Notes under the pieces: model-generated
The model's input: only the letters and a program-made list of their open reading frames with translations
Told to the model about the DNA's origin: nothing
Databases searched by the model: none
Assembly: GCF_012272835.1 (NCBI RefSeq)
Contig: NZ_JAAWWK010000002.1
Span: 649,451 to 713,450, forward strand
DNA: 64,000 nt
Direction of reading: 5' to 3'
Source of the DNA: Spongiibacter thalassae
GTDB taxonomy: Bacteria > Pseudomonadota > Gammaproteobacteria > Pseudomonadales > Spongiibacteraceae
Part shown: piece by piece, positions 1 to 64,000 of the stretch
Numbering within the stretch: the stretch's first letter is position 1
Layout: every line of letters starts with the position of its first letter
Program-made: the position numbers and the translations under genes

Positions 1-32
1 AAACCAGTTCTGTTCCCGCCAGCGGTCTTGGC

Positions 33-38
33 TATAAT
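33..38 (+). promoter_or_regulatory. -10 promoter element ahead of the FHA gene
   Basis: A perfect TATAAT hexamer lies about 75 bases before the preferred TTG start of the FHA protein. No good -35 hexamer is seen at 16-18 bases upstream, and only 32 bases of upstream sequence are in the window. If it is the real -10, transcription starts near 45, and any start codon upstream of that is excluded. The element may drive the whole co-directional run down to the kinase gene. Confidence 0.45.
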
Positions 39-111
39 CAATGAGATTGGCAGCAATCGAGCAGCCTGGACGCTGAATAGATTGGCGAAGGGGCGCATCA
101 GGGAGACGCAG

Positions 112-915
112 TTGCTCAAGTTAGTCGCGGTGGTCGGTGGAGACGAATTTTCGCTGAGCGGAACTGAGGTATCAGTGGGCCGGGAATCGGGTAATGATAT
201 TGTTATCCACCACGATCTGCTCTCGCGCAAACATGCCAGATTCACCATTAACGGTGGCGAGTGTGTGATCGAGGACCTCGGGTCTACCAACGGCACTTAT
301 GTCAACAACCGCCAGATTAGCCAGCCGGCTACCCTCAAAATCGGTGATGTGGTCAAATTCGGCAAGCAGGCCTTCTATCTCGCCGCCGACGACAACGAAC
401 AGCAAACCATTCTTGCATCGCGCTTGCCCCAGCTGTCCGCCTCGGATGGCGGCTGTGTGGTGATCGATGAACACGACGACCACACTTCATTTCAGCAGTC
501 CTACCATCTTCCCCAGGGGTGGGGAAACGATGTGCCGAGTCACGAGCGCTACTCGAAAGAGTCTGTAGACAAGTTGCTGAAAGGCATTCTTGCCTCCAAG
601 GGGCCGATTCCTGACCTCGCCATTATTGTCTATATCACCCAGCGCAAGCCTCAACTATTCGGTGTGTCGCGGACCAAGGGCGACGGCGTTTGGCCGATTG
701 GTCGCGAACAGGGCTGTAAAATACGGATTGATGACCCCAGCATTTCCAAACACCACGCCAATCTGACCTATAAAAATGGTATGTGGGGGCTGGAGGATGC
801 GGGCTCGACCAATGGAATCAGAGTCAACAATGAAATTCGCAGTGGAATGGCGATAAAGGACGGCGGGTTTGCCAAGTTGGGGCGCGCTGAAATATTGTTC
901 CGAACATTAAAATAA
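112..915 (+). CDS. Double FHA-domain phosphothreonine-binding protein
   Basis: A 267-residue soluble protein with two forkhead-associated domains, at about residues 15-95 and 180-267. Both show the FHA signature: GRESGNDI, then SRKHA, then GSTNGTYVNN in the first, and GREQGCKI, SKHHA, GSTNGIRVNN in the second. FHA domains bind phosphothreonine peptides; that these two bind the kinase encoded at 4940 is inferred from the neighbourhood. The reading frame is open further upstream to position 28, but the TTG at 112 has AGGGAGA five bases before it. It also starts right at the FHA fold (LKLVAVVGG) and lies downstream of the TATAAT at 33. No signal peptide or membrane segment is seen, so it is probably cytoplasmic. 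The caspase-like gene follows about 60 bases later. Confidence 0.85.
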   Translation: MLKLVAVVGGDEFSLSGTEVSVGRESGNDIVIHHDLLSRKHARFTINGGECVIEDLGSTNGTYVNNRQISQPATLKIGDVVKFGKQAFYLAADDNEQQTILASRLPQLSASDGGCVVIDEHDDHTSFQQSYHLPQGWGNDVPSHERYSKESVDKLLKGILASKGPIPDLAIIVYITQRKPQLFGVSRTKGDGVWPIGREQGCKIRIDDPSISKHHANLTYKNGMWGLEDAGSTNGIRVNNEIRSGMAIKDGGFAKLGRAEILFRTLK

Positions 916-978
916 TCTATCAGGCGGTGCTTGCCAGAGGCAGGAAGCCGGGCGACGCCGTGCAGAGGAGGCATCAGC

Positions 979-2706
979 ATGCGAGATAACTGTGGCTTGA
1001 ACCGTAGACCGACCGCTATAGGGGGGGGCAAGACCCTGCTGGCGCTGATAAGTGCCGCGCTGCTGGGTGCCTGTGCCGGGCCTCAGCAAGACAGCGCGGG
1101 CCTGCCGCCGGACAGTGAAGACATGATTGCTGGTCTGTATATCGTCGATTGTCTGTTGCCGGGACAGATTCGAAAACTGGGGGCAATGACCTACCAGACT
1201 CCGCGGCGACCGGTAAAAACCACGGCGGCAGACTGCAATATCCGCGGTGGTGAATACGTGGCCTATGATCGGGCAAATTATAAAACTGCGCTAAAGGTGT
1301 GGTTGCCCAGCGCGGAGGCCGGCGATCCCAAGGCTCAGGTCAGCGTTGGTGAAATTTTCGAAAATGGCCTTGGCACCGAACCCAACTATGAAATGGCGGC
1401 GTTCTGGTATGCCAAGGCCGCTGAGCAGGGCGACAAAACAGCCCAGTTCAATCTGGGCACGCTCTACGAGCAGGGCAAGGGCGTTGAGCAAAACAAGCTC
1501 AAGGCGCTGAATCTCTACCGTGAGGCCTGGGGGCTGCCCGAGGACAGTCTGATGTATCAAGCCACCGCACAGAAGGAACAGGAGGCCCTGCGCGCCAGTC
1601 TCGAGTCGCAACTCAAGTCCAAGGACGCCCAGCTCAAGCTGCTGGAGTCCCAGCTGCAATCACTGCGTTCCAAATTGAAAGCCGCCAAGGCCCGTGGCGC
1701 CAGCCCCGAGCTAGCTACCGCGGCTGACGAACTCAATACCTTGTCGGAACTTGTTACCACACTTAAAAATGACCGGGTTGCGGTTGCCGAGCAGCTCAGC
1801 GCGATTCCGAAACTGCGCACACCTGTGGCCAAGTTGAGAACGCCGGAGGCCGGGGTGAAGCAGCGTACCCCTGGCGTGTTTGAAGCCGCTTCCAGCGACG
1901 GTGTTGAAGTGGTGCGCGGCGAGTCATTGAGTTTTGAGGGAACGAACTTTGGCCGCTACTATGCGCTGGTCATTGGTAACCGTAATTATTCGGCACTGGA
2001 AGATTTGGAAACACCCTTCAATGACGCCCGGGAAATTGGCGCGGTGCTGGAGAACAAGTACGGCTTCACCGTGCAGCTGCTGCTGGACGCTGACCGTCTG
2101 ACGGTAATGCGCGCCCTGAACGAGCTACATGAGGTGCTCACCGAAGACGATAATTTGCTGATTTACTATGCAGGCCACGGCAGTCTGATCGATATCGGCG
2201 ACCGCAATGCGGGCTACTGGCTGCCGGTTAATGCCGATGCGCCACCGAACGACTCCCGTTGGGTGCCCAATGAATTTATCACCAATCACCTTGGCCGTAT
2301 GCAGGCGCGGCGCGTGCTGGTGATAGCCGATTCCTGTTATGGCGGTTTGCTGTCATCGTCCCCCGGTCACCTGTTCTTCGGCAATGCCGCCGGCGCAGAG
2401 GGAAGCAGCGAGTATATTCGCTATAAACTGCCGCGGCGCTCGCGCTTGCTGCTGTCTTCCGGTGGTGACAAGCCGGTTATCGACGGCGGCGGTGGCGGGC
2501 ACTCGGTCTTTGCCCGTGAACTCATCACCATTTTGGAAAACAATAGCCAGGTTATGTCAGCACCGGCGCTGTACGCCAATATTCGTCAGCCGGTAATGGC
2601 CCGTGCCGAGGCGAATAACTTCGTTCAGGAACCGGTTTACAAAAGCATTAAAGGCGCAGGACACGAGGTGGGTGATTTCTTCTTTGTGCCCAAGTCCAGT
2701 CAGTAG
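979..2706 (+). CDS. Caspase-family (C14) lipoprotein with Sel1 repeats
   Basis: A 575-residue predicted lipoprotein. The lipobox LGAC places the lipidated Cys at residue 32, after a hydrophobic signal segment. It is followed by Sel1-like repeats at about 95-185 (AFWYAKAAEQGDKTAQFNLG), a coiled-coil-rich Gln/Lys/Leu stretch at about 195-285 and a C-terminal caspase-fold domain at about 330-565. Both expected catalytic residues are visible: His400 in YAGHG and Cys453 in DSCYGG, so it should be an active cysteine peptidase. The ATG at 979 has AGAGGAGG just upstream; an in-frame TTG at 931 has no ribosome site. A run of eight G at 1021-1028 lies within the signal-peptide codons. Context suggests an envelope effector controlled by the FHA/kinase module; its substrate is unknown. 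Confidence 0.85.
   Translation: MRDNCGLNRRPTAIGGGKTLLALISAALLGACAGPQQDSAGLPPDSEDMIAGLYIVDCLLPGQIRKLGAMTYQTPRRPVKTTAADCNIRGGEYVAYDRANYKTALKVWLPSAEAGDPKAQVSVGEIFENGLGTEPNYEMAAFWYAKAAEQGDKTAQFNLGTLYEQGKGVEQNKLKALNLYREAWGLPEDSLMYQATAQKEQEALRASLESQLKSKDAQLKLLESQLQSLRSKLKAAKARGASPELATAADELNTLSELVTTLKNDRVAVAEQLSAIPKLRTPVAKLRTPEAGVKQRTPGVFEAASSDGVEVVRGESLSFEGTNFGRYYALVIGNRNYSALEDLETPFNDAREIGAVLENKYGFTVQLLLDADRLTVMRALNELHEVLTEDDNLLIYYAGHGSLIDIGDRNAGYWLPVNADAPPNDSRWVPNEFITNHLGRMQARRVLVIADSCYGGLLSSSPGHLFFGNAAGAEGSSEYIRYKLPRRSRLLLSSGGDKPVIDGGGGGHSVFARELITILENNSQVMSAPALYANIRQPVMARAEANNFVQEPVYKSIKGAGHEVGDFFFVPKSSQ
1021..1028 (+). repeat. G8 homopolymer inside the lipoprotein signal-peptide coding region
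   Basis: Eight consecutive G residues encode part of GGGK at residues 15-18 of the caspase-like lipoprotein. As written, the frame is intact through the lipobox. Runs of this length can slip during replication, and a one-base change would abolish the protein. Whether it varies in this organism cannot be told from one sequence. Confidence 0.6.
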
Positions 2707-2774
2707 AATTTAACCATTGACCGTCAACGGTCTATATAACAACGAATAGAGCATACGGATTTGAGAGGGGATAA

Positions 2775-4076
2775 ATGGTGAAAATACCAAGTGTAATGGG
2801 AAATCGGCTCATTCTTGTCGCGGCAACAGCGCTGTTGCTGGGAACGGCAGGTACTGCAGCGGCGGAGACGAACTGCGATGGTTCCAGCAGCGGTGGCGGT
2901 GGTACAGACAACGGCGGCAACGACGGTGGGGGTACGCCGCCCACCGGTGCGACCGGTGACGATGGTTTCAGCAGTACTGCCTCGGATTCCGAGTTTTCGA
3001 CGACCCGCGCCGAGGAGGGGGAGTTCTCGGAAGGTGGCGACGAGTGTAGCCCCAGTGCCAGTGAAACCACTACCAGCCAGACCAAGGATGTGGCGGTTGG
3101 CGTGCTCACCAAGATCAATAATCAGCGAGCCAGTGCGCGCCGGGGCAATACCTCGAAGGGCAGCAAGCGTCGGCGTAGCGATGCCGGAGCCCTGTCCTAT
3201 GGAGGCGCGGCGTCCGGCGACGAAGCTGAGGGCAGTCTCAGTGGTTTAAGCCCGTGGTCGCTGTTCGCCTTTGACGATATGACCGAGCGCGACCGCGAGG
3301 CCACCGTGAAAGGCGGCGGTTTCGAGCAGAGTGGCAATACCTTTGCGCTGGGTTTTGACTACCGTGTCGACCCGGATACCTACGCGGGGATGTCGGTAAC
3401 GGTAGTTGATAGCGAGACCGACTTCGATAACAACGGCGGCTCCAGCGAGTTGGGAGTGTGGCTGCTGGGTGTGCACGGTGCCAAGTATTGGGATGAAGTG
3501 TCCCTGTCCGGACTGGTCGCCTACGGCGATATGGACCTGGATATTGCAAGAAATCAGTCTGGTACCCGCTTTAACGGTGACACCGGCGGTGATTTTTTGA
3601 TGCTCGATATGAGTGTGTCCTACGAGTATAGCCACGGCAACGGAATGCGTCTGTCACCGAGTGTGCGACTCTTCCACCTCGGTGGTGAAGTTGATGCCTA
3701 CCGTGAGCAGGCGGTGGGCGCAGCGACGACCATTGATTATCGCGCCCAGGACCTGGAATCGACACTGGTCACCTTGTCGGTCACCGGTGATTACTCGCAA
3801 TTGATGGAGTGGGGTGTGCTGACGCCGACGGTGCGTTTTGATCTGGTTAACGACCTCAGTGACGCCAGCACAACGACAAGTCAAAGCAGCTTGACCGCTG
3901 CGGCGATCTCCAGTCAGTCTGATGACCCTGACGAATTGACGGCCAATATCAGTGCCGGGCTTGCCGCACAGTTCCGCGGCGGCCTGTCTGCCTACGCGAT
4001 GTACGAACAGCTGTTGGCCCACGACTATATGGAGCGGTATAGCGTGATTGTCGGGGTGCGCTACGAGCTGCCCTGA
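2775..4076 (+). CDS. Autotransporter-type outer-membrane beta-barrel protein
   Basis: A 433-residue protein with a signal peptide (hydrophobic residues about 10-28, cleavage near TAAAET). A short low-complexity region follows at about 30-140: first Gly/Ser/Asp/Thr-rich and acidic, then a basic patch (SKGSKRRRS). The remaining ~280 residues alternate polar and hydrophobic strands with a closing VGVRYEL strand, typical of the autotransporter beta-domain. Two Cys in the passenger region (ETNCDG and DECSPS) could form a disulfide. The chain ends in Pro rather than the Phe or Trp usual for outer-membrane barrels. No adhesin or enzyme passenger is seen, so it may be a pore or anchor rather than a secretor. 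The ATG follows GAGAGGGGAT. It lies between the caspase-like and hydrolase genes in the same direction. Confidence 0.75.
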   Translation: MVKIPSVMGNRLILVAATALLLGTAGTAAAETNCDGSSSGGGGTDNGGNDGGGTPPTGATGDDGFSSTASDSEFSTTRAEEGEFSEGGDECSPSASETTTSQTKDVAVGVLTKINNQRASARRGNTSKGSKRRRSDAGALSYGGAASGDEAEGSLSGLSPWSLFAFDDMTERDREATVKGGGFEQSGNTFALGFDYRVDPDTYAGMSVTVVDSETDFDNNGGSSELGVWLLGVHGAKYWDEVSLSGLVAYGDMDLDIARNQSGTRFNGDTGGDFLMLDMSVSYEYSHGNGMRLSPSVRLFHLGGEVDAYREQAVGAATTIDYRAQDLESTLVTLSVTGDYSQLMEWGVLTPTVRFDLVNDLSDASTTTSQSSLTAAAISSQSDDPDELTANISAGLAAQFRGGLSAYAMYEQLLAHDYMERYSVIVGVRYELP

Positions 4077-4079
4077 CCG

Positions 4080-4928
4080 GTGTTGCGGCCCCATCGCCGG
4101 AGAAGCCCGTACTGTTTATTAGTCGGGCTTTTTTGTTGGTTGAGCGCCTGCCAAAGTCCCCCGGCGGCGCTGAACTTGGCCAGGGATGCCAGATTGGCCG
4201 TCGCAGATCGCCAGGGTGAGGGCTTTACCCATCGGGTGATCGCGCCGTCGGAGCTATTGAACGGTGCGCGGCTGCAACAGCTAACCGTATTTATCGAAGG
4301 GGATGGGCGGCCCTGGCGTCATGGGCACTATATTGCGCGCCAACCTGATGGTCGGCAGCCCCTGGCGCTGAAATTAATGGTAGCCACCCCGCAACCGGCG
4401 CTTTATCTGGGGCGCCCCTGTTATCTTGGTCTGGCGGCATCGCCGGGTTGCAGTGAAAAATACTGGACCTCCCATCGCTATTCGGCGGAAGTAGTGGCCA
4501 GCATGGTTGCAGCGCTCAGGCACCTGCTCGCTGAGCTTGGCCAGCCCAATCTGCGTTTGGTGGGCTACAGTGGTGGCGGAGCGCTCGCGACCTTGATGGC
4601 CGCAAGTTTGCCTCGGGGCACCACAGTGGTGACCCTCGCGGGGAATCTGGATACGGAGTTGTGGAGCGAGCACCACCGTTATCTGCCTTTGAGCGGATCG
4701 CAAAACCCGCTTGCCAGTGCGGATATGACCCGTGTTCACCACTACCACTACGTTGGTGCGCAGGACGATAATGTACCACCGGCGTTGGCAACGCGTTTCA
4801 CCGCGGTCCACGGTGGTAGTTTGACTATAATTAACGATATCGATCACCGCTGTTGCTGGCTGGAACATTGGTCAGCGTCCATCAATCCGGAAACCTCGAC
4901 TGAGCCCGGTAGTATTAAAGCCAAGTAG
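4080..4928 (+). CDS. Alpha/beta-hydrolase fold lipoprotein
   Basis: About 282 residues. The N-terminus is basic, then hydrophobic, then WLSACQS, a good lipobox, so it is probably a lipoprotein. The nucleophile elbow GYSGGG (Ser near residue 164), a late Asp in GAQDDNVPP and a His in DIDHRCCW fit the Ser-Asp-His triad of alpha/beta hydrolases. The substrate cannot be told. Translation starts at GTG 4080 or the adjacent TTG 4083, three bases after the barrel gene stops, which suggests translational coupling. The kinase gene begins 11 bases after its stop. It belongs to the same transcription unit as the FHA, caspase-like and barrel genes. Confidence 0.75.
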   Translation: MLRPHRRRSPYCLLVGLFCWLSACQSPPAALNLARDARLAVADRQGEGFTHRVIAPSELLNGARLQQLTVFIEGDGRPWRHGHYIARQPDGRQPLALKLMVATPQPALYLGRPCYLGLAASPGCSEKYWTSHRYSAEVVASMVAALRHLLAELGQPNLRLVGYSGGGALATLMAASLPRGTTVVTLAGNLDTELWSEHHRYLPLSGSQNPLASADMTRVHHYHYVGAQDDNVPPALATRFTAVHGGSLTIINDIDHRCCWLEHWSASINPETSTEPGSIKAK

Positions 4929-4939
4929 CCTGGAAGCCC

Positions 4940-6550
4940 ATGAAAGACGACGATAAAACCATCAGCGACGATATTACCCGCATGGCCAATGACGATGAAA
5001 AAACCGCCGTCGATCCCGATGTCGTTGGCAGTGGCAGGCCTGATGATGGGGACGACGCCCAGCCGACGGTATTGGGCGGCGATGACATTACCCGGCTTGC
5101 GCCGGAGCCTTTCTCTACGGCAGACGAGAACACCGTCGCGGCAGATGAGGCGACAGAGGTTGGCGGCGCCGAGGATGGCACCGAGGTCGGTTTGGGCAGT
5201 ATCGAGGGCACCGAAGTCGCCGACGACGCCACCGCCGTTGTGCCCGGGGCGGGAAGTGTGCCGCTCACTACCGGGTCTGGAGGCACTCGTACCCAGCCGC
5301 CTGTGCCGGATACTTCGGCAGAGCTGGCACCAGGCTCGGTGCTGAAGGAACGTTTTCGTATTGAGAAACAGCTGGGCGAAGGGGGAATGGGGGCGGTCTA
5401 TCTCGCTACAGATCGACGCAAGGTTGAGACCCGACACCACGACCCAACCCTCGCGATCAAGGTGATCCGCGGTCAATTTGCCCGAGACTCACGGGCGTTT
5501 ATTGCGCTGCAGCGTGAAGCAGATAAGTCCCAGCGGCTGGCCCACCCGAATATCATCACTGTGTACGATTTCGACCGGGACGGCGATACCTTTTTCATGA
5601 CGATGGAGGCGTTGAAAGGAGGCACGCTGAGTGATGTGATTACCTCGTCAGCGGGGGCCTCCGAACAGACTCTGGAATGGATTTCCGATCTCGCCAAAGG
5701 TGTTGCCTACGCCCACCAGCGGGACATCGTGCACTCCGACCTGAAGCCGGATAACGTGTTTATAACCGATGACAAACGGCTGAAAATTCTCGATTTTGGT
5801 ATCGCCAGAGCGCTATCTAATGTCGAGGGGCGTGCGGGTTCCCGGGATGAGGTCGTGGGCTTGACCCCAGCCTACGCCAGCTGCGAAATGTTTGAGCGCG
5901 CCGATCCTCATCCCGCTGACGACGTTTATGCCATTGGTGTGATCGCGTATCAGGCTCTCACCGGGGAGCACCCCTTCGGCCGTAAAAAGTCGATTGTCGC
6001 GAGGGAAGAGGGGATGAAACCGGCGCGCATCAAGTCGCTGTCGGGTTATCAATGGCAGGCCATCGCCAAGGCACTGGCGTTTAATCGCGAGGACCGCTGG
6101 CAAGACGCCGACGAATTTTTGCGTAAATTCACCGGTCAGGGCCGCCGAGTGCGTCAATTGGCGATGGCGCTGCTGGTGGCGGTGCTGAGCTTTTCCGCTT
6201 ACCTGGCTCTTTACGAGGGACCAGTGGGGCCGGAAACGCCCTTTGAAGAGCTGCCCCTGGCCTTGCAGCAAGAGGTGTCCGGGGTGATTGCCGAGGCCCA
6301 TCAGGCGAAGAAATTTGGCGACTTGAATGGCTCGCTGTTCTATCTGGACAGGGCCTATGGGCTACATCCGCGCAATCTGGAAGTGATGGATCTGCTCGAC
6401 GATTTCCTCGATCAGGTTTTTGCGGCTATGGACTCGTCGCGAATGTCCCGGGCCCAGCGCCTCGCTCAGGTTGAGGAACTGTTGAAATACGAGTCGCTGT
6501 CGCAGAATCGTCGGTTAATCAAGGCTCGCAAGGAGCTGGGGGGCGGCTGA
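4940..6550 (+). CDS. Transmembrane Ser/Thr protein kinase with threonine-rich acidic N-terminal tail
   Basis: A 536-residue Hanks-type kinase. The domain spans about residues 139-396: glycine loop GEGGMG (146-151), Lys174 in AIKV, helix-C Glu193, catalytic HSDLKPDN (Asp267) and DFG at 285-287. Ser266 replaces the usual Arg, so this is a non-RD kinase. One membrane segment (about 406-424) precedes a ~110-residue part predicted to be outside the cytoplasm. Residues 1-135 are disordered-looking, acidic and Thr-rich, with DDITR twice (10-14, 48-52) and TEV three times (72, 81, 91). These are plausible autophosphorylation sites and FHA docking sites (inference). The partner PP2C phosphatase is encoded convergently only 32 bases away. 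This resembles PpkA/PppA/Fha threonine phosphorylation pathways, but no type VI secretion genes are in the window. Confidence 0.93.
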   Translation: MKDDDKTISDDITRMANDDEKTAVDPDVVGSGRPDDGDDAQPTVLGGDDITRLAPEPFSTADENTVAADEATEVGGAEDGTEVGLGSIEGTEVADDATAVVPGAGSVPLTTGSGGTRTQPPVPDTSAELAPGSVLKERFRIEKQLGEGGMGAVYLATDRRKVETRHHDPTLAIKVIRGQFARDSRAFIALQREADKSQRLAHPNIITVYDFDRDGDTFFMTMEALKGGTLSDVITSSAGASEQTLEWISDLAKGVAYAHQRDIVHSDLKPDNVFITDDKRLKILDFGIARALSNVEGRAGSRDEVVGLTPAYASCEMFERADPHPADDVYAIGVIAYQALTGEHPFGRKKSIVAREEGMKPARIKSLSGYQWQAIAKALAFNREDRWQDADEFLRKFTGQGRRVRQLAMALLVAVLSFSAYLALYEGPVGPETPFEELPLALQQEVSGVIAEAHQAKKFGDLNGSLFYLDRAYGLHPRNLEVMDLLDDFLDQVFAAMDSSRMSRAQRLAQVEELLKYESLSQNRRLIKARKELGGG

Positions 6551-6582
6551 CCACGGTGTGGGTGATCTCGGCGTGGCGGCCG

Positions 6583-7353
6583 TTAAAGGTAGCGGATCGA
6601 TCCATCTGCCCCTGCCACCGACACGGGGGCGGGGTGTTGTCCTGACTCCGGGGCGTTGTCGCCGGCGCATACCAGCACTGCAGTGATATTGTCACTGCCA
6701 CCTTTTTTAACAGCATAGGCAATCAGAAACTCGAGTTTCTTTTTGAGCGAGGCTTTGGCCGAGAGAATCTTGGCCATTTCAGCGCCGCTGAGAATGTCAT
6801 TCAAGCCGTCGCTGCATAACAGTAAATATTCGCCGCGGCCGAGGTTGCCGGTGATGCGGGGCACCTCGTCGGCCGGCAGGCGTCCGTGTCCCAAAGCCCG
6901 AGTGATGACATTGCGTTTGGTATGGTTTACGGCTTCTTCGGGTGAAATCTCTCCCTTGGCGATAAGGCCTTCAACGTAGGAGTGATCGCGGGTGAGCTGT
7001 TGCAATTCGCCCGTCCACAGGTAGGCGCGGCTGTCGCCGATCCAGGAAATCTGGTAGTGGTAGTCGTCCAGACTCGCGGCCACAACAGTAGAGCCCATAC
7101 CGCGTTTGTGAATGTCGCCGGTCGAGGCATTGCTGATATTGGTATTGGCGGCGCTGATCGCTTCGGCAAGGCTCTGACCGTCGTTGAGCAGCGAGGGCAC
7201 ACTGTCTGCGACGATTTGTGCGGCGACATCACCGGCTTCGGCGCCCCCCATGCCGTCGGCAACGAGAGCCAGTCCTTGCTGGGCATTGGCGACAAATCGG
7301 TCTTCGTTCTGTTTGCGCTTGCCTACATGGCTGCCGCCAACAATTTCAATCAT
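6583..7353 (-). CDS. PP2C-family Ser/Thr protein phosphatase
   Basis: A 256-residue single-domain PPM/PP2C phosphatase. Metal-binding and catalytic motifs are all present in order: NEDRF, VADGMGG, GSTVVAA, GDSRAYL, LTRDHSYV, CSDGLND and SDNITAVLV. It has no signal peptide or membrane segment, so it acts in the cytoplasm. It should remove phosphate from the kinase encoded at 4940 or its targets. The pairing is inferred from adjacency and is typical of bacterial Stk/Stp pairs. It is transcribed toward the kinase gene, so the two come from different promoters. It lies 92 bases downstream of cysK on the same strand. Confidence 0.93.
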   Translation of the reverse strand: MIEIVGGSHVGKRKQNEDRFVANAQQGLALVADGMGGAEAGDVAAQIVADSVPSLLNDGQSLAEAISAANTNISNASTGDIHKRGMGSTVVAASLDDYHYQISWIGDSRAYLWTGELQQLTRDHSYVEGLIAKGEISPEEAVNHTKRNVITRALGHGRLPADEVPRITGNLGRGEYLLLCSDGLNDILSGAEMAKILSAKASLKKKLEFLIAYAVKKGGSDNITAVLVCAGDNAPESGQHPAPVSVAGADGSIRYL

Positions 7354-7445
7354 AGTGCTCTCGTTCTTATCGCTGATTACGAATACTTAGTCTTTTCAAT
7401 CAGTACGTTGCTGCGCTGGGTTAAGGTGATTGCCACAGCTTAATA

Positions 7446-8408
7446 CTAACCTTCAATGCTGCCAAAAGCTCCCTCAAATAGCGCGGTGCTTAAATAACGC
7501 TCGGCGGAATCCGGCAATATCGCCACGACGGTCTTGCCGGCGTTCTCCGGGCGGGCGGCAACACGTTCGGCAACCGCCATCGCTGCGCCACTGGAGATTC
7601 CCGCCAGTATGCCTTCTTCCTTCATCAGCCGGTGGGCCCAGGCGATGGCGTCGGCGTCGGCAACGCTCTCGACGTCATCGACCACAGCGAGGTTGAGGTT
7701 TTCGGGAAGAAATCCGGCGCCGATGCCCTGAATCTTATGGGGTGAGTGTTTGAGTTCGGTGCCGTGCAGGGCATTGCGGATCACGGTTGAGCTTTCGGGC
7801 TCCACCGCGATGGCCTGAATTTGTTTGTTTTGCTGGTGCTTGATGTATTCCGCGACGCCGGAAATGGTGCCTCCGGTGCCCACTCCCGCCACCAAAATGT
7901 CGATCTCCCCGTTAGTGTCGCGCCAGATCTCCGGGCCGGTGGTTTCACGGTGTATTGCGGGGTTGGCGGGATTGCTGAATTGCTGTGGCATAAAATAACG
8001 GTCCGGGTCGCGGTTTACCAGCTCGGTGGCGGCAGCAATGGCGCCTTTCATGCCCTTGGCACCTTCACTTAGCACCAGCCGGGCACCCAGTGCAATCAGG
8101 ACTTTGCGCCGCTCCATACTCATGGTATCGGGCATTGTCAGGGTAATGGGGTAACCCCGCGCGGCGGCGACAAAGGCCAGGGCGATACCGGTATTGCCGC
8201 TGGTGGGCTCGACAATTTCCATGCCGGCGCGCAGTTGACCGCTTTTCTCCGCTTGCCAGATCATATTGGCGCCGATGCGACACTTCACACTGTTGGCGGG
8301 GTTGCGAGACTCCTGTTTCAGCAGTATGCGGTGCTCGCTGATGCGGCGCACCGGAATGAGCGGGGTGTTGCCAATACTCAGACTAATGTCATCAAAGCAG
8401 TTTGTCAT
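7446..8408 (-). CDS. cysK: Cysteine synthase A (O-acetylserine sulfhydrylase)
   Basis: A 320-residue PLP enzyme that makes cysteine from O-acetylserine and sulfide. The PLP lysine lies in [13 protein letters not shown], the substrate loop is PTSGNTG and the phosphate-binding loop is [10 protein letters not shown]. The [18 protein letters not shown] stretch matches the E. coli CysK type rather than CysM. The end [15 protein letters not shown] is also CysK-like. Length fits the family. It is a stand-alone gene; no cys regulon neighbours are present. Confidence 0.95.
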
Positions 8409-8617
8409 AGATGTCTCCGTTGTGCTTGCACGCGTGATCGCGGGAGCTTACAGCATTTAAGGCCCAATCTTTGATAATATAGCTGGCTTGGGCCGCGCTT
8501 GCCGTAATCTGCGTAGACAAGTAGGCTTGTTTCTTTGCAATAGCCATCAGTGTAATGTTCGCCCCTGCGAATTCCTATAGAGGGAATTGTTCCGGGGCTA
8601 TTTATCAGGAACCATCA

Positions 8618-9463
8618 ATGAAATTTACCGGCACCGATTCATATGTATCCACCGACGACCTGAGTATGGCGGTAAATGCCGCCGTTACTTTGCAGCGCCC
8701 ACTGTTAATAAAAGGGGAACCCGGCACAGGTAAAACCCTGCTGGCTGAGCAAGTTGCGGCAGCAATGGGTAAAAAGCTGATCCAGTGGCATATCAAATCC
8801 ACGACCAAGGCTCAGCAGGGCCTGTATGAGTACGATGCGGTATCGCGTCTGCGCGACTCCCAGTTGGGCAATGACAAGGTTCACGACATCGGCAACTACA
8901 TCAAGCGCGGTAAACTGTGGGAGGCCTTTGCTGCCGACGAGCAGGTGGTGTTGCTGATCGATGAAATCGACAAGGCCGATATCGAGTTCCCCAACGACCT
9001 GCTGGTGGAATTGGATCGCATGGAGTTTTTTGTCTACGAGACAGGTGAGACCGTACGCGCCAAGCACCGCCCGATTATCATCATTACCAGTAACAACGAA
9101 AAGGAACTGCCCGACGCCTTTTTGCGCCGCTGTTTCTTCCACTTTATCAGTTTCCCTGATCGCGAGACGATGCAGAAAATCGTCGATGTTCACTATCCCT
9201 CGATTTCAAAAGATCTCGTACAGGAAGCCCTGGAAGTCTTTTTCGACGTGCGCCAGATTCCCGGCCTCAAGAAAAAGCCCTCGACCTCAGAGCTTATCGA
9301 TTGGCTGAAGTTGCTGATGGCCGATGAAATTCCCGGCGAAATTTTGAAAAACCGCGATGCCAGTAAGGCGATACCACCGCTGTATGGCGCGCTGCTGAAA
9401 AATGAACAGGACGTGCACCTGTTGGAGCGCCTCGCGTTTATGCATCGCCGAGAGAGCCGCTAG
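8618..9463 (+). CDS. MoxR-family AAA+ ATPase
   Basis: A 281-residue MoxR-type AAA+ ATPase with Walker A GEPGTGKT (33-40), Walker B LLIDEIDKAD (113-121), sensor 1 in ITSNNEKELP and arginine-finger region LRRCFF. MoxR proteins act as chaperones that remodel or load cofactors into partner complexes, usually with a VWA protein. The VWA gene starts three bases after this stop, so the pair is one operon, comparable to RavA-ViaA in E. coli. The ATG at 8618 has AGGA seven bases before it and begins the AAA+ domain; an in-frame upstream ATG at 8555 has no ribosome site. Confidence 0.93.
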   Translation: MKFTGTDSYVSTDDLSMAVNAAVTLQRPLLIKGEPGTGKTLLAEQVAAAMGKKLIQWHIKSTTKAQQGLYEYDAVSRLRDSQLGNDKVHDIGNYIKRGKLWEAFAADEQVVLLIDEIDKADIEFPNDLLVELDRMEFFVYETGETVRAKHRPIIIITSNNEKELPDAFLRRCFFHFISFPDRETMQKIVDVHYPSISKDLVQEALEVFFDVRQIPGLKKKPSTSELIDWLKLLMADEIPGEILKNRDASKAIPPLYGALLKNEQDVHLLERLAFMHRRESR

Positions 9464-9466
9464 TTT

Positions 9467-10642
9467 ATGCTTGTTCAGTTTTTTATGGGCCTGCGTAATG
9501 CAGGCGTGCCCGCGACCATCCGCGAACTGCTTGATCTGCTTGCAGGATTGGAAGCGCGTATCGCCTGCATGGACGTTGACGAATTTTATCAACTTGCCCG
9601 GGTATGTCTGGTTAAAGACGAAAAGTATTACGATCGCTTTGACAAGGCATTTGGGCACTACTTCAATGACCTGTCCACGCTGGATGACGTTATTGAGGCA
9701 CTGATTCCGGACGATTGGCTGCGCAGCGAGTTTCTCAAGCAGCTGACCGATGAGGAAAAGGCCAAAATCGAGTCTCTGGGTGGCCTGGACAAGTTAATCG
9801 AAAAATTCAAGGAGCGTCTGGAAGAACAGAAGGGGCGTCACGCGGGTGGCAATAAATGGATTGGCACCGGTGGTACTTCTCCTTTTGGCCACAGCGGCTA
9901 TCACCCGGAAGGCATCCGTATCGGCGGCGAAAGCCGCAATAAAAAGGCGGTGAAGGTCTGGGAAAAGCGGGACTTCAAGGATCTTGACGACTCGGTAGAG
10001 CTGGGTACTCGTAACATCAAAGTCGCACTGCGCCGACTGCGCAAATTCGCCCGCACCGGTGCCGCCGACGAGCTGGATATCGACGACACTATATCCTCAA
10101 CGGCCCGAAATGCCGGTTTGCTGGATTTAAAAATGGTGCCGGAGCGACACAATGCGGTAAAGGTGCTGTTGTTTTTTGATGTCGGCGGGTCGATGGACCC
10201 CCATATCAAGGTGTGCGAAGAACTGTTCTCTGCTGCTCGTACCGAGTTCAAGCATATGGAGTATTTTTACTTCCATAACTTTATTTACGAATCGGTCTGG
10301 GACGAGAATATTCGTCGCCACAACGAGCGAATTCAGCTGCTGGATATTCTGCACAAATACAGCGCCGACTATAAAGTGATTTTCGTCGGTGACGCGTCAA
10401 TGTCACCCTATGAAATTGCCCAGCCCGGCGGCAGTGTGGAGCACTGGAACGAAGAGGCCGGCGCGGTGTGGATGCAGCGTGTGCTCAATACCTTTGACAA
10501 GGTGGTGTGGCTCAACCCGGTGCCGCCCTCTGACTGGAGCTGGACCCACTCCATTCGCATGGTGGAGGAGTTGATGGAGCACAAAATGTATCCCATGACA
10601 CTCGGCGGTCTTGAGGAAGCGATGACCTTTCTCGCCAAGTAA
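9467..10642 (+). CDS. VWA-domain protein, CoxE-like partner of MoxR ATPase
   Basis: A 391-residue soluble protein. A helical N-terminal region (about 1-125, ending in a charged KEKFKERLEEQKGR-like segment) is followed by a linker and a von Willebrand A domain from about 230. The metal site reads D238-V-G-G-S242, so the canonical DxSxS has Gly in the middle position. This DVGGSMD form appears to be normal for the CoxE-like group. It is encoded directly after the MoxR ATPase and is expected to act as its adaptor. The target complex is not evident, as neither neighbour is an obvious oxidoreductase. Confidence 0.88.
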   Translation: MLVQFFMGLRNAGVPATIRELLDLLAGLEARIACMDVDEFYQLARVCLVKDEKYYDRFDKAFGHYFNDLSTLDDVIEALIPDDWLRSEFLKQLTDEEKAKIESLGGLDKLIEKFKERLEEQKGRHAGGNKWIGTGGTSPFGHSGYHPEGIRIGGESRNKKAVKVWEKRDFKDLDDSVELGTRNIKVALRRLRKFARTGAADELDIDDTISSTARNAGLLDLKMVPERHNAVKVLLFFDVGGSMDPHIKVCEELFSAARTEFKHMEYFYFHNFIYESVWDENIRRHNERIQLLDILHKYSADYKVIFVGDASMSPYEIAQPGGSVEHWNEEAGAVWMQRVLNTFDKVVWLNPVPPSDWSWTHSIRMVEELMEHKMYPMTLGGLEEAMTFLAK

Positions 10643-10707
10643 GTGGCTTTTCTGCCGGCTGCTGTGCCTCGCTTTCGAGGCAGCCGATGCAAGACTCGAA
10701 GCCCGGC

Positions 10708-11484
10708 CTAGGCCCTGTTGGCGAAAGCGAGCAGGGCGGCGGTCACCGCTACATTCAGTGACTCCACGCCGTTGCTCATCGGTATTTTCATCTTCATATT
10801 GCACTGTTTTTCAACCGCAGCACTGACGCCTTCAGTTTCATTCCCCAATACATAAATTCTGCTTGCTTGCTGTAGGGCGCTGTATAACGAAACCTCCGCA
10901 TGAGATGACAGGCAGCATACTTCTGCACCGGCCTGGCGCCAACGATCAAGTTCCGGCTCGAGGGTTTCGCAGTGAAACAGTGGACATTGAAAGGCGGTGC
11001 CAGCACTGGCTTTGATAACCAGCGGCGACAGGCTTGCAGTGCCCTTGCGGGGCAGGATTAAACCGTCGATACCACTGGCAGCGACAGAGCGGATAATCAT
11101 GCCGAGATTCTGGGGATTGTTTACCCCATCCAAGGCGATATAACACTTCATACCTTCCTGCAGTGTCGCGTCGCTGATTTCACTGCTCGCGCGATAGCCA
11201 GGCAATTGCAGGTCGGCGGCAACGCCCTGATCCTGTTTGCCGTTGCGGGAAATTCGCGACAGCGCCTTGCGCTCATGCCAGGCGATCTCGACCCCGCGCT
11301 GCTCGGCCAGCTCAGAAATCTGGCGAATAATGCCATCACGCTTGTTGCTTTCTGCCAGGTGCAGTCTAAACACATTTACCTTGGGATCTTCCAGGGCTTC
11401 CAGCACTGGCTTGCGGCCATAAATAGTGAGCAGGTCGCGAAAAAACTGCTTCTTCTTTTGGTACTCCTGGCGATCACTGCTCAT
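10708..11484 (-). CDS. TrmH/SpoU-family RNA 2'-O-ribose methyltransferase
   Basis: 258 residues. The N-terminal part (YGRKPVLEAL...) resembles the RNA-binding L30e-like domain of RlmB-type enzymes. The C-terminal SPOUT knot carries all three SpoU motifs: DGVNNPQNLGMIIRSVAASG, YVLGNETEGVS and IPMSNGVESLNVAVTAALLAF. It methylates rRNA or tRNA using S-adenosylmethionine. The exact target (for example 23S G2251, as for RlmB) cannot be settled by inspection. It is encoded divergently from amtB and convergently to the VWA gene. Confidence 0.9.
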   Translation of the reverse strand: MSSDRQEYQKKKQFFRDLLTIYGRKPVLEALEDPKVNVFRLHLAESNKRDGIIRQISELAEQRGVEIAWHERKALSRISRNGKQDQGVAADLQLPGYRASSEISDATLQEGMKCYIALDGVNNPQNLGMIIRSVAASGIDGLILPRKGTASLSPLVIKASAGTAFQCPLFHCETLEPELDRWRQAGAEVCCLSSHAEVSLYSALQQASRIYVLGNETEGVSAAVEKQCNMKMKIPMSNGVESLNVAVTAALLAFANRA

Positions 11485-11606
11485 TGCTTGGTTATCTCGT
11501 GGGGTCTAGGGGCAATTATGGGGCGCAAGTATAGCGCCTGAGGAGGCGTGTGGGCGAATTGGCTGGGGTGTGCCGACGGATGCAGAGCACGCATACTGCG
11601 GCACAT

Positions 11607-11623
11607 TGCATGAAAATGGTGCT
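11607..11623 (+). promoter_or_regulatory. NtrC-like binding site, distal
   Basis: The 17-mer matches TGCACYANNNTRGTGCA at all but three defined positions: TGCA, A/T centre, TGGTGC. A second overlapping-type site (GCACCATAATGG) begins four bases later at 11627, giving a tandem arrangement suited to cooperative NtrC binding. Confidence 0.55.
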
Positions 11624-11787
11624 TGCGCACCATAATGGGCATGATTATTGCTGTAGTTTGGTGCCTGCGGCGTTGTAGCCGCGCTAGAGTGGTGCCATAT
11701 ATTTCGGTCTATGCCGTTGAGTGCCGGGCAAGTTGTTGAATATCAGGAAAAAGTGAAAAATCCCATAATTTCCCTGCTCAACTTGCG

Positions 11788-11804
11788 CGCACTAATATAG
11801 TGCC
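11788..11804 (+). promoter_or_regulatory. NtrC-like binding site, proximal palindrome
   Basis: The core GCACTAATATAGTGC (11789-11803) is a perfect 6-base inverted repeat around a 3-base centre. It matches the NtrC consensus at every core position; only the outermost base on each side differs. It lies about 77 bases before the amtB start codon. Confidence 0.6.
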
Positions 11805-11880
11805 TATTGTTTTAAAGTGGTGCACGTCCGTGTTATGCGGTCACATTTGGTGCGCTTTGGATCGTGTCAGAGGACAAGCT

Positions 11881-13188
11881 ATGAAATTTACACCTACCAA
11901 CAGGGGTTGGAGCGCCATCGCGATGGCGTCGGGGGCTCTTCTTTTATCTGAATCTGCACTCGCAGACAGCCTGGACGGCGCAAATAGTGGATGGATTCTG
12001 ACCTCTACCGCACTGGTCTTGTTTATGACGTTGCCCGGGCTGGCACTGTTTTACGGTGGGCTGGTGCGCAGCAAGAACATTCTCAGTGTGCTGATGCAGT
12101 GTTTCAGTATTACCTGTGTCGCCTCGCTGCTGTGGTTTGCGGTGGGTTACAGCATGGCGTTCACCGAAGGTAATGCCTTTGTCGGCGACCTTAGTCGCGC
12201 CTTTCTTAATGGCATGACGGTGGACTCCTTGAGTGGTGATATTCCTGAAAGCGTCTTTGTGATGTTTCAGATGACCTTTGCCATTATTACTCCGGCGCTG
12301 ATTATTGGTGGCTTTGCCGAGCGCATTCGCTTCTCGGCAGTGATGTTGTTTTCCGCCCTTTGGTTGATTCTGGTGTACGCGCCGATCACCCACTGGGTAT
12401 GGGGCGGTGGCTGGCTGGCACAAATGGGATTGCTGGACTTTGCCGGCGGCACCGTGGTGCATATCACCGCCGGTGTCGCCGCGCTGGTGGCGGCGATGGT
12501 GCTGGGGCCACGTCAGGGCTTTGGGCAGATGGCCTTGCCGCCACACAATCTGACCATGACCTTTACCGGTGCAGGCATGCTGTGGGTGGGCTGGTTCGGC
12601 TTTAACGCCGGCAGTGCGCTGGCAGCGAATGGCAATGCCGGTATGGCCATGCTGGTTACCCACCTGTCGGCGGCAACCGGGTGTTTGACCTGGTCGCTGA
12701 TTGAATGGAAGCGTTTTGGCAAGCCCAGCGCCCTCGGCGCGGTGACCGGTATGGTGGCTGGTCTGGGTACTATTACGCCGGCCTCCGGTTATGTCGGGCC
12801 AGCGGGAGCGGTGGTCATCGGTTTAATGGCGGGTATCGTTTGTTTTTACTGCACACTGGGTATCAAGCAGGTGCTTAAAATTGATGATTCGCTGGACGTT
12901 TTCCCGGTTCACGGTGTTGGTGGCATTCTGGGTACGCTCTGTGCGGGTATTTTTGCCAGCAGCGAACTGGGTATGTTCAGCGGCCTGGGCCTGGCCGACG
13001 GCGTCACCATCGGTGAGCAGGTTAAGGTGCAGCTGATTGGTATCGCCGCGACCTTCACCTATACCGCGGTGGTCAGTTATATTCTGTTCAAGGTTATCGA
13101 TGTGATTGTCGGTCTGCGGGTGACTGCGGATGAAGAGGCAGAAGGTCTGGATTTAACGGGTCACAATGAGGTCGGTTACGACATATAA
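11881..13188 (+). CDS. amtB: Ammonium transporter
   Basis: A 435-residue Amt/MEP channel for ammonium uptake in the inner membrane. It has a cleavable-looking signal segment (residues about 1-23, ending ALA-D) and eleven predicted membrane spans. The start of the fold is PGLALFYGGLVRSKN. The twin pore histidines are His194 (VVHITAG) and His344 (FPVHGVGG). The cytoplasmic tail (EEAEGLDLTGHNEVGY) has the conserved signalling/PII-contact motif. The ATG at 11881 has AGAGGAC upstream; an in-frame GTG at 11800 would lie inside an NtrC-like site and is not used. No glnK is adjacent. A strong terminator follows, so it is monocistronic. Confidence 0.96.
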   Translation: MKFTPTNRGWSAIAMASGALLLSESALADSLDGANSGWILTSTALVLFMTLPGLALFYGGLVRSKNILSVLMQCFSITCVASLLWFAVGYSMAFTEGNAFVGDLSRAFLNGMTVDSLSGDIPESVFVMFQMTFAIITPALIIGGFAERIRFSAVMLFSALWLILVYAPITHWVWGGGWLAQMGLLDFAGGTVVHITAGVAALVAAMVLGPRQGFGQMALPPHNLTMTFTGAGMLWVGWFGFNAGSALAANGNAGMAMLVTHLSAATGCLTWSLIEWKRFGKPSALGAVTGMVAGLGTITPASGYVGPAGAVVIGLMAGIVCFYCTLGIKQVLKIDDSLDVFPVHGVGGILGTLCAGIFASSELGMFSGLGLADGVTIGEQVKVQLIGIAATFTYTAVVSYILFKVIDVIVGLRVTADEEAEGLDLTGHNEVGYDI

Positions 13189-13208
13189 TTCCCGTGTATT
13201 GTCCGATG

Positions 13209-13240
13209 ATGCCCGGCAAATGCCGGGCATTTTTGTTTTT
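13209..13240 (+). terminator. Rho-independent terminator after amtB
   Basis: A 10-base stem (ATGCCCGGCA / TGCCGGGCAT) with a two-base loop is followed directly by TTTTGTTTTT. It lies 20 bases past the amtB stop. Confidence 0.92.
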
Positions 13241-13260
13241 GCTGGCTGAATAGGGATGTT

Positions 13261-13509
13261 ATGACTCAACTTGTTTTGTATGGCACGTCGGCCTGTCACC
13301 TGTGTGAGCTCGCTGAGCAGCTGCTGGTGGAGGTGCTCATTGAGTACCCGGAGCTGGTGGTGGAGCTGGTAGATATTGCCGATGATGATGCCCTGGTTGA
13401 CCTGTATGGCACCCGGATCCCCGTGCTGGAGCGGAGCGACGGGCGGATTCTGTGCTGGCCCTTTTACGCTGTTGAGGTGGTTGATTTTGCCTATGGCGGG
13501 GATGTTTGA
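13261..13509 (+). CDS. Glutaredoxin-like thiol protein
   Basis: An 82-residue thioredoxin-fold protein with a CHLC active-site pair near residue 13 (GTSACHLCELAE) and the cis-Pro segment TRIPVL. It has the length and layout of the glutaredoxin-like (DUF836) family. The physiological partner is unknown. It overlaps the following MOSC gene in a TGATG arrangement, which suggests translational coupling. Confidence 0.85.
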   Translation: MTQLVLYGTSACHLCELAEQLLVEVLIEYPELVVELVDIADDDALVDLYGTRIPVLERSDGRILCWPFYAVEVVDFAYGGDV

Positions 13510-14309
13510 TGAGCCTGGTGGTGACCGCAGTATACCGCTATCCGGTAAAGTCCCTCGCTGCAGCCCCCTGCGATGCACTGACCGTTGACGAATGGGGGCC
13601 GTCGGGGGATCGTCGCTGGCTGGTCGTCGATGATCATGGCCGTTTTGTCACCCAGCGCCAGCTGCCGAAAATGTGTCGAATTTATGCGCAGGTGCAGGGC
13701 AGGCAATTGCTGCTGCGCGACCTAGACGATGGGGCGAGCATCGTGATTGAACAGCCGGAAGCGAATGGCTCGTTAACGACGGCCACGGTGTGGCGCGATC
13801 AGGTAGAAAGCCGGGATGCCGGGGATGAGGTGGCGCAGTGGCTGTCTGATCGCCTGGGGCGGCGTTTGCGTCTGTTTCACTTGCCTGCGCAGGTGCATCG
13901 TCAGGTAGATTTGGACTACGCCCCGGCTGGGGTCAGGGTCAGCTATGCCGATGGCTTTCCCTTTCTGATCTGCCATGGCGCCAGCCTGCGTTTTTTGCAG
14001 CAGGAATTAGGCCGGCCGCTGGATATGCAGCGTTTTCGCCCGAATATTGTGATCGACGGAGCTGAGGCCTTCGCCGAGGGGGGCTGGCGCAGTCTGGCGA
14101 TAAATGGCGTGGAGTTTGACCTGGTCAAGCCCTGTAGTCGCTGCGCAATTCCGACAATTGCGTTGGAGAGCGGAGAGAAAGAGGCCGATGTCTTTCCGCT
14201 GCTGCGCAAATTTTGCCAGACGGACAGCGGCGTGATATTCGGTCAGAATGCCATCCACCGGGGGAGCGGTGTTATTGGTGTTGGCGACGTCGTTGAGTTG
14301 CTGGCCTGA
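13509..14309 (+). CDS. MOSC-domain protein (YcbX-like)
   Basis: A 266-residue protein with the MOSC N-terminal beta-barrel (VYRYPVKSL, about 5-115) and MOSC domain (about 120-262). The conserved Cys lies in KPCSRCAIPT, where the family binds molybdenum cofactor sulfur or reduces N-hydroxylated substrates. Compared with YcbX it lacks the C-terminal ferredoxin domain. The start ATG overlaps the stop of the glutaredoxin-like gene by one base and has GGCGGGG upstream. Coupling to a thiol protein may supply electrons (inference). Confidence 0.88.
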   Translation: MSLVVTAVYRYPVKSLAAAPCDALTVDEWGPSGDRRWLVVDDHGRFVTQRQLPKMCRIYAQVQGRQLLLRDLDDGASIVIEQPEANGSLTTATVWRDQVESRDAGDEVAQWLSDRLGRRLRLFHLPAQVHRQVDLDYAPAGVRVSYADGFPFLICHGASLRFLQQELGRPLDMQRFRPNIVIDGAEAFAEGGWRSLAINGVEFDLVKPCSRCAIPTIALESGEKEADVFPLLRKFCQTDSGVIFGQNAIHRGSGVIGVGDVVELLA

Positions 14310-14345
14310 TTTACCTTATGTGCTCAGACCAGCTTGGCCAAGGAC

Positions 14346-16289
14346 TCAGTTAACCTGTCTGGGGCTAATCTGGCGTTCATGTCTGGCGAGTATGGGCTTG
14401 TCCAGATCCAGTTTAACGCCGTAAATCACGCTGAATGCCAGCACGTTTTTGATGTATTCCCGAGTTTCACCGTAGGGCAGGTTTTCTATCCAGATGTCCG
14501 CAGGCAAGTTGCGATCCTGCCGCAGTAATACCCGTTCTACTCTGGTCGGGCCCGCGTTATAGGCGGCGGTGGCAAGAATGCGGTTACCGTCAAAACGCTC
14601 CAGTAATTTTCCCAGATAGTAACCGCCCATGGCGATATTGGTGTCTGGCTCCAGCAAGTCGGCGGTCGACACCCGTCCGGTGCCCATCTGCCGGGCGAGG
14701 GTCGTGGCCGTGCCGGGCATAATCTGCATTACACCCCGTGCGCCGACCGGAGAGCGGGCGTCGGCGGCGAAGGCGCTTTCCTGGCGTGCTATAGCGTAAA
14801 TCCATTTCAGGTCGATATTTTCACGCTTGGCAGTGCGCACAAATTGCTTTTGATAGGCGGTGGGGAAGCGCAGTACCAAGTCGTCCCACTCGTCGGCGCG
14901 AATGGCGGTCACTATCGCCTGATGCGGCCATTCCCAGTCGAGGGCCAACTGCGCGGCGGCGACCTGTTCGGCCTTGTTCAGGCTGCGCATTCCCACCGAC
15001 CACTCCTGCTTGGCGGTGCTGTGGTCGCCGTGCCAATGCAGTTCGCGGGCGCGGATAATAGCGCTGTGTTGTTTGACCTCCTCAACCAGTTTGGGGTCGA
15101 GGGTGCGTTTGCTGGCCAGACGATATTCCTGATTGAGCATGTCCGCGGCCATAAAACTGTAGTAGCCCCGTTCGGTGGCCAGTTGCTGCAGAATTCCTCG
15201 GGCTTCGTCACTCACGGCCTGGCGTTTTTCAATATCGGCTCGGGCCCACCAGTAGCGCCAGTCTGACTTGCTGCGCATATTCTCCGGGAGCATCGCAATA
15301 TATTGCTGGGCCGCGTCCCAGTCGCCATATTTGAGGGCCAGACGCACCCGCCATTCCGTCAGGTAGGGGTCCTCAAAGCTTGGATCATTGGCGTTGAGCC
15401 AGTCGCGGGCATAGTCAATGTCGCTGGCGATAATTTGCCGGGCGAGGGCGTCACGCAATTCGTAATTCTGCTTGCGGCTAAAGCTGTGGTGGCGATCGAG
15501 TTGATGCCACAGCGAATTTGTCGCTTCAAAATCGCCCCGTGCCAGTCGCTTGAGCGTTAACACCGCAACGCGTCTGCTGTCGTCATTTACCGGCAGTAAC
15601 AGGCCGGTCTTGAACAGCCGCTCAGGAGACTCCAGTAATTCGATCAGTGGGCGGCTGTTTTCGACCTTGCCCAGTAAGTAAATTGCCAGCTTGTGTTGCT
15701 CGGCGTCGATGGCCAGCCGCGCTCGCTGCCAGTATTGCTGCTGTGCTTCGGCGGCAGACAGTGAGCCCAGCCAGCGTTTCAGGGCGGGGTCGCACTCGTC
15801 GGGTAGTGAACGTCCGGTGAGCCAGGTACTGGCGACCTTGGCCTGGGCCGCAGCGGTATCACCTGTGGCGTACAGGGCGTTGATCACGGTGCAGTCGAGT
15901 CCGGCGATGGGGTCGCGCTGGTAATAGCGCAGGAAGCGCTCCCAGTCACCCTTGCGGCGCAGGTGGTGTAGCCAGGCAACCTTTACCCGCTGGGCGACAA
16001 TGGTATCCCGATACTGATTTACAAAGGCATCGATGGAGGTGTCGGACAACTGGTGAATTTGGGCTTTGAGTAATTCCAGTTCAACGTAGGGCAGCAAAGG
16101 GTAGTTCTGCAGTGCGGGCAGCAGGCGCTCGGCGGATTCTATTCTTCCGCGGCTTATTTCCCGCATCGCTTCACGATATACTTCGCGCTCGCGGGTTACG
16201 CCACCCGTGTTGGCGCAGGCGGAGAATGCGGAAAATATGCACGCCAGCCATAGCGCTACAGCGACGTATCGTCTTTGGCGTTTCATCAT
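14346..16289 (-). CDS. slt: Soluble lytic murein transglycosylase
   Basis: A 647-residue Slt70-type enzyme that cuts the MurNAc-GlcNAc bond of peptidoglycan, releasing anhydro-muropeptides. It has a signal peptide (ending FSACANT), a long alpha-superhelical U/L domain (about 30-470) and a C-terminal goose-lysozyme-like SLT domain. The catalytic Glu504 lies in IARQESAF, followed by GVMQIMPGTA and AAYNAGP. AGGAGG lies eight bases before the first of two consecutive ATG codons. Periplasmic. It is divergent from uup with only 66 bases between, the same arrangement as in Pseudomonas. Confidence 0.95.
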   Translation of the reverse strand: MMKRQRRYVAVALWLACIFSAFSACANTGGVTREREVYREAMREISRGRIESAERLLPALQNYPLLPYVELELLKAQIHQLSDTSIDAFVNQYRDTIVAQRVKVAWLHHLRRKGDWERFLRYYQRDPIAGLDCTVINALYATGDTAAAQAKVASTWLTGRSLPDECDPALKRWLGSLSAAEAQQQYWQRARLAIDAEQHKLAIYLLGKVENSRPLIELLESPERLFKTGLLLPVNDDSRRVAVLTLKRLARGDFEATNSLWHQLDRHHSFSRKQNYELRDALARQIIASDIDYARDWLNANDPSFEDPYLTEWRVRLALKYGDWDAAQQYIAMLPENMRSKSDWRYWWARADIEKRQAVSDEARGILQQLATERGYYSFMAADMLNQEYRLASKRTLDPKLVEEVKQHSAIIRARELHWHGDHSTAKQEWSVGMRSLNKAEQVAAAQLALDWEWPHQAIVTAIRADEWDDLVLRFPTAYQKQFVRTAKRENIDLKWIYAIARQESAFAADARSPVGARGVMQIMPGTATTLARQMGTGRVSTADLLEPDTNIAMGGYYLGKLLERFDGNRILATAAYNAGPTRVERVLLRQDRNLPADIWIENLPYGETREYIKNVLAFSVIYGVKLDLDKPILARHERQISPRQVN

Positions 16290-16355
16290 CCTTGTAGCCT
16301 CCTAATCGCCAAACCCACGCGGTTTGGCACAGCAAAATCAGAGTCGGAACACTAT

Positions 16356-18260
16356 ATGCCTTTACTACGTGCTACTCAATTACAACACAGTATTGGACAA
16401 CAGACAGTGCTCGATAACACCGAGTTGCAGCTGGATGCCGGTGATCGGGTGTGCCTTTTGGGCAGAAATGGCTGTGGCAAGTCCACTTTACTGCGTATGG
16501 TCGATGGCAGTTTGGCACCCGACGCCGGCGATATCTGGCGTCAGCCCGGGGCGGTGATTGCCCGCATGGAGCAAAACCTCGACTTTGCCGACGGCAATGA
16601 CACCGTGTTTGATGTGGTTGCCGGCGGATTGGCGGAATTGGGTGATGTGCTTCGGCGCTATCAGGCGCTCACTCACGGTGACATGAACGAGGCGGCGCTG
16701 GCCGAGCTTGAGGAATTGCAGCGGCGTATTGAAACTGCCGACGGCTGGAGTTTTCAGCAGCGTATTGAATCTACCCTGAGTCGCCTGCAACTGAACGCCG
16801 AGGCCCCCATTGGGTCTCTGTCCGGTGGCTGGCTGCGCCGGGTTTCACTGGCGCGGGCACTGGTCAGTGACCCCGATATTCTGCTGCTGGATGAGCCCAC
16901 CAACCATCTCGATGTCGACGGCATCTTGTGGCTGGAACAGTGTGTGCGGGGGTTTTCCGGCTGTGTGTTGTTTGTAACCCACGATCGCTCCTTGATCGAG
17001 TCGCTGGCCAATCGAATTATCGAACTGGATCGGGGTAAATTAAAAAATTATGTCGGTAACTACACCCGCTATCAGGAGTTGCGCGAGCACGAGCTGGAGG
17101 TAGAAGCCGAGCAGAACGCGCTGTTTGATAAACGTCTGGCGCAGGAAGAGGTGTGGATTCGCCAGGGTATCAAGGCTCGGCGCACCCGCAATGAGGGTCG
17201 CGTTCGCGCCCTGCAACAGCTGCGCAGAGAGCGCTCCGAGCGCAAAGTGCAGCAAGGTGTGGCGACGCTGAACGTTAACGAGGGGGCGCAAACCGGCAAG
17301 ATTGTCGCCGAGTTGAAAAACGTGTGTTACTCGGTGCCGGGGCGGGACCTGGTTAAAAACTTCAATTTGCTGTTCAGTCGTGGCGACAAGTTGGCATTGA
17401 TTGGTCCCAATGGGGCGGGAAAAACTACGCTGCTGCGGTTGATCCTGGGTGAGCTGGAGGCCCAGAGCGGAGAGATCAAACGCGGTAGTAATTTACAGGT
17501 GGCCTATTTCGATCAGCTGCGGGATCAGCTCGATCCCAATCAGCGGGTAGTGGATATTGTCGGTCAGGGCCGGGAGTCGGTCACGATTAACGGCAAAGAC
17601 AAGCACATCATGTCTTATCTGGGGGATTTTCTGTTCACACCCGAGCGGGCGAGGAGCCATTTGGGGGTATTGTCGGGGGGCGAAAGGGCTCGGGTGCAGC
17701 TGGCCTGCCTGTTTACCCAGCCGGCCAATGTGCTGGTGATGGATGAGCCGACCAACGACCTTGATATGGAAACCCTTGAGCTGCTGGAAAGCCTGCTGGT
17801 GGACTTCACCGGCAGCGTGCTGCTGGTCAGCCATGACCGGGCCTTTGTCGATAGTGTTGCCAGCAGTTGCCTGCTTTTTGAGGGCAACGGCCATATCAGT
17901 GAGCACGTGGGCGGGTATCGTGAAGTCGCCGCCTATCAGGCGCGGGTAGCGGCTCGGGAAAGTGCGACCAGCGGACAGGAGGCAGGTAAGCAATCGGCTG
18001 CGGCGAGTAAGCCAGCGGACAGCAAAAAGCGTAAAAAGCTGAGTTACAAGGATCAGCGCGAGCTTGAACTTCTACCTGAAAAAATAGAGGGGCTGGAAAC
18101 GGCCATTGCGACACTTTCCGAGGAAAGCTCCAGCGCCGAGTTCTATAAGCAGGGTGGCGATGTGGTGGCCCAAACAATGGAGAAACTGGCCGCCCTGCAA
18201 AGCGAACTGGATGGCTGTATGGAGCGCTGGCTGGAATTGTCTGAAGAAGCCGGCGACTGA
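16356..18260 (+). CDS. uup: ABC-F ATPase Uup
   Basis: A 634-residue cytoplasmic ABC-F protein with two ATPase domains. The first has Walker A GRNGCGKST, signature LSGGWLRR and Walker B LLLDEPTNHLD. The second has GPNGAGKTT, LSGGERAR and VMDEPTNDLD. A Lys-rich coiled-coil C-terminus (KKRKKLSYKDQRELELLPEK, about 555-630) is the Uup-specific domain linked to DNA or ribosome binding. Family members influence ribosome function and transposon excision. The ATG at 16356 begins the conserved MPLLRATQLQ; the frame is open earlier but without a ribosome site. It converges on the usp gene with 15 bases between. Confidence 0.95.
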   Translation: MPLLRATQLQHSIGQQTVLDNTELQLDAGDRVCLLGRNGCGKSTLLRMVDGSLAPDAGDIWRQPGAVIARMEQNLDFADGNDTVFDVVAGGLAELGDVLRRYQALTHGDMNEAALAELEELQRRIETADGWSFQQRIESTLSRLQLNAEAPIGSLSGGWLRRVSLARALVSDPDILLLDEPTNHLDVDGILWLEQCVRGFSGCVLFVTHDRSLIESLANRIIELDRGKLKNYVGNYTRYQELREHELEVEAEQNALFDKRLAQEEVWIRQGIKARRTRNEGRVRALQQLRRERSERKVQQGVATLNVNEGAQTGKIVAELKNVCYSVPGRDLVKNFNLLFSRGDKLALIGPNGAGKTTLLRLILGELEAQSGEIKRGSNLQVAYFDQLRDQLDPNQRVVDIVGQGRESVTINGKDKHIMSYLGDFLFTPERARSHLGVLSGGERARVQLACLFTQPANVLVMDEPTNDLDMETLELLESLLVDFTGSVLLVSHDRAFVDSVASSCLLFEGNGHISEHVGGYREVAAYQARVAARESATSGQEAGKQSAAASKPADSKKRKKLSYKDQRELELLPEKIEGLETAIATLSEESSSAEFYKQGGDVVAQTMEKLAALQSELDGCMERWLELSEEAGD

Positions 18261-18275
18261 TTGGTGCGCGGGCGG

Positions 18276-18707
18276 CTAACCGACGCGCACTGCGAGGACG
18301 TCGCAGCTCGCACCGTGCAGCACGCCATTGGCGGTAGAGCCGAGTAACAGGGCCAGTCCCTTACGGCCGTGGCTGCCCACGACAATCAAGTCAGCGTTGA
18401 GCTTCTCGCTGAGTTCGTGAACCTGGGTTTCCGGGCGTCCCGTCAGTAAGTGGCAGCGCTCCGGGCTGACACCGAAGCGCTGGGCATAGCTGCGCAGTCC
18501 CTCTTCAGCCTGTTGTTGCAGTTGTTCCTGAACCCCGGTGAAGTCCATGGGAATGTCGCCGCCGTAGGCCAGACTTAGTGGCTCCACTACGTGGAGCAAG
18601 TGGAGGGTGGCCTGGTGGTTGGCGGCAATATTATTGGCCCTTTCCAGGACGGTAATCGCTTCGTCGGACAGGTCGATGGCGACCAATACGCAGTTGTAGC
18701 CGGTCAT
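18276..18707 (-). CDS. Universal stress protein (UspA family)
   Basis: A 143-residue single-domain Usp. It begins with NCVLVAIDLSDEA and ends with the ATP-type nucleotide-binding motif GSHGRKGLALLLGSTANGVL followed by CDVLAVRV. AAGGGAAAG lies just ahead of the ATG; the open frame extends upstream but without such a site. Cytoplasmic. Its position after uup mirrors Pseudomonas. Confidence 0.92.
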   Translation of the reverse strand: MTGYNCVLVAIDLSDEAITVLERANNIAANHQATLHLLHVVEPLSLAYGGDIPMDFTGVQEQLQQQAEEGLRSYAQRFGVSPERCHLLTGRPETQVHELSEKLNADLIVVGSHGRKGLALLLGSTANGVLHGASCDVLAVRVG

Positions 18708-18852
18708 AATGCTTTCCCTTGATATTCGCATTGCACTGTCTAAGTAAGGTATAAGACAGCCTCCGTGTCCAGTCGTGCCCGTTGTCGCCGGTGAGTGCGG
18801 CCAGTATCGTTGGACCTTGATCGTTCGCCACAGCCCCGAGGGTAGGCAGAGT

Positions 18853-19335
18853 ATGTTCTGGTTAATAGTGATTGGTGTGTTGGCATTTATGTTGGCGCCC
18901 ATACTGTGGATAATCCCCAGCCCGCGGCAGAAGCGGCAAATCGCCCTGCGGGACGTCGCGCGCAAGCAGGGAATTCTGGTGCAAATTGGCAGCCTTCCGC
19001 AAAGTCGCCGGCAACGGGTGCGAAAAGAGGGGCAGATACCGGGCCTTGCCTATTGTCTAATGCTCCCCAAGGGGGCGCGTCTGGCGCGCTGGCGACTGTG
19101 GTTTAACGGCGAGGGCGAGCATGATGACGTCGCTGGCCCCCCCGACAGTGTGCGGCAGAAAATAGCTGCCCTCGGTGATGCCTGGCCAGAAGATGTCATT
19201 TTAATCGAGGCATCTGAGCAGATGCTGAAAGTCTACTGGCGGGAAAAAAATGCCGACGTGGCCACCGTGGAAGCCCTCGTTTCCGCCATGACGAGTATTG
19301 TAGAAGAGATAGGGCCGAGCAATGAAGTTGAGTAA
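18853..19335 (+). CDS. Conserved hypothetical protein with one N-terminal membrane segment
   Basis: A 160-residue protein. Residues 1-22 form a hydrophobic anchor (FWLIVIGVLAFMLAPILWII), followed by a basic stretch PSPRQKRQIALR and a soluble domain with LARWRLWFNGEG and a C-terminal helix. The shape (short anchor plus basic soluble domain) recalls YajC-type proteins but no diagnostic motif is seen. The gene order uup-usp-this-DUF1653 is shared with Pseudomonas, which supports its being real. Its end overlaps the next gene by 14 bases. Function unknown. Confidence 0.75.
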   Translation: MFWLIVIGVLAFMLAPILWIIPSPRQKRQIALRDVARKQGILVQIGSLPQSRRQRVRKEGQIPGLAYCLMLPKGARLARWRLWFNGEGEHDDVAGPPDSVRQKIAALGDAWPEDVILIEASEQMLKVYWREKNADVATVEALVSAMTSIVEEIGPSNEVE

Positions 19336-19561
19336 ATCACTGGCAACCGGGCGTTATCGCCACTATAAAGGAGGGGAGTATCGCGTGTATGGGGTAGCCC
19401 GACACAGCGAGTCCGACGAGCTGCATGTGGTCTATCGGCCCCTCTACGGTGACGCTGAATTATGGCTGAGGCCACTGGCGATGTTTGTTGAGAACGTGAC
19501 GGTAGACGGCGTTATCACCCCTAGATTCAGCTTGATCGAAGCGGAATCGGTAGATTTATAA
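19322..19561 (+). CDS. DUF1653-type small protein
   Basis: A 79-residue protein with the typical DUF1653 opening GRYRHYKGGEYRVYGVARHSE and later VVYRPLYGD and LWLRPLAMFVE. The fold is probably a small beta-barrel; the function is unknown. It starts within the end of the preceding gene (14-base overlap), so the two are probably co-translated. Confidence 0.85.
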   Translation: MKLSKSLATGRYRHYKGGEYRVYGVARHSESDELHVVYRPLYGDAELWLRPLAMFVENVTVDGVITPRFSLIEAESVDL

Positions 19562-19596
19562 AGCTACCCGACAACCGCTCCTGCGCGACAACGGCC

Positions 19597-19625
19597 TTGA
19601 CCATCAGTTGTCGAACACTTATATA
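19597..19625 (+). promoter_or_regulatory. Promoter of topA
   Basis: TTGACC (19597-19602) and TATATA (19620-19625) are separated by 17 bases, giving a sigma-70 promoter. The start would be near 19632, leaving a leader of about 47 bases before the topA ATG. Confidence 0.6.
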
Positions 19626-19678
19626 TGTCGCCTCACTGCAGGCGCTGCATTCATTCTTGTTTATGCAAAAAGGGTAAC

Positions 19679-22375
19679 ATGGGCAAATCTTTGGTAATCG
19701 TGGAGTCGCCGGCCAAGGCCAAAACGATAAATAAGTATCTGGGCTCCGACTACATTGTGAAGTCGAGTGTTGGCCATATCCGCGATCTGCCCACCAGTGG
19801 CAGTAAAGCCAGCGCGAGCGACCCCAAGGAGCGGGCCAAGGCTGCGGCGCTGACACGCAAGATGTCGCCTGAAGAAAAGGCGATTCACAAAAAGAAAAAG
19901 TCCAGGGAGCAGCTTGTTGCTCGAATGGGGGTTGACCCTGACCACGGCTGGCAGGCTCGTTATGAAATCCTGCCGGGCAAGGAAAAGGTGGTCAGCGAGC
20001 TGAGAAAGCTGGCCAGTACCGCCGACACCATCTATCTCGCGACCGACCTTGACCGCGAAGGGGAGGCCATCGCCTGGCACCTGCGCGAAGCCATTGGCGG
20101 TGACGACAGCCGATACAAGCGTGTGGTCTTTAACGAAATCACCAAAAAGGCGATCAACGAAGCCTTTGCCCAGCCCACCGAGCTGGATATCGACAGGGTG
20201 AATGCCCAGCAGGCGCGGCGCTTTCTCGACCGGGTGGTCGGCTACATGGTATCGCCGCTGCTGTGGGCTAAGATTGCCCGTGGTCTGAGCGCAGGTCGAG
20301 TGCAATCGGTCGCAGTGCGCCTGATTGTCGAGCGAGAAAAGGAAATACGCGCCTTCGTGCCGGAGGAGTATTGGCAGATACACACCGACAACGAAGCAGA
20401 TGCCGGTAAGCTCCGGCTGGAAGTGAAAAAACAGTCGGGGCTGCCCTTCCGCCCCGATAATGAAAGCGCGGCGATGGCCGCGGTGACAGCGCTCCAGACC
20501 TGTGATTACAAAGTGGCTGCGCGGGAAGACAAGCCCACACGTAGCCAACCCGGCGCACCCTATATCACCTCGACCCTGCAACAGGCGGCGAGTACCCGCT
20601 TGGGCTTTGGCGTCAAAAAAACCATGATGTTGGCCCAGCGGCTCTACGAGGCGGGCTATATCACCTATATGCGTACCGACTCGACCAATCTCAGTAATGA
20701 CGCGATTGCCGCATGTCGAGAATATATCGGCAGCCATTTCGCCAAGGCTTATCTTCCCGATGCGCCCAAGTTGTACTCCAGCAAAGAGGGCGCCCAGGAA
20801 GCTCACGAAGCGATTCGTCCCTCTGACGTGAATGTTGAGCCCACACAGTTGTCGGGTATGGAGCGCGATGCAGAGCGGCTCTATACATTGATTTGGCGGC
20901 AATTCGTCGCCTGTCAAATGGCACCTGCGGAGTTCACCAGTACGTCTATCGTGGTTGAAGCGGGAGACTTTGAGCTGCGCACCCGTGGCCGCGTGGTCCG
21001 GTTCGACGGTTTTATGAAGGTCCAGGCGCCGGCGGCCAGTAAAAAAGATGATGACCAGGAATTGCCTGACGTGAAAGTCGGCGATGTGCTGCGCTTGGTT
21101 AAAGTTGACCCGAGTCAGCATTTCACCAAACCTGCCCCCCGTTACAGCGAGGCGGCGTTGGTCAAGGAATTGGAAAAGCGCGGTATTGGTCGCCCCTCCA
21201 CCTATGCCTCGATTATTTCCACGATTCAGGACCGTGGTTACGTCAAGGTAGAAAATCGTCGCTTCTATGCCGAGAAAATGGGCGACATCGTGACCGATCG
21301 GCTGGTCGAAAGCTTTAGTAACCTGCTCGACTACAGCTTTACCGCACGAATGGAAGAGTCGCTGGATACCGTGGCTTCCGGCGGTAAAAACTGGAAAGAC
21401 CTGCTTGACGAGTTCTACACGGAATTTCGCAAGACCCTGGAAAAAGCCGAGTCTGACGAGGGTGGTATGCGCACCAATGCGCCCACCGCGACGGAAATTC
21501 CCTGTCCCAAGTGTGGTCGCGAAATGCAGGTGCGCACCGCCAGTACCGGAGTTTTCCTGGGGTGTTCAGGCTACGCCTTGCCACCAAAGGAGCGCTGCAA
21601 ACAGACGATCAACTTGGTGCCCGGCGAGGAATTTGTCAGCATTGATGCAGAGGACGACGAAGCCGAATCCAAGTTGCTGCGCAATATGCGTCGCTGCCGT
21701 TTGTGTAATACCGCGATGGAAAGTTATCTGATCGACGAAAGTCGCAAGCTGCACATCTGCGGTAACAACCCCGACTGTTCCGGTTATGAAATCGAACAGG
21801 GCAGTTTCAAGGTGAAAGGCTACGATGGCCCGGTGATCGAGTGCGATAAATGCGGTGCCGATATGCAGCTGAAAACCGGTCGCTTCGGCAAGTATTTTGG
21901 TTGTACCGCCGAGGAATGCAAGAACACCCGCAAGCTATTGCGCAGTGGCGAAGCCGCGCCACCGAAAATGGATCCGGTGCAAATGCCGGAGCTTAAGTGC
22001 GATAAAGTAGATGACCACTATGTGCTGCGCGATGGCGCCAGTGGCCTGTTTCTCGCTGCCAGTGGTTTCCCGAAAAACCGCGAAACCCGCGCCCCCCTTG
22101 TAAGGGAAATACTGCCCCACAAGGAGGAAATCGACCCGAAATACACCTTCCTGTTCAGTGCCCCGGTGGAAGATAGCGAAGGGCGTCCTACCGTTATTCG
22201 CTACAGCCGCAAGACCCAGGAACAATATGTTCAGTCGGAGGTTGAGGGTAAGCCGAGTGGTTGGGCTGCCTTCTATGAAAATGGTCGCTGGCAGGTCCGT
22301 GAAAAGGCCAAAAAAGCTGCCGCGAAAAAGGCCCCGGCAAAGAAAGCCGCCGCTAAAAAAGCCGCCAAGAAGTAA
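19679..22375 (+). CDS. topA: DNA topoisomerase I
   Basis: An 898-residue type IA topoisomerase that relaxes negative supercoils. It opens with the Toprim motif [18 protein letters not shown] and has [13 protein letters not shown]. The catalytic Tyr330 lies in [11 protein letters not shown]. Three C-terminal zinc-ribbon-type repeats follow (CPKC...CSG, CRLC...CGNNPDC, CDKC...CTAEEC), then a long [15 protein letters not shown] Lys/Ala tail. The first ribbon lacks one canonical Cys spacing (GCSGY...ERCKQ), as in other members. The ATG at 19679 follows AAAGGG at eight bases or less. Confidence 0.97.
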
Positions 22376-22387
22376 CCGGAGTCTTCC

Positions 22388-22858
22388 ATGGGTGAGAGCT
22401 ATCGTGGCCAGTGTAACCTACATCTTTACCTGGCCCGCCAGTACCTGGCTGAATTAACCAATGGGGACAGCGCAATGTGGGGCGGACATCACGCCCGTGC
22501 ATCCCAGGAGTCGGCGATACACCAGTTGCAGCTGGCCTATGAGGCGCATCTGGGTGACATTCTGTTTCACCAGCCGCGTTTTCAGAAGTCCTTGCCCAAG
22601 GGGCGAGTGAATGCGCGGATTCTTGCGGTGGGGGAGTATCCCCCTGAAATCGCTGAACTGGCTGAGCGGGAAGTCCATGATGCCCAGATCAGCTATATGG
22701 TAAATTACGCCTATGTGAACCGCCCGGATGAAGGGGTGGCGTACTCGCCGGATCTGATCGGCAGTGCCAAAAGTTCACAGGAAGAGGACATTAAAGCAGT
22801 GCTGGAGTCCCTGACTGAGCTGGTGGGCCGTCATCGTGCAGGCCTGTTGGAGTATTGA
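22388..22858 (+). CDS. Conserved hypothetical protein downstream of topA (DUF6586-like)
   Basis: A 156-residue, mostly helical soluble protein without a signal peptide. Recognisable stretches are LYLARQYLAEL, ESAIHQLQLAYEAHLGDI and SSQEEDIKAVLESLTELV. A protein of this kind follows topA in Pseudomonas, so the assignment rests on gene order and overall pattern. It starts 12 bases after topA and is probably co-transcribed. Function unknown. Confidence 0.75.
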   Translation: MGESYRGQCNLHLYLARQYLAELTNGDSAMWGGHHARASQESAIHQLQLAYEAHLGDILFHQPRFQKSLPKGRVNARILAVGEYPPEIAELAEREVHDAQISYMVNYAYVNRPDEGVAYSPDLIGSAKSSQEEDIKAVLESLTELVGRHRAGLLEY

Positions 22859-22956
22859 GGCCGCCCCCATGCCGCCATTGGCCTAAACAGCGGGTGTTTT
22901 GATACACTGGGCACATCTGCCACCTGTCGGCGACAACATACTTCAAGGGAATCTTT

Positions 22957-23223
22957 GTGCTGTCATATTTAGAATTGGTTGAACTGCCCAACGGCGATAT
23001 CGTATTACAGCGCTCAGAGGGTGACGACAAGCCTATTGTGACCATTCGCTTCTCTGATGAAACCAAAGAGCATATCTCCGGTTCCCATCTTGAGTTGGCC
23101 AAGGTGATGATTCAGGCCGGTCTGGAGGCGGCTCAACTGTTGGGTGACGAAGCGCCTCTTGACGAAGATGATGAGGAGGACGGTTTAGACGCCTTGGAAC
23201 CCAACCCGAAAACCGTACATTAA
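22957..23223 (+). CDS. Small conserved acidic protein upstream of the sulA-lexA operon
   Basis: An 88-residue protein starting at GTG 22957, with AAGGGA at six bases. The core LELVELPNGDIVLQRSEGDDKPIVTIRFSDE is followed by a helix and a strongly acidic tail (DEDDEEDG). No signal peptide. Members occur between topA and sulA in Pseudomonas. Function unknown. It is convergent with sulA. Confidence 0.7.
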   Translation: MLSYLELVELPNGDIVLQRSEGDDKPIVTIRFSDETKEHISGSHLELAKVMIQAGLEAAQLLGDEAPLDEDDEEDGLDALEPNPKTVH

Positions 23224-23245
23224 GCCACTCCCTGGCCTCGCTTTC

Positions 23246-23659
23246 TCAGTCGTTCAGGTAAATTACCAAACACTCGGCATTTCCAGCCAGCGCGGCACGT
23301 TCCAGTGCTTCGTGCTCCCTGTCCTGCAGGGGGCGATCCAGCAAAACCGCCACCGTATGACTCTTGCCCCGTTCCAGTGCTCTTACAGCAATGGGGCATA
23401 GCTCCTGACCGCTGTTGCTTACCACCTGCAAAATGCGCTGCTGATTGCTGGAATTTGCCGTCAACAGTGGTTTAAGCGGGCGATCGGCGACCCAGCATAG
23501 CCAACGTTGGTCTGAATTGCCGCTAAGCTCCATAAGCATACCGGCGAGCAGGGTGCGCGATAGATGGGCCTGGCTGCTCAGGCTGATGCTGGTAATGCGG
23601 CCGCCGGTGGCAGACGCCAGGGGCTGCTCAAAAAGTTGACGTTGTTCAAAATGGCCCAT
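23246..23659 (-). CDS. sulA: SOS cell-division inhibitor SulA
   Basis: A 137-residue SulA-like protein, which blocks FtsZ assembly during DNA damage. Recognisable parts are GGRITSISLSSQAHL and QRWLCWVADRPLKPLL. The usual start is taken as the ATG at 23659, with GAGGGA six bases ahead; a TTG two codons earlier overlaps lexA and has no spacing for a ribosome site. It begins two bases after lexA stops, so it shares the LexA-controlled promoter and is auto-limited by LexA. Sequence conservation in the family is low, but the operon position supports the call. Confidence 0.9.
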   Translation of the reverse strand: MGHFEQRQLFEQPLASATGGRITSISLSSQAHLSRTLLAGMLMELSGNSDQRWLCWVADRPLKPLLTANSSNQQRILQVVSNSGQELCPIAVRALERGKSHTVAVLLDRPLQDREHEALERAALAGNAECLVIYLND

Positions 23660-23661
23660 TT

Positions 23662-24264
23662 TCAATTCCCTCTACGTAATACGCCCACGCTAAGGCCTTC
23701 AATTGCGAAGTCCTGTTCCCGCAGGTCTACTTTGATGGGGTCGTAATCCGGGTTTTCTGCAATCAGCAACACAGTGTGTTTGTTCTTTTGCTGCTGCAGC
23801 CGTTTCACGGTGACTTCCTCGCCGATTCTGGCCACGACGATCTGACCGTTGCGGGCGATGGCCGTGCGATGCACCGCGAGCAGGTCATTTTCAAAAATGC
23901 CCGCATTAATCATGCTGTCGCCGCGTACACGAAGAAAATAATCGGCGCTGGGGCTGAACACTGAAGGGGGCATATCGCAGTAATCCTCGATGTGCTCCTC
24001 CGCCAGAATCGGGTTGCCCGCCGCGACCCGGCCGATAATCGGAATACCGGGTACATCGGGGAGACGTATGCCCCGGGAAGCGCCGGGAATAATTTCTATG
24101 GCGCCTTTGCGGGCCAGCGCTTTCAGGTGCTCTTCAGCGGCATTGGGGGAGCGAAAGCCCAGCTCCTTTGCAATGTCGGCACGGGTGGGTGGGTACCCGG
24201 TTTCGTCGATATGCGACTTGATCAGGGCGAGAACTTCCGCTTGTCGTGCTGTGAGTTTGTCCAT
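23662..24264 (-). CDS. lexA: SOS repressor LexA
   Basis: A 200-residue repressor and autoprotease. The N-terminal winged helix (1-65) includes [28 protein letters not shown] in its expected place. The self-cleavage bond is Ala82-Gly83 (VAAGNP), and the catalytic dyad is Ser117 (GDSM) with Lys154 (VTVKRL). It represses its own operon with sulA through the two SOS boxes at 24274 and 24293. The frame extends upstream, but the ATG at 24264 starts the conserved [12 protein letters not shown] and lies downstream of the promoter. Confidence 0.97.
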
Positions 24265-24273
24265 GTCAGCTAT

Positions 24274-24289
24274 CTGTTTATCTATACAG
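24274..24289 (-). promoter_or_regulatory. SOS box 1 of the lexA-sulA operon
   Basis: CTGTTTATCTATACAG fits the LexA consensus CTGT-N8-ACAG exactly. It lies between the -10 region and the lexA start codon, 10 bases upstream of the ATG. Confidence 0.92.
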
Positions 24290-24292
24290 GTA

Positions 24293-24308
24293 CTGTGAGT
24301 ATATACAG
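24293..24308 (-). promoter_or_regulatory. SOS box 2, overlapping the lexA promoter
   Basis: CTGTGAGTATATACAG fits CTGT-N8-ACAG and extends to the ideal TA-CTGT...ACAG-TA. It covers the -10 hexamer TATACT (reverse strand, 24298-24303). The -35 is TTGCAC (24320-24325, reverse strand) with a 16-base spacer. The two boxes are 19 bases apart, close to the spacing at E. coli lexA. Confidence 0.92.
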
Positions 24309-24448
24309 TAAAATGTTTCGTGCAAGTCCCCGTGGAAAAATGGACGCGATTCTGCGCGTGTTCGTTTTGACGAGACAACAACTAATGAATGGAGTGGCCA
24401 AGGGCGAGGGGTAATCAGGTGCGGTGGCGGGGAAATAGATAGAAAGAC

Positions 24449-24465
24449 GTCCGCCATTGGCGGAC
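24449..24465 (-). terminator. Probable terminator of the small acidic protein gene at 24489
   Basis: GTCCGCC-ATT-GGCGGAC forms a 7-base GC-rich stem. Read on the reverse strand it is followed by GTCTTTCTATCT, a moderately T-rich tail. It lies 24 bases past the stop of the gene on that strand. Confidence 0.5.
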
Positions 24466-24488
24466 AGGGGGGAGGTCCGTGCGTTGTA

Positions 24489-24809
24489 TCAGAAGTCGTC
24501 GGTAATACCGTTGACGACGTCGGATTCTATTTCGCTGAGGGGATTGCTCCACGATTCAGGCGTGTAGTTGTCGCCCCAGTGCTTGTAGTCGTCGTCGCTC
24601 AGCTCGAAGGCATTGCGCCAGTCTTCGGGTTCTTCGATGCCTTCGAGGGTCATTTGCTTCCAGGTGTCGAAGTCATATTCACAAATTTCACCATCGATCA
24701 GCTGTACTTCAATGGTGCCAAAATCATTGTCCAGAGCGACCACCTCGAAGGTTTGGTCTAGCTCGATGTCTCTGTACCAGTTTCCTATAACGGGCCTTAT
24801 TCTTGACAT
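24489..24809 (-). CDS. Small conserved acidic protein (DUF6763-like)
   Basis: A 106-residue, very acidic soluble protein beginning SRIRPVIGNWYRD. The core TFEVVALDNDFGTIEVQLIDGEICEYDFDTW suggests a small beta-rich fold, and PEDWRNAFELSDDDY is a repeated theme of the family. The ATG at 24809 has GGGAGGTG six bases before it; a GTG three codons earlier lies inside that ribosome site. Function unknown. It stands alone between lexA and the MscS gene. Confidence 0.75.
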   Translation of the reverse strand: MSRIRPVIGNWYRDIELDQTFEVVALDNDFGTIEVQLIDGEICEYDFDTWKQMTLEGIEEPEDWRNAFELSDDDYKHWGDNYTPESWSNPLSEIESDVVNGITDDF

Positions 24810-25057
24810 GTGAAACACCTCCCAAACTGCGTGTACCTAAAGCTAACATTTACGAAATTCCTGTCCAGTGGGTATTTTCCGTTCGCCGCTTTTGGCCCGC
24901 TGTGGCGAACAACTTTTCGTCGTGGGTAAAGTGCAAGACTATCAGCGAGATAGGGGGCTAAGTTAAACTTTGTCCGGCAAATTTTTGAGCTATTTTTAGT
25001 TCAATATTGTATAAGTACAGAGTCCATAGAAAGTAAATTGTATAGATAAGGAGTCGG

Positions 25058-26179
25058 GTGGCGATGGCGAACTGGTTTGAGGGACTCAACTTCTCCCAGT
25101 ACCCCTGGTTGTGGGAGGTTTTCATTGCGGTTCTCGCTTTGCTCACCGCCAGTTTGCTGGCGGGACGCTTGCTTTCCCGCCTGGAACAGCGCGTAGCCAG
25201 GACCCACAATTTGTGGGACGACGCGCTGATTGGCGCGGCGCGGCGACCGCTTATCGGGTTTCTCTGGATCTTTGGTGGCAGTCACATTCTCGGCCTGGTG
25301 GCCAGCAGTACCGAGTCCGAGATTTTCAGCGTGTTGCAAACCTTCCGCTCTTTGGCAGTGGTGCTCGTACTCAGCTGGTTTCTGGTCAAACTGGTGCGCG
25401 AGGTCGAAGGCCGCTTGCTGTCCGAGGAGTACAAATCCTCGGACGAGCCTCTGGACCGAACCACCGTCATGGCCATCGGCAAGTTGGTGCGCACGGCGGT
25501 TATCATCGTGTCGGGGTTGATGGTGCTGCAAAATCTCGGCTACAGCATTTCCGGTGTGTTGGCCTTTGGTGGGATCGGCGGTATTGCCGTAGGTTTTGCC
25601 GCCAAGGACTTGCTGGCGAATTTTTTTGGCGGCCTGATGGTCTATCTCGACCGTCCTTTTTCGGTAGGAGACTGGGTGCGCTCCCCCGACAAGGATATCG
25701 AGGGTACAGTGGAAAATATCGGCTGGCGGCAGACTCGAATTCGCACCTTTGATCAGCGGCCCCTGTATGTGCCCAATGCGACCTTTACCCAGATTTCAGT
25801 AGAGAATCCGTCGCGGATGCTGAATCGCCGCATATATGAGACCATCGGTGTTCGCTACGAGGACGCTCATCTACTGCCGGAGATCATTCAGCGGGTAAAA
25901 GCCATGCTGGAGGATCATAGCGAGATCGATCTGGGTAAAACCCTGATCGTCAATTTCAACAAATTCAACGCATCGTCGCTGGATTTCTTTATCTACACCT
26001 TTACCAAAACCACCCAGTGGGTGAAATACCACGAGATCAAACAGGACGTTTTGCTTAAGGTGTTGAATATTATTCATGAGGTGGGTGCCGACGTGGCGTT
26101 CCCGACCAGCACTGTAAAATTGGACCCGATCAGTATTGAGCATATGAGCGGGCAAAATAAGGATGGCAACAATGAGTAA
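25058..26179 (+). CDS. MscS-family mechanosensitive ion channel
   Basis: About 373 residues. Several membrane spans (about 18-45, 68-90, 100-122, 145-170) lead into the pore helix with the Gly/Ala pattern GVLAFGGIGGIAVGFAAKDLLANFFGG. The beta-domain (RPFSVGDWVR, then GWRQTRIRTFDQRPLYVPN) and C-terminal alpha/beta domain complete the MscS core. It releases solutes from the cytoplasm under hypo-osmotic stress. AAGGAG is four bases before GTG 25058 and ten before ATG 25064, so the start is uncertain by two codons. It overlaps the next gene by eight bases. Confidence 0.93.
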   Translation: MAMANWFEGLNFSQYPWLWEVFIAVLALLTASLLAGRLLSRLEQRVARTHNLWDDALIGAARRPLIGFLWIFGGSHILGLVASSTESEIFSVLQTFRSLAVVLVLSWFLVKLVREVEGRLLSEEYKSSDEPLDRTTVMAIGKLVRTAVIIVSGLMVLQNLGYSISGVLAFGGIGGIAVGFAAKDLLANFFGGLMVYLDRPFSVGDWVRSPDKDIEGTVENIGWRQTRIRTFDQRPLYVPNATFTQISVENPSRMLNRRIYETIGVRYEDAHLLPEIIQRVKAMLEDHSEIDLGKTLIVNFNKFNASSLDFFIYTFTKTTQWVKYHEIKQDVLLKVLNIIHEVGADVAFPTSTVKLDPISIEHMSGQNKDGNNE

Positions 26180-26915
26180 GCTAATAGCGGTCATCGGCGG
26201 CACCGGGCTATGTGATTGGCCCGGCGCAACGCAGTTGGATGAAATAGAAGTTGATACGGCTTACGGAAAGCCCAGCGCGCCGTTGCACCGTCTGAGATAT
26301 GAAGATGCTGAATTTCTGTTTTTGGCGCGCCATGGCGAGGGCCATTCTCTGCCTCCCCACGCGATTAATTATCGCGCCAATATCGAGGCCTTGCGGCAGG
26401 CGGGGGTCGGCGAAATTATTGCGGTGAACGCGGTGGGCGGAATCAGTGAACGCTTCGTTGCGGGAGTGATTGGCTTGCCCGAGCAGATTAATGACTACAC
26501 CTGGGGTCGTGAGCACACGTTTTATGATGGTCGCGACGGCAACGTACAGCACATAGACTTTAGCTACCCCTATTGCGAGGAGTTGCGGCTGCGCCTCTGT
26601 GCGGCAGCGCAAACGGCGGGTATCGACGTGGAGCCCTATGGCACTTATGCCGTTACCCAGGGGCCGCGTTTGGAAACCGCGGCGGAAATTAAACGGCTCG
26701 CCCGGGACGGTAATGATATGGTTGGCATGACGGCGATGCCCGAAGCCGCGTTGGCCCGGGAGGCGGGAATAGACTATGCGTCGGTGTGTCTGGTGGTGAA
26801 CCCCGGTGCCGGTTTAAGTGACACCTTGATTACCATGGACGACATCCAGGCAGTGATCGACAATGGTATGTCCCAGGTCAAATCACTGCTGGCCCACTGT
26901 ATTTCCGCTCACTGA
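26172..26915 (+). CDS. S-methyl-5'-thioinosine phosphorylase (MTAP/PNP family)
   Basis: A 247-residue nucleoside phosphorylase. Motifs are VIGGTGL, the phosphate/sugar stretch ARHGEGHSLPPHAINYRANI, TQGPRLETAAEI and MVGMTAMPEAALARE. In Pseudomonas the protein at this position between lexA and mfd acts on methylthioinosine from polyamine or quorum-signal metabolism; that specificity is transferred by analogy. The ATG at 26172 lies within the last codons of the MscS gene (8-base overlap). It converges with csiV, overlapping it by seven bases. Confidence 0.9.
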   Translation: MSKLIAVIGGTGLCDWPGATQLDEIEVDTAYGKPSAPLHRLRYEDAEFLFLARHGEGHSLPPHAINYRANIEALRQAGVGEIIAVNAVGGISERFVAGVIGLPEQINDYTWGREHTFYDGRDGNVQHIDFSYPYCEELRLRLCAAAQTAGIDVEPYGTYAVTQGPRLETAAEIKRLARDGNDMVGMTAMPEAALAREAGIDYASVCLVVNPGAGLSDTLITMDDIQAVIDNGMSQVKSLLAHCISAH

Positions 26916-27706
26916 ACGCTCTGTGGTGCCGCCTCGGCGACCGCCGGGGCGGCACTGATGCGTATCAGCACGCCAAACAGGGGGTGATCGAAAAAGTGCA
27001 GCTCCTCGCTGCGCAGGCGGCGGGTTTGCTCCATAACCACAATGCGCTCGACCGCTTGTGAACCACTCGGTGCCTGAAAGGATTCCTCTTCCTTGCGGGC
27101 CTGGTGCTCGGGGTTTTGCCGCAAAAATTCCGCATATTCAGGGCTGGCGGCAAAGCTCTCGTCGATAAAGCCCGGCTCTTCGGGTTCATCGTGGTTTTCA
27201 GGTTGGCGGGGTAGGTAGTAGCGTCCCGAGGTTTCGCCAAAGCTACTCAGCCACAGGTTGGTGTCCACAAAAAGGTAGCGCTCCAGGGCGACGTTGATAT
27301 ATCCCTCCAGTTCGTAATGTTCGCCGACCTGACGTCCACCCTGAATCAAAATCGCCGGGGCCTGACGCTTGTTGGAGAGCTCCTGGGTCCAGCTTTTTTG
27401 AGTGAGTACGCGGTAGCGCGACGACAGTTTGATTGATCTGGCGACGGCGGCGAACTCTTCGCTGGGTGCCACCGGGGCGAGGTGGCCGCTGCCCTGCGAA
27501 CGAAGTCTTTCCCAATTGCGGGGATAGCGCAGGTGGAGGTTGTCGGGCCAGTTTTCTTCGTACACCGCGCCGGGGTCATCGTTCGCGTACACAATCATAT
27601 CGATCTGGAACAGGCGGTCATTGGCGTGAACGTAGGCAATATTGCTCAGCAAGAGTAAAAGGCCGATGACGAGTGCGCGGGGCTTGGGCATGTGTGGGAG
27701 TCTCAT
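26909..27706 (-). CDS. csiV: CsiV-family periplasmic protein
   Basis: A 265-residue secreted protein with a signal peptide (residues about 8-28, ending YVHAND) followed by FQIDMIVYANDD. It resembles the CsiV (cell shape integrity) family, reported to bind peptidoglycan in Vibrio. The segment YELEGYINVALERYLFVDTNLWL and the ending LRSEELHFFDHPLFGVLIRI are typical. A second Met at residue 6 is an alternative start; neither has a clear ribosome site. It begins 10 bases after mfd ends, so the two form one operon as in Pseudomonas. Confidence 0.85.
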   Translation of the reverse strand: MRLPHMPKPRALVIGLLLLLSNIAYVHANDRLFQIDMIVYANDDPGAVYEENWPDNLHLRYPRNWERLRSQGSGHLAPVAPSEEFAAVARSIKLSSRYRVLTQKSWTQELSNKRQAPAILIQGGRQVGEHYELEGYINVALERYLFVDTNLWLSSFGETSGRYYLPRQPENHDEPEEPGFIDESFAASPEYAEFLRQNPEHQARKEEESFQAPSGSQAVERIVVMEQTRRLRSEELHFFDHPLFGVLIRISAAPAVAEAAPQSVQ

Positions 27707-27716
27707 GGTTTTAATG

Positions 27717-30700
27717 TCAGTCTTTGCCAGCGAGTTTGTCGAGGAGTTGGTCTGCGGCCTGAATACGTTCCTCGGCGGTATCCATATCGTCTTTCATCTT
27801 CATGGCATTGGCACCGTCGAGTTGATATTTCGCCGGATTTAACTGTACCAGTTTAACAATACTCATCGGTTCTACTTTGGTGTGCTCGGCAAACTCAATG
27901 CGCAGTCCCGAGCCGGAGCCCTCAATCTTGCCGATGCCCAGGTCGACAGCGCGTAGACGCAGTTGAGCACATCGGAACAGGTTTTTACAGGGCTCTGGCA
28001 GCAGGCCGAAGCGGTCGATCATTTCCACCTGCAAGTCGCGCAGGCCGTTTTCGCTATCGGCGCCGGAAATACGCTTGTACAGCATCAGCCGTTCCTGCAC
28101 ATCGGGCAGGTAGTCATCGGGAATCAGGGCGGGAATCCGCAGGTTCACTTCGGTGTGATCCTCAAGGGCGTTTTCCAGGTCTACCGTTTTACCCTGCTGG
28201 ATGGCTTTCACTGCCCGGTCGAGCATTTCCATATACAGGCTGAAACCAATGGAGTGTATTTGCCCACTCTGGCCGTCGCCAAGTAACTCTCCGGCGCCGC
28301 GGATTTCCATATCGTGGGTGGCGAGGGTGAAGCCTGCACCGAGGTCGTCGGCTTCGCTGATCGCCGTCAACCGTTTCTGGGCATCGGTGCTCAGCTGTTT
28401 GGTCGGGGGAGTGAGCAGATAGGCATAGGCCTGGTGGTGGGAGCGACCCACGCGGCCGCGCAGCTGGTGTAACTGGGCAAGGCCGAATTTGTCCGCCCGC
28501 TCGATAATAATGGTATTGGCATTGGGCACGTCGATGCCGGTTTCGATGATGGTCGAGCACACCAGCACATTGTGGCGTTTGTGGTAGAAGTCGCTCATTA
28601 CCTGTTCAAGCTCGCGCTCGCGCATCTGGCCGTGACCGACCCCGACCCTGATCTCCGGGAGCATTTCCTGTAAGTCGCGAGCGGTTTTTTCGATGGTTTT
28701 GACTTCGTTGTGCAGGTAGTAAACCTGTCCGCCACGCAGTATTTCCCGCATGATGGCTTCTTTAATCAGCGCTTCGTCGCGCTCGCGGACAAAGGTTTTG
28801 ACCGACAGCCGCCGGGCCGGCGGGGTGGCGATGATTGACAGATCGCGAATGCCCGACATGGACATATTCAGTGTGCGGGGAATCGGTGTGGCGGTGAGGG
28901 TAAGCACGTCCACTTCGGCGCGAAGGTTTTTCAGCGCTTCCTTCTGACGAACGCCAAAGCGGTGTTCCTCGTCGATAATTACCAGCCCCAGATTGGTGTA
29001 TTTAACATCGCTGCTCAGCAACTTGTGGGTACCGATAAGAATGTCGATTTTCCCGGCTTGCAGTTCTTCGATGACGGTCTTTTGTTCGGCGGCGGTGCGA
29101 AACCGTGATAGCACTTCGATTTTGAAGGGCCACTCGGCAAAGCGGTCGCGGAAGGATTCATAGTGCTGCTGTGCAAGCAGGGTGGTCGGCACCAGAATTG
29201 CGACCTGGGTGTTGTTCTGCACGGCAACAAAGGCCGCGCGTACGGCGACCTCGGTTTTGCCGAAGCCGACGTCGCCGCACACCAGACGATCCATCGGCTG
29301 CGGGGACTGCAAGTCTTTCAGTACTGCGTCGATCGCTACCTGCTGATCGGGGGTCTCCTCAAAAGCGAAGTCCGCCGCAAACTGCTGATATTCCTCAACC
29401 AGGTCAAAGGAGCGGCCCTGGCGGGCGCCGCGGCGGGCATAAATATCCAACAGCTCTGCTGCAACATCGCGGATTTTCTCTGCGGCCTTGCGCTTGCTTT
29501 TACTCCACTGGTCGCTGCCCAGGCGGTGCAGGGGGGCAAGCTCGTCGTCGGCGCCGCTGTAGCGACTAATCAGCTGGAGCAGGTTGACCGGAACATAGAG
29601 CTTTGAGCCCTCGGCGTATTCCAGGGTGAGAAACTCGTTGTTCTGGCCGTCGATGGTCAGTGATTGCAGGCCCATATAGCGGCCAACACCGTGGTCGGCG
29701 TGTACCACCGGAGCGCCGATACGCAGTTCCGCCAGGTTGCGGACAACCAGCTCGGGGGAGCCTGCAGAGGATTTGCGCCGCCGTCGGCTTTGGGAAACCC
29801 GCTTGCCATAAAGCTGGGCTTCGGCGATGACGGAGAAGGGCGCGTCGCCGCCGATGGCCAGGCTTTCGGCCAATTCGCCAATGGTGATCGCGAAGGGCGA
29901 CGAGCCGGTAATAAAGTCCTGCCAGTCCTCGCAGGGCTCGGGTTTGAGCTGGTGGCGGTGGCATAGCTCCAGCAGAGCTTCCCTTCGTCCCGCAGATTCT
30001 GCGCAAATCAATACCCGCCGCTGGCTTAAGTGATCGCGCAGTGGCGCCAGTGGCAAACTGGCCTTGGCGTCGATTTCCAGCGAGGGCAGAGTCTCGCTGT
30101 TGATATTGATGCCCTGGCCGTCGAGTGCGTCGGGGAAAAAACGCACCCGTGGATAGTCTTTGAGTCTGGCGAACAGCTCGGGCGTGGGGATAAACAGCTC
30201 GGTGGGACGCAACACGGGGCGTTGGGTATCGCCCTCGCGTTGCTCGTGGCGCAGGTGAATGTCGCGCCAGTAGTGTTCGGCTGCGGCCTCGATGCTGTCG
30301 GTGCTGATAAAGGCGCAGTTTTCTGGTAGGTAGTCGAACAGGCTACCGCACTCTTCAAAGAACAGCGGCAGGTAGTATTCGATGCCAGCGGGAGCGATGC
30401 CGCTGCTGACATCCTGATAAATCGGGCATTTGCGGTGGTCAACGTTGAAACGCTCGTGCCAGCGACGACGAAAGCCGGCGATGCCGGTTTCGTCCAGGGG
30501 AAATTCCCGTCCCGGCAGCAGGTCGATGCTGTCGCACCGCTCAAGGCCGCGCTGGGATTCGGGGTCAAAGCTGCGCAGGCTGTCGATTTCGTCGTCGAGC
30601 AGGTCCAATCGATAGGGCAGTTCGCTGCCCATCGGGAAAATGTCCAGCACCGCCCCGCGCAGGGCGTACTCCCCGTGCTGGAATACCGTGTTCACATTGT

Positions 30701-31151
30701 TATAGCCGCTTTTTTCCAGTTGCAACCGAAAGGCAGCGAGGTCCAGAGTCTGCCCGCGTTTCAGGTGCAGGCTGTGACCACGCACGTAGTCGGTGGGGGC
30801 CAAACGCTGCATCAGGGTGCTGATCGGGGCGACCAGAATACCGGTTTTGAGGTTTTGCAGTTCGCAGAGGGTGCGCAGACGCTCTGAAATAATGTCTTCG
30901 TGTGGGGAGAAATTGTCGTAAGGCAGGGTTTCCCAGTCCGGGAGCAAGCGAATGGGTAATTCTACCGCAAAAAAATTCAGTTCCTGTTCCAGTCGATACG
31001 CGCTGGCGGTGTCCGCTGTCAATAGCACCAATGGCCGCTGGTGCTGGCGGGCCAATTCTGCCGCGGCGAGCGCGTAACCCGCGCGGGGCAGCTTGCCCAG
31101 CAGCAAACTTTGTCGGGTGGAGAGTGGCTGTGTATCAGGTAAAAATTTCAC
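27717..31151 (-). CDS. mfd: Transcription-repair coupling factor
   Basis: A 1144-residue SF2 DNA translocase that removes stalled RNA polymerase and recruits UvrA. The UvrB-like N-terminal module, the RNA-polymerase-interacting domain (about 470-540), the helicase core with Walker A CGDVGFGKTEV and the box VIIDEEHRFG, the translocation motif GAGELLGDGQSGQ and the C-terminal TRCF domain are all present. Length fits the family. It is divergent from gap. Confidence 0.97.
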   Translation of the reverse strand: MKFLPDTQPLSTRQSLLLGKLPRAGYALAAAELARQHQRPLVLLTADTASAYRLEQELNFFAVELPIRLLPDWETLPYDNFSPHEDIISERLRTLCELQNLKTGILVAPISTLMQRLAPTDYVRGHSLHLKRGQTLDLAAFRLQLEKSGYNNVNTVFQHGEYALRGAVLDIFPMGSELPYRLDLLDDEIDSLRSFDPESQRGLERCDSIDLLPGREFPLDETGIAGFRRRWHERFNVDHRKCPIYQDVSSGIAPAGIEYYLPLFFEECGSLFDYLPENCAFISTDSIEAAAEHYWRDIHLRHEQREGDTQRPVLRPTELFIPTPELFARLKDYPRVRFFPDALDGQGININSETLPSLEIDAKASLPLAPLRDHLSQRRVLICAESAGRREALLELCHRHQLKPEPCEDWQDFITGSSPFAITIGELAESLAIGGDAPFSVIAEAQLYGKRVSQSRRRRKSSAGSPELVVRNLAELRIGAPVVHADHGVGRYMGLQSLTIDGQNNEFLTLEYAEGSKLYVPVNLLQLISRYSGADDELAPLHRLGSDQWSKSKRKAAEKIRDVAAELLDIYARRGARQGRSFDLVEEYQQFAADFAFEETPDQQVAIDAVLKDLQSPQPMDRLVCGDVGFGKTEVAVRAAFVAVQNNTQVAILVPTTLLAQQHYESFRDRFAEWPFKIEVLSRFRTAAEQKTVIEELQAGKIDILIGTHKLLSSDVKYTNLGLVIIDEEHRFGVRQKEALKNLRAEVDVLTLTATPIPRTLNMSMSGIRDLSIIATPPARRLSVKTFVRERDEALIKEAIMREILRGGQVYYLHNEVKTIEKTARDLQEMLPEIRVGVGHGQMRERELEQVMSDFYHKRHNVLVCSTIIETGIDVPNANTIIIERADKFGLAQLHQLRGRVGRSHHQAYAYLLTPPTKQLSTDAQKRLTAISEADDLGAGFTLATHDMEIRGAGELLGDGQSGQIHSIGFSLYMEMLDRAVKAIQQGKTVDLENALEDHTEVNLRIPALIPDDYLPDVQERLMLYKRISGADSENGLRDLQVEMIDRFGLLPEPCKNLFRCAQLRLRAVDLGIGKIEGSGSGLRIEFAEHTKVEPMSIVKLVQLNPAKYQLDGANAMKMKDDMDTAEERIQAADQLLDKLAGKD

Positions 31152-31233
31152 AATGTTTCATTCAAAGCGGTCAAGGAGGGGCATTGTAACCTGTCAAATC
31201 CGGCAGGTATAACCGAATGGCACGGATCTACAG

Positions 31234-31262
31234 TTGATCTGGTCGTCAGTAATAAAGATAAT
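31234..31262 (+). promoter_or_regulatory. Promoter of gap
   Basis: TTGATC (31234-31239) and GATAAT (31257-31262) are separated by 17 bases. This gives a leader of about 35 bases before the GTG start at 31305. Confidence 0.55.
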
Positions 31263-31304
31263 ACGCGCTCCTAATTTTCCCCCCGACACCAAAGGGTAAC
31301 TGCC

Positions 31305-32771
31305 GTGACTGAAAGAAGACGTGAGCGTCCTGATGATTACTTTGCCGATTGGAAAGAGCGCGAAGCGCTAGCGGAGGGGATGATTCCCCTGATCGGTAAA
31401 CTTTACCGTAGCAACAACGTAAAAACCTACATTTACGGTAAGAATCTGGTCAACCTCTCTGTTCTGGATATTATGCAGGCCCACCGCTTTGTGCGTCAGG
31501 TGGAACAGAACGAACTGTCTGAATTTGAAACCTTTCCGGTTATTCAGGCGCTGGCCACCCTTGATCTGGGTACCGCCCACATCGATGCCGGTCGTATCGC
31601 TGTCGCCTACGAAGAACAGGGCAAGCCCGCGGGTCAGAGTGTTGACGAATTCGTCCGCAGCCAGGTCGCCGGTTTGATCGGTGGTGTGAAAGAGCCAACC
31701 CGTCCGCCCCGTGACGTTGTGCTTTATGGTTTTGGTCGTATCGGTCGTTTGATGGCGCGCCTGCTGGTTGAGAAGGCGGGCGGCGGTGATAACCTGCGTC
31801 TGCGCGCTGTGGTTGTGCGTCAGGGCGGTGCTGAAAACGATCTGGTGAAGCGTGCGTCGCTGCTGCGCCGCGACTCGGTTCACGGTCCCTTCAATGGCAC
31901 GATCCGTGTCGATGAAGAGCGTCAGTCCTTTGTTGCCAATGGTGTCGAAGTCAAAGTTATCTACGCCAACTCTCCCGAAGAGGTGGATTACACCCAATAC
32001 GGTATCAATGATGCGATTCTGGTGGACAACACCGGTAAGTGGCGTGACAAGGAAGGTTTGTCTATCCACCTGAGCCGTCCTGGCATTGCCAAGGTGATTC
32101 TGACTGCACCTGGCAAGGGCGATATGAAAAACATCGTTCATGGGGTTAACAGCCACGAAATTCTGGATGAAGATACCATTATTTCTGCAGCAAGCTGTAC
32201 GACCAATGCGATTGCTCCCCCGCTGAAAGTGCTGGATGACCGCTTCGGTATTGAGGGTGGTCACGTTGAAACCGTGCACTCCTACACCAACGACCAGAAT
32301 CTGATCGATAACTACCACAAAGGTGATCGCCGCGGTCGCAGCGCGCCGTTGAACATGGTTATCTCTGAAACCGGCGCCGCTAAAGCGGTGGGTAAGGTAT
32401 TGCCCGCTATGCTGGGCAAACTCACCGGCAACGCAATCCGCGTACCCACGCCAAATGTGTCATTGGCGATTTTGAAGCTGAACCTGAAGACCGAAACCAC
32501 TGTAGACGAGTTGAACGAGTACATGCGCACCGTGGCGCTGCACTCGCCGCTGCGCAAGCAAATCGACTACTCCAACTCGCCAGAGGTGGTGTCCAGCGAC
32601 TTCGTTGGATCGCGCCATGCCTGTGTGTTTGATAGCGAAGCAACCATTGTGAACGGCAAAAACGCCATTCTGTACTGCTGGTACGACAACGAGTTTGGTT
32701 ACAGCTGCCAGGTTCACCGGGTGCTGGAGCAGATGGCAGGGGTGTCCTACGCGGTGTATCCCGCGGAGTAA
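31305..32771 (+). CDS. gap: Glyceraldehyde-3-phosphate dehydrogenase, long form
   Basis: A 488-residue GAPDH. A helical N-terminal extension of about 135 residues precedes the NAD-binding domain (VVLYGFGRIGRLMARLL). The catalytic Cys298 lies in AASCTTNAI, followed by the usual HSYTNDQNLID and WYDNEFGYS. This long form with the extension occurs next to nqr in Pseudomonas. It interconverts glyceraldehyde-3-phosphate and 1,3-bisphosphoglycerate; the role of the extension is not evident. GTG 31305 has AAAGGG at eight bases. A strong terminator separates it from nqrA. Confidence 0.95.
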   Translation: MTERRRERPDDYFADWKEREALAEGMIPLIGKLYRSNNVKTYIYGKNLVNLSVLDIMQAHRFVRQVEQNELSEFETFPVIQALATLDLGTAHIDAGRIAVAYEEQGKPAGQSVDEFVRSQVAGLIGGVKEPTRPPRDVVLYGFGRIGRLMARLLVEKAGGGDNLRLRAVVVRQGGAENDLVKRASLLRRDSVHGPFNGTIRVDEERQSFVANGVEVKVIYANSPEEVDYTQYGINDAILVDNTGKWRDKEGLSIHLSRPGIAKVILTAPGKGDMKNIVHGVNSHEILDEDTIISAASCTTNAIAPPLKVLDDRFGIEGGHVETVHSYTNDQNLIDNYHKGDRRGRSAPLNMVISETGAAKAVGKVLPAMLGKLTGNAIRVPTPNVSLAILKLNLKTETTVDELNEYMRTVALHSPLRKQIDYSNSPEVVSSDFVGSRHACVFDSEATIVNGKNAILYCWYDNEFGYSCQVHRVLEQMAGVSYAVYPAE

Positions 32772-32778
32772 CCCCGAC

Positions 32779-32813
32779 AACGGCCAGTAATGCAACGTAT
32801 TACTGGCCGTTTT
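32779..32813 (+). terminator. Rho-independent terminator after gap
   Basis: A 13-base perfect stem (AACGGCCAGTAAT / ATTACTGGCCGTT) with a 7-base loop (32792-32798) ends in TTTT. It lies eight bases past the gap stop. Confidence 0.93.
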
Positions 32814-32817
32814 GCCT

Positions 32818-32843
32818 TGTAGCTATCGTGCTATTTAGCTACA
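32818..32843 (+). promoter_or_regulatory. Inverted repeat upstream of the nqr operon
   Basis: TGTAGCTA and TAGCTACA form perfect 8-base arms around a 10-base spacer. The repeat lies just after the gap terminator and about 150 bases before nqrA. The spacing and lack of a T run favour an operator over a terminator. A TATACT at 32873-32878 could be a -10 for the operon. The regulator is unknown. Confidence 0.45.
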
Positions 32844-32993
32844 GCGCAGTAACATTTTGCAGTGCGAGTCTATATACTTGCAGCCAAATTTTCGCTGGGT
32901 GAGTGCGTCTCATCCAGCCTGCCGGGGCATCCTTCTGTCCCGGAATTACAGAATTACATTTTCGCGTTTAACCATAAGAGTGTCAGAGACCTT

Positions 32994-34334
32994 ATGATCA
33001 AAATCTCCAGGGGCCTGGATTTGCCCATATCCGGCGCACCCGACCAAAGAATAGAGCCGGGGCCAACCCCCCGTTCTGTTGCCCTGGTCGGCTTCGACTA
33101 TGTCGGCATGAAACCGACAATGGCTGTGCAGGTGGGAGACCGAGTAAAAACCGGTCAACTGCTGTTCACAGACAAAAAAGTTGAAGGCGTGCGTTACACC
33201 GCACCTGCAACAGGCGTTATCGCGGCGATTAATCGCGGCGAAAAACGGGTGTTGCAGTCTGTTGTTATCGACGTTGAAGACGAGGAGTACGAAAGCTTTG
33301 CCAAGTACGACTCGGCTCAGTTAAGCCAGCTCAAGCGTGGGGAGGTTGTCGAAAACCTCGTCGCATCGGGCTTGTGGACAGCGTTGCGCACTCGTCCGTT
33401 CAGCAAGGTGCCCGCGTTGGATGCTGAGCCCGCTGCGATTTTTGTCACTGCCATCGACACCCACCCCCTCGCCGCCAACCCCGAGTTGGTGATTGCCGAG
33501 GCGGAACAGGCATTTACCGATGGTCTGGAAGTGCTGTGCAAGCTCACCAGCGGCAAGGTGCATCTGTGTACCGCAGCCGGTGCTTCGATTCCCAGCCTCG
33601 ACAACGAACAGCTCCATGTCACCGAATTTGCCGGTGGTCATCCCGCAGGTTTGCCTGGAACCCACATGCACTTCCTGGAAGGCGCCAGCCTGACCAAGGT
33701 GTTGTGGCATATCTCCTACCAGGACGTGATCGCCATAGGCCGCTTGTTCACTACAGGCCAGCTGCACTGTGAACGCGTTGTTGCATTGGGTGGCCCACAG
33801 GTAATTGAGCCGCGGCTGCTGAGAACCCGTCTGGGTATCAGCCTCGACGAGCTTACCGCTGGCCAGCTGCAAAGCGGTGATAACCGGGTTATTAGTGGTT
33901 CCGTGCTGGGCGGCCGCACCGCCCGTGGTGCAATGGCTTATCTTGGTCGTTTCCACAATCAGGTGAGTGTGCTGCTCGAAGGCACCCACCGTGAATTTAT
34001 GGGTTGGCTGTCGCCGGGTGCCAGCAAGCATTCAGCGCTGCGTATCTACCTGTCACAATTTTTCCAAAAGCGCATTCCCTACACGACTAACACCAATGGC
34101 AGCGAACGCGCCATGGTGCCGGTAGGGGCCTATGAGCGGGTAATGCCCCTCGATATTCTGCCAACGCAGCTTCTGCGTGCGCTGATTGTCGGCGACACAC
34201 AGGTGGCTCAGCAGCTGGGATGCCTGGAGCTGGATGAAGAAGATCTGGCTCTGTGTACCTATGTCTGCCCGGGTAAGTACGAGTACGGCCCGATTCTCCG
34301 CGATAATCTCAGCCGTATAGAGAAGGAGGGTTAA
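32994..34334 (+). CDS. nqrA: Na+-translocating NADH-quinone reductase subunit A
   Basis: A 446-residue soluble subunit of the Na+-pumping NADH dehydrogenase; in the family it lies near the quinone-reducing end of the complex. The characteristic start [14 protein letters not shown] follows the ATG at 32994, and the frame upstream is open but has no ribosome site. The [18 protein letters not shown] and [17 protein letters not shown] stretches are the conserved barrel-sandwich fold. First gene of the six-gene nqr operon; nqrB starts three bases after its stop. Confidence 0.97.
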
Positions 34335-34337
34335 GCC

Positions 34338-35534
34338 ATGGGTCTTCGTAAAATACTGGACGATATGGAACCGCATTTCGAGAAAGGCGGTCGCTATGAA
34401 AAGTGGTATGCCCTTTATGAAGCGGTAGATACTATTTTTTACTCGCCGGGTTCGGTCACCAAAACCAGCGCCCACGTGCGTGACGGTGTCGATCTGAAGC
34501 GGATAATGATTACCGTGTGGTTCTGTGCCTTTCCCGCCATGTTCTACGGCATGTGGAATATCGGCTTTCAGGCCAATACCATCATGGCCGATATGGGCCT
34601 GGCGGCGGGAGAGGGCTGGCGTCACGCCATGATCTCCATGTTTGCCGGCTACAACCCGGCCAGCGTGTGGGATAACTTCTGGCACGGCTTCTGGTACTTC
34701 ATTCCGGTTTACGCCGTCACCTTTGTGGTGGGTGGCTTCTGGGAAGTGCTGTTCGCCATGAAACGCGGCCACGAAGTCAACGAAGGCTTCTTCGTCACCT
34801 CGATTCTGTTCGCGTTGATCTGCCCACCTTCCATTCCCCTGTGGCAGGTTGCCCTGGGGATCAGCTTCGGTGTGGTTATCGGCAAGGAAGTCTTTGGTGG
34901 TACTGGCAAAAACTTCCTCAACCCGGCACTGACTGGTCGCGCCTTCCTGTTCTTCGCCTACCCGGCGCAGATGTCCGGCGACGCGGTGTGGACAGCTGTT
35001 GACGGTTATACCGGCGCAACGGCACTGTCGATTGTTGCCAGCGATGGTATGGCGGCACTGCAGGAAAAAATGACCTGGTTTGATGCGTTCAGCGGCAACA
35101 TGCACGGCTCAATGGGTGAGGTATCTACCATTGCCATCCTGATTGGCGGCGTGGTGCTGTTGTGGACCCGTATTGCTTCCTGGCGGATTGTGGCCGGTGT
35201 GCTGACGGGTATGGTCGCGTTGTCCCTGTTCTTCAACGGGCTGGAAAGCGACAACCCGATGATGGCCATGCCTCCTCAGTGGCACTTTGTGCTCGGTGGT
35301 TTTGCCTTCGGCATGATGTTTATGGCGACCGATCCGGTGTCTGCCGCGATGACCAATACCGGCAAATTCCTGTTTGGCATGCTGATCGGTGTCATGGTTG
35401 TGCTGATCCGTGTTGTGAACCCGGCCTTCCCCGAAGGTATGATGTTGGCGATTCTGTTTGCCAACCTGTTCGCACCGCTGATTGACCACTTTGTGGTTCA
35501 GGCAAATATCAAACGGAGGTTGGCACGTGGCTAA
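34338..35534 (+). CDS. nqrB: Na+-translocating NADH-quinone reductase subunit B
   Basis: A 398-residue integral membrane subunit with about ten spans. The flavinylation motif is [10 protein letters not shown], whose Thr receives FMN by a phosphodiester bond made by ApbE (encoded downstream at 38815). It forms part of the Na+ path and the riboflavin/FMN electron chain. Its last eight bases contain the GTG start of nqrC. Confidence 0.97.
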
Positions 35535-36294
35535 TAACGACAGTATTCAAAAAACGCTGCTGGTCGCGGTCACGCTGTGTATCGTGTGTGCACTGTTTGT
35601 CTCAACAGCAGCTGTGGTTCTCAAGCCGGTTCAGGTGGCCAACAAGGCACTCGACCGCAAGGCGAATATTCTCGCTGCGGCGGGCCTGCTGGACCCGGAA
35701 GTGAGCGTTGAGGAACAGTTCAAGAAGGTTCGCACTCGCATCGTGGATCTGGAGACGGGCAAGTTCACCGACCAGTTTAACGTTGAGACCTTTGAGCAAA
35801 GCAAAATCGCCAAGGATCCTGCCACTTCGGTGGATCTGAACGAGGCCGATATTGCCAAGATCAAGCGTCGTGAAAACTTTGCAACTGTGTACCTGGTTGA
35901 GAAAGACGGCGAGCTGGACAAGATTATCCTGCCGGTTCGCGGTGCAGGACTGTGGTCTACGCTCTACGGTTTTCTGGCACTGGAAAATGACCTGAATACC
36001 GTAGCCGGTCTCGGTTTCTACGAGCACGGCGAGACGCCGGGTCTGGGCGGTGAAGTGGACAACCCCGGTTGGAAAGCACAGTGGCCGGGCAAGGAAGTCT
36101 ACGACGACGGCGAGGTGGAAATTCAGCTGATTAAAGGCAGTGTTGACGCCAATACGCCGGAGGCCGAGCACAAGATCGACGGTCTTAGCGGTGCAACGCT
36201 GACCAGCCGCGGTGTAACCAATTTGCTGCAATTCTGGATGGGTGAGAACGGCTACAAGCCATTCTTGAAAAACCTGCAGTCAGGGGAGGCCTAA
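35527..36294 (+). CDS. nqrC: Na+-translocating NADH-quinone reductase subunit C
   Basis: A 255-residue subunit with one N-terminal membrane anchor (about 12-33) and a periplasmic domain. The FMN-bearing Thr lies in [15 protein letters not shown] 35527 has GGAGG seven bases upstream and gives the expected N-terminus [14 protein letters not shown]. The start overlaps the end of nqrB by eight bases (GTGGCTAA), suggesting coupled translation. Confidence 0.97.
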
Positions 36295-36297
36295 GTC

Positions 36298-36963
36298 ATG
36301 GCGACACTCAAAGAGGCGTTGACCTCACCGGTATTTAAAAACAACCCGATTGCCCTGCAGATCCTCGGTATCTGTAGTGCATTGGCGGTGACCTCCAGCC
36401 TGAAAGTCACCCTGGTTATGTGTATCTCGGTAATTCTGGTTACCGGTTTTTCCAACCTCGCGGTATCGGCGATTCGCAACCATATTCCGAGCAGCATTCG
36501 GATTATCGTGCAGATGGTCATTATTGCGTCGCTGGTAATTGTGGTTGACCAATTGTTGAAGGCCTACGCCTTCGCGATCAGCAAGCAGCTGTCGGTGTTC
36601 GTCGGTCTGATTATCACCAACTGTATCGTAATGGGTCGTGCGGAAGGTTTCGCGATGAAGAATCCGCCACTGGCGAGCTTCATCGACGGTATCGGCAACG
36701 GCCTGGGCTACAGCGTGGTGCTGTTCAGCGTTGGTTTCGTTCGCGAACTGCTGGGTTCCGGCTCACTGTTTGGTATCGACGTTCTGCCCACAATTAACGA
36801 TGGTGGCTGGTATGTGCCCAACGGCTTGCTGCTGTTGCCGCCCAGCGCCTTCTTCCTGATCGGTATTTTCATCTGGATTCTGCGCGCAGTGCAGAAAGAT
36901 CAGGTTGAGAAAGAAGAATTCAAAATCACCAAGAACACCCGTAGTGTCAAGGAGGCCTTCTGA
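36298..36963 (+). CDS. nqrD: Na+-translocating NADH-quinone reductase subunit D
   Basis: A 221-residue six-span membrane subunit. NqrD and NqrE are homologous to each other and to RnfE/RnfA; each supplies conserved membrane Cys residues to an intramembrane iron centre ([11 protein letters not shown] here). It starts three bases after nqrC and overlaps nqrE by one base. Confidence 0.96.
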
Positions 36964-37571
36964 TGGAACACTTTATCAGCCTGTTTATCAGGTCGGTGTT
37001 TATCGAGAATATGGCCCTGGCCTTCTTCCTCGGTATGTGTACCTTCCTGGCGATTTCGAAAAAGATTCAGGCGGCGATTGGTCTGGGTATTGCGGTTATC
37101 GTAGTACTGACACTGACTGTGCCGGTTAACAACCTGATCTACAACTACTTACTCCGTGATGGGGCGCTGGCCTGGGCCGGTTATCCCGACGTGGATCTGA
37201 GCTTCCTCGGCCTGCTGAGCTATATCGGTGTTATCGCCGCTATCGTGCAGATTATGGAAATGTTCCTCGACAAGTTCGTGCCTGCGCTATACAGCGCATT
37301 GGGCGTGTTCCTGCCACTGATTACCGTAAACTGCGCCATCATGGGTGGCTCGCTGTTTATGGTAGAGCGGGACTACACCTTTGCTGAGTCGGTGGTCTAC
37401 GGTGCCGGTGCCGGTACTGGTTGGGCACTGGCCATTGCCGCACTGGCCGGGATTCGCGAGAAGCTGAAGTACAGCGATGTACCCGAAGGTCTGCGCGGTC
37501 TGGGTATCACCTTTATCACCGTTGGCTTGATGTCGTTGGGCTTCATGTCCTTCGGCGGTATTGACCTGTAA
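36963..37571 (+). CDS. nqrE: Na+-translocating NADH-quinone reductase subunit E
   Basis: A 202-residue six-span membrane subunit. It has the paralogous motif [18 protein letters not shown] with the iron-centre Cys and the N-terminal [21 protein letters not shown] with the second Cys. The TGATG overlap with nqrD supports coupled synthesis of the two pseudo-symmetric partners. Confidence 0.96.
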
Positions 37572-37598
37572 CCGAGACAGATAACTGGAGGCGTTTTA

Positions 37599-38822
37599 AT
37601 GAATACAGTGGTTGTTCTCGGTGTGACGATGTTTACCGCGATAGTCCTGTCGCTGGTGGCCGTCATTCTGATTGCGCGCTCGCGACTGGTGAGCAGCGGC
37701 AATGTCAGTATCGAGATAAATGGTGAAAAAACAATTAACGTACCCGCTGGCGACAAGCTGCTGGGTACACTTTCAAATCAGGGTATCTTCCTGGCATCGG
37801 CCTGTGGTGGCGGCGGTAGCTGCGCCCAGTGCAAATGCATCGTAAAGGACGGTGGCGGCTCCATGCTGGCCACTGAAGAAGCGCATTTCAGCCCCCGCGA
37901 AGCTCGCGAAGGCTGGCGCCTCTCCTGTCAGACTCCGGTCAAGCAGGATATGGTGATTGAAGTGCCCGAGGATGTCTTTGGGGTCAAGCAATGGGAGTGT
38001 ACTGTTGAGTCCAACCCCAATGTGGCGACCTTTATCAAGGAATTGACGCTGAAATTGCCGGAAGGTGAGAACGTCGATTTCCGCGCCGGTGGTTATGTTC
38101 AGCTGGAATGTCCTCCTCACCACGTTAAGTACTCGGATTTCGATATTCCCGAGGAATACCGTGGTGACTGGGAGCGTTTTGGCTTCTTCGACGTTGAGTC
38201 CAAGGTGGACGAGACGGTAATACGCGCCTATTCAATGGCGAACTACCCGGAAGAAAAAGGACTGGTCAAGTTCAACATCCGAGCGGCTACGCCGCCGCCG
38301 AACAACCTGGCGCTGCCCGCAGGGCAAATGTCGTCCTGGGTGTTTAACCTGAAGCCCGGTGACAAGGTCAAGGTTTATGGCCCCTTTGGTGAGTTCTTCG
38401 CCAAAGACACCGATGCCGAGATGGTCTTTGTTGGTGGTGGTGCCGGTATGGCGCCGATGCGCTCGCATATCTTCGATCAGCTTCGTCGCCTGAAGTCCAA
38501 GCGTAAAATCTCCTTCTGGTACGGTGCCCGTTCACTGCGTGAAGCGTTTTACATGGACGAGTACGACCAGTTGGCCGAAGAAAACGAAAACTTTGAGTGG
38601 CACCTGGCACTGTCTGATCCTCAGCCAGAGGACAACTGGACGGGTCTCACCGGCTTTATCCACCAGGTGTTGTATGAAAACTACCTGAAGGATCACCCGG
38701 CGCCAGAGGATTGCGAGTACTACATGTGTGGGCCTCCGATGATGAACGCGGCGGTGATCAAAATGCTGGAAGACCTCGGTGTCGAGCCGGAAAACATTCT
38801 GCTGGATGATTTCGGTGGCTAA
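37599..38822 (+). CDS. nqrF: Na+-translocating NADH-quinone reductase subunit F
   Basis: A 407-residue NADH-oxidising subunit. One membrane anchor (about 3-25) is followed by a 2Fe-2S ferredoxin domain ([13 protein letters not shown], then LSCQTPV) and an FAD/NADH reductase domain ([28 protein letters not shown]). It passes electrons from NADH via FAD and the iron-sulfur centre into the membrane subunits. Its last bases include the GTG start of apbE. Confidence 0.97.
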
Positions 38823-39867
38823 AGCAGTCGTTGATCTGCCAAAAGCAGCGCTTGCGCTGCTTTTTCTGTTTTTGGTGGCGTGTGCTCGCGAACCGGAGGC
38901 GGTCATTCGCCTTGACGGGCAAACGATGGGCACGACCTATCACGTTACGCTGATCAACCCCGGTAATCTGCACGGCGACGAGTTAAAGCGACAGCTGGAT
39001 TACCAGTTGCAGCACTTTAACCAGATCGCCTCGACCTATATTGACGACTCCGAGCTGAACACCCTAAATCGTGCGAGTATTGGTGAGTGGCTGCCGGTCA
39101 GTGAGCCCCTGTTCAATATTCTGAGCTTGGCAGTTGAAGTGAGCTGGCTCACTGGTGGCGCCTTCGATATTACCGTGGCCCCACTGGTGGATCTGTGGGG
39201 GTTTGGCCCCCGGAAGCGTCAGGGCAAACCTTCCGCCGAAGAAATTGAAGCAGAGATGGCCAAGGTCGGCTTTAACCGTCTCGAGCTGGATATGCTGGAA
39301 CCCAAACTGCGCAAAACCGCAGCACTGCAAATGGATTTGTCAGCCATTGCCAAGGGCTATGGTGTTGATGCAGCAGCGATCTGGCTGGAGTCGCTAGGGG
39401 TGACCGATTACCTGGTGGAAATCGGCGGTGAAATGCGGGTTGCAGGCAAGAGCCCACGGGGCGACGCCTGGCGCATTGGCGTTGAAAACCCCGGCGCTGA
39501 CAGCGATGCGATGCTGGCCATAGAGCTGGGTGATATCGCTGTGGCGACCTCAGGGGATTACCGCAACTATTTTGAAGAGGACGGTGTTCGCTATTCCCAC
39601 ACCATTGACCCCCGTACCGGCAGTCCCATTACCCATCGACTGGCCTCGGTGACGGTGCTGGATGCGTCCTGCGCTTTTGCGGACGCGATGGCCACGGGCT
39701 TTTCCGTGCTGGGTGCAGAGCGTACACTGAAACTTGCAGAGGCCAGTGATATTCCGGTCTATCTGCTGGAAAAAACCGAACAGGGCTTTGTCGCGCGCTA
39801 CAGCAGCGCCTTCAAACCCTACCTTCCGGTGGCGACGCCGAACACCGCAGTAGAAGGGGAGCAATAA
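38815..39867 (+). CDS. apbE: FAD:protein FMN transferase
   Basis: A 350-residue periplasmic lipoprotein (signal segment, lipobox FLVACARE). It attaches FMN to Thr in NqrB and NqrC. Family motifs are [12 protein letters not shown], the Gly-rich [15 protein letters not shown] and [16 protein letters not shown] 38815 overlaps the nqrF stop by eight bases in the same GTGGCTAA arrangement as nqrB/nqrC. The upstream frame lies inside nqrF and is not used. Confidence 0.95.
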
Positions 39868-40103
39868 TGGCTACGATAGTTGCTGCAGTATTTGTAATGA
39901 TGCTAATTGTCGCAATGATGGCGGTTGGCGTAATCTTCGGGCGCAAGCCGATTTCGGGTTCCTGCGGCGGAGTGGGACAAGCCCTGGCTGAGCCGGACTA
40001 TGTGTGTGATCTGTGTGGCAACGACCCAAATAAATGTATCGAAGAAAAGCAAAAGTCCTCATCCCCGGTCGCGTCATCGCAGTTCTATAACGCAGACCGC
40101 TGA
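39867..40103 (+). CDS. nqrM: Na+-NQR maturation protein NqrM
   Basis: A 78-residue small membrane protein with one N-terminal span and four conserved Cys: one in SGSCGG, two in VCDLCG and one in NKCIE. NqrM is needed to assemble the iron centre between NqrD and NqrE. It overlaps apbE by one base, completing an operon that codes for both the enzyme and its two maturation factors. Confidence 0.95.
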   Translation: MATIVAAVFVMMLIVAMMAVGVIFGRKPISGSCGGVGQALAEPDYVCDLCGNDPNKCIEEKQKSSSPVASSQFYNADR

Positions 40104-40125
40104 TACGCCGCGCCAATGGCCCCGA

Positions 40126-41247
40126 TTACGGGGCGGCGTTGGGATCGCCCCACACGGCCACGCGTTTCAAATAGGCCTCCCGGGCGATCTCCACATCTTT
40201 TAAAAACCTGTCCAGTTCGTGTAGCTGCAATGCCTGTGGGCCATCTACCAGGGCCTGTTCCGGCTTGGGGTGGAAGTCTACCAAAATCATGTTTGCACCC
40301 GCTGTGACGCCCTGGGCGGTGGCATGACACACCTCCATAATGCCGTCCGGCGCAAGGTCTCGACTGCCGACAGAGTGTGAGGGGTCGATGCAGACCGGCA
40401 TCCGGGTCAAGCGTTTCACTGTGGGCACCTGGGCAAAATCCACCATATTGCGGTGGGGGTTGCCAAATTCACTCTTCATGCCGCGCAGGCAGAATATCAC
40501 CCGATTGTTGCCTTCGCTGGCGAGGTATTCCGCGGCGTTTAGCGACTCGTTCAGGGTTATTCCGAATCCGCGTTTAAGCAGGGCCGGAAAGTGTGGCTGA
40601 CGACCGATGGCCTTAAGCAATTCAAAATTCTGGGTATTGCGGGTGCCAATTTGCAGTATCACCCCACAGGCGTTGCCGCTTTCCGTTAGGGCCTGCTGTA
40701 TTTCGTCTATGTGCTGCTCGTGGGTGACCTCCATCGCCACTACAGCAATATCGTGCTTGCCTGCTTGCTCAAACACCCAGGGCAGGCAGACCGCGCCATG
40801 GCCCTGAAACGCGTAGGGGTTGGTGCGCGGCTTGTAGGCGCCCATGCGGGTGCAGCGCAGGCCATTTGCCTGGAGTGCAGACATCATTTCGCCAACGTGT
40901 TTCCGGTTATCTACGGCGCACAGGCCGGCGAACACATGTAGGCTGTCCTGGCTAAAGCGCAGTCCTTGATAATCGAAGCCGCACAAGCGTGAGGGGTCGT
41001 TGTGGCGGCCCAGTACCCGGTATTCCTCGGAAATCCGCACGACACGCTCTACTGCGGGCAGGGCGGATATCTCGTCGATGCTCAGGCTGTGGGTGTCGCC
41101 CAGCAGGTAAATTTCGGTCAGTGATTGCTGCTGGCCCTGAATTACATGTTGTTTGATGCTAATACCGGGCAGGGCCTGGAGGTGAGCCAGGGTCTGTTGA
41201 TATGCGGAATCATTGGTGTCGATGTCAGGGTGGAGGATTAACAGCAT
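40126..41247 (-). CDS. 3-deoxy-7-phosphoheptulonate synthase (DAHP synthase), class I beta
   Basis: A 373-residue enzyme of the first shikimate-pathway step (phosphoenolpyruvate plus erythrose-4-phosphate). An N-terminal ferredoxin-like regulatory domain (about 1-95) precedes the TIM barrel. The barrel has GAYKPRTNPYAFQGHG, LQIGTRNTQNFELLKAIG, CLRGMKSE and a metal-ligand region DPSHSVGSRD. The regulatory domain distinguishes it from E. coli AroF/G/H. Convergent with nqrM, divergent from lolC. No leader or attenuator is seen in the 117-base upstream gap. Confidence 0.93.
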   Translation of the reverse strand: MLLILHPDIDTNDSAYQQTLAHLQALPGISIKQHVIQGQQQSLTEIYLLGDTHSLSIDEISALPAVERVVRISEEYRVLGRHNDPSRLCGFDYQGLRFSQDSLHVFAGLCAVDNRKHVGEMMSALQANGLRCTRMGAYKPRTNPYAFQGHGAVCLPWVFEQAGKHDIAVVAMEVTHEQHIDEIQQALTESGNACGVILQIGTRNTQNFELLKAIGRQPHFPALLKRGFGITLNESLNAAEYLASEGNNRVIFCLRGMKSEFGNPHRNMVDFAQVPTVKRLTRMPVCIDPSHSVGSRDLAPDGIMEVCHATAQGVTAGANMILVDFHPKPEQALVDGPQALQLHELDRFLKDVEIAREAYLKRVAVWGDPNAAP

Positions 41248-41364
41248 ATCGATACTCCGTCAGTGTCGCAGTTTGTGGTGAATGCGTGCTAAAACAATGC
41301 TTTTTGGTGTGCTCACTTGATAGTATAGGCGCAGATTTTCCCAGCAGGTGTTTCGTACCCGATC

Positions 41365-42606
41365 ATGCCCAATTCACTGCCCGTGTTCATAGGACTGCGC
41401 TACTTTCGCCGGGGTTCCGGCGACGATCGCTTTTTGTCGCTGATGTCCTGGTTTTCACTGCTGGGGATGCTGATCGGTGTGGTGTCGCTGGTCGTGGTGA
41501 CATCGGTGATGAACGGCTTTGAATACGAGCTACAAAAGCGGGTGTTGGCGGTGGTGCCCCACGCTTATGTCGACGGCCCCCAGGGGCGCCTGGGTGATTG
41601 GGAGCAACACCTGGACACCCTTTCTGCCCGTAAAGGGGTGGTTGCGGTTGCACCGTATGTTGGCGGCAAGGCCATGCTGTCGGCAGGGGAGGTACGCGGT
41701 GCAGCGCTTTACGGGGTAGAGCCGGAACTGGAGAGCGGCGTGTCGTCGGTTGCCCGCAGTGTCTCCAGCGGGCGCTATCTGCAAGACCCCGGTGACTATG
41801 ACATTGTGCTGGGCGATATTCTGGCGCGGCAACTTGGCGTGGCGGTGGGTGATACTGTGCGGGTCATTCTGCCACGGGTGACCGTCACCCCCTTCGGCCT
41901 GTTCCCCCGAGAGCGTGGCTTCCGGGTGGTCGGTACCTTCAGTGCCGGCGCGCAACTGGACGGCACCACAGCGTTTATCCATATTGCCGACGCTCGCAAA
42001 CTCTATCAGTTGGGTGAGGATGTGGTGGGCCTGCGCCTGCAATTCCATGATATGTTCGCGGCGCAGCCCCTCAGTGAAGGCCTGTTGTCAGATCTTCCGC
42101 CGGGCAGCACGGCAACGGCCTGGAGCGAGTCTCAGGGGAGCCTGTTTCAGGCGGTGAATATGGAAAAGCAAATGGTGCGCCTGCTGCTGATGTTTATTGT
42201 ATTGATCGCGGCCTTCAATATTATTTCGATATTAAGCATGGCGGTGTCGGCCCGTCGAGGAGCCATTGCGGTGCTGCGTACCATGGGCGCGAGTCCAATG
42301 ACAGTGATGGCGATATTTATTGTTTACGGCATGACCACAGGTTTGCTCGGATTGGTGGGTGGGCTGGCCATCGGCCTGCCGGTGGCTTTCCATGTCGGTG
42401 ATATTGTTGCCTGGTTCGAGCAGCTGAGCGGCATCTATATCTTTGACCCTCGAGTGTATTTTATCAGCCGTATTCCGTCGCTGGTGCAGCCGGGAGATGT
42501 GGTGCTAGTGGGCGCTTTCTGTCTGACATTGAGCTTGCTGGCGGCGCTGTTCCCCGCATGGCAGGCGTCAAGGATTCAACCTGCCGAAGCACTCCGTTAT
42601 GAATAA
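41365..42606 (+). CDS. lolC: Lipoprotein-releasing ABC transporter permease LolC
   Basis: A 413-residue inner-membrane permease: one span near residues 25-50, a large periplasmic domain and three C-terminal spans with the FtsX-type core (IAVLRTMGASPMTVMAIF). With LolD and LolE it extracts outer-membrane lipoproteins and hands them to LolA. Its order first in the operon and its sequence suit LolC, though LolC and LolE are paralogues and could be exchanged. It overlaps lolD by eight bases (ATGAATAA). Confidence 0.93.
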   Translation: MPNSLPVFIGLRYFRRGSGDDRFLSLMSWFSLLGMLIGVVSLVVVTSVMNGFEYELQKRVLAVVPHAYVDGPQGRLGDWEQHLDTLSARKGVVAVAPYVGGKAMLSAGEVRGAALYGVEPELESGVSSVARSVSSGRYLQDPGDYDIVLGDILARQLGVAVGDTVRVILPRVTVTPFGLFPRERGFRVVGTFSAGAQLDGTTAFIHIADARKLYQLGEDVVGLRLQFHDMFAAQPLSEGLLSDLPPGSTATAWSESQGSLFQAVNMEKQMVRLLLMFIVLIAAFNIISILSMAVSARRGAIAVLRTMGASPMTVMAIFIVYGMTTGLLGLVGGLAIGLPVAFHVGDIVAWFEQLSGIYIFDPRVYFISRIPSLVQPGDVVLVGAFCLTLSLLAALFPAWQASRIQPAEALRYE

Positions 42607-43354
42607 TACTGATGATGCGATGGCGTCTCACCGTATGAGTAGCAACATGACTGCAATGGAATCAATACCCGCCGAGGCAGTGCTGCAATGCCGGGCACTG
42701 TGCAAGCACTATCGTCAGGGCAGTGAAGTGCTGCATATCCTCAATGCTGTCGAGCTGGAGGTGAAAGCGGGAGAAACCCTGGCGATTGTCGGCCCCTCGG
42801 GCGCGGGTAAAACGACCCTGTTGCATATGCTGGGTGGTCTGGATTTGCCCAGCAGTGGTCGGGTCTTGCTCGGCGGCGACGATCTCGCGACCCTGGATGA
42901 CCGCCAGCGCAGCGCACTGCGCAATCGCAAGCTGGGCTTTGTCTACCAGTTCCATCACCTGTTGGGTGAGTTCAGTGCGGTGGAAAATGCCGCCATGCCA
43001 CTGTTGATCGGCGGCATGGGGAAAAAGCAGGCTAGGGCCCAGGCGGCTGAATTACTCGAACGAGTCGGCTTGAGTGCCCGGCTTGAACACCGTCCGGCAC
43101 AGCTTTCCGGCGGCGAGCGGCAACGGGTCGCCATAGCCCGGGCGCTGGTAAACCGTCCAGCCTGTGTGCTCCTGGACGAGCCCACGGGCAATCTCGACCG
43201 GGACACCGCAGACTCGGTGCACGGTTTGCTGGAACAGCTCAACAAGGAGTTTGCTATCAGTTTGCTGGTGGTTACCCACGACCCGGCACTGGCCGGGCGT
43301 ATGCAGCGGGTGCTGGAGCTGCGCGATGGCCAATTGCAGGAGCAAACGCGCTAA
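42599..43354 (+). CDS. lolD: Lipoprotein-releasing ABC transporter ATPase LolD
   Basis: An ABC ATPase with Walker A GPSGAGKTT, the LolD-type VYQFHHLLGEFSAVENAAMPLL, signature LSGGERQR and Walker B VLLDEPTGNLD. From ATG 42599 it has 251 residues; homologues start closer to the ATG at 42656 (232 residues). No start has a clear ribosome site, and the overlap with lolC favours coupled initiation at 42599 or a downstream ATG. It overlaps lolE by one base. Confidence 0.95.
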   Translation: MNNTDDAMASHRMSSNMTAMESIPAEAVLQCRALCKHYRQGSEVLHILNAVELEVKAGETLAIVGPSGAGKTTLLHMLGGLDLPSSGRVLLGGDDLATLDDRQRSALRNRKLGFVYQFHHLLGEFSAVENAAMPLLIGGMGKKQARAQAAELLERVGLSARLEHRPAQLSGGERQRVAIARALVNRPACVLLDEPTGNLDRDTADSVHGLLEQLNKEFAISLLVVTHDPALAGRMQRVLELRDGQLQEQTR

Positions 43355-44559
43355 TGGCGAATTTTGCCGGTTTCGTTGGGCTGCGCTACAGCCTCGGACG
43401 AGGCGGCGGTGAGCTGCTGTCGTTTTTGTCACGCTTGTCGATGGCGGGGCTGATTATTGGTATTGCCATTCTGGTCACCGTGCTCTCGGTAATGAATGGC
43501 TTTGACCGGGAGATGCGGCAGCGCATTCTGGCTCTGGTGCCCCATATCAGTCTGGAGCCGTGGAACAGTCAGAGTGAGGATTGGCAGTCGCTGCGTGAAC
43601 AGGTATTGCGCCACGACGAGGTGCGAGCGGCGGCGCCCTATATGACCGGCAACGCTCTGCTGATAAAGGCAGGCTCGGCCGAGCCTGTTCAGTTTTTCGG
43701 GATCGATCCCGTTGCGGAAGCAGAGGTCTCCAGTCTTGGTGATTTTGCGGAGCTGTCGCTGTTAGGTGATGACGCCGTGGTGCTGGGTAGCGGTCTGGCG
43801 CAGCGGCTGGGTGTGGCGGTTAACGACAGTGTCAACCTGGCGATACCCGCCGAAAAAGCCGGTGTGCGCTTTCACCGCTTTGATGTGGCTGGCATTGCCG
43901 CTACCGGCACGGAACTGGATCACCAATTGGTGCTGATGCATATCGTGTCTGCAGTGAAATTGATGCCCGATGCGCGACCCTCGTTGCGGGTCAGTGTTGA
44001 GGATGTTTTCGCGGCGCCTCGGGTGGCGTGGGAGTTGTCCACCGTCCACGGTGGTGACTTCATTATCAGTGACTGGAGTCGACAATTTGGCAACATGTAC
44101 CACGCTATTCAGATGTCGCGGAAGCTGGTGGTGATCATGCTGCTCAGCGTTGTGGCGGTGGCGGTGTTCAATATTGTGTCAACACTGGTGATGGTAGTGA
44201 ATGACAAGCGCGGGGATATTGCCATTTTGCGCAGCCAGGGCGCGGGGCAATTCGATATCCTGAAAATATTTCTGGTCTACGGCGCCATGATCGGCGGCAT
44301 TGGCAGTGTGCTGGGGTCTCTGGCCGGTGTCATCCTGTCGCTGGGTATTGGCGACTTGCTGTCTGGCATCGAAGCACTGTTCGGGGTGAAATTATTGAGC
44401 AGCGAGGTCTATCCGATCAGCTATCTGCCGGTGGATATTCGCTTGGCCGACGTGATGTTGGTGGCGGCCACCGCCTATGTGATGAGTATCTTTGCCAGTC
44501 TGTATCCCGCGTGGCGAGCGTCGCGCCTGCCCCCTGCCGAGGCCCTGCGTCACGGCTAG
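43354..44559 (+). CDS. lolE: Lipoprotein-releasing ABC transporter permease LolE
   Basis: A 401-residue permease paralogous to LolC (FVGLRYSLGRGGGELLSFLSRLSMAGLIIGIAILV at the start; IAILRSQGAGQFDILKIF in the core). It has the same topology: one N-terminal span, periplasmic domain, three C-terminal spans. It is the lipoprotein-contacting partner in the LolCDE complex. It ends four bases inside the convergent DUF2062 gene. Confidence 0.93.
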   Translation: MANFAGFVGLRYSLGRGGGELLSFLSRLSMAGLIIGIAILVTVLSVMNGFDREMRQRILALVPHISLEPWNSQSEDWQSLREQVLRHDEVRAAAPYMTGNALLIKAGSAEPVQFFGIDPVAEAEVSSLGDFAELSLLGDDAVVLGSGLAQRLGVAVNDSVNLAIPAEKAGVRFHRFDVAGIAATGTELDHQLVLMHIVSAVKLMPDARPSLRVSVEDVFAAPRVAWELSTVHGGDFIISDWSRQFGNMYHAIQMSRKLVVIMLLSVVAVAVFNIVSTLVMVVNDKRGDIAILRSQGAGQFDILKIFLVYGAMIGGIGSVLGSLAGVILSLGIGDLLSGIEALFGVKLLSSEVYPISYLPVDIRLADVMLVAATAYVMSIFASLYPAWRASRLPPAEALRHG

Positions 44560-45122
44560 CTGTTTGGGGGAGGGGGCGTCTTTGCGGGCTTTTTTAACAC
44601 GCCACGGGTTCGGCGCAGTGCCTGGCGTTTGCGCCAGCGCCGAACGACATTCACCCGCCAGAGCACGTGGACGGTAACGGCCCCCAACAGGGAACTGAAC
44701 AAACCGGTGACAAAACAGCCCAGCAGGAAGGGCCGCCACAGCAAGGTCAGTTCCTCCTGAATCCATATCCAGGATAATTCAAAGTGGAATTTGGCTCGGG
44801 GCACGTCGAGCAGCAGAGCGCCCACTTTGTAGGTGAAGTAAAAAATCGCGGGAATGGTGACCGGGTTACTGATCCAGACCAGCATGACAGAGATTGGCAG
44901 ATTGGCGCGGCAGACGATCGCGACCATGGCTGCCAATAACATTTGCGCTGGCAGTGGTACAAAAGCGGTAAACAAGCCGATAAAAAAGGCCAATGTGACC
45001 GACCGACGATTCAGATGCCAAAGGTTGGCGTCGTGTAGAAGACTGCCAAAGACCCTTACCGAGGGATGCTCACGCATAATTTCGGGGGTCGGTAGCCAGC
45101 GCTTGAAGAATTTACGTGCCAT
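44556..45122 (-). CDS. DUF2062 membrane protein
   Basis: A 188-residue protein with three predicted membrane spans (about 43-60, 65-100, 130-155) and a basic C-terminus (RRWRKRQALRRTRG...PPPPNS). The segment SVTLAFFIGLFTAFVPLPAQMLLA and WISNPVTIPAIFYFTYKVG is the DUF2062 signature. Function unknown. It occurs near lolCDE in related genomes. Its 3' end overlaps lolE by four bases. Confidence 0.88.
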   Translation of the reverse strand: MARKFFKRWLPTPEIMREHPSVRVFGSLLHDANLWHLNRRSVTLAFFIGLFTAFVPLPAQMLLAAMVAIVCRANLPISVMLVWISNPVTIPAIFYFTYKVGALLLDVPRAKFHFELSWIWIQEELTLLWRPFLLGCFVTGLFSSLLGAVTVHVLWRVNVVRRWRKRQALRRTRGVLKKPAKTPPPPNS

Positions 45123-45332
45123 CCGCCCACTTTACTTGCGTAGTATGAAATTAATAAAACAGACGGCGGGCCGTCTTTGACGGCGTATTATGCACGTAAG
45201 CCCCGCGCTTCTCCAGCGCTGGCAAGGGGGACGTTAGCAAGAAATATATCGTTGTGGCCGTCAATCGCCTTGGCGGCTCGCGGTTATCGCCAGAGATAAA
45301 AGACCACGACAAACCTCAGGCAGGGAGCCAGC

Positions 45333-47657
45333 ATGGTGTCATGGATGACAACGGCGGCGCTGAGCATTGCGGCGCTGTCCTATTTGCCCGCGTTGCCGGG
45401 ACGGGAGCCCGCCTTGCTTATTCAGGCGGCGGTGCTGCTCGGCGCGCTGTGCAGTCGACGTCGTCACCTTCAGCTGCATGTTCTTGCAGGGGTGTTGGCG
45501 TCCTGCCATGCCCTGGGGCATTTTTCCCTGCGGGTGGCGCAAATGCCGCCGGAGTCAGTCGAGCGCCATAGCTTACATCTGCGTGGCGAGGTTGTCGGTC
45601 CGGTAGAGCAGCGAGCCGGTTCGAGGCCTTACTATCGGCTGCAAGTACGGCTCGACCCACATCAGTGTGGGCTTGGTTACTGTCCTCCAGGGAGGCCGCT
45701 GCTGCAGCTGAATTACTATGGCGATATTCCCCCGGACAGCGGGCTGGCCTACCATTTTGAGCTGCGCTTGACCCGTCCCTATGGCAGCCATTCGCCAGGT
45801 GCTTTCGACTACGGGCGATGGTTGTTTTCCCACGGTTATTCCGCCGCTGGTTATATTCGGACATACCACCTGGTGGAGGCGCAGGGTTTTAGTCCGCTGC
45901 ACCGTGTTCAGCGAATTTATTGGCAGGCACGGACGCGTTTGCTGGAAGCCGGCGAGATGCTGTTGAGCCCCTACCAACAGAGCGGCGTAATGCGCGCCCT
46001 GTTGTTCGCTGACAGACAGGATATATCGGCGGAGCAATGGCAGGCCTTTGCCAATAGCGGCACCAGTCATCTCATGGCGATTTCCGGTATGCATATCGGC
46101 ATGGTCTTTGGTGGCGTATGGCTGTTGACGCGGAGCTTTGCGCGTCTGGGCAAGGGCGGCCGTTTCAGTGTGGCCGTAGGGCCAGTGGCAGGCTTACTGG
46201 CGGCTGCGGCATATGCGGCGATGGCGGGGTTCAGTATTCCCAGTCAGCGCGCTTTGGTGATGGTAGCCGCATTTGCGCTGGGCTTTATTTGGCGACGGCA
46301 GCTGTCCCCGTGGCTGAGTTATCAGCTGGCGTTGTTGGTGGTGTTGCTGGTTCAGCCACTGGCGGCGCACCAGATGGGGTGTGTTCTTTCCTTCGCGGCG
46401 GTCGGCAGCCTGCTCTATGTCTTTCAGGGACGCAAACATCAAGGCAAACGTTACACCTGGCAAGCGCTGACCGGCCAGGGGGCGATTCTGCTTGCCATGC
46501 TGCCTACCCTAAGTGCTTTGGGGTTTCCCCAGCCACTCTCGTCATTGCCGGTGAATCTGCTGGCGATTCCCCTGTTGGGCTTTTGTCTGTTGCCGGTGTT
46601 GTTTGCCGGATTGCTGATGGCCGTGCTTTATGTGCCCTGGGCGCACAGACTGTTTGCCCTTGCGGACCAGCTGTTGACCACTATGGTGGACGGTCTGACA
46701 TGGGCGGGAACATTGGCGGGCGTAGTGTGGTTGCCGCAGTCACCCGCTGCGATCGTTTTTGCCCTGCTCGGTGTTGCGCTGTTGCTGCTGCCACGGGGAT
46801 TGCCGGGCAGACCGCTGGGGCTGCTGTTTATGTCGGCCTTGCTGCTGTGGCGTGCGCCGGGGGTGAAGCCGGGGGAACTGTGGGTCACGGTGATAGATGT
46901 TGGGCAGGGCTTGTCGGTGTTAACGGAAACCCCCTCACGGGCGCTGCTCTACGACGTTGGGCCTGATTTCGACTCCGGCTACAACAGTGCTGACAGCGTG
47001 ATCGCGCCGCTGCTTCGACGTCGGGGCATTGAGCGACTGGATGCTGTGGTGGTCAGTCACGGTGACCGGGATCACGCCGGCTCCCTTGGGGCTTTGCTTG
47101 CACGCTATCCCGTGGGCGTTATCTACGCCGGTGAGCCTGATAAGACCTCCGCTGGGGTTAGACCCTGCGAAGGCGAATGGCAGTGGGATGGCTTTGGTTT
47201 TCGGCTAATCCACCTTGGTATTAGCGGGTTGGTGTCGTCAAATAATGCTTCCTGCGTGTTACTGATTACTGGCAGTGGGCAGTCGGTGTTGTTGCCCGGC
47301 GATATCGAGGCCAAGGGCGAGCAGCGCCTGCTCGAGCGGGCCGTGACACCGCTGGGTAGCGCGCTGCTGGTGGCGCCCCACCACGGCAGTCGCAGCTCCT
47401 CCTCTGCGGAGTTGGTGAGGGAGGTTGCCCCGCGTCACGTGGTGTTTGCCGCCGCCCGCAAACACCGCTACGGTCATCCCCATGAAGAAGTAGTGGCACG
47501 TTATCGATCTGCGGGCGCCCGCTGCTGGCAAACAGGCTTGCACGGCACAATGTCCTTTGCAGTGAACGAGACCGGTGCCGCGCTGCGTTGGCATAGCCAG
47601 CGCGGCAGGTATTTCTGGCAGCGTGCTTACGCGGAATTGTGCGCTACTGCGGATTAG
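45333..47657 (+). CDS. comEC: DNA uptake channel protein ComEC/Rec2
   Basis: A 774-residue inner-membrane protein that carries single-stranded DNA into the cytoplasm during competence. It has N-terminal spans, an OB-like domain (DUF4131, about 85-160), the competence core (GTSHLMAISGMHIGMVFGG onward) and a C-terminal metallo-beta-lactamase-like domain with SHGDRDHAG and the later APHHGSRSSSS. Start ATG at 45333 with GGGAG upstream. It lies upstream of exbBD as in Pseudomonas. Confidence 0.93.
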   Translation: MVSWMTTAALSIAALSYLPALPGREPALLIQAAVLLGALCSRRRHLQLHVLAGVLASCHALGHFSLRVAQMPPESVERHSLHLRGEVVGPVEQRAGSRPYYRLQVRLDPHQCGLGYCPPGRPLLQLNYYGDIPPDSGLAYHFELRLTRPYGSHSPGAFDYGRWLFSHGYSAAGYIRTYHLVEAQGFSPLHRVQRIYWQARTRLLEAGEMLLSPYQQSGVMRALLFADRQDISAEQWQAFANSGTSHLMAISGMHIGMVFGGVWLLTRSFARLGKGGRFSVAVGPVAGLLAAAAYAAMAGFSIPSQRALVMVAAFALGFIWRRQLSPWLSYQLALLVVLLVQPLAAHQMGCVLSFAAVGSLLYVFQGRKHQGKRYTWQALTGQGAILLAMLPTLSALGFPQPLSSLPVNLLAIPLLGFCLLPVLFAGLLMAVLYVPWAHRLFALADQLLTTMVDGLTWAGTLAGVVWLPQSPAAIVFALLGVALLLLPRGLPGRPLGLLFMSALLLWRAPGVKPGELWVTVIDVGQGLSVLTETPSRALLYDVGPDFDSGYNSADSVIAPLLRRRGIERLDAVVVSHGDRDHAGSLGALLARYPVGVIYAGEPDKTSAGVRPCEGEWQWDGFGFRLIHLGISGLVSSNNASCVLLITGSGQSVLLPGDIEAKGEQRLLERAVTPLGSALLVAPHHGSRSSSSAELVREVAPRHVVFAAARKHRYGHPHEEVVARYRSAGARCWQTGLHGTMSFAVNETGAALRWHSQRGRYFWQRAYAELCATAD

Positions 47658-47692
47658 CTCGACGGGCCGCTTTTGCAATGGCGCCATCGCTG

Positions 47693-47698
47693 TATAAT
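47693..47698 (+). promoter_or_regulatory. -10 element for the exbB-exbD-msbA-lpxK operon
   Basis: A perfect TATAAT lies 31 bases before the exbB GTG. A T-rich CTTTTG/TTTTGC is at the expected -35 distance but matches poorly. Transcription would start near 47705, which argues against using the ATG at 47711. Confidence 0.5.
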
Positions 47699-47728
47699 GC
47701 GTTCACAATAATGTTGCAGGATGTTGAT

Positions 47729-48388
47729 GTGCTTGAATTGGTCAAAGCTGGCGGCTGGTTAATGCTGCCGATTATTCTCTCCTCGATTATCGCGTTAGCG
47801 ATTTGTGTGGAACGTTACCTCGCGTTAAATCCGGAAAAGGTCGCGCCGCGAAATCTGCTTAATCAGGTCTGGGGCTGGTTGCAGAACAAGCAGATGGACG
47901 CCGACAAGTTTCGCCAGTTGCGCAATGGCAGTCCGCTGGGGCGGATTCTCGCCGCTGGTCTCGGCAACGCCAAATACGGTCGGGAGATTATGAAGGAAAG
48001 CATCGAGGATGCCGCCTCCCACGTAATTCACGAGCTGGAACGTTATCTCAATGCTTTGGGTACCATCGCGGCGATCGCGCCGCTGCTGGGGCTGCTTGGT
48101 ACGGTGTTGGGGATGATCCGCGTCTTCAGTGAAATTATGGTGCAGGGTACTGGCAACGCCGGGGTGCTGGCCGGGGGCATTTCCGAGGCCCTTATTACCA
48201 CCGCTTCAGGCTTGTGTGTTGCTATTCCCGCATTGGTGATGCACCGCTATTACCTGCGGCGGATCGACGCCATCGTGGTTACCCTTGAACAGGATGCCGT
48301 CAAACTGGTGAACGCAGTACACGGCGACGCCGCCGCCAAGGAATTTCTCAATACCGCCAGCGGCCAACCCGCGAGTAAGGCATCGTGA
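47729..48388 (+). CDS. exbB: ExbB/TolQ-family proton channel subunit
   Basis: A 219-residue inner-membrane protein of the MotA/TolQ/ExbB family. The start region LELVKAGGWLMLPIILSSIIAL and the paired core LGTIAAIAPLLGLLGTVLGMIRVF...GGISEALITTASGLCVAIPALV are typical. GTG 47729 has AGGA seven bases upstream and matches the N-terminus of the Pseudomonas protein at this locus. The ATG six codons earlier has no ribosome site. It powers TonB-like or other envelope work with ExbD; next to msbA, its exact partner is unclear. Overlaps exbD by four bases. Confidence 0.92.
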   Translation: MLELVKAGGWLMLPIILSSIIALAICVERYLALNPEKVAPRNLLNQVWGWLQNKQMDADKFRQLRNGSPLGRILAAGLGNAKYGREIMKESIEDAASHVIHELERYLNALGTIAAIAPLLGLLGTVLGMIRVFSEIMVQGTGNAGVLAGGISEALITTASGLCVAIPALVMHRYYLRRIDAIVVTLEQDAVKLVNAVHGDAAAKEFLNTASGQPASKAS

Positions 48389-48813
48389 AGTTCCGGCGCC
48401 AGCGTATTGACGATGGTGGGGTAAACCTTACACCGCTGATTGATGTTGTCTTTCTGTTACTGATTTTCTTTATGGTCTCGACCACCTTTACCAAGGAGAC
48501 CCGCTTGCAGCTGGAATTACCCAGCGCAAAGGGCGAGGTCGCCGTGGAACAGCCCCAGGCGATTGAAATTCTCATTAGTGCCCAGGGGCGCTATCAGGTG
48601 AATGAGCAGGGCTTGCCGGGGGGCGATGTGCAGGCATTGATGCGTGCGATACAAAAGGCCGCCGGGGGTGATACGATGCGCCCGGTAATTATCACTGCCG
48701 ATGCCAACAGCCCCCATCAGTCGGTTATTTCCGCGATGGATGCTGCCGGTCAACTTGGCTTTGTCCAACTGAGTATCAGTACCCAGGAACCTGAGAACGC
48801 CGCGAAACGGTAA
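48385..48813 (+). CDS. exbD: ExbD/TolR-family proton channel subunit
   Basis: A 142-residue protein with a single span (about 18-38) carrying the essential membrane Asp in NLTPLIDVVFLLLIFFMV, then a periplasmic domain (QLELPSAKG, VIITADANSPHQSVI). Partner of ExbB. It starts at GTG in a GTGA overlap with the exbB stop. Confidence 0.94.
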   Translation: MKFRRQRIDDGGVNLTPLIDVVFLLLIFFMVSTTFTKETRLQLELPSAKGEVAVEQPQAIEILISAQGRYQVNEQGLPGGDVQALMRAIQKAAGGDTMRPVIITADANSPHQSVISAMDAAGQLGFVQLSISTQEPENAAKR

Positions 48814-48835
48814 TCCCGCAGCGGCGTTGAGGCTT

Positions 48836-50635
48836 ATGAGTAAAAAACCGTCTGATTTAAAAATTTATGGCCGTCTGGTCAAATACGTTATTCCTTTTTG
48901 GCCACTGTTTGCGCTGAGTGTGCTGGGCTTTGCCCTGTTTTCCGGTTCCCAGGTATTGCTGGCGGATATGATGCAGCTGATCGTCGATTACATCGGCGGT
49001 AATGTGGTGCAGGGCGAAGGGGGAATTTCTGCCAAGATCATGTGGGCGCTGGGGGGAGACGACTTTAATCCGGCCTCGGCTCGCAACTGGATCGTGGCGG
49101 CCCTGATCGTCCTCGGGGTGCTGCGGGGTGTTGGCTTTTTCGCCGGTAACTATTATATCGCCGGTATTTCGCTGCGCCTGGTGCACATTCTGCGCTGTGA
49201 GCTGTATGAAAAAATGCAGTACCTGCCCAGCGCCTATTACGACCGCAACTCGACCGGGGTGTTGATCTCCAAGATCACCTTTAATGTCGAGCAGGTTACC
49301 GGGGCGGCGGTAAACGCCCTGAAAATTGTTCTGCGCGAGGGCTCCTTTGCCATCGGTTTGATCGGCTATCTGTTGTATATCAACTGGAAGCTGACCATGG
49401 TGTTTGTGTTGGCGTTGCCCATGATCGCCGTTATTGTGTATTGGGTAGGCAAGCGGTTTCGCAAAATCAGTCGCAATATCCAGGACGCGATGGGCGAGGT
49501 GAATCAGGTTACCAACGACAGCATTAACGCCTATCGGGAAATTCGCTTGTACGGCGGTACCGAGCAGGAACTGGCCCGGTTCACCCACGCCAGTAACCGC
49601 AACCGTAATCAAAACCTCAAAATGGCGTTTTACGGCGCGATCAGTCCATCGGTGATTCAGTTTCCAGTGGTGCTGGCTACAGGGGTGCTTATCTGGATCG
49701 CCCTGGGGCTCACCGACGAAATGAGCCCGGGGGCCTTTGTTGCTTATTTGTCGGCAGCGCTGTTTTTGCCCAAGCCTATTCGCCAGCTAGCAGAAGTCAG
49801 CAACGTTATTCAGAAAGGTCTGGCGGCGGCCCAGGATATCTTTGGCTTTCTCGACACGGCTCCTGAGGAGGACAAGGGCCACCTTGAGGTCGAGCGGGTG
49901 CGCGGAGAAATTGAAATTCGCGATTTGAACTTCAGCTACGCGCCGGATCTGCCTCCGGTACTTCGCGATATAAATCTGCGGGTTGAACCGGGCACGTCGC
50001 TGGCATTGGTTGGGCTGTCCGGTTCCGGCAAGTCAACACTGGTGAGTCTGTTGTCGCGATTCTACCAGCACACCGAGGGCGAACTGTTACTCGATGGGGT
50101 AGACGTGAGGGACTATAAGCTCGCAAACCTGCGCAGCAATATTGCCCTGGTCACCCAGCAGGTCACCTTGTTCAACGACACGGTGTACAACAATATTGCC
50201 TATGGGTCGATGTCATCGGCCACCCGCGAGGATGTTGAGGCTGCAGTGGCAGCAGCCCATGCCAGCGAATTTATTGCCCAGTTGCCCCAGGGGCTGGACA
50301 CCGTTATTGGTGAGGACGGGGTGATGTTATCCGGTGGCCAGCGCCAGCGGCTGGCCATCGCCAGAGCGTTCCTGAAAGATGCTCCGGTATTGATTCTGGA
50401 TGAGGCGACCTCGGCGCTGGATAACCGCGCTGAAGCCCATATTCAGCAGGCGATGGAAGAAGTGATGAAGGGGCGTACCACCATCGTGATAGCCCACCGG
50501 CTGACCACCATTGAAAAAGCCGACAAGATCGTGGTGATGGAGGAGGGGCGTGTGCTCGAGCAGGGTAGTCACGACGAACTGCTGGCCCTTGGGCAGCGCT
50601 ATTCCCAGCTCTATCACAAGAACTTCGAGGACTGA
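48836..50635 (+). CDS. msbA: Lipid A export ABC transporter MsbA
   Basis: A 599-residue half-transporter that flips lipid A-core across the inner membrane. Six spans (about 15-320) are followed by the ATPase domain: Walker A GLSGSGKST, LSGGQRQRLAIARA, Walker B VLILDEATSALD and H-loop IVIAHRLTT. The first ATG has GAGG only three bases away, so initiation may be weak or coupled. It is followed two bases later by lpxK, as in E. coli msbA-lpxK. Confidence 0.95.
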   Translation: MSKKPSDLKIYGRLVKYVIPFWPLFALSVLGFALFSGSQVLLADMMQLIVDYIGGNVVQGEGGISAKIMWALGGDDFNPASARNWIVAALIVLGVLRGVGFFAGNYYIAGISLRLVHILRCELYEKMQYLPSAYYDRNSTGVLISKITFNVEQVTGAAVNALKIVLREGSFAIGLIGYLLYINWKLTMVFVLALPMIAVIVYWVGKRFRKISRNIQDAMGEVNQVTNDSINAYREIRLYGGTEQELARFTHASNRNRNQNLKMAFYGAISPSVIQFPVVLATGVLIWIALGLTDEMSPGAFVAYLSAALFLPKPIRQLAEVSNVIQKGLAAAQDIFGFLDTAPEEDKGHLEVERVRGEIEIRDLNFSYAPDLPPVLRDINLRVEPGTSLALVGLSGSGKSTLVSLLSRFYQHTEGELLLDGVDVRDYKLANLRSNIALVTQQVTLFNDTVYNNIAYGSMSSATREDVEAAVAAAHASEFIAQLPQGLDTVIGEDGVMLSGGQRQRLAIARAFLKDAPVLILDEATSALDNRAEAHIQQAMEEVMKGRTTIVIAHRLTTIEKADKIVVMEEGRVLEQGSHDELLALGQRYSQLYHKNFED

Positions 50636-50637
50636 TC

Positions 50638-51627
50638 GTGTCGTCGCTGGAGCAGCGGATCAATGCTGCCTGGTATGGTCGCCCGGGGCTGCTCAATCTA
50701 TTGCTGCCCCTGGAGGGCTTGTTCAGGGTCGTAGCGGCACTGCGGCGACGTCATATCGTGCCTCAACCCTGCGGGGCGCCAGTGATAGTGGTTGGCAATA
50801 TCGCCGTTGGCGGCAGCGGGAAAACACCGGCGGTAGTGGCTATCGTCGAGTTTCTACAGCAGCGCGGTTTTCGCCCCGGTGTGGTTAGCCGAGGCTACGG
50901 CGCCAAGCCCGATCATTATCCCTATCTGGTGACTGCCGACAGTCCTGCTGATGAAGGCGGCGATGAACCCTGCCTTATTGCCCGCCGCCTGGGTGTGCCA
51001 GTGGCGATTGATCCCGACCGTGTCGCCGCGGCGACCTTTCTGGTAGAAGAACTTAGCTGTGATGTCATTGTCAGCGACGATGGCCTGCAACACTACCGGT
51101 TGGCGAGGAATGTCGAAGTACTGCTGGTTGACGGTCAGCGCGGTTTTGGCAACGGCCACTGCTTGCCGGTGGGGCCGCTGCGGGAGCCGGTTGCCCGGGC
51201 GTCGACGGTGGATATGACGCTGATCAATGGTGTGGCACGGGCTGATCTCGGGGTGCAGGGTTTCGCCATGACGCTGGCGGGGACACAGTTGGTGAATCTG
51301 CATACTGGGGTAGCTCAGTCCCTGACGGAGTGGGGGGCGGTGGGCAAGCCTGTTCACGCCCTGGCGGGTATCGGCCATCCCCCGCGGTTTTTTCAGCTGC
51401 TGCGTGACCAGGGGCTGGAGGTCAGTGAACATGCCTTTGGCGATCATTATCCTTATACCGCCGACGACCTGCGCTTTGGTGACAATCAGCCACTGGTCAT
51501 GACGGAAAAAGACGCGGTAAAGTGTCGTGGTATTGCCCCGAAGGACGCTTGGTATCTGCCGGTGTCGGCCCAGTTGCCCGAGTCGTTCTACCGCGAACTG
51601 GCGGTGCGGCTGCAACGCTTTGAATAG
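50638..51627 (+). CDS. lpxK: Tetraacyldisaccharide 4'-kinase
   Basis: A 329-residue membrane-associated kinase that phosphorylates the lipid A precursor to lipid IVA. The P-loop is NIAVGGSGKTPAV, and the conserved DDGLQHYRLARNVEVLLVDGQRGFGNG follows. GTG start two bases after msbA ends. Confidence 0.95.
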   Translation: MSSLEQRINAAWYGRPGLLNLLLPLEGLFRVVAALRRRHIVPQPCGAPVIVVGNIAVGGSGKTPAVVAIVEFLQQRGFRPGVVSRGYGAKPDHYPYLVTADSPADEGGDEPCLIARRLGVPVAIDPDRVAAATFLVEELSCDVIVSDDGLQHYRLARNVEVLLVDGQRGFGNGHCLPVGPLREPVARASTVDMTLINGVARADLGVQGFAMTLAGTQLVNLHTGVAQSLTEWGAVGKPVHALAGIGHPPRFFQLLRDQGLEVSEHAFGDHYPYTADDLRFGDNQPLVMTEKDAVKCRGIAPKDAWYLPVSAQLPESFYRELAVRLQRFE

Positions 51628-51699
51628 TATTCCCTAACTGCCCCCACCTGAGCGCGCTGCGGATCGGGATGAGGTGAAGATTTTGATACAGGCAAAATT

Positions 51700-52470
51700 A
51701 TGAGTTACACCGTTATTATTCCTGCTCGTTATGCATCCAGCCGTCTGCCAGGCAAACCGCTGATGGACATCGCCGGCAAGCCGATGATTCAACATGTCTG
51801 GGAGCGGGCGGGACAAAGCGCCGCCCAACAGCTGGTGATCGCCACTGAAGACCAACGGGTATTTGATGCCTGTAAGGGCTTCGGTGCGCAGGTTTGCATG
51901 ACCCGGGCCACCCATGAGAGTGGTACCGATCGGCTACAGGAAGTGGTGCAGCAGCTGGGACTGCCCGACAATGCAATTGTCGTCAATGTTCAGGGCGATG
52001 AGCCGATGATTCCGGTGGCCGCCATTGAGCAAGTGGCCGCCAATCTTGCGGCTCACCCCGAGGCGGGGATCAGCACCCTGATGGAAGAAATCGGTGATAT
52101 CGACACCGTGATGAACCCCAATGTGGTCAAGGTGGTTGCCGATGAGACGGGTTTCGCGCTGTATTTCAGTCGCGCGCCGATCCCCTATTGCCGCGACGGT
52201 TGGCAGCCGGGGAATACCCAGGGTCTGCCGGCGGATCAGAAGTATTGGCGACATATTGGTATTTACGGCTACCGGGTAGGATTTCTCAATCAATTTGTCC
52301 AGTGGCCACTGGGTAAGCTGGAGGGCTGTGAACGTCTTGAGCAGCTGCGGGCGATGGAAAATGGCGTTCGTATCCATGTGCAGGAAAGTTGTGTGGCCAT
52401 TCCGGGCGGGGTAGACACCCAGGCTGATCTGGAGAAAGTCAGACAACTTCTGGGAGCCGCCAGTGGCTGA
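51700..52470 (+). CDS. kdsB: CMP-KDO synthetase (3-deoxy-manno-octulosonate cytidylyltransferase)
   Basis: A 256-residue enzyme that activates KDO for attachment to lipid A. Motifs are [17 protein letters not shown], the CTP-binding [12 protein letters not shown] and [11 protein letters not shown]. The usual small protein gene between lpxK and kdsB (E. coli ycaR type) is absent; 72 unremarkable bases separate the two. It overlaps the phosphatase gene by eight bases (GTGGCTGA). Confidence 0.96.
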
Positions 52471-52945
52471 GCCGGAACTGCGGGTATTACTGGTCTGCCT
52501 CGGCAATATTTGTCGCTCGCCGGCAGCCCACGGCGTGCTGTTGCACCAGCTCGCGGAGGCAGGATTGGCGGATCGGGTTGCGGTAGATTCAGCGGGCACT
52601 GGCGATTGGCATGTGGGTCGACCACCGGACCCGCGAATGCTGTCTGCGGCGCAACAGCGGGGCTATGACCTGTCGCCCTTGCGCGCGCGCCAGGTCTGTG
52701 CGGCCGACTTCGACGAATACGATTATATCCTCGCGATGGACAACAGCAATCTGGCTGACTTGCGCTCGCTCGCCGGCGCCAGCCGGGCGCATATTGCCCT
52801 GTTTCTGTCCTTTGGTGATACAGCACTCAGGGAAGTCCCCGACCCTTATTACGGCGGCGACGAAGGCTTTGTCGAGGTGCTTGAGTTAGTGGAGGCCGGG
52901 TCGCGCGGGCTGATCGCTCGACTCAAACAGGATTTACCCGCATGA
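52463..52945 (+). CDS. Low-molecular-weight protein-tyrosine phosphatase
   Basis: A 160-residue phosphatase with the P-loop CLGNICRSP (nucleophile Cys12, Arg18) and the general-acid loop DPYYGG. The target is unknown. In this position between kdsB and murB it matches Pseudomonas, and other family members act on polysaccharide kinases. Overlaps murB by four bases (ATGA). Confidence 0.92.
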
Positions 52946-53967
52946 CTGTGGCGGTATCCCGCGAATACGCATTGGCTCCCTTGACCACTCTGGCGTTGCC
53001 GGCGACGGCGGCGCACTTCTGTGCGGTCACCGATGTTGAAAGCCTGATTCAGGCCCTGGACTACGCCAAGCAGCAACATTTACCTGTGCTGTTGCTCGGC
53101 GGTGGCAGCAATACGGTGTTCAGTGGCGACTACCCGGGAATGGTCATCCATCTGGCCATGACCGGCGTACGCCAGGAAGCGCAGGGGCAAAACTGCCTGG
53201 TTCACGCCGCTGCCGGGGAAAACTGGAACGCGTTGGTCGAACATTGTCTCGGGAAGGGTTTGTACGGTATTGAAAACCTTATTGCGATACCCGGCTCGGT
53301 GGGGGCTGCCCCGGTGCAGAATATCGGCGCCTATGGCGTCGAGTTGGCAGAGGTTCTGGAGTCGGTGACGGTGTGGGATCGCCAGACAGCCAGTTTGCGA
53401 CAGCTGTCAGCGCAGGATTGCAAATTGGCCTATCGCGACAGCCTGTTCAAGTCGGCCGAGGGGGCTCATTACATTATTGTTGAGGTGTGCCTGCGCCTGC
53501 ATACCGAGCCTCGCCCCGTCCTGTCCTATGACATTGTGAAAAACACGCTTTTGGAGCAGGGCGTCGACCTGGCAACGGTAAGCCCGGAGCAGGTCTCGGC
53601 CTGCGTGGCCCGAATACGTGGAGCGCGCCTGCCAAATTATCAGCTTGAGCCCAATGCGGGCAGTTTTTTTAAAAACCCTTTGATTCCCGAGGAGGAAGCC
53701 CGAAGCCTTTTGCAGCGCTGGCCCGACGCTGCCCATTGGCCGATGCCGGACGGGCAGGTCAAACTGGCCGCCGCCTGGTTGGTGGAACAGTGCGGATGGA
53801 AGGGGCAAAGAATGGGGCCGGTAGGGGTTCACCCTCGTCAATCCATTGTGCTGGTGAACTACGACAATGGCAGCGGGGCAGAGCTGATGGCCCTGGCCGG
53901 GGCAATTCAACTAGACGTACGCGAGACCTTTGGCGTGTCGTTAGAGATTGAGCCTCGGGTGGTGTAG
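52942..53967 (+). CDS. murB: UDP-N-acetylenolpyruvoylglucosamine reductase
   Basis: A 341-residue FAD enzyme that reduces UDP-GlcNAc-enolpyruvate to UDP-MurNAc in peptidoglycan synthesis. It has the FAD-binding LLLGGGSNTVFSGDYPG, GIENLIAIPGSVGAAPVQNIGAYG and AYRDSLFK motifs, and the catalytic NAGSFFKNP. Length and layout fit the E. coli-type (type I) MurB. It begins within the last codons of the phosphatase gene. Confidence 0.96.
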   Translation: MTVAVSREYALAPLTTLALPATAAHFCAVTDVESLIQALDYAKQQHLPVLLLGGGSNTVFSGDYPGMVIHLAMTGVRQEAQGQNCLVHAAAGENWNALVEHCLGKGLYGIENLIAIPGSVGAAPVQNIGAYGVELAEVLESVTVWDRQTASLRQLSAQDCKLAYRDSLFKSAEGAHYIIVEVCLRLHTEPRPVLSYDIVKNTLLEQGVDLATVSPEQVSACVARIRGARLPNYQLEPNAGSFFKNPLIPEEEARSLLQRWPDAAHWPMPDGQVKLAAAWLVEQCGWKGQRMGPVGVHPRQSIVLVNYDNGSGAELMALAGAIQLDVRETFGVSLEIEPRVV

Positions 53968-54103
53968 CGTGCGCGCTGGATGTCGTTAGCTGCGATGACC
54001 AGACCGAATCGCGGGTGTAACAATCGGCGTCGTTATCCTATCTGGAGTAGCTTGGGCGCGAACGCAATGGTATCGTTTAGAGGCTTGGGTGTGGAGGCAA
54101 TGT

Positions 54104-54763
54104 ATGATCACAGTTCTAGTCGCCGATGACCACGCGATGGTTCGAACGGGTATATCCCGAATGCTCGATGACGCCGACGATATACAGGTGGTGGGAGAGG
54201 CAAGCAGCGGTGAAGAAGCTGTTCTGCGCTGTCGTGAATTAAAGCCCGATATCGTCCTCATGGATATTCGCATGCCGGGAATGGGTGGCCTTGAAGCGAC
54301 CCGCAAACTACAGCAGGTGGCCCCCGAAACCAAAATTATCGCCGTCAGTGCCTGTGAGCAGGAGCCGATCCCCAGTCGACTGATGAAAGCCGGGGCCTCA
54401 GCCTTTTTGTCCAAGGGCAGTGGCGCTGATGCCGGCGATGAAATTATCAAGGCCGTGCGCCAGGTGGCAAAGGGCAAACGTTATCTCAGCCCGGCAATTG
54501 CTCAGGCGCTGGCCCTTAAAAATTACGACGACGAAGTCAGCTCGCCCTTTGAAAGCCTGTCAGAACGGGAAATTCAAATCAGTATTATGATAGGCAACGG
54601 TTTGCGGGTGCAGGACATCGCCGATACTCTGCATATTCAGACCAAAACCGTAAACAGCTACCGCTATCGCATTTTCGAGAAGCTCGACGTGGCCGGAGAT
54701 GTTGCGTTGACGCTGCTGGCGATCAGCCACGGCCTGATTGAGGCGCCGAGCCCCGGGCAGTAA
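54104..54763 (+). CDS. gacA: Response regulator GacA/UvrY
   Basis: A 219-residue NarL-family regulator with receiver domain ([14 protein letters not shown], phosphoacceptor Asp54 in VLMDIRMPG, Lys in FLSKGS) and a C-terminal LuxR-type helix-turn-helix ([25 protein letters not shown]...[14 protein letters not shown]). With GacS it controls small regulatory RNAs and CsrA/RsmA. The ATG at 54104 has a perfect GGAGG six bases before it. gacA-uvrC-pgsA-tRNA is the conserved order. Confidence 0.95.
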
Positions 54764-54771
54764 ATGGCAGT

Positions 54772-56604
54772 ATGGCTGAACCCTCTGAATTCGATCACAA
54801 GCGTTTCCTCGCCACAGTTACCCGCAAACCCGGTGTCTATGTCATGCTCAATGACAAGTCCGAGGTGCTTTACGTGGGTAAGGCAAAAAACCTGCGCAAT
54901 CGCCTGGGCAGCTATTTTCGCAGCGCCGGGCTGACCAACAAGACTCTGGCCCTGGTGGCCCGGATCGCCAATATCGAAGTCACGGTGACCAGTACCGAGC
55001 GCGAAGCGCTGTTGCTGGAACAGAACCTGATCAAGCAGTACCGACCGCCCTATAATATTCTGCTGCGGGACGATAAATCCTATCCCTATATATACCTGAG
55101 CGACCACCGGCACCCGCGGCTGAGTATTCACCGGGGCGCCAAACGGGGCAAAGGGCAGTATTTCGGCCCCTACCCCAGTGCGGGCGCCGTTCGGGAAAGC
55201 CTGAGCTGGCTACAGAAGGTGTTCAAGGTGCGCCAGTGCGAGGACAGCTACTACCGCAATCGCAGTCGCCCGTGTTTGCAGTACCAGATTGGTCGCTGCA
55301 CCGGTCCCTGTGCGGGAATGGTCAGCGACGATGATTACCTGAGGGATGTTCAACACAGCGAGATGTTTCTCACCGGTAAAAGCGACGCCCTGCGGCTCGC
55401 GCTGGCAGATGATATGGAACGCCATGCCGAGGCGCTGGAATTTGAGAAAGCCGCAGAACTGCGCGATCGAATCGGCTTTCTGCAGCAGGTGCAGGCGAGC
55501 CAGTGTATCGAAGGAGAATCCGGCGACCTGGATATTATCGCCGGGGTGGTGGCTGCGGGTATGAGCTGCATCCAGCTGCTCTACGTTCGAGGCGGGCGGG
55601 TGCTGGGCAGTCGCAGTTATTTCCCCAAGAGCGCCTTGGAAGAAGGCGTTGAGCGTCATATTGAGGCATTTATTGCCCAGCACTACCTGGCGGGCAGCGG
55701 TGTTGTGGATATGCCGCGAGAGTTGCTGTGCAATGTTGAACTGCCCGACGCGTCACTGTTGGCGAGTAGCCTGAGTGAGCACTGTGAGCGCAAGGTGGTG
55801 ATCTCCACCCGGGTGCGGGCCAACCGGGCAAAATGGTTGCAGCTGGCGGTGACCGCAGCGGAACAGAACTTGCGTAATAAACTGGCGGCCTCAGCGAGCA
55901 TGGCCGGGCGCTTTCAGGCCTTGCAGGAGGCGCTGGACCTCGACAGCTTGCCGGAGCGGCTGGAGTGCTTTGATATCAGCCACAGCAGTGGTGAAGCGAC
56001 GGTGGCCTCCTGCGTGGTATTCGACAGCAATGGCCCACTGAAGTCCGACTATCGGCTGATGAACATAGAAGGCGTTGTCGGCGGCGATGACTACGCTGCC
56101 ATGCGCCAGGCGCTGACACGTCGCTACAAGCGTATCAGCAGCGGTGAAATTCCGCGCCCCGACCTGCTGTTGATAGACGGTGGCAAAGGTCAGCTGCGTC
56201 AGGCGCAGGAAGTTATGGCCGAGCTGGGTGTGGTCGATTTGATGATGCTCGGGGTGGCCAAGGGAAGTGATCGTCGCGCGGGGCTCGAGGTGTTGATTCG
56301 CGGAGACAATGGTCGTGAGATCACCCTGCCGGACAACAGCCCGGCACTGCACCTGATTCAGCACATTCGCGACGAATCCCACCGTTTCGCGGTAACAGGC
56401 CACAAGGCGCGGCGGGATAAGGCCCGCCGAACCTCCGGCCTTGAGTCTATTCCGGGAGTGGGAGCCAAGCGGCGACGGGACTTGCTGCGTCAGTTTGGCG
56501 GCTTGCAGGCCATTCGCCAGGCCAGCATCAAGGATTTGAGCACTGTTCCGGGTATTAGCGAGAAAATCGCGCGGGATATCTATGAAGGACTGCGCAGTGA
56601 GTAG
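54772..56604 (+). CDS. uvrC: Excinuclease ABC subunit C
   Basis: A 610-residue subunit of nucleotide-excision repair that makes both incisions. The GIY-YIG domain ([27 protein letters not shown]) is at the start, followed by a UvrBC motif ([16 protein letters not shown]), the RNase-H-like endonuclease domain ([21 protein letters not shown]) and C-terminal helix-hairpin-helix ([18 protein letters not shown]). It starts eight bases after gacA, so the two are co-transcribed. Confidence 0.97.
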
Positions 56605-56645
56605 AAAAGCACTAGAATGGTGCCGCCGAAACTGTTGAGAGTCTT

Positions 56646-57206
56646 ATGAATATACCCAATGCCCTGACACTTTTCAGAATACTGTTGATACCGGTGTTCG
56701 TAGTGCTGTTCTATTTGCCGATACCCCAGTCCTATACCGCTACCGCGCTGGTGTTTGCGTTGGCGGGGGTTACAGATTGGCTGGACGGCTATCTGGCGAG
56801 GAAGTTGGGGCAGTCTACGCCCCTGGGCGCATTTCTGGACCCGGTGGCAGACAAGCTGATGGTTGCGGTTGCCCTGGCACTGCTGATCGAGCGTTATGAT
56901 GCCTGGTGGTTTACCGTGCCGGCGGTGATTGTTATTGGCCGTGAAATTGTGATTTCGGCACTGCGGGAGTGGATGGCGGAACTGGGTAAGCGCACCAGTG
57001 TGGCGGTGTCGTACATTGGCAAGGTGAAAACGGCGGCCCAGATCGTCGCCATTGTTGGCTTGTTAATGGTTGATCCCACCGTTGGTGGTCACTGGTACAT
57101 CGCCAGCATGAGCTGCATGTATGTCGCCGCTGTACTCACGTTGTGGTCGATGTTGATCTATCTTCACGCCGCGTGGCCAGACCTTCGCGACTCAGGGGCG
57201 GAATAG
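56646..57206 (+). CDS. pgsA: Phosphatidylglycerophosphate synthase
   Basis: A 186-residue integral membrane CDP-alcohol phosphatidyltransferase. The catalytic motif D-G-x2-A-R-x8-G-x3-D-x3-D is present as [20 protein letters not shown] followed by LDPVADK. It commits CDP-diacylglycerol to phosphatidylglycerol. Four to six membrane spans. It ends the gacA-uvrC-pgsA unit directly ahead of the tRNA operon. Confidence 0.95.
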
Positions 57207-57247
57207 CGCCCCGACGTTAAAAAATTGCGAAAAATCAGCAACTTTCC

Positions 57248-57275
57248 TTGACAGCGCGCAGTGAGTGACTAGAAT
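57248..57275 (+). promoter_or_regulatory. Strong promoter of the tRNA-Gly/tRNA-Cys operon
   Basis: A perfect TTGACA (57248-57253) and TAGAAT (57270-57275) are separated by 16 bases. The GGCGCC that follows is a GC-rich discriminator typical of stable-RNA promoters under stringent control. Confidence 0.8.
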
Positions 57276-57322
57276 AGGCGCCTTCTTGAACAGCAGGCCA
57301 ACGGCAGGTTTGTTCAGATATT

Positions 57323-57398
57323 GCGGGATTAGCTCAGTTGGTAGAGCGGTACCTTGCCAAGGTACAGGTCGTCGGTTCGAACCCGATATCCCGCTCCA
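57323..57398 (+). tRNA. tRNA-Gly (GCC)
   Basis: A 76-base cloverleaf with CCA encoded. Acceptor stem GCGGGAT/ATCCCGC with U discriminator; D-loop AGCTCAGTTGGTAGAG; anticodon GCC at 57356-57358; T-loop GGTTCGAACC. It is followed 68 bases later by tRNA-Cys in the same operon, the order seen in glyW-cysT of E. coli. Confidence 0.97.
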
Positions 57399-57466
57399 AT
57401 TATTGCCTGTGAAAACCCGGTTATCGTGCCGGTGTACACGAAAACGTGTAGAACAAAACGATCAAA

Positions 57467-57540
57467 GGCGCGGTGGCAGAGTGGTCATGCAGCGGACTGC
57501 AACTCCGTGTACGCCGGTTCGATTCCGACCCGCGCCTCCA
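57467..57540 (+). tRNA. tRNA-Cys (GCA)
   Basis: A 74-base cloverleaf with CCA encoded. Acceptor stem GGCGCGG/CCGCGCC with U discriminator, anticodon GCA at 57499-57501, T-arm GGTTCGATTCC. The tRNA-Leu that usually follows is about 6 kb away at 63555. Confidence 0.97.
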
Positions 57541-57617
57541 TTTCTACGGGACTCTCCCGATCAATAACCACTCTCCGCAAGTATTCAATCGCCATATTCG
57601 GCATGTCTGCGTGTGTT

Positions 57618-57652
57618 GGGGTCTGTCCCCTCCGAAAGCGGGGACAGACCCC
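57618..57652 (+). repeat. REP-like palindrome, copy 1
   Basis: GGGGTCTGTCCCC and GGGGACAGACCCC are perfect 13-base inverted arms around the 9-base loop TCCGAAAGC. Palindromes with this core are common in gammaproteobacterial intergenic DNA and are thought to be moved by REP-associated Y1 transposases. No such transposase is in the window. It could also act as a transcript-end hairpin after the tRNA operon. Confidence 0.85.
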
Positions 57653-57664
57653 GATACCGGCCAT

Positions 57665-57697
57665 GGGGTCTGTCCCTCGTTTTGGGGGACAGACCCC
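57665..57697 (+). repeat. REP-like palindrome, copy 2
   Basis: GGGGTCTGTCCC and GGGACAGACCCC form 12-base arms around a 9-base loop with a T run (TCGTTTTGG). It is a near copy of the palindrome 12 bases upstream, so the two make a tandem, BIME-like unit in the 260-base gap after tRNA-Cys. The rest of the gap (57541-57610 and 57700-57800) shows nothing recognisable. Confidence 0.8.
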
Positions 57698-57800
57698 TGT
57701 GATTGAAATATACGTTCGCTGAGAGATTGTTTATCGCATGGGGGAGGTGGAGAGTAGGGCACGTCAGATCGACCTGCCCTTCATTAAAGGCGGGGTAGGG

Positions 57801-58391
57801 TTAGGCTTGCTTGCTGACCGGTGGGTAGTGTGAGTCCCAGCGTTGGTGGAAGGTTTTGCTGAATATCTCCCAGCTGATAGGCATTTTCTGCGCCCAGCGG
57901 CCTGGCAGGTTGCTTAATGGTACGGCGATACCGCCACATTCGCGCCAAAACAGCCACTCGCAGTGAATGTGGGCAGGCATGCGTTCGGCGATTTGCCGCG
58001 ACGCGGGTGACAGCGAACGCTTGCGCAGGTCGGTGCGCTTCAGTGTGATGGTTTCAATCAGGCTGGTGCCTTCACTCAGGGCAAACATAATTGCGGCGCG
58101 CTCTCCGCGGTCAAAACGGGAGATCAGAATGCTGACGTCAGACATCGAGCCGAGGTCGCTGGGCATCAGGCGGGCACCATCGTCGATCCAGCCGTTCTGT
58201 TGTGCCTGTCGGCCAGCAACCTTTAGGCGGTGAATGGCGTCGGCGCGGGCCGCTTTGCCATCGACCATCTCAATACGCATAAGAAAATCCAGCAAGTCTT
58301 CGTGGCGAAGGGCTTTTACCGGAACGTCGTAAAAGGAGCTCTGCTTGAAACAGCGCAAGTCTACAAAGCAGTTCAGATCTGAAAAACGCAT
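57801..58391 (-). CDS. Unknown 196-residue protein
   Basis: Not recognised. The protein is soluble (no signal peptide or span). It begins RFSDLNCFVDLRCFKQSSFYDVPVK and has five Cys overall (residues 8, 14 and 144 among them). The middle has GERAAIMFALSEGTSLIETITLKRTDLRKRSLSP, and a Trp-rich end (CEWLFWRECGG, NLPGRWAQK, WEIFSKTFHQRW). ATG 58391 is chosen because the long upstream open frame has no ribosome site and crosses a promoter candidate. It lies between the REP-like palindromes and the arsenic operon, facing the tRNAs. A role cannot be inferred. Confidence 0.6.
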   Translation of the reverse strand: MRFSDLNCFVDLRCFKQSSFYDVPVKALRHEDLLDFLMRIEMVDGKAARADAIHRLKVAGRQAQQNGWIDDGARLMPSDLGSMSDVSILISRFDRGERAAIMFALSEGTSLIETITLKRTDLRKRSLSPASRQIAERMPAHIHCEWLFWRECGGIAVPLSNLPGRWAQKMPISWEIFSKTFHQRWDSHYPPVSKQA

Positions 58392-58424
58392 AATTATTTT
58401 CCCGCCTTTGTTTCTAACGCTTTT

Positions 58425-58453
58425 AGTATGCGTCGGCGTAGGGGTTTGCACAA
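58425..58453 (-). promoter_or_regulatory. Candidate promoter of the unknown gene at 57801
   Basis: On the reverse strand TTGTGC (58448-58453) and CATACT (58425-58430) are separated by 17 bases. Each is a middling match to -35 and -10. It lies 34 bases before the chosen ATG. Confidence 0.35.
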
Positions 58454-58573
58454 TAGTGACTACGTAAAAATGCGTATTGTCACAGTTTAATGTGCACCCC
58501 ATCTCCTTTTTGGGTAATGCCCTCCGCTGGTTATGCGTGCCGTAGTGTTTGTTAAGTTTTTGATATAAAAGTA

Positions 58574-59596
58574 TTAATTTCCATCTTGTGATGTTGGGAA
58601 GTAAGCCCGACTGCGGTTCGCAAGGGCCACCAGTGACAGCATGACAGGCACCTCGACGAGAACGCCAACCACCGTTGCCAGAGCGGCGCCGGAATGCAAA
58701 CCGAATACGGAAATGGCCACCGCGACGGCAAGTTCGAAAAAATTGGAGGTGGCGATCATGCACGCGGGCGCTGCGATGTTGTGGGGCAGGCGCAGTTTCC
58801 AGGCGATGCCGTAGGCGATAAAGAAAATGCCGTAGGTCTGAATGAGCAGGGGGATTGCGATCATCACAATAATCTGCGGCGAATTCAGCAATACATCTGC
58901 CTGAAAGGCAAACAGTAGTACTACGGTGGCCAGCAGGCCGAGAATGGACCAGGGTTTGATAGCCTTGCTCAGCTTGCCCAGGGCCTCCGGTTGGAGTGCG
59001 CGGCGGGTGAGAATCCCGGCAGCCAGAGGCAGTATCACGTAAAGGACCACTGACAGCAGCAGGGTCTGCCAGGGGATGTAAATGTCGTTAAGCCCCAGCA
59101 GCAGGGCGCAAATCGGCGCAAAGGCGAACACCATGATGATGTCGTTGACCGAAACCTGCACCAGTGTGTAATTGGGATCACCCTTGGTCAGCTGACTCCA
59201 AACAAACACCATGGCGGTGCACGGAGCAACCCCGAGAAGAATCATGCCCGCAATGTATTCCTTGGCTGAAGCGGGATCGACCCAGTCGGCGAACAGAAAC
59301 TCAAAGAACAAATAGGCGAGCAGGGTCATGGTCAGTGGCTTGAGTAGCCAGTTGATAATCACCGTTAGCACAATGCCTTTGGGGCGGCGTCCGGCCTCCA
59401 GAATGGCGGAAAATTCAATTTGCAGCATCATCGGGTAAATCATCAGCCAGATTAACGCTGCTACCACCAGGTTAACGTGGGCATATTCCCATGAGGCAAC
59501 TACTGCGAAGGCGTCCGGGGCCAGCGTGCCGGCGGCGACACCCAGCAAAATAGCAAGACCCACCCACAGGCTCAAAAAACGCTCAAATACACCCAT
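58574..59596 (-). CDS. acr3: Arsenite efflux permease, ACR3 family
   Basis: A 340-residue, ten-span inner-membrane transporter that expels arsenite. The conserved Cys126 lies in [24 protein letters not shown] and the late Glu in [17 protein letters not shown], both typical of ACR3. ATG 59596 has AGGGGAA six bases upstream and starts one base after arsC ends. Last gene of the arsR-arsC-acr3 operon. Confidence 0.95.
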
Positions 59597-59597
59597 T

Positions 59598-60083
59598 TCA
59601 GTTCCCCTTGCCAGTTGTCGCGCCAGTGCTTGCCAATGCGGCGGGCCAGTCTGTCGTGGGAAGGCCCCGCTGAACGAGGTCGAGGAGCAGTGCACAGCGC
59701 TGCCGAATTTCTTCGATACAGGCGGTAAAGGCGTCGTCGATTTCCTGCTCACTGCCAGCGATCGAGGAGGGGTCTTTCAGCGGCCAGTGAATTTTCAGAG
59801 CATTCCCCAGCCAGAGCGGACAGGCTTCCCCGGCGGCGGAGTCGCACACAGTTATGACAACATCGGCGGCAAAGTCTTCGATATCGTCCCAGGATTTACT
59901 GTGAAGGCCAGTGGTGTCGATGCCTTCCCGGCGCAGATGTGCGATCGACAGGGGGTGAACCTGGCCAGAGGCGGCGCTGCCTGCGCTTGCCACGGCAATG
60001 TCGTTACCGGCGATGTCCCGCAGCAGGGCTTCGCTGAGAATGCTTCGGCAGCGGTTGTGGGTGCAGACGAACAAGATATTCAT
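59598..60083 (-). CDS. arsC: Arsenate reductase, low-molecular-weight-phosphatase type
   Basis: A 161-residue thiol arsenate reductase. The P-loop CTHNRCRS (Cys7, Cys12) and the two resolving Cys in [10 protein letters not shown] (Cys80, Cys88) are the set used by thioredoxin- or glutaredoxin-coupled ArsC enzymes. It converts arsenate to arsenite for export by Acr3. It lies 23 bases after arsR. Confidence 0.92.
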
Positions 60084-60106
60084 GGGGATTTCCTTCGCTA
60101 ATATTC

Positions 60107-60451
60107 TCAGTTGCAGCGGCTATCTTCCGCGCAGCTAACGGGTGGCTGGGGGAGGTTGAATTGGTTTTTCAGGGTGTGACTGGTGTGCGCAACGATCTCG
60201 CTCGCCCAGTCCGGTAGCTGCGGGTGCAGTCGATAATAAACCCACTTTCCCCGACGCTCTGCCGCAAGCAAGGAGCAGTTTTTCAGCTCGGCGAGGTGCC
60301 GGGACATTTTGGGTTGGCTAACGTTCAGCGCGTCACACAGGTCGCAAACGCACAGTTCACCGGCGAGGTAGATCAAGCCAATACTGTGTAGTCGCGTCTC
60401 TTCCGACAGGCATTTGAATAGCTGCAAGGGCGACAGGCTGGTTGGCGTCAC
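60107..60451 (-). CDS. arsR: Arsenic-responsive repressor ArsR
   Basis: A 114-residue winged-helix repressor. The metalloid-binding motif ELCVCDLC (Cys34, Cys36, Cys39) precedes the recognition helix VSQPKMSRHLAELK. It releases its operator when arsenite binds. GTG 60451 has AAGGAAG upstream. It leads the operon and presumably controls it through the palindrome at 60489. Confidence 0.95.
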   Translation of the reverse strand: MTPTSLSPLQLFKCLSEETRLHSIGLIYLAGELCVCDLCDALNVSQPKMSRHLAELKNCSLLAAERRGKWVYYRLHPQLPDWASEIVAHTSHTLKNQFNLPQPPVSCAEDSRCN

Positions 60452-60486
60452 GGTGCTTCCTTCTTTGGGGCATTTTGTTGGCAGGT

Positions 60487-60515
60487 ATCATATGCGAAAA
60501 AACATATATATGGAA
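60487..60515 (-). promoter_or_regulatory. ars operon promoter with ArsR-type operator
   Basis: On the reverse strand TTCCAT (60510-60515) and TATGAT (60487-60492) are separated by 17 bases. Between and over them lie CATATG (60489-60494) and CATATATATG (60503-60512), an AT-rich inverted repeat with an 8-base spacer. ArsR operators of this AT-rich, promoter-overlapping type are common. ArsR binding here is inferred. Confidence 0.6.
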
Positions 60516-60742
60516 TAGTGAATGTGTTTGTCGGCATACGTAAATCCCTTACATCGCAAATGCGCTAAAACGGTTAGTGTGTAACGCAGATTGGGAGAGC
60601 GTGGCAGCGCTAATTGGATCATTGCTGCGGTAGGTACTTATTTGCCGAGTAAGGCGAACGAGCGTGATGCGTTGGGTCAACCAAAGGCCGCAACAGCGGC
60701 GATGCAACTTAATTTTCCGGAGCCGATGAACAGGAGGTGCCA

Positions 60743-61117
60743 ATGATAGTCAGATCGATAGTATTTTTGGCGACCGCTGTGCTTGTCGTTGTTGTCGGCC
60801 CATTTGCCTGTTCCGGCCAGGAGCAGCAGCGGCAGGATCAGGCGCAGGAAAAGCGCACGCGGATCCAGACCTTGTACGATATTCCCGTGCTCGCGCTATT
60901 GCAGTCAGGGGAGCAGACATTCGACGGAGTGGAGATGAACCTGCGTCATCAGGCAGGGGTGAGTTCGCCACTTCTTGAACGCCTTCGCATCGAGGGCTAC
61001 TCTGTGGTTTACGCGAATCCGGCGTTTGAAATTATTCGTATAAAAATTTCCAGCCGCGACGAGCTGGAGCGCTTGCAGCAGTTTGAAGGCGTAACAATGG
61101 TGAGTTTGGATGACTGA
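60743..61117 (+). CDS. Small secreted protein resembling a peptidase propeptide
   Basis: A 124-residue protein with a hydrophobic signal segment (about 5-22, PFACSGQ; not a canonical lipobox). A Gln/Arg-rich linker leads to a compact domain (45-124). Its C-terminal half, GYSVVYANPAFEIIRIKISS followed by RDELERLQQFEGVTMVSL, parallels residues 88-130 of the next gene product (ATLRISHASELEQLATLPWV). It may therefore be a stand-alone propeptide or inhibitor-like domain for that peptidase (inference from visual alignment). ATG 60743 has AGGAGG five bases upstream. The peptidase gene starts 29 bases after it, so they are probably one operon. Confidence 0.65.
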   Translation: MIVRSIVFLATAVLVVVVGPFACSGQEQQRQDQAQEKRTRIQTLYDIPVLALLQSGEQTFDGVEMNLRHQAGVSSPLLERLRIEGYSVVYANPAFEIIRIKISSRDELERLQQFEGVTMVSLDD

Positions 61118-61146
61118 CCGCTCGACTCCCTGTAACAGGATTCTCT

Positions 61147-63468
61147 ATGCCAAACCGACCCGAGTTTCGCTCTCGCAGTTGCTTGATCCCTTTTGTGCTT
61201 GCTGGTTTGGCGTGGTCGCCACTAGTGGCGCTAGCCGCCGATGGCGGGTTCGTCGGTAAAAATGGCAAGCTAGGCAGTCACCTGCAAGATCACTTCTTCA
61301 GTAGCGCTGACGGCGCGCGTGTGCAGCGCAGTACTCGGCTGTCGGTGGAGCGTAGTGACCTCGTGGTGGTCAGTCTGGAGTCGCTGGACTACGCCGGCGC
61401 CGCTGCGCGCTTCAGCGAATTAGGTTTAGTCCCGGAGTTCGTCAGTCGCGACGGTCGTTCCGCCACGCTCAGGATCAGCCATGCCTCAGAGCTTGAGCAA
61501 TTGGCAACATTGCCCTGGGTCAGCAGTATTCGCACCGCGCCGCCCGCCATTTTGCGCCGGGGCAGTGTAACCAGTCGCGCGGGTCTAGCCATGCGCAGCG
61601 ACCAGATGGCCAGTCGCTACAGTGTTGACGGCGAAGGTCAGATTGTCGGCATTCTCTCAGACAGTTTTGCCGTGACCGACGATGTGCGAACAACCTCGAC
61701 CACACCGGCGCGGGGAGTGGCTGGCCAACTGCAGGGTAGCAAGCCACAGCGAAGCGGCGACTTACCGTCATCGGTGCGTTTATTCAAAGACGCCACAAGC
61801 GGTACCGATGAGGGCGCTGCGATGGCGGAATTGGTGCATGACGTGGCCCCAGGGGCAGCGTTGGCCTTCCACACCGCAGGCGTGAGTCGACAGGAATTTG
61901 CACAAGGTATCGATACCCTGTGCAGCAATGGTAATGCCACGATTGTGGTCGATGATATTCTGTTTGTCGTCGAGAACAACTACCAGGACGACCTGCCAGC
62001 CATCGCCGCTGGTCGATGCGTTGAGCAGGGCATTCCCTATCTCTCTGCGGTGGGCAACGATGGTGATCAAGGCCATCGTTATGTGTTTCGCGACGCTAAC
62101 CCCGTAGTAGATGAAAACGGCACCGAAAACGTGCCCACCGGCAACGACCTTCACAACTGGTCAGAGGAGGGGACAGACCCCTACCTTGAACTGACGTTGC
62201 CGCCAAATTCCCAGCTGTATGTGGTTCTGAATTGGAACCAGCCCGGTGCGACGGTGCGCTCCGACCGTGGCGCGCAAATTGACCTTGACCTTTACGTCAC
62301 CACAGAGCGAAGGGTGTCGTCGATGCAGAGCGGTCAACCCGGCTTTGTGGCCAGTAGCCGTGATCCCCAGGGGAGCACGGGTGCGCCCTCCGGCGACCCC
62401 GTCGAGTGGGTTGAACTGGTTACCGAGGGTGCGCCAAAGACCTTTTACATAGCGGTAGAGCATTACAAAGGTCGGCAGGACACCATCCCTCAGCAGCCCT
62501 CTGTACCCCTGGAATTTCGCCTGCTGTATACCGGCGCAGATGTGTTGGAGGCCAAGCCCGCCTTCAACTATGCCAGCAGCTGGGGCCATGCGCTTGCCCC
62601 CGGTATTATCTCTGTCGCAGCGGTGCCCTGGTGGGAGTCGCCGGAATTTGTCCCGGAAAAATACACCACTGGCGCGATTGACCCTGAATCCTTCACCTCA
62701 CGGGGGGGCGTTCAGCCGGTGCAGTTTGATCGCAATGGCAACTACCTGGTGTCGCAGCGTTATGCTCCGACCATCAGCGCTATCGACGGCAATAACAACA
62801 CCTTTCTCGGTGGTTTAACCGGTACGCCACGGGAAAGTGGTGAGCACGATGAATTTCCCAATTTCTTTGGTACCTCTGCAGCAGCGCCCAACCTGGCGGC
62901 TGCCCTGGCGATACTCAAGCAGACATTTCCGGCGGCAACCCTCGCCGATCTGCGGGCGGCGTTAGCGGATTCGGCGATTGACGTTACCGGGTTTCGGGCT
63001 GCGGCTGGCCCCGATGATGTTACAGGCGCTGGATTGATCGACGTAGATGCCGCCGCAGTGCTACTACAGGAGCGGGTTGGGCGCGACGGAGCACCGCCAG
63101 CTCCTGGCCCTGCTCCTGCACCGTCGGTGGGTAGTGGCGGTGGCGGGGGTGGCCCTTGTTTTATCGCCACCGCAGCCTATGGCAGCTTTCTGGCCGACGA
63201 AGTTTGGGTGCTTCGTAAGTTTCGCGACGAGGTGCTGCTCAGCTTCCCGCTGGGCCGTCATTTCGTCGAATTTTACTACCGCCACTCGCCGCCGCTGGCC
63301 AATGCCATTGCAGAATCGCCCTCGGCGCGGGCAGTGGTAAGGGTGGGCTTAAGCCCGTTGATAATGGCGATTAAATACCCCGCCACTGCACTTTGCCTGT
63401 TACTCGCTATGATAGGTGGTGGAGTGATTTACCTACAGCGCCGCCAAGTGCTGGAAAAAGCCAGCTAA
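61147..63468 (+). CDS. Subtilase-like serine peptidase with CFI-box C-terminal region
   Basis: 773 residues: signal peptide (ends near ALAADG), propeptide-like domain (about 65-135), peptidase domain (about 160-660), a Pro/Gly linker, a CFI-box (Cys671 in PCFIATAAYG, then RKFRDEVLL and FYYRHSPP) and a final membrane span (about 747-765). The Ser577 motif GTSAAAPN and Asp172 in LSDSF are clear. The usual HGTHVA is missing: DEGAAMAELVHD stands there, with Glu222 at the His position and Glu228/Asp232 spaced as in sedolisins. It may be a divergent subtilase or sedolisin-like enzyme. The C-terminus suggests processing and anchoring by a dedicated sorting enzyme. A REP-core match lies in frame at 62169. 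Confidence 0.85.
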   Translation: MPNRPEFRSRSCLIPFVLAGLAWSPLVALAADGGFVGKNGKLGSHLQDHFFSSADGARVQRSTRLSVERSDLVVVSLESLDYAGAAARFSELGLVPEFVSRDGRSATLRISHASELEQLATLPWVSSIRTAPPAILRRGSVTSRAGLAMRSDQMASRYSVDGEGQIVGILSDSFAVTDDVRTTSTTPARGVAGQLQGSKPQRSGDLPSSVRLFKDATSGTDEGAAMAELVHDVAPGAALAFHTAGVSRQEFAQGIDTLCSNGNATIVVDDILFVVENNYQDDLPAIAAGRCVEQGIPYLSAVGNDGDQGHRYVFRDANPVVDENGTENVPTGNDLHNWSEEGTDPYLELTLPPNSQLYVVLNWNQPGATVRSDRGAQIDLDLYVTTERRVSSMQSGQPGFVASSRDPQGSTGAPSGDPVEWVELVTEGAPKTFYIAVEHYKGRQDTIPQQPSVPLEFRLLYTGADVLEAKPAFNYASSWGHALAPGIISVAAVPWWESPEFVPEKYTTGAIDPESFTSRGGVQPVQFDRNGNYLVSQRYAPTISAIDGNNNTFLGGLTGTPRESGEHDEFPNFFGTSAAAPNLAAALAILKQTFPAATLADLRAALADSAIDVTGFRAAAGPDDVTGAGLIDVDAAAVLLQERVGRDGAPPAPGPAPAPSVGSGGGGGGPCFIATAAYGSFLADEVWVLRKFRDEVLLSFPLGRHFVEFYYRHSPPLANAIAESPSARAVVRVGLSPLIMAIKYPATALCLLLAMIGGGVIYLQRRQVLEKAS
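62169..62181 (+). repeat. REP-core sequence inside the peptidase gene
   Basis: GGGGACAGACCCC matches exactly one arm of the REP-like palindromes at 57618 and 57665 (14 bases identical including the next T for copy 2). It lies in frame, encoding EGTDP within SEEGTDPYLEL, with no partner arm nearby. It could be chance or a remnant. Confidence 0.5.
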
Positions 63469-63554
63469 GACGTTGATTTTCGGGGGCTATGCTATTAGAC
63501 TCCCGAACCTTCTCTACTGCCTTGAGCGCCTTTGCCCTCATTGCCAGCCCTTCC

Positions 63555-63641
63555 GCCCGGGTGGTGAAATCGGTAGACACAGGAGACTTAAAATCTCCCG
63601 ACAGCAATGTCGTGCCGGTTCAAGTCCGGCCCCGGGCACCA
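63555..63641 (+). tRNA. tRNA-Leu (TAA)
   Basis: An 87-base type II tRNA with CCA encoded. Acceptor stem GCCCGGG/CCCGGGC with A discriminator; anticodon stem GGAGA/TCTCC with anticodon TAA at 63589-63591; long variable arm; T-arm GCCGGTTCAAGTCCGGC. In E. coli this tRNA (leuZ) follows glyW-cysT directly. Here it is separated from them by about 6 kb of accessory genes. An extended -10 (TGCTATTAG, 63490-63498) could serve as its own promoter. Confidence 0.96.
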
Positions 63642-63871
63642 ATAAGTTCCAGGCACTCTCTTGCCTTTCAATGCCGTTGCCTATTTTTGCCGTTTAATCC
63701 AATAGTAGACTTACTAGTAGACGGGCTGTTTGCCTCCGCTCCCCTTCGTTCTGGCGAGCCTGATCACATCAGATGTTATCGTGTGCTTTGTTGCGGGTGA
63801 CCTTTACCCATTCAGCACCGATTCAGTTCCCACCTCCCATACTGGCGCCAACTAATAGGGAGAGTCCCACA

Positions 63872-64000
63872 ATGAAAATTTCATCTTTTGTGTCTGCCGC
63901 TTGCCTTTGCCTAGCCACCGCTACGGCCACGGCGGGTCATTTGCATAGTCCTTCTTATTCCTCTCACCGGGATACCAGCATGTATTTATTTGGTGGTCTG
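63872..64000 (+). CDS. Secreted protein, 5' fragment cut by window edge
   Basis: The first 43 codons of a gene that runs off the window. ATG 63872 follows AGGGAGA at eight bases. A clear signal peptide (KISSFVSAACLCLATATATA, then GHLHSP) shows the product is exported. The visible mature part is His/Ser-rich (HLHSPSYSSHRDTSMYLFGG). Too little is present to name it. The 230 bases between tRNA-Leu and this gene hold no other feature besides a small direct repeat. Confidence 0.75.
   Translation, partial: MKISSFVSAACLCLATATATAGHLHSPSYSSHRDTSMYLFGGL

Follow-up and report, generated by a model that had tools for sequence, protein, structure and literature searches.

A recurring neighbourhood of a caspase-like lipoprotein, an autotransporter barrel and a PpkA-like kinase as a candidate trans-envelope signalling unit

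Six adjacent genes at the start of a 64,000-nucleotide stretch of Spongiibacter thalassae DNA (the window) raise the question of why a phosphothreonine reader, a kinase and a phosphatase should lie beside a caspase-like lipoprotein, an autotransporter barrel and a hydrolase. The six genes are genuine, and Pfam identified all of their products in agreement with the parts list of the original prediction, which had been made from the sequence alone (Table 1). E-values were 1e-38 for the double FHA protein, 3e-20 for the Sel1 repeats and Peptidase_C14 domain (PF00656) of CASP, 3e-31 for the Autotransporter domain (PF03797) of BARREL, 3.5e-6 for Abhydrolase_1 in HYD, 8e-42 for Pkinase in PK and 1e-14 for PP2C.

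Table 1. Coordinates and assignments of the six genes in the window.
Gene	Position	Strand	Assignment	Basis
FHA	112..915	+	two FHA domains; phosphothreonine reader; 267 aa; TTG start	Pfam
CASP	979..2706	+	lipoprotein with Sel1 repeats, coiled-coil-like stretch and C14 caspase domain	Pfam
BARREL	2775..4076	+	type Va-like autotransporter	Pfam, AlphaFold2 model, PDB folds
HYD	4080..4928	+	alpha/beta hydrolase with lipobox	Pfam, model
PK	4940..6550	+	Ser/Thr kinase	Pfam, hydropathy, motif counts, catalytic residues
PP2C phosphatase	6583..7353	-	convergent accessory	Pfam PP2C

The five forward genes are separated by gaps of 63, 68, 3 and 11 bp, with 32 bp between PK and the convergent PP2C gene, which bears out the operon-like order first described. 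The proposed TTG start of FHA also stands, as orthologues begin near there; the FHA open frame extends upstream to the edge of the window. Scans for consensus promoters and terminators gave counts similar to those of shuffled sequence (4 against 3.6, s.d. 2.0, and 11 against 7.4, s.d. 2.8, respectively). The G+C content was 0.56-0.60 in the cassette and 0.52-0.61 in the surrounding 18 kb, and the cassette therefore carries no compositional sign of recent import.

Conservation was followed in 18 genomes of the window's genus (Zhongshania-like). Orthologues of CASP, BARREL, HYD and PK were found together in 12 genomes and none of the four in the other 6. The five-gene order, with an FHA orthologue, occupies one shared site in 11 of the 18 genomes, and the cassette is flanked by housekeeping genes; the same host site in the six module-less genomes holds no module gene. 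A distant FHA paralogue lies beside the module in G003. FHA of the window fell below the NCBIfam TagH cut-off (TIGR03354, 62.7 against 120.25 bits), and Pfam placed on it only FHA (two stretches) and Yop-YscD_cpl, with T6SS_FHA_C absent. PP2C scored 209 bits against NF033484 (cut-off 230) and lies next to the cluster in just two of the 12 module-bearing genomes, G000 and G003. The phosphatase is thus present and convergent in the window as predicted, but it is not a conserved member of the module and was rejected as a core neighbour.

Gene neighbourhoods of the FHA-CASP-BARREL-HYD-PK type recur in Proteobacteria. Distant loci were taken as the best 80 of at least 419 tblastn-confirmed CASP candidates, all on named contigs; seven (L075, L076, L078, L082, L093, L100, L107) were contigs of already examined relatives and 73 were new. 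Within 5 kb of CASP, BARREL was present at 59 of the 80 loci, HYD at 38 and PK at 44 (53, 33 and 39 of the 73 new loci), where PK matches can include unrelated kinases; these partners were rarely found farther out. FHA and PP2C were found within the same distance at 9 and 6 of the 80 loci, using profiles that were built on few seeds and probably undercount. Around CASP in the best 80 loci, barrel density was 0.357 per kb at 0-1 kb and 0 beyond 4 kb (∼603 kb). Clustering of the 80 loci at 70% identity left 62 clusters, of which 59 had at least one partner and 36 at least two. Three of the new loci (L137, L139, L152) had neither BARREL nor HYD nor PK in the 5-kb range; two of these are short contigs. 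The partners differ in order and strand from locus to locus, so no single operon is universal. Some of the contigs carry the labels Acidobacteriota, Nitrospirota, Myxococcota and Thermodesulfobacteriota; most of these come from metagenome bins and may be mislabelled. The functional link first drawn from gene order is supported by the five-gene order in the genus and by partner enrichment in the best 80 loci; the scattering of homologues that would have spoken against it was looked for and is not the case in the genus or in most of these loci. No description of the module was found in the literature searched.

Catalytic residues are intact in CASP, PK and HYD of the window, as judged from their sequences. 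The best start of CASP is the ATG at 979, and its lipobox (LGAC) is visible in the family alignment; a lipobox pattern was present in 38 to 42 of the best 80 CASPs, depending on the search window. The caspase dyad is formed by His400 (2176-2178) and Cys453 (2335-2337). Across the same 80 loci the His is kept in all 80 and the Cys in 74. The six caspases with a substituted Cys argue against essential proteolysis, and at each of these loci at least one partner is retained. In L126 a single protein joins a kinase, a hydrophobic segment and a caspase, and VipA is absent from that genome. Together with the caspases that lack the Cys, this fusion suggests a possible role for the caspase fold as a signalling domain. 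C14 metacaspases and orthocaspases share the caspase fold and His-Cys dyad with CASP; the available text of PMC3501461 and PMC6426788 describes bacterial members with Sel1 repeats and inactive variants. Unlike these proteins, CASP is predicted to be exported and usually has a barrel, a lipoprotein hydrolase or a kinase as neighbour. PMC3501461 surveys metacaspase operons, and the words FHA and autotransporter are absent from the available main text of that paper.

BARREL has a hydrophobic N-terminus, a disordered stretch of ∼70 aa, a helix (residues 95-122), a basic linker and a 12-strand barrel. The AlphaFold2 model contained 12 long strands, with residues 19-90 at pLDDT <50 and no folded secreted passenger. 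The nearest PDB folds were EstA, AaaA, NalP, BrkA and EspP. BARREL has the C-terminal 12-strand barrel and signal peptide of a type Va autotransporter, and shares the barrel and N-terminal helix of EstA, NalP and EspP; it differs in the ∼70 disordered residues before the helix and in the linkage of its gene to caspase and kinase genes. The HYD triad, Ser164 (4569-4571), Asp229 and His256, was invariant in 25 of 25 aligned sequences. The HYD model (pLDDT 91) has a generic serine-hydrolase fold; TM-scores were ∼0.5 and no particular enzyme could be assigned from structure.

PK comprises a Thr-rich N-terminal tail (4940-5335), a kinase domain with Lys174, HSD and DFG as catalytic residues, a hydrophobic segment at approximately residues 404-427 (6149-6220; mean hydropathy up to 2.1) and a C-terminal tail predicted to be periplasmic. 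By this predicted topology it is of the PpkA type, a kinase with a transmembrane segment and a periplasmic part. The tails of 38 distinct PKs contained 139 D/E-(x)-T-x-V/I/L motifs, against a mean of 24 and a maximum of 47 in shuffled sequences (n = 1000). With duplicate proteins counted, 177 motifs were present in 45 tails and the hydrophobic segment in 45 of 51 PKs. Over the kinase, hydrophobic segment and C-terminal tail, the PKs of L101, L117 and L118 share 42.5-44% identity with that of the window.

Like the PpkA-PppA-Fha/TagQRST pathway of the Pseudomonas aeruginosa H1-T6SS, the module combines an FHA protein and a predicted outer-membrane lipoprotein with a kinase that has a hydrophobic segment and a tail predicted to lie outside the cytoplasm; a PP2C, the remaining component, is adjacent in the window but in only 2 of the 12 module-bearing genus genomes. 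The original prediction had noted that no secretion genes lie here, and indeed none of the 18 genus genomes and none of 3 sister-genus genomes carried the T6SS marker PF05591; in related loci, however, T6SS genes occur no more than 10 kb from CASP in at least 11 of the best 80, a lower bound since flanks were limited to 10 kb. These genes were checked by Pfam in L103, L105, L117 and L129, and elsewhere were identified by sequence clustering and reading of the sequences. A TagF-PP2C gene was located beside the kinase in L094, L103 and L147 by sequence pattern, and in L103 also by Pfam; the locus of the marine nitrite oxidiser Nitrococcus mobilis (L103) reads tssK-tssL-tssM-TagF/PP2C-PK-HYD-CASP. 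Relatives with tss genes nearby and TagF-PP2C beside the kinase resemble PpkA-PppA-Fha in these two features. VipA was found in 19 of 42 CASP-positive genomes and 50 of 327 others (Fisher p 2e-5, shared descent ignored). The T6SS marker was present in 24 of the 50 genomes behind named loci and absent from 26, some of which are draft. On a quick CASP tree of 87 rows (the best 80 loci and 7 others), the 12 T6SS-marked rows required 6 changes, at least 4 of them forced by starred branches; the tree is unrooted, so gain and loss of the association are indistinguishable. L122 was among the marked rows, being almost identical to L129, although no tss gene is reached before the end of its contig. A strict set of 27 was picked by hand among the matches that extend to the N-terminal block. 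Because T6SS genes lie near the same caspase in 11 of these 80 loci, the comparison with PpkA-PppA-Fha, which the original prediction set aside, is the best lead. The marker is missing from the genus and from 26 of the 50 module genomes, which leaves two options, a different output there or a T6SS link that is possibly secondary.

Taken together, the sequences show conserved co-location, all-or-none inheritance in the genus, predicted export and lipidation signals, intact catalytic residues in the window's proteins and, in other lineages, repeated proximity to T6SS genes. We put at about even the chance that FHA, CASP, BARREL, HYD and PK act as a single unit for signalling across the envelope, related in type to the threonine-phosphorylation pathway of T6SSs but operating here without a T6SS. 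Such a module would probably relay what happens at the cell surface to the inside of the cell. BARREL would display a lineage-variable passenger and anchor the complex in the outer membrane. Lipid-anchored CASP, with its Sel1 repeats in the periplasm, and lipid-anchored HYD would sense damage or change in the outer membrane, CASP perhaps cutting after Arg or Lys in the basic linker of BARREL. Sensing would alter the periplasmic tail of PK, which would cluster and autophosphorylate its Thr-rich cytoplasmic tail at the D/E-(x)-T-x-V/I/L repeats; the double FHA protein would dock on the phosphorylated tail, which a PP2C, whether its gene is adjacent or distant, would reset. The output would be T6SS assembly in T6SS-bearing relatives and something else in the window's genus.

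CASP, BARREL and HYD would then take the role that TagQRST has in Pseudomonas. According to the available text of PMC11881912, TagQRST-PpkA senses outer-membrane damage, and the activation of PpkA by envelope damage is ascribed to an 'unknown signaling molecule'. The window's genus differs from the H1-T6SS case in lacking the T6SS marker and in the make-up of its envelope arm, namely CASP, BARREL and HYD. In Acidovorax citrulli the placement of PpkA and of the T6SS depends on an outer-membrane partner, TssW, whose gene lies between ppkA and fha; the available main text of that paper treats tssW as a gene of unknown function and does not contain the word caspase (PMC12607579). Compared by description, TssW differs from CASP of the window's genus in acting with a T6SS.

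A rather unlikely alternative is surface-protein maturation, in which CASP would trim or release the passenger of the adjacent autotransporter, HYD would modify lipid or passenger and the kinase would only regulate. BARREL is the commonest and closest partner of CASP, with 55 of its 61 matches in the best 80 loci lying within 1 kb, and the stretch before the barrel differs widely among relatives, being short and disordered in some while in others it spans several hundred residues and contains Ig, Calx-beta or TSP3 repeats (repeat domains precede the barrel in L126 and L102). In 14 aligned Spongiibacteraceae-type proteins a helix and a linker, basic in most but not all, precede the barrel, and orthocaspases cut after basic residues (PMC6426788, in the available text). 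A conserved polybasic caspase site was rejected because the KRRR of the window is not kept in that alignment. Maturation is further weakened by the Cys-less caspases that keep their partners, by L126, which joins the caspase to a kinase and not to a barrel, and by loci such as L103, L083 and L130, where PK and CASP occur with no barrel in the stretch examined.

It is improbable that the module serves defence or programmed death, with the caspase killing or disabling the cell, or the kinase aborting phage growth, after phage or envelope attack. Caspase folds and kinases are common parts of immune modules, and presence of this module varies at one site. PADLOC, used without cut-offs, matched PK to PD-T4-6 kinase models (E down to 1.2e-62, kinase domain only) and CASP to a caspase model (1.1e-6). 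However, PK also matched many other kinase models, among them mad6, C3a189, MkoA and PglW, in each case through the kinase domain, so that no one system is singled out, and it scored under the NCBIfam MAD6 cut-off (142.5 against 460 bits). A known defence system was considered unlikely on these grounds. The predicted export signal of CASP counts further against defence, as the protein should not meet cytoplasmic targets, and so do the housekeeping flanks and unremarkable G+C of the cassette. That separate envelope and signalling genes share a site by chance is very improbable: order, strand and membership do vary in distant loci, but inheritance in the genus is all-or-none, distance decay over the best 80 loci is steep and partners recur in nearly all clusters, including contigs labelled as other phyla.

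We propose, tentatively and as a possibility somewhat short of even, an undescribed family of envelope-damage sensors in which an outer-membrane caspase-fold protein, a variable autotransporter and a lipoprotein hydrolase gate a PpkA-type kinase, serving as a trigger for T6SSs in several lineages and kept without a T6SS elsewhere, including in the window's genus. To our knowledge, few physiological roles are known for bacterial caspase homologues. The recurring module of caspase fold, autotransporter and PpkA-like kinase makes both these roles and PpkA activation testable in harmless marine bacteria.

The window (G000:C6:649451-713450) lies in a 4.4 Mb genome whose nearest named relatives, judged by the caspase protein, are Zhongshania (Spongiibacteraceae). 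Its gene layout bears out the original prediction of genes and coordinates from FHA to PP2C (112..7353). The gaps from FHA through CASP, BARREL and HYD to PK are 63, 68, 3 and 11 bp. The MoxR ATPase and CoxE-type vWA pair downstream of the module (window 8555-10642) has 80-96% identity in relatives where it was seen, and its position is unchanged with or without the cassette.

Genes of the module and its flanks in the window
Feature	Position	Remark
FHA	112-915	two FHA domains
CASP	979-2706	C14 caspase lipoprotein
BARREL	2775-4076	autotransporter
HYD	4080-4928	alpha/beta hydrolase
PK	4940-6550	Ser/Thr kinase
PP2C	6583-7353	phosphatase, convergent
5' flank		dnaX, ybaB, recR, rnd, YcgN-like gene, small membrane protein "DUF158" (names assigned by sequence reading)
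3' flank		cysK, moxR, CoxE-type vWA gene

Strong orthologues of CASP (E < 1e-230), BARREL, HYD and PK were found in 12 of the 18 genomes of the genus (G000-G017) and of FHA in 11; G003, the twelfth module genome, has a distant FHA paralogue adjoining the module. The five genes have the same order at the same DUF158-cysK site in 11 genomes (G002 included). None of the four orthologues was found in G006, G009 and G011-G014, which gave weak matches only, to other kinases or Sel1/caspase proteins. In G011-G014 57-97 bp separate the matches to DUF158 and cysK; in G006 and G009 the gene after DUF158 is moxR, with cysK missing from the site. CASP-BARREL-HYD-PK occurs at other sites in G003 and three sister-genus genomes. 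Given the order and site shared by 11 genomes, the inherited unit is a five-gene cassette; PP2C, previously counted as a sixth member, adjoins the module in G000 and G003 only. In G005 (C1:2487546-2488247, in L040) the intact kinase gene is followed by a second, partial copy of its C-terminal half, interrupted by a stop within the match. An additional autotransporter barrel lies directly upstream of CASP in two of the three genomes of the sister genus (L037:7806-8960 (-), L045:8058-9203 (-)). The closest sister-genus relative of the window FHA adjoins the ammonium transporter gene, apart from the kinase module (L067:1922-2740, L071:4587-5495, L072:2595-3452).

Named genome contigs were scanned with a CASP alignment and the best 80 of 419 loci were compared, 7 belonging to genomes already covered among the relatives and 73 new. 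Partner profiles built from window-like proteins without iteration (E 1e-8) matched 61 BARREL, 39 HYD and 47 PK frames in these 80 loci; counts after iteration were equal within one. Counts within 5 kb of CASP were BARREL 59, HYD 38, PK 44, FHA 9 and PP2C 6 (BARREL 53, HYD 33 and PK 39 in the 73 new loci, three of which, L137, L139 and L152, had none of these within that distance). BARREL density was 0.357 per kb at 0-1 kb from CASP and zero beyond 4 kb (∼603 kb available), where one HYD and four PK matches lay. Each of the 43 loci flanked on both sides by 5 kb or more had one or more of the five partners. With CASPs clustered at 70% identity, one locus each, at least one of BARREL, HYD and PK was present in 59 of 62 clusters, at least two in 36 and all three in 14. 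Partner order and strand varied across the 80 loci, which suggests that the association itself is under selection, rather than that one arrangement was recently inherited from a common ancestor.

CASP consists of an N-terminal block, Sel1 repeats, a coiled-coil-like stretch and the caspase domain. Across the same 80 loci the N-terminal block has two Cys in 77 (gaps in 3), and a lipobox pattern was found in 38 to 42, varying with the stretch searched; 34 of 35 CASPs with the N-terminal motif and no lipobox have a hydrophobic N-terminal stretch. The catalytic His is kept in 80/80 and the catalytic Cys in 74/80, being replaced by A, L, T or V in L102, L104, L110, L113, L126 and L136; each of these six loci retains a barrel, a hydrolase or a kinase gene, or more than one of them. 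The BARREL model (mean pLDDT 71.6, above 85 over most of the barrel) has a predicted 12-strand barrel, a helix (95-122) and a disordered N-terminus. Among solved structures its fold is closest to the autotransporters EstA, AaaA, NalP, BrkA and EspP, and at other loci this barrel is combined with Ig-like, Calx-beta, TSP3 or InlB-type repeats. HYD was modelled as a generic serine hydrolase fold (pLDDT 91.3), with Ser164, Asp229 and His256 kept in 25/25 aligned sequences and the lipobox Cys in 90% or more of them. Among the 44 distinct PKs in which a glycine loop was recognised, 38 have a hydrophobic segment (mean hydropathy ≥1.8) C-terminal to the kinase domain. The motif D/E-(x)-T-x-V/I/L occurs 139 times in 38 distinct PK N-tails, against a mean of 24 and maximum of 47 in 1000 shuffles, an excess to be read as a pattern, not a probability, the tails being mutually related. 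We take these acidic Thr motifs to resemble FHA docking sites.

A single frame in the best 80 loci matched both kinase and caspase profiles (L126:7653-9668 (+), contig titled Thermoanaerobaculia), with kinase 29-285, hydrophobic segment 377-395 and caspase domain 428-633. Its neighbours are a Sel1-caspase and an autotransporter barrel that bears Calx-beta repeats; VipA, a type VI secretion (T6SS) marker, was not found in that genome. If the hydrophobic segment spans the membrane, the caspase fold would take the place of the PK outer tail, an arrangement suggesting that the two act together.

Within flanks of at most 10 kb, T6SS genes were found in at least 11 of the best 80 loci (L094, L101, L103, L104, L105, L106, L117, L118, L129, L131 and L147). 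In L103 Pfam confirmed DotU, IcmF and a TagF_N-PP2C fusion adjoining PK. It likewise confirmed ImpA_N, VipA, VipB and Hcp for L117, VipB for L105, and T6SS_FHA_C with SciN for L129; one frame checked in L131 had no Pfam match. The PP2C frames of both L094 and L147 also show a TagF-type pattern, which the L104 frame lacks. Gene order is tssK-tssL-tssM-TagF/PP2C-PK-HYD-CASP in Nitrococcus (L103) and BARREL-HYD-CASP-PK-tssA-tssB-tssC-hcp in Oceanospirillaceae (L117). On the unrooted CASP tree 12 rows, L122 among them, are marked T6SS; they require 6 changes, of which 4 or more are forced. Among 369 class genomes CASP-type matches (E ≤ 1e-40, some covering the caspase domain only) were present in 42 and VipA in 69, with 19 genomes having both (odds ratio 4.6, p 2e-5, uncorrected for shared descent); in the strict CASP set VipA was present in 13/27 (p 2.7e-4, likewise uncorrected). 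The association is real but partial, since VipA was present in 24 and absent in 26 of the 50 genomes covered among those of the 80 named loci, and was found in 0/18 genomes of the genus and 0/3 of the sister genus. Several branches marked T6SS fall immediately outside the clade of the window, which fits, and does not show, an old T6SS tie followed by loss.

No description of the module was found in the listed titles and abstract openings of open-licence literature on bacterial caspases with Sel1, FHA, PP2C, autotransporter or T6SS, nor with TagQRST/PpkA lipoproteins included; in the one T6SS paper listed with "caspase family protein", the term occurred once, within a list of hydrolytic enzymes. 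Literature was compared in passages (PMC3501461, PMC8195603, PMC12607579, PMC11881912, PMC6426788, PMC8929069). In these passages outer-membrane damage acts via TagQRST-PpkA (PMC11881912), PpkA is positioned by an outer-membrane protein whose gene lies between ppkA and fha (PMC12607579), and in species without TagQRST PpkA activates T6SS constitutively (PMC12607579). By analogy, such constitutive activation is possible for T6SS-linked relatives of the module. The likeness of CASP, BARREL and HYD to these partners, as far as the passages describe them, would be one of role. The most economical reading of the module would be a PpkA-type envelope-to-cytoplasm signalling unit, with CASP, BARREL and HYD as its putative outer-membrane arm. 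The CASP target may be the barrel linker, PK or something else; alternatively CASP may be a scaffold, and because Cys-less caspases exist, a non-proteolytic role is favoured in at least some lineages.
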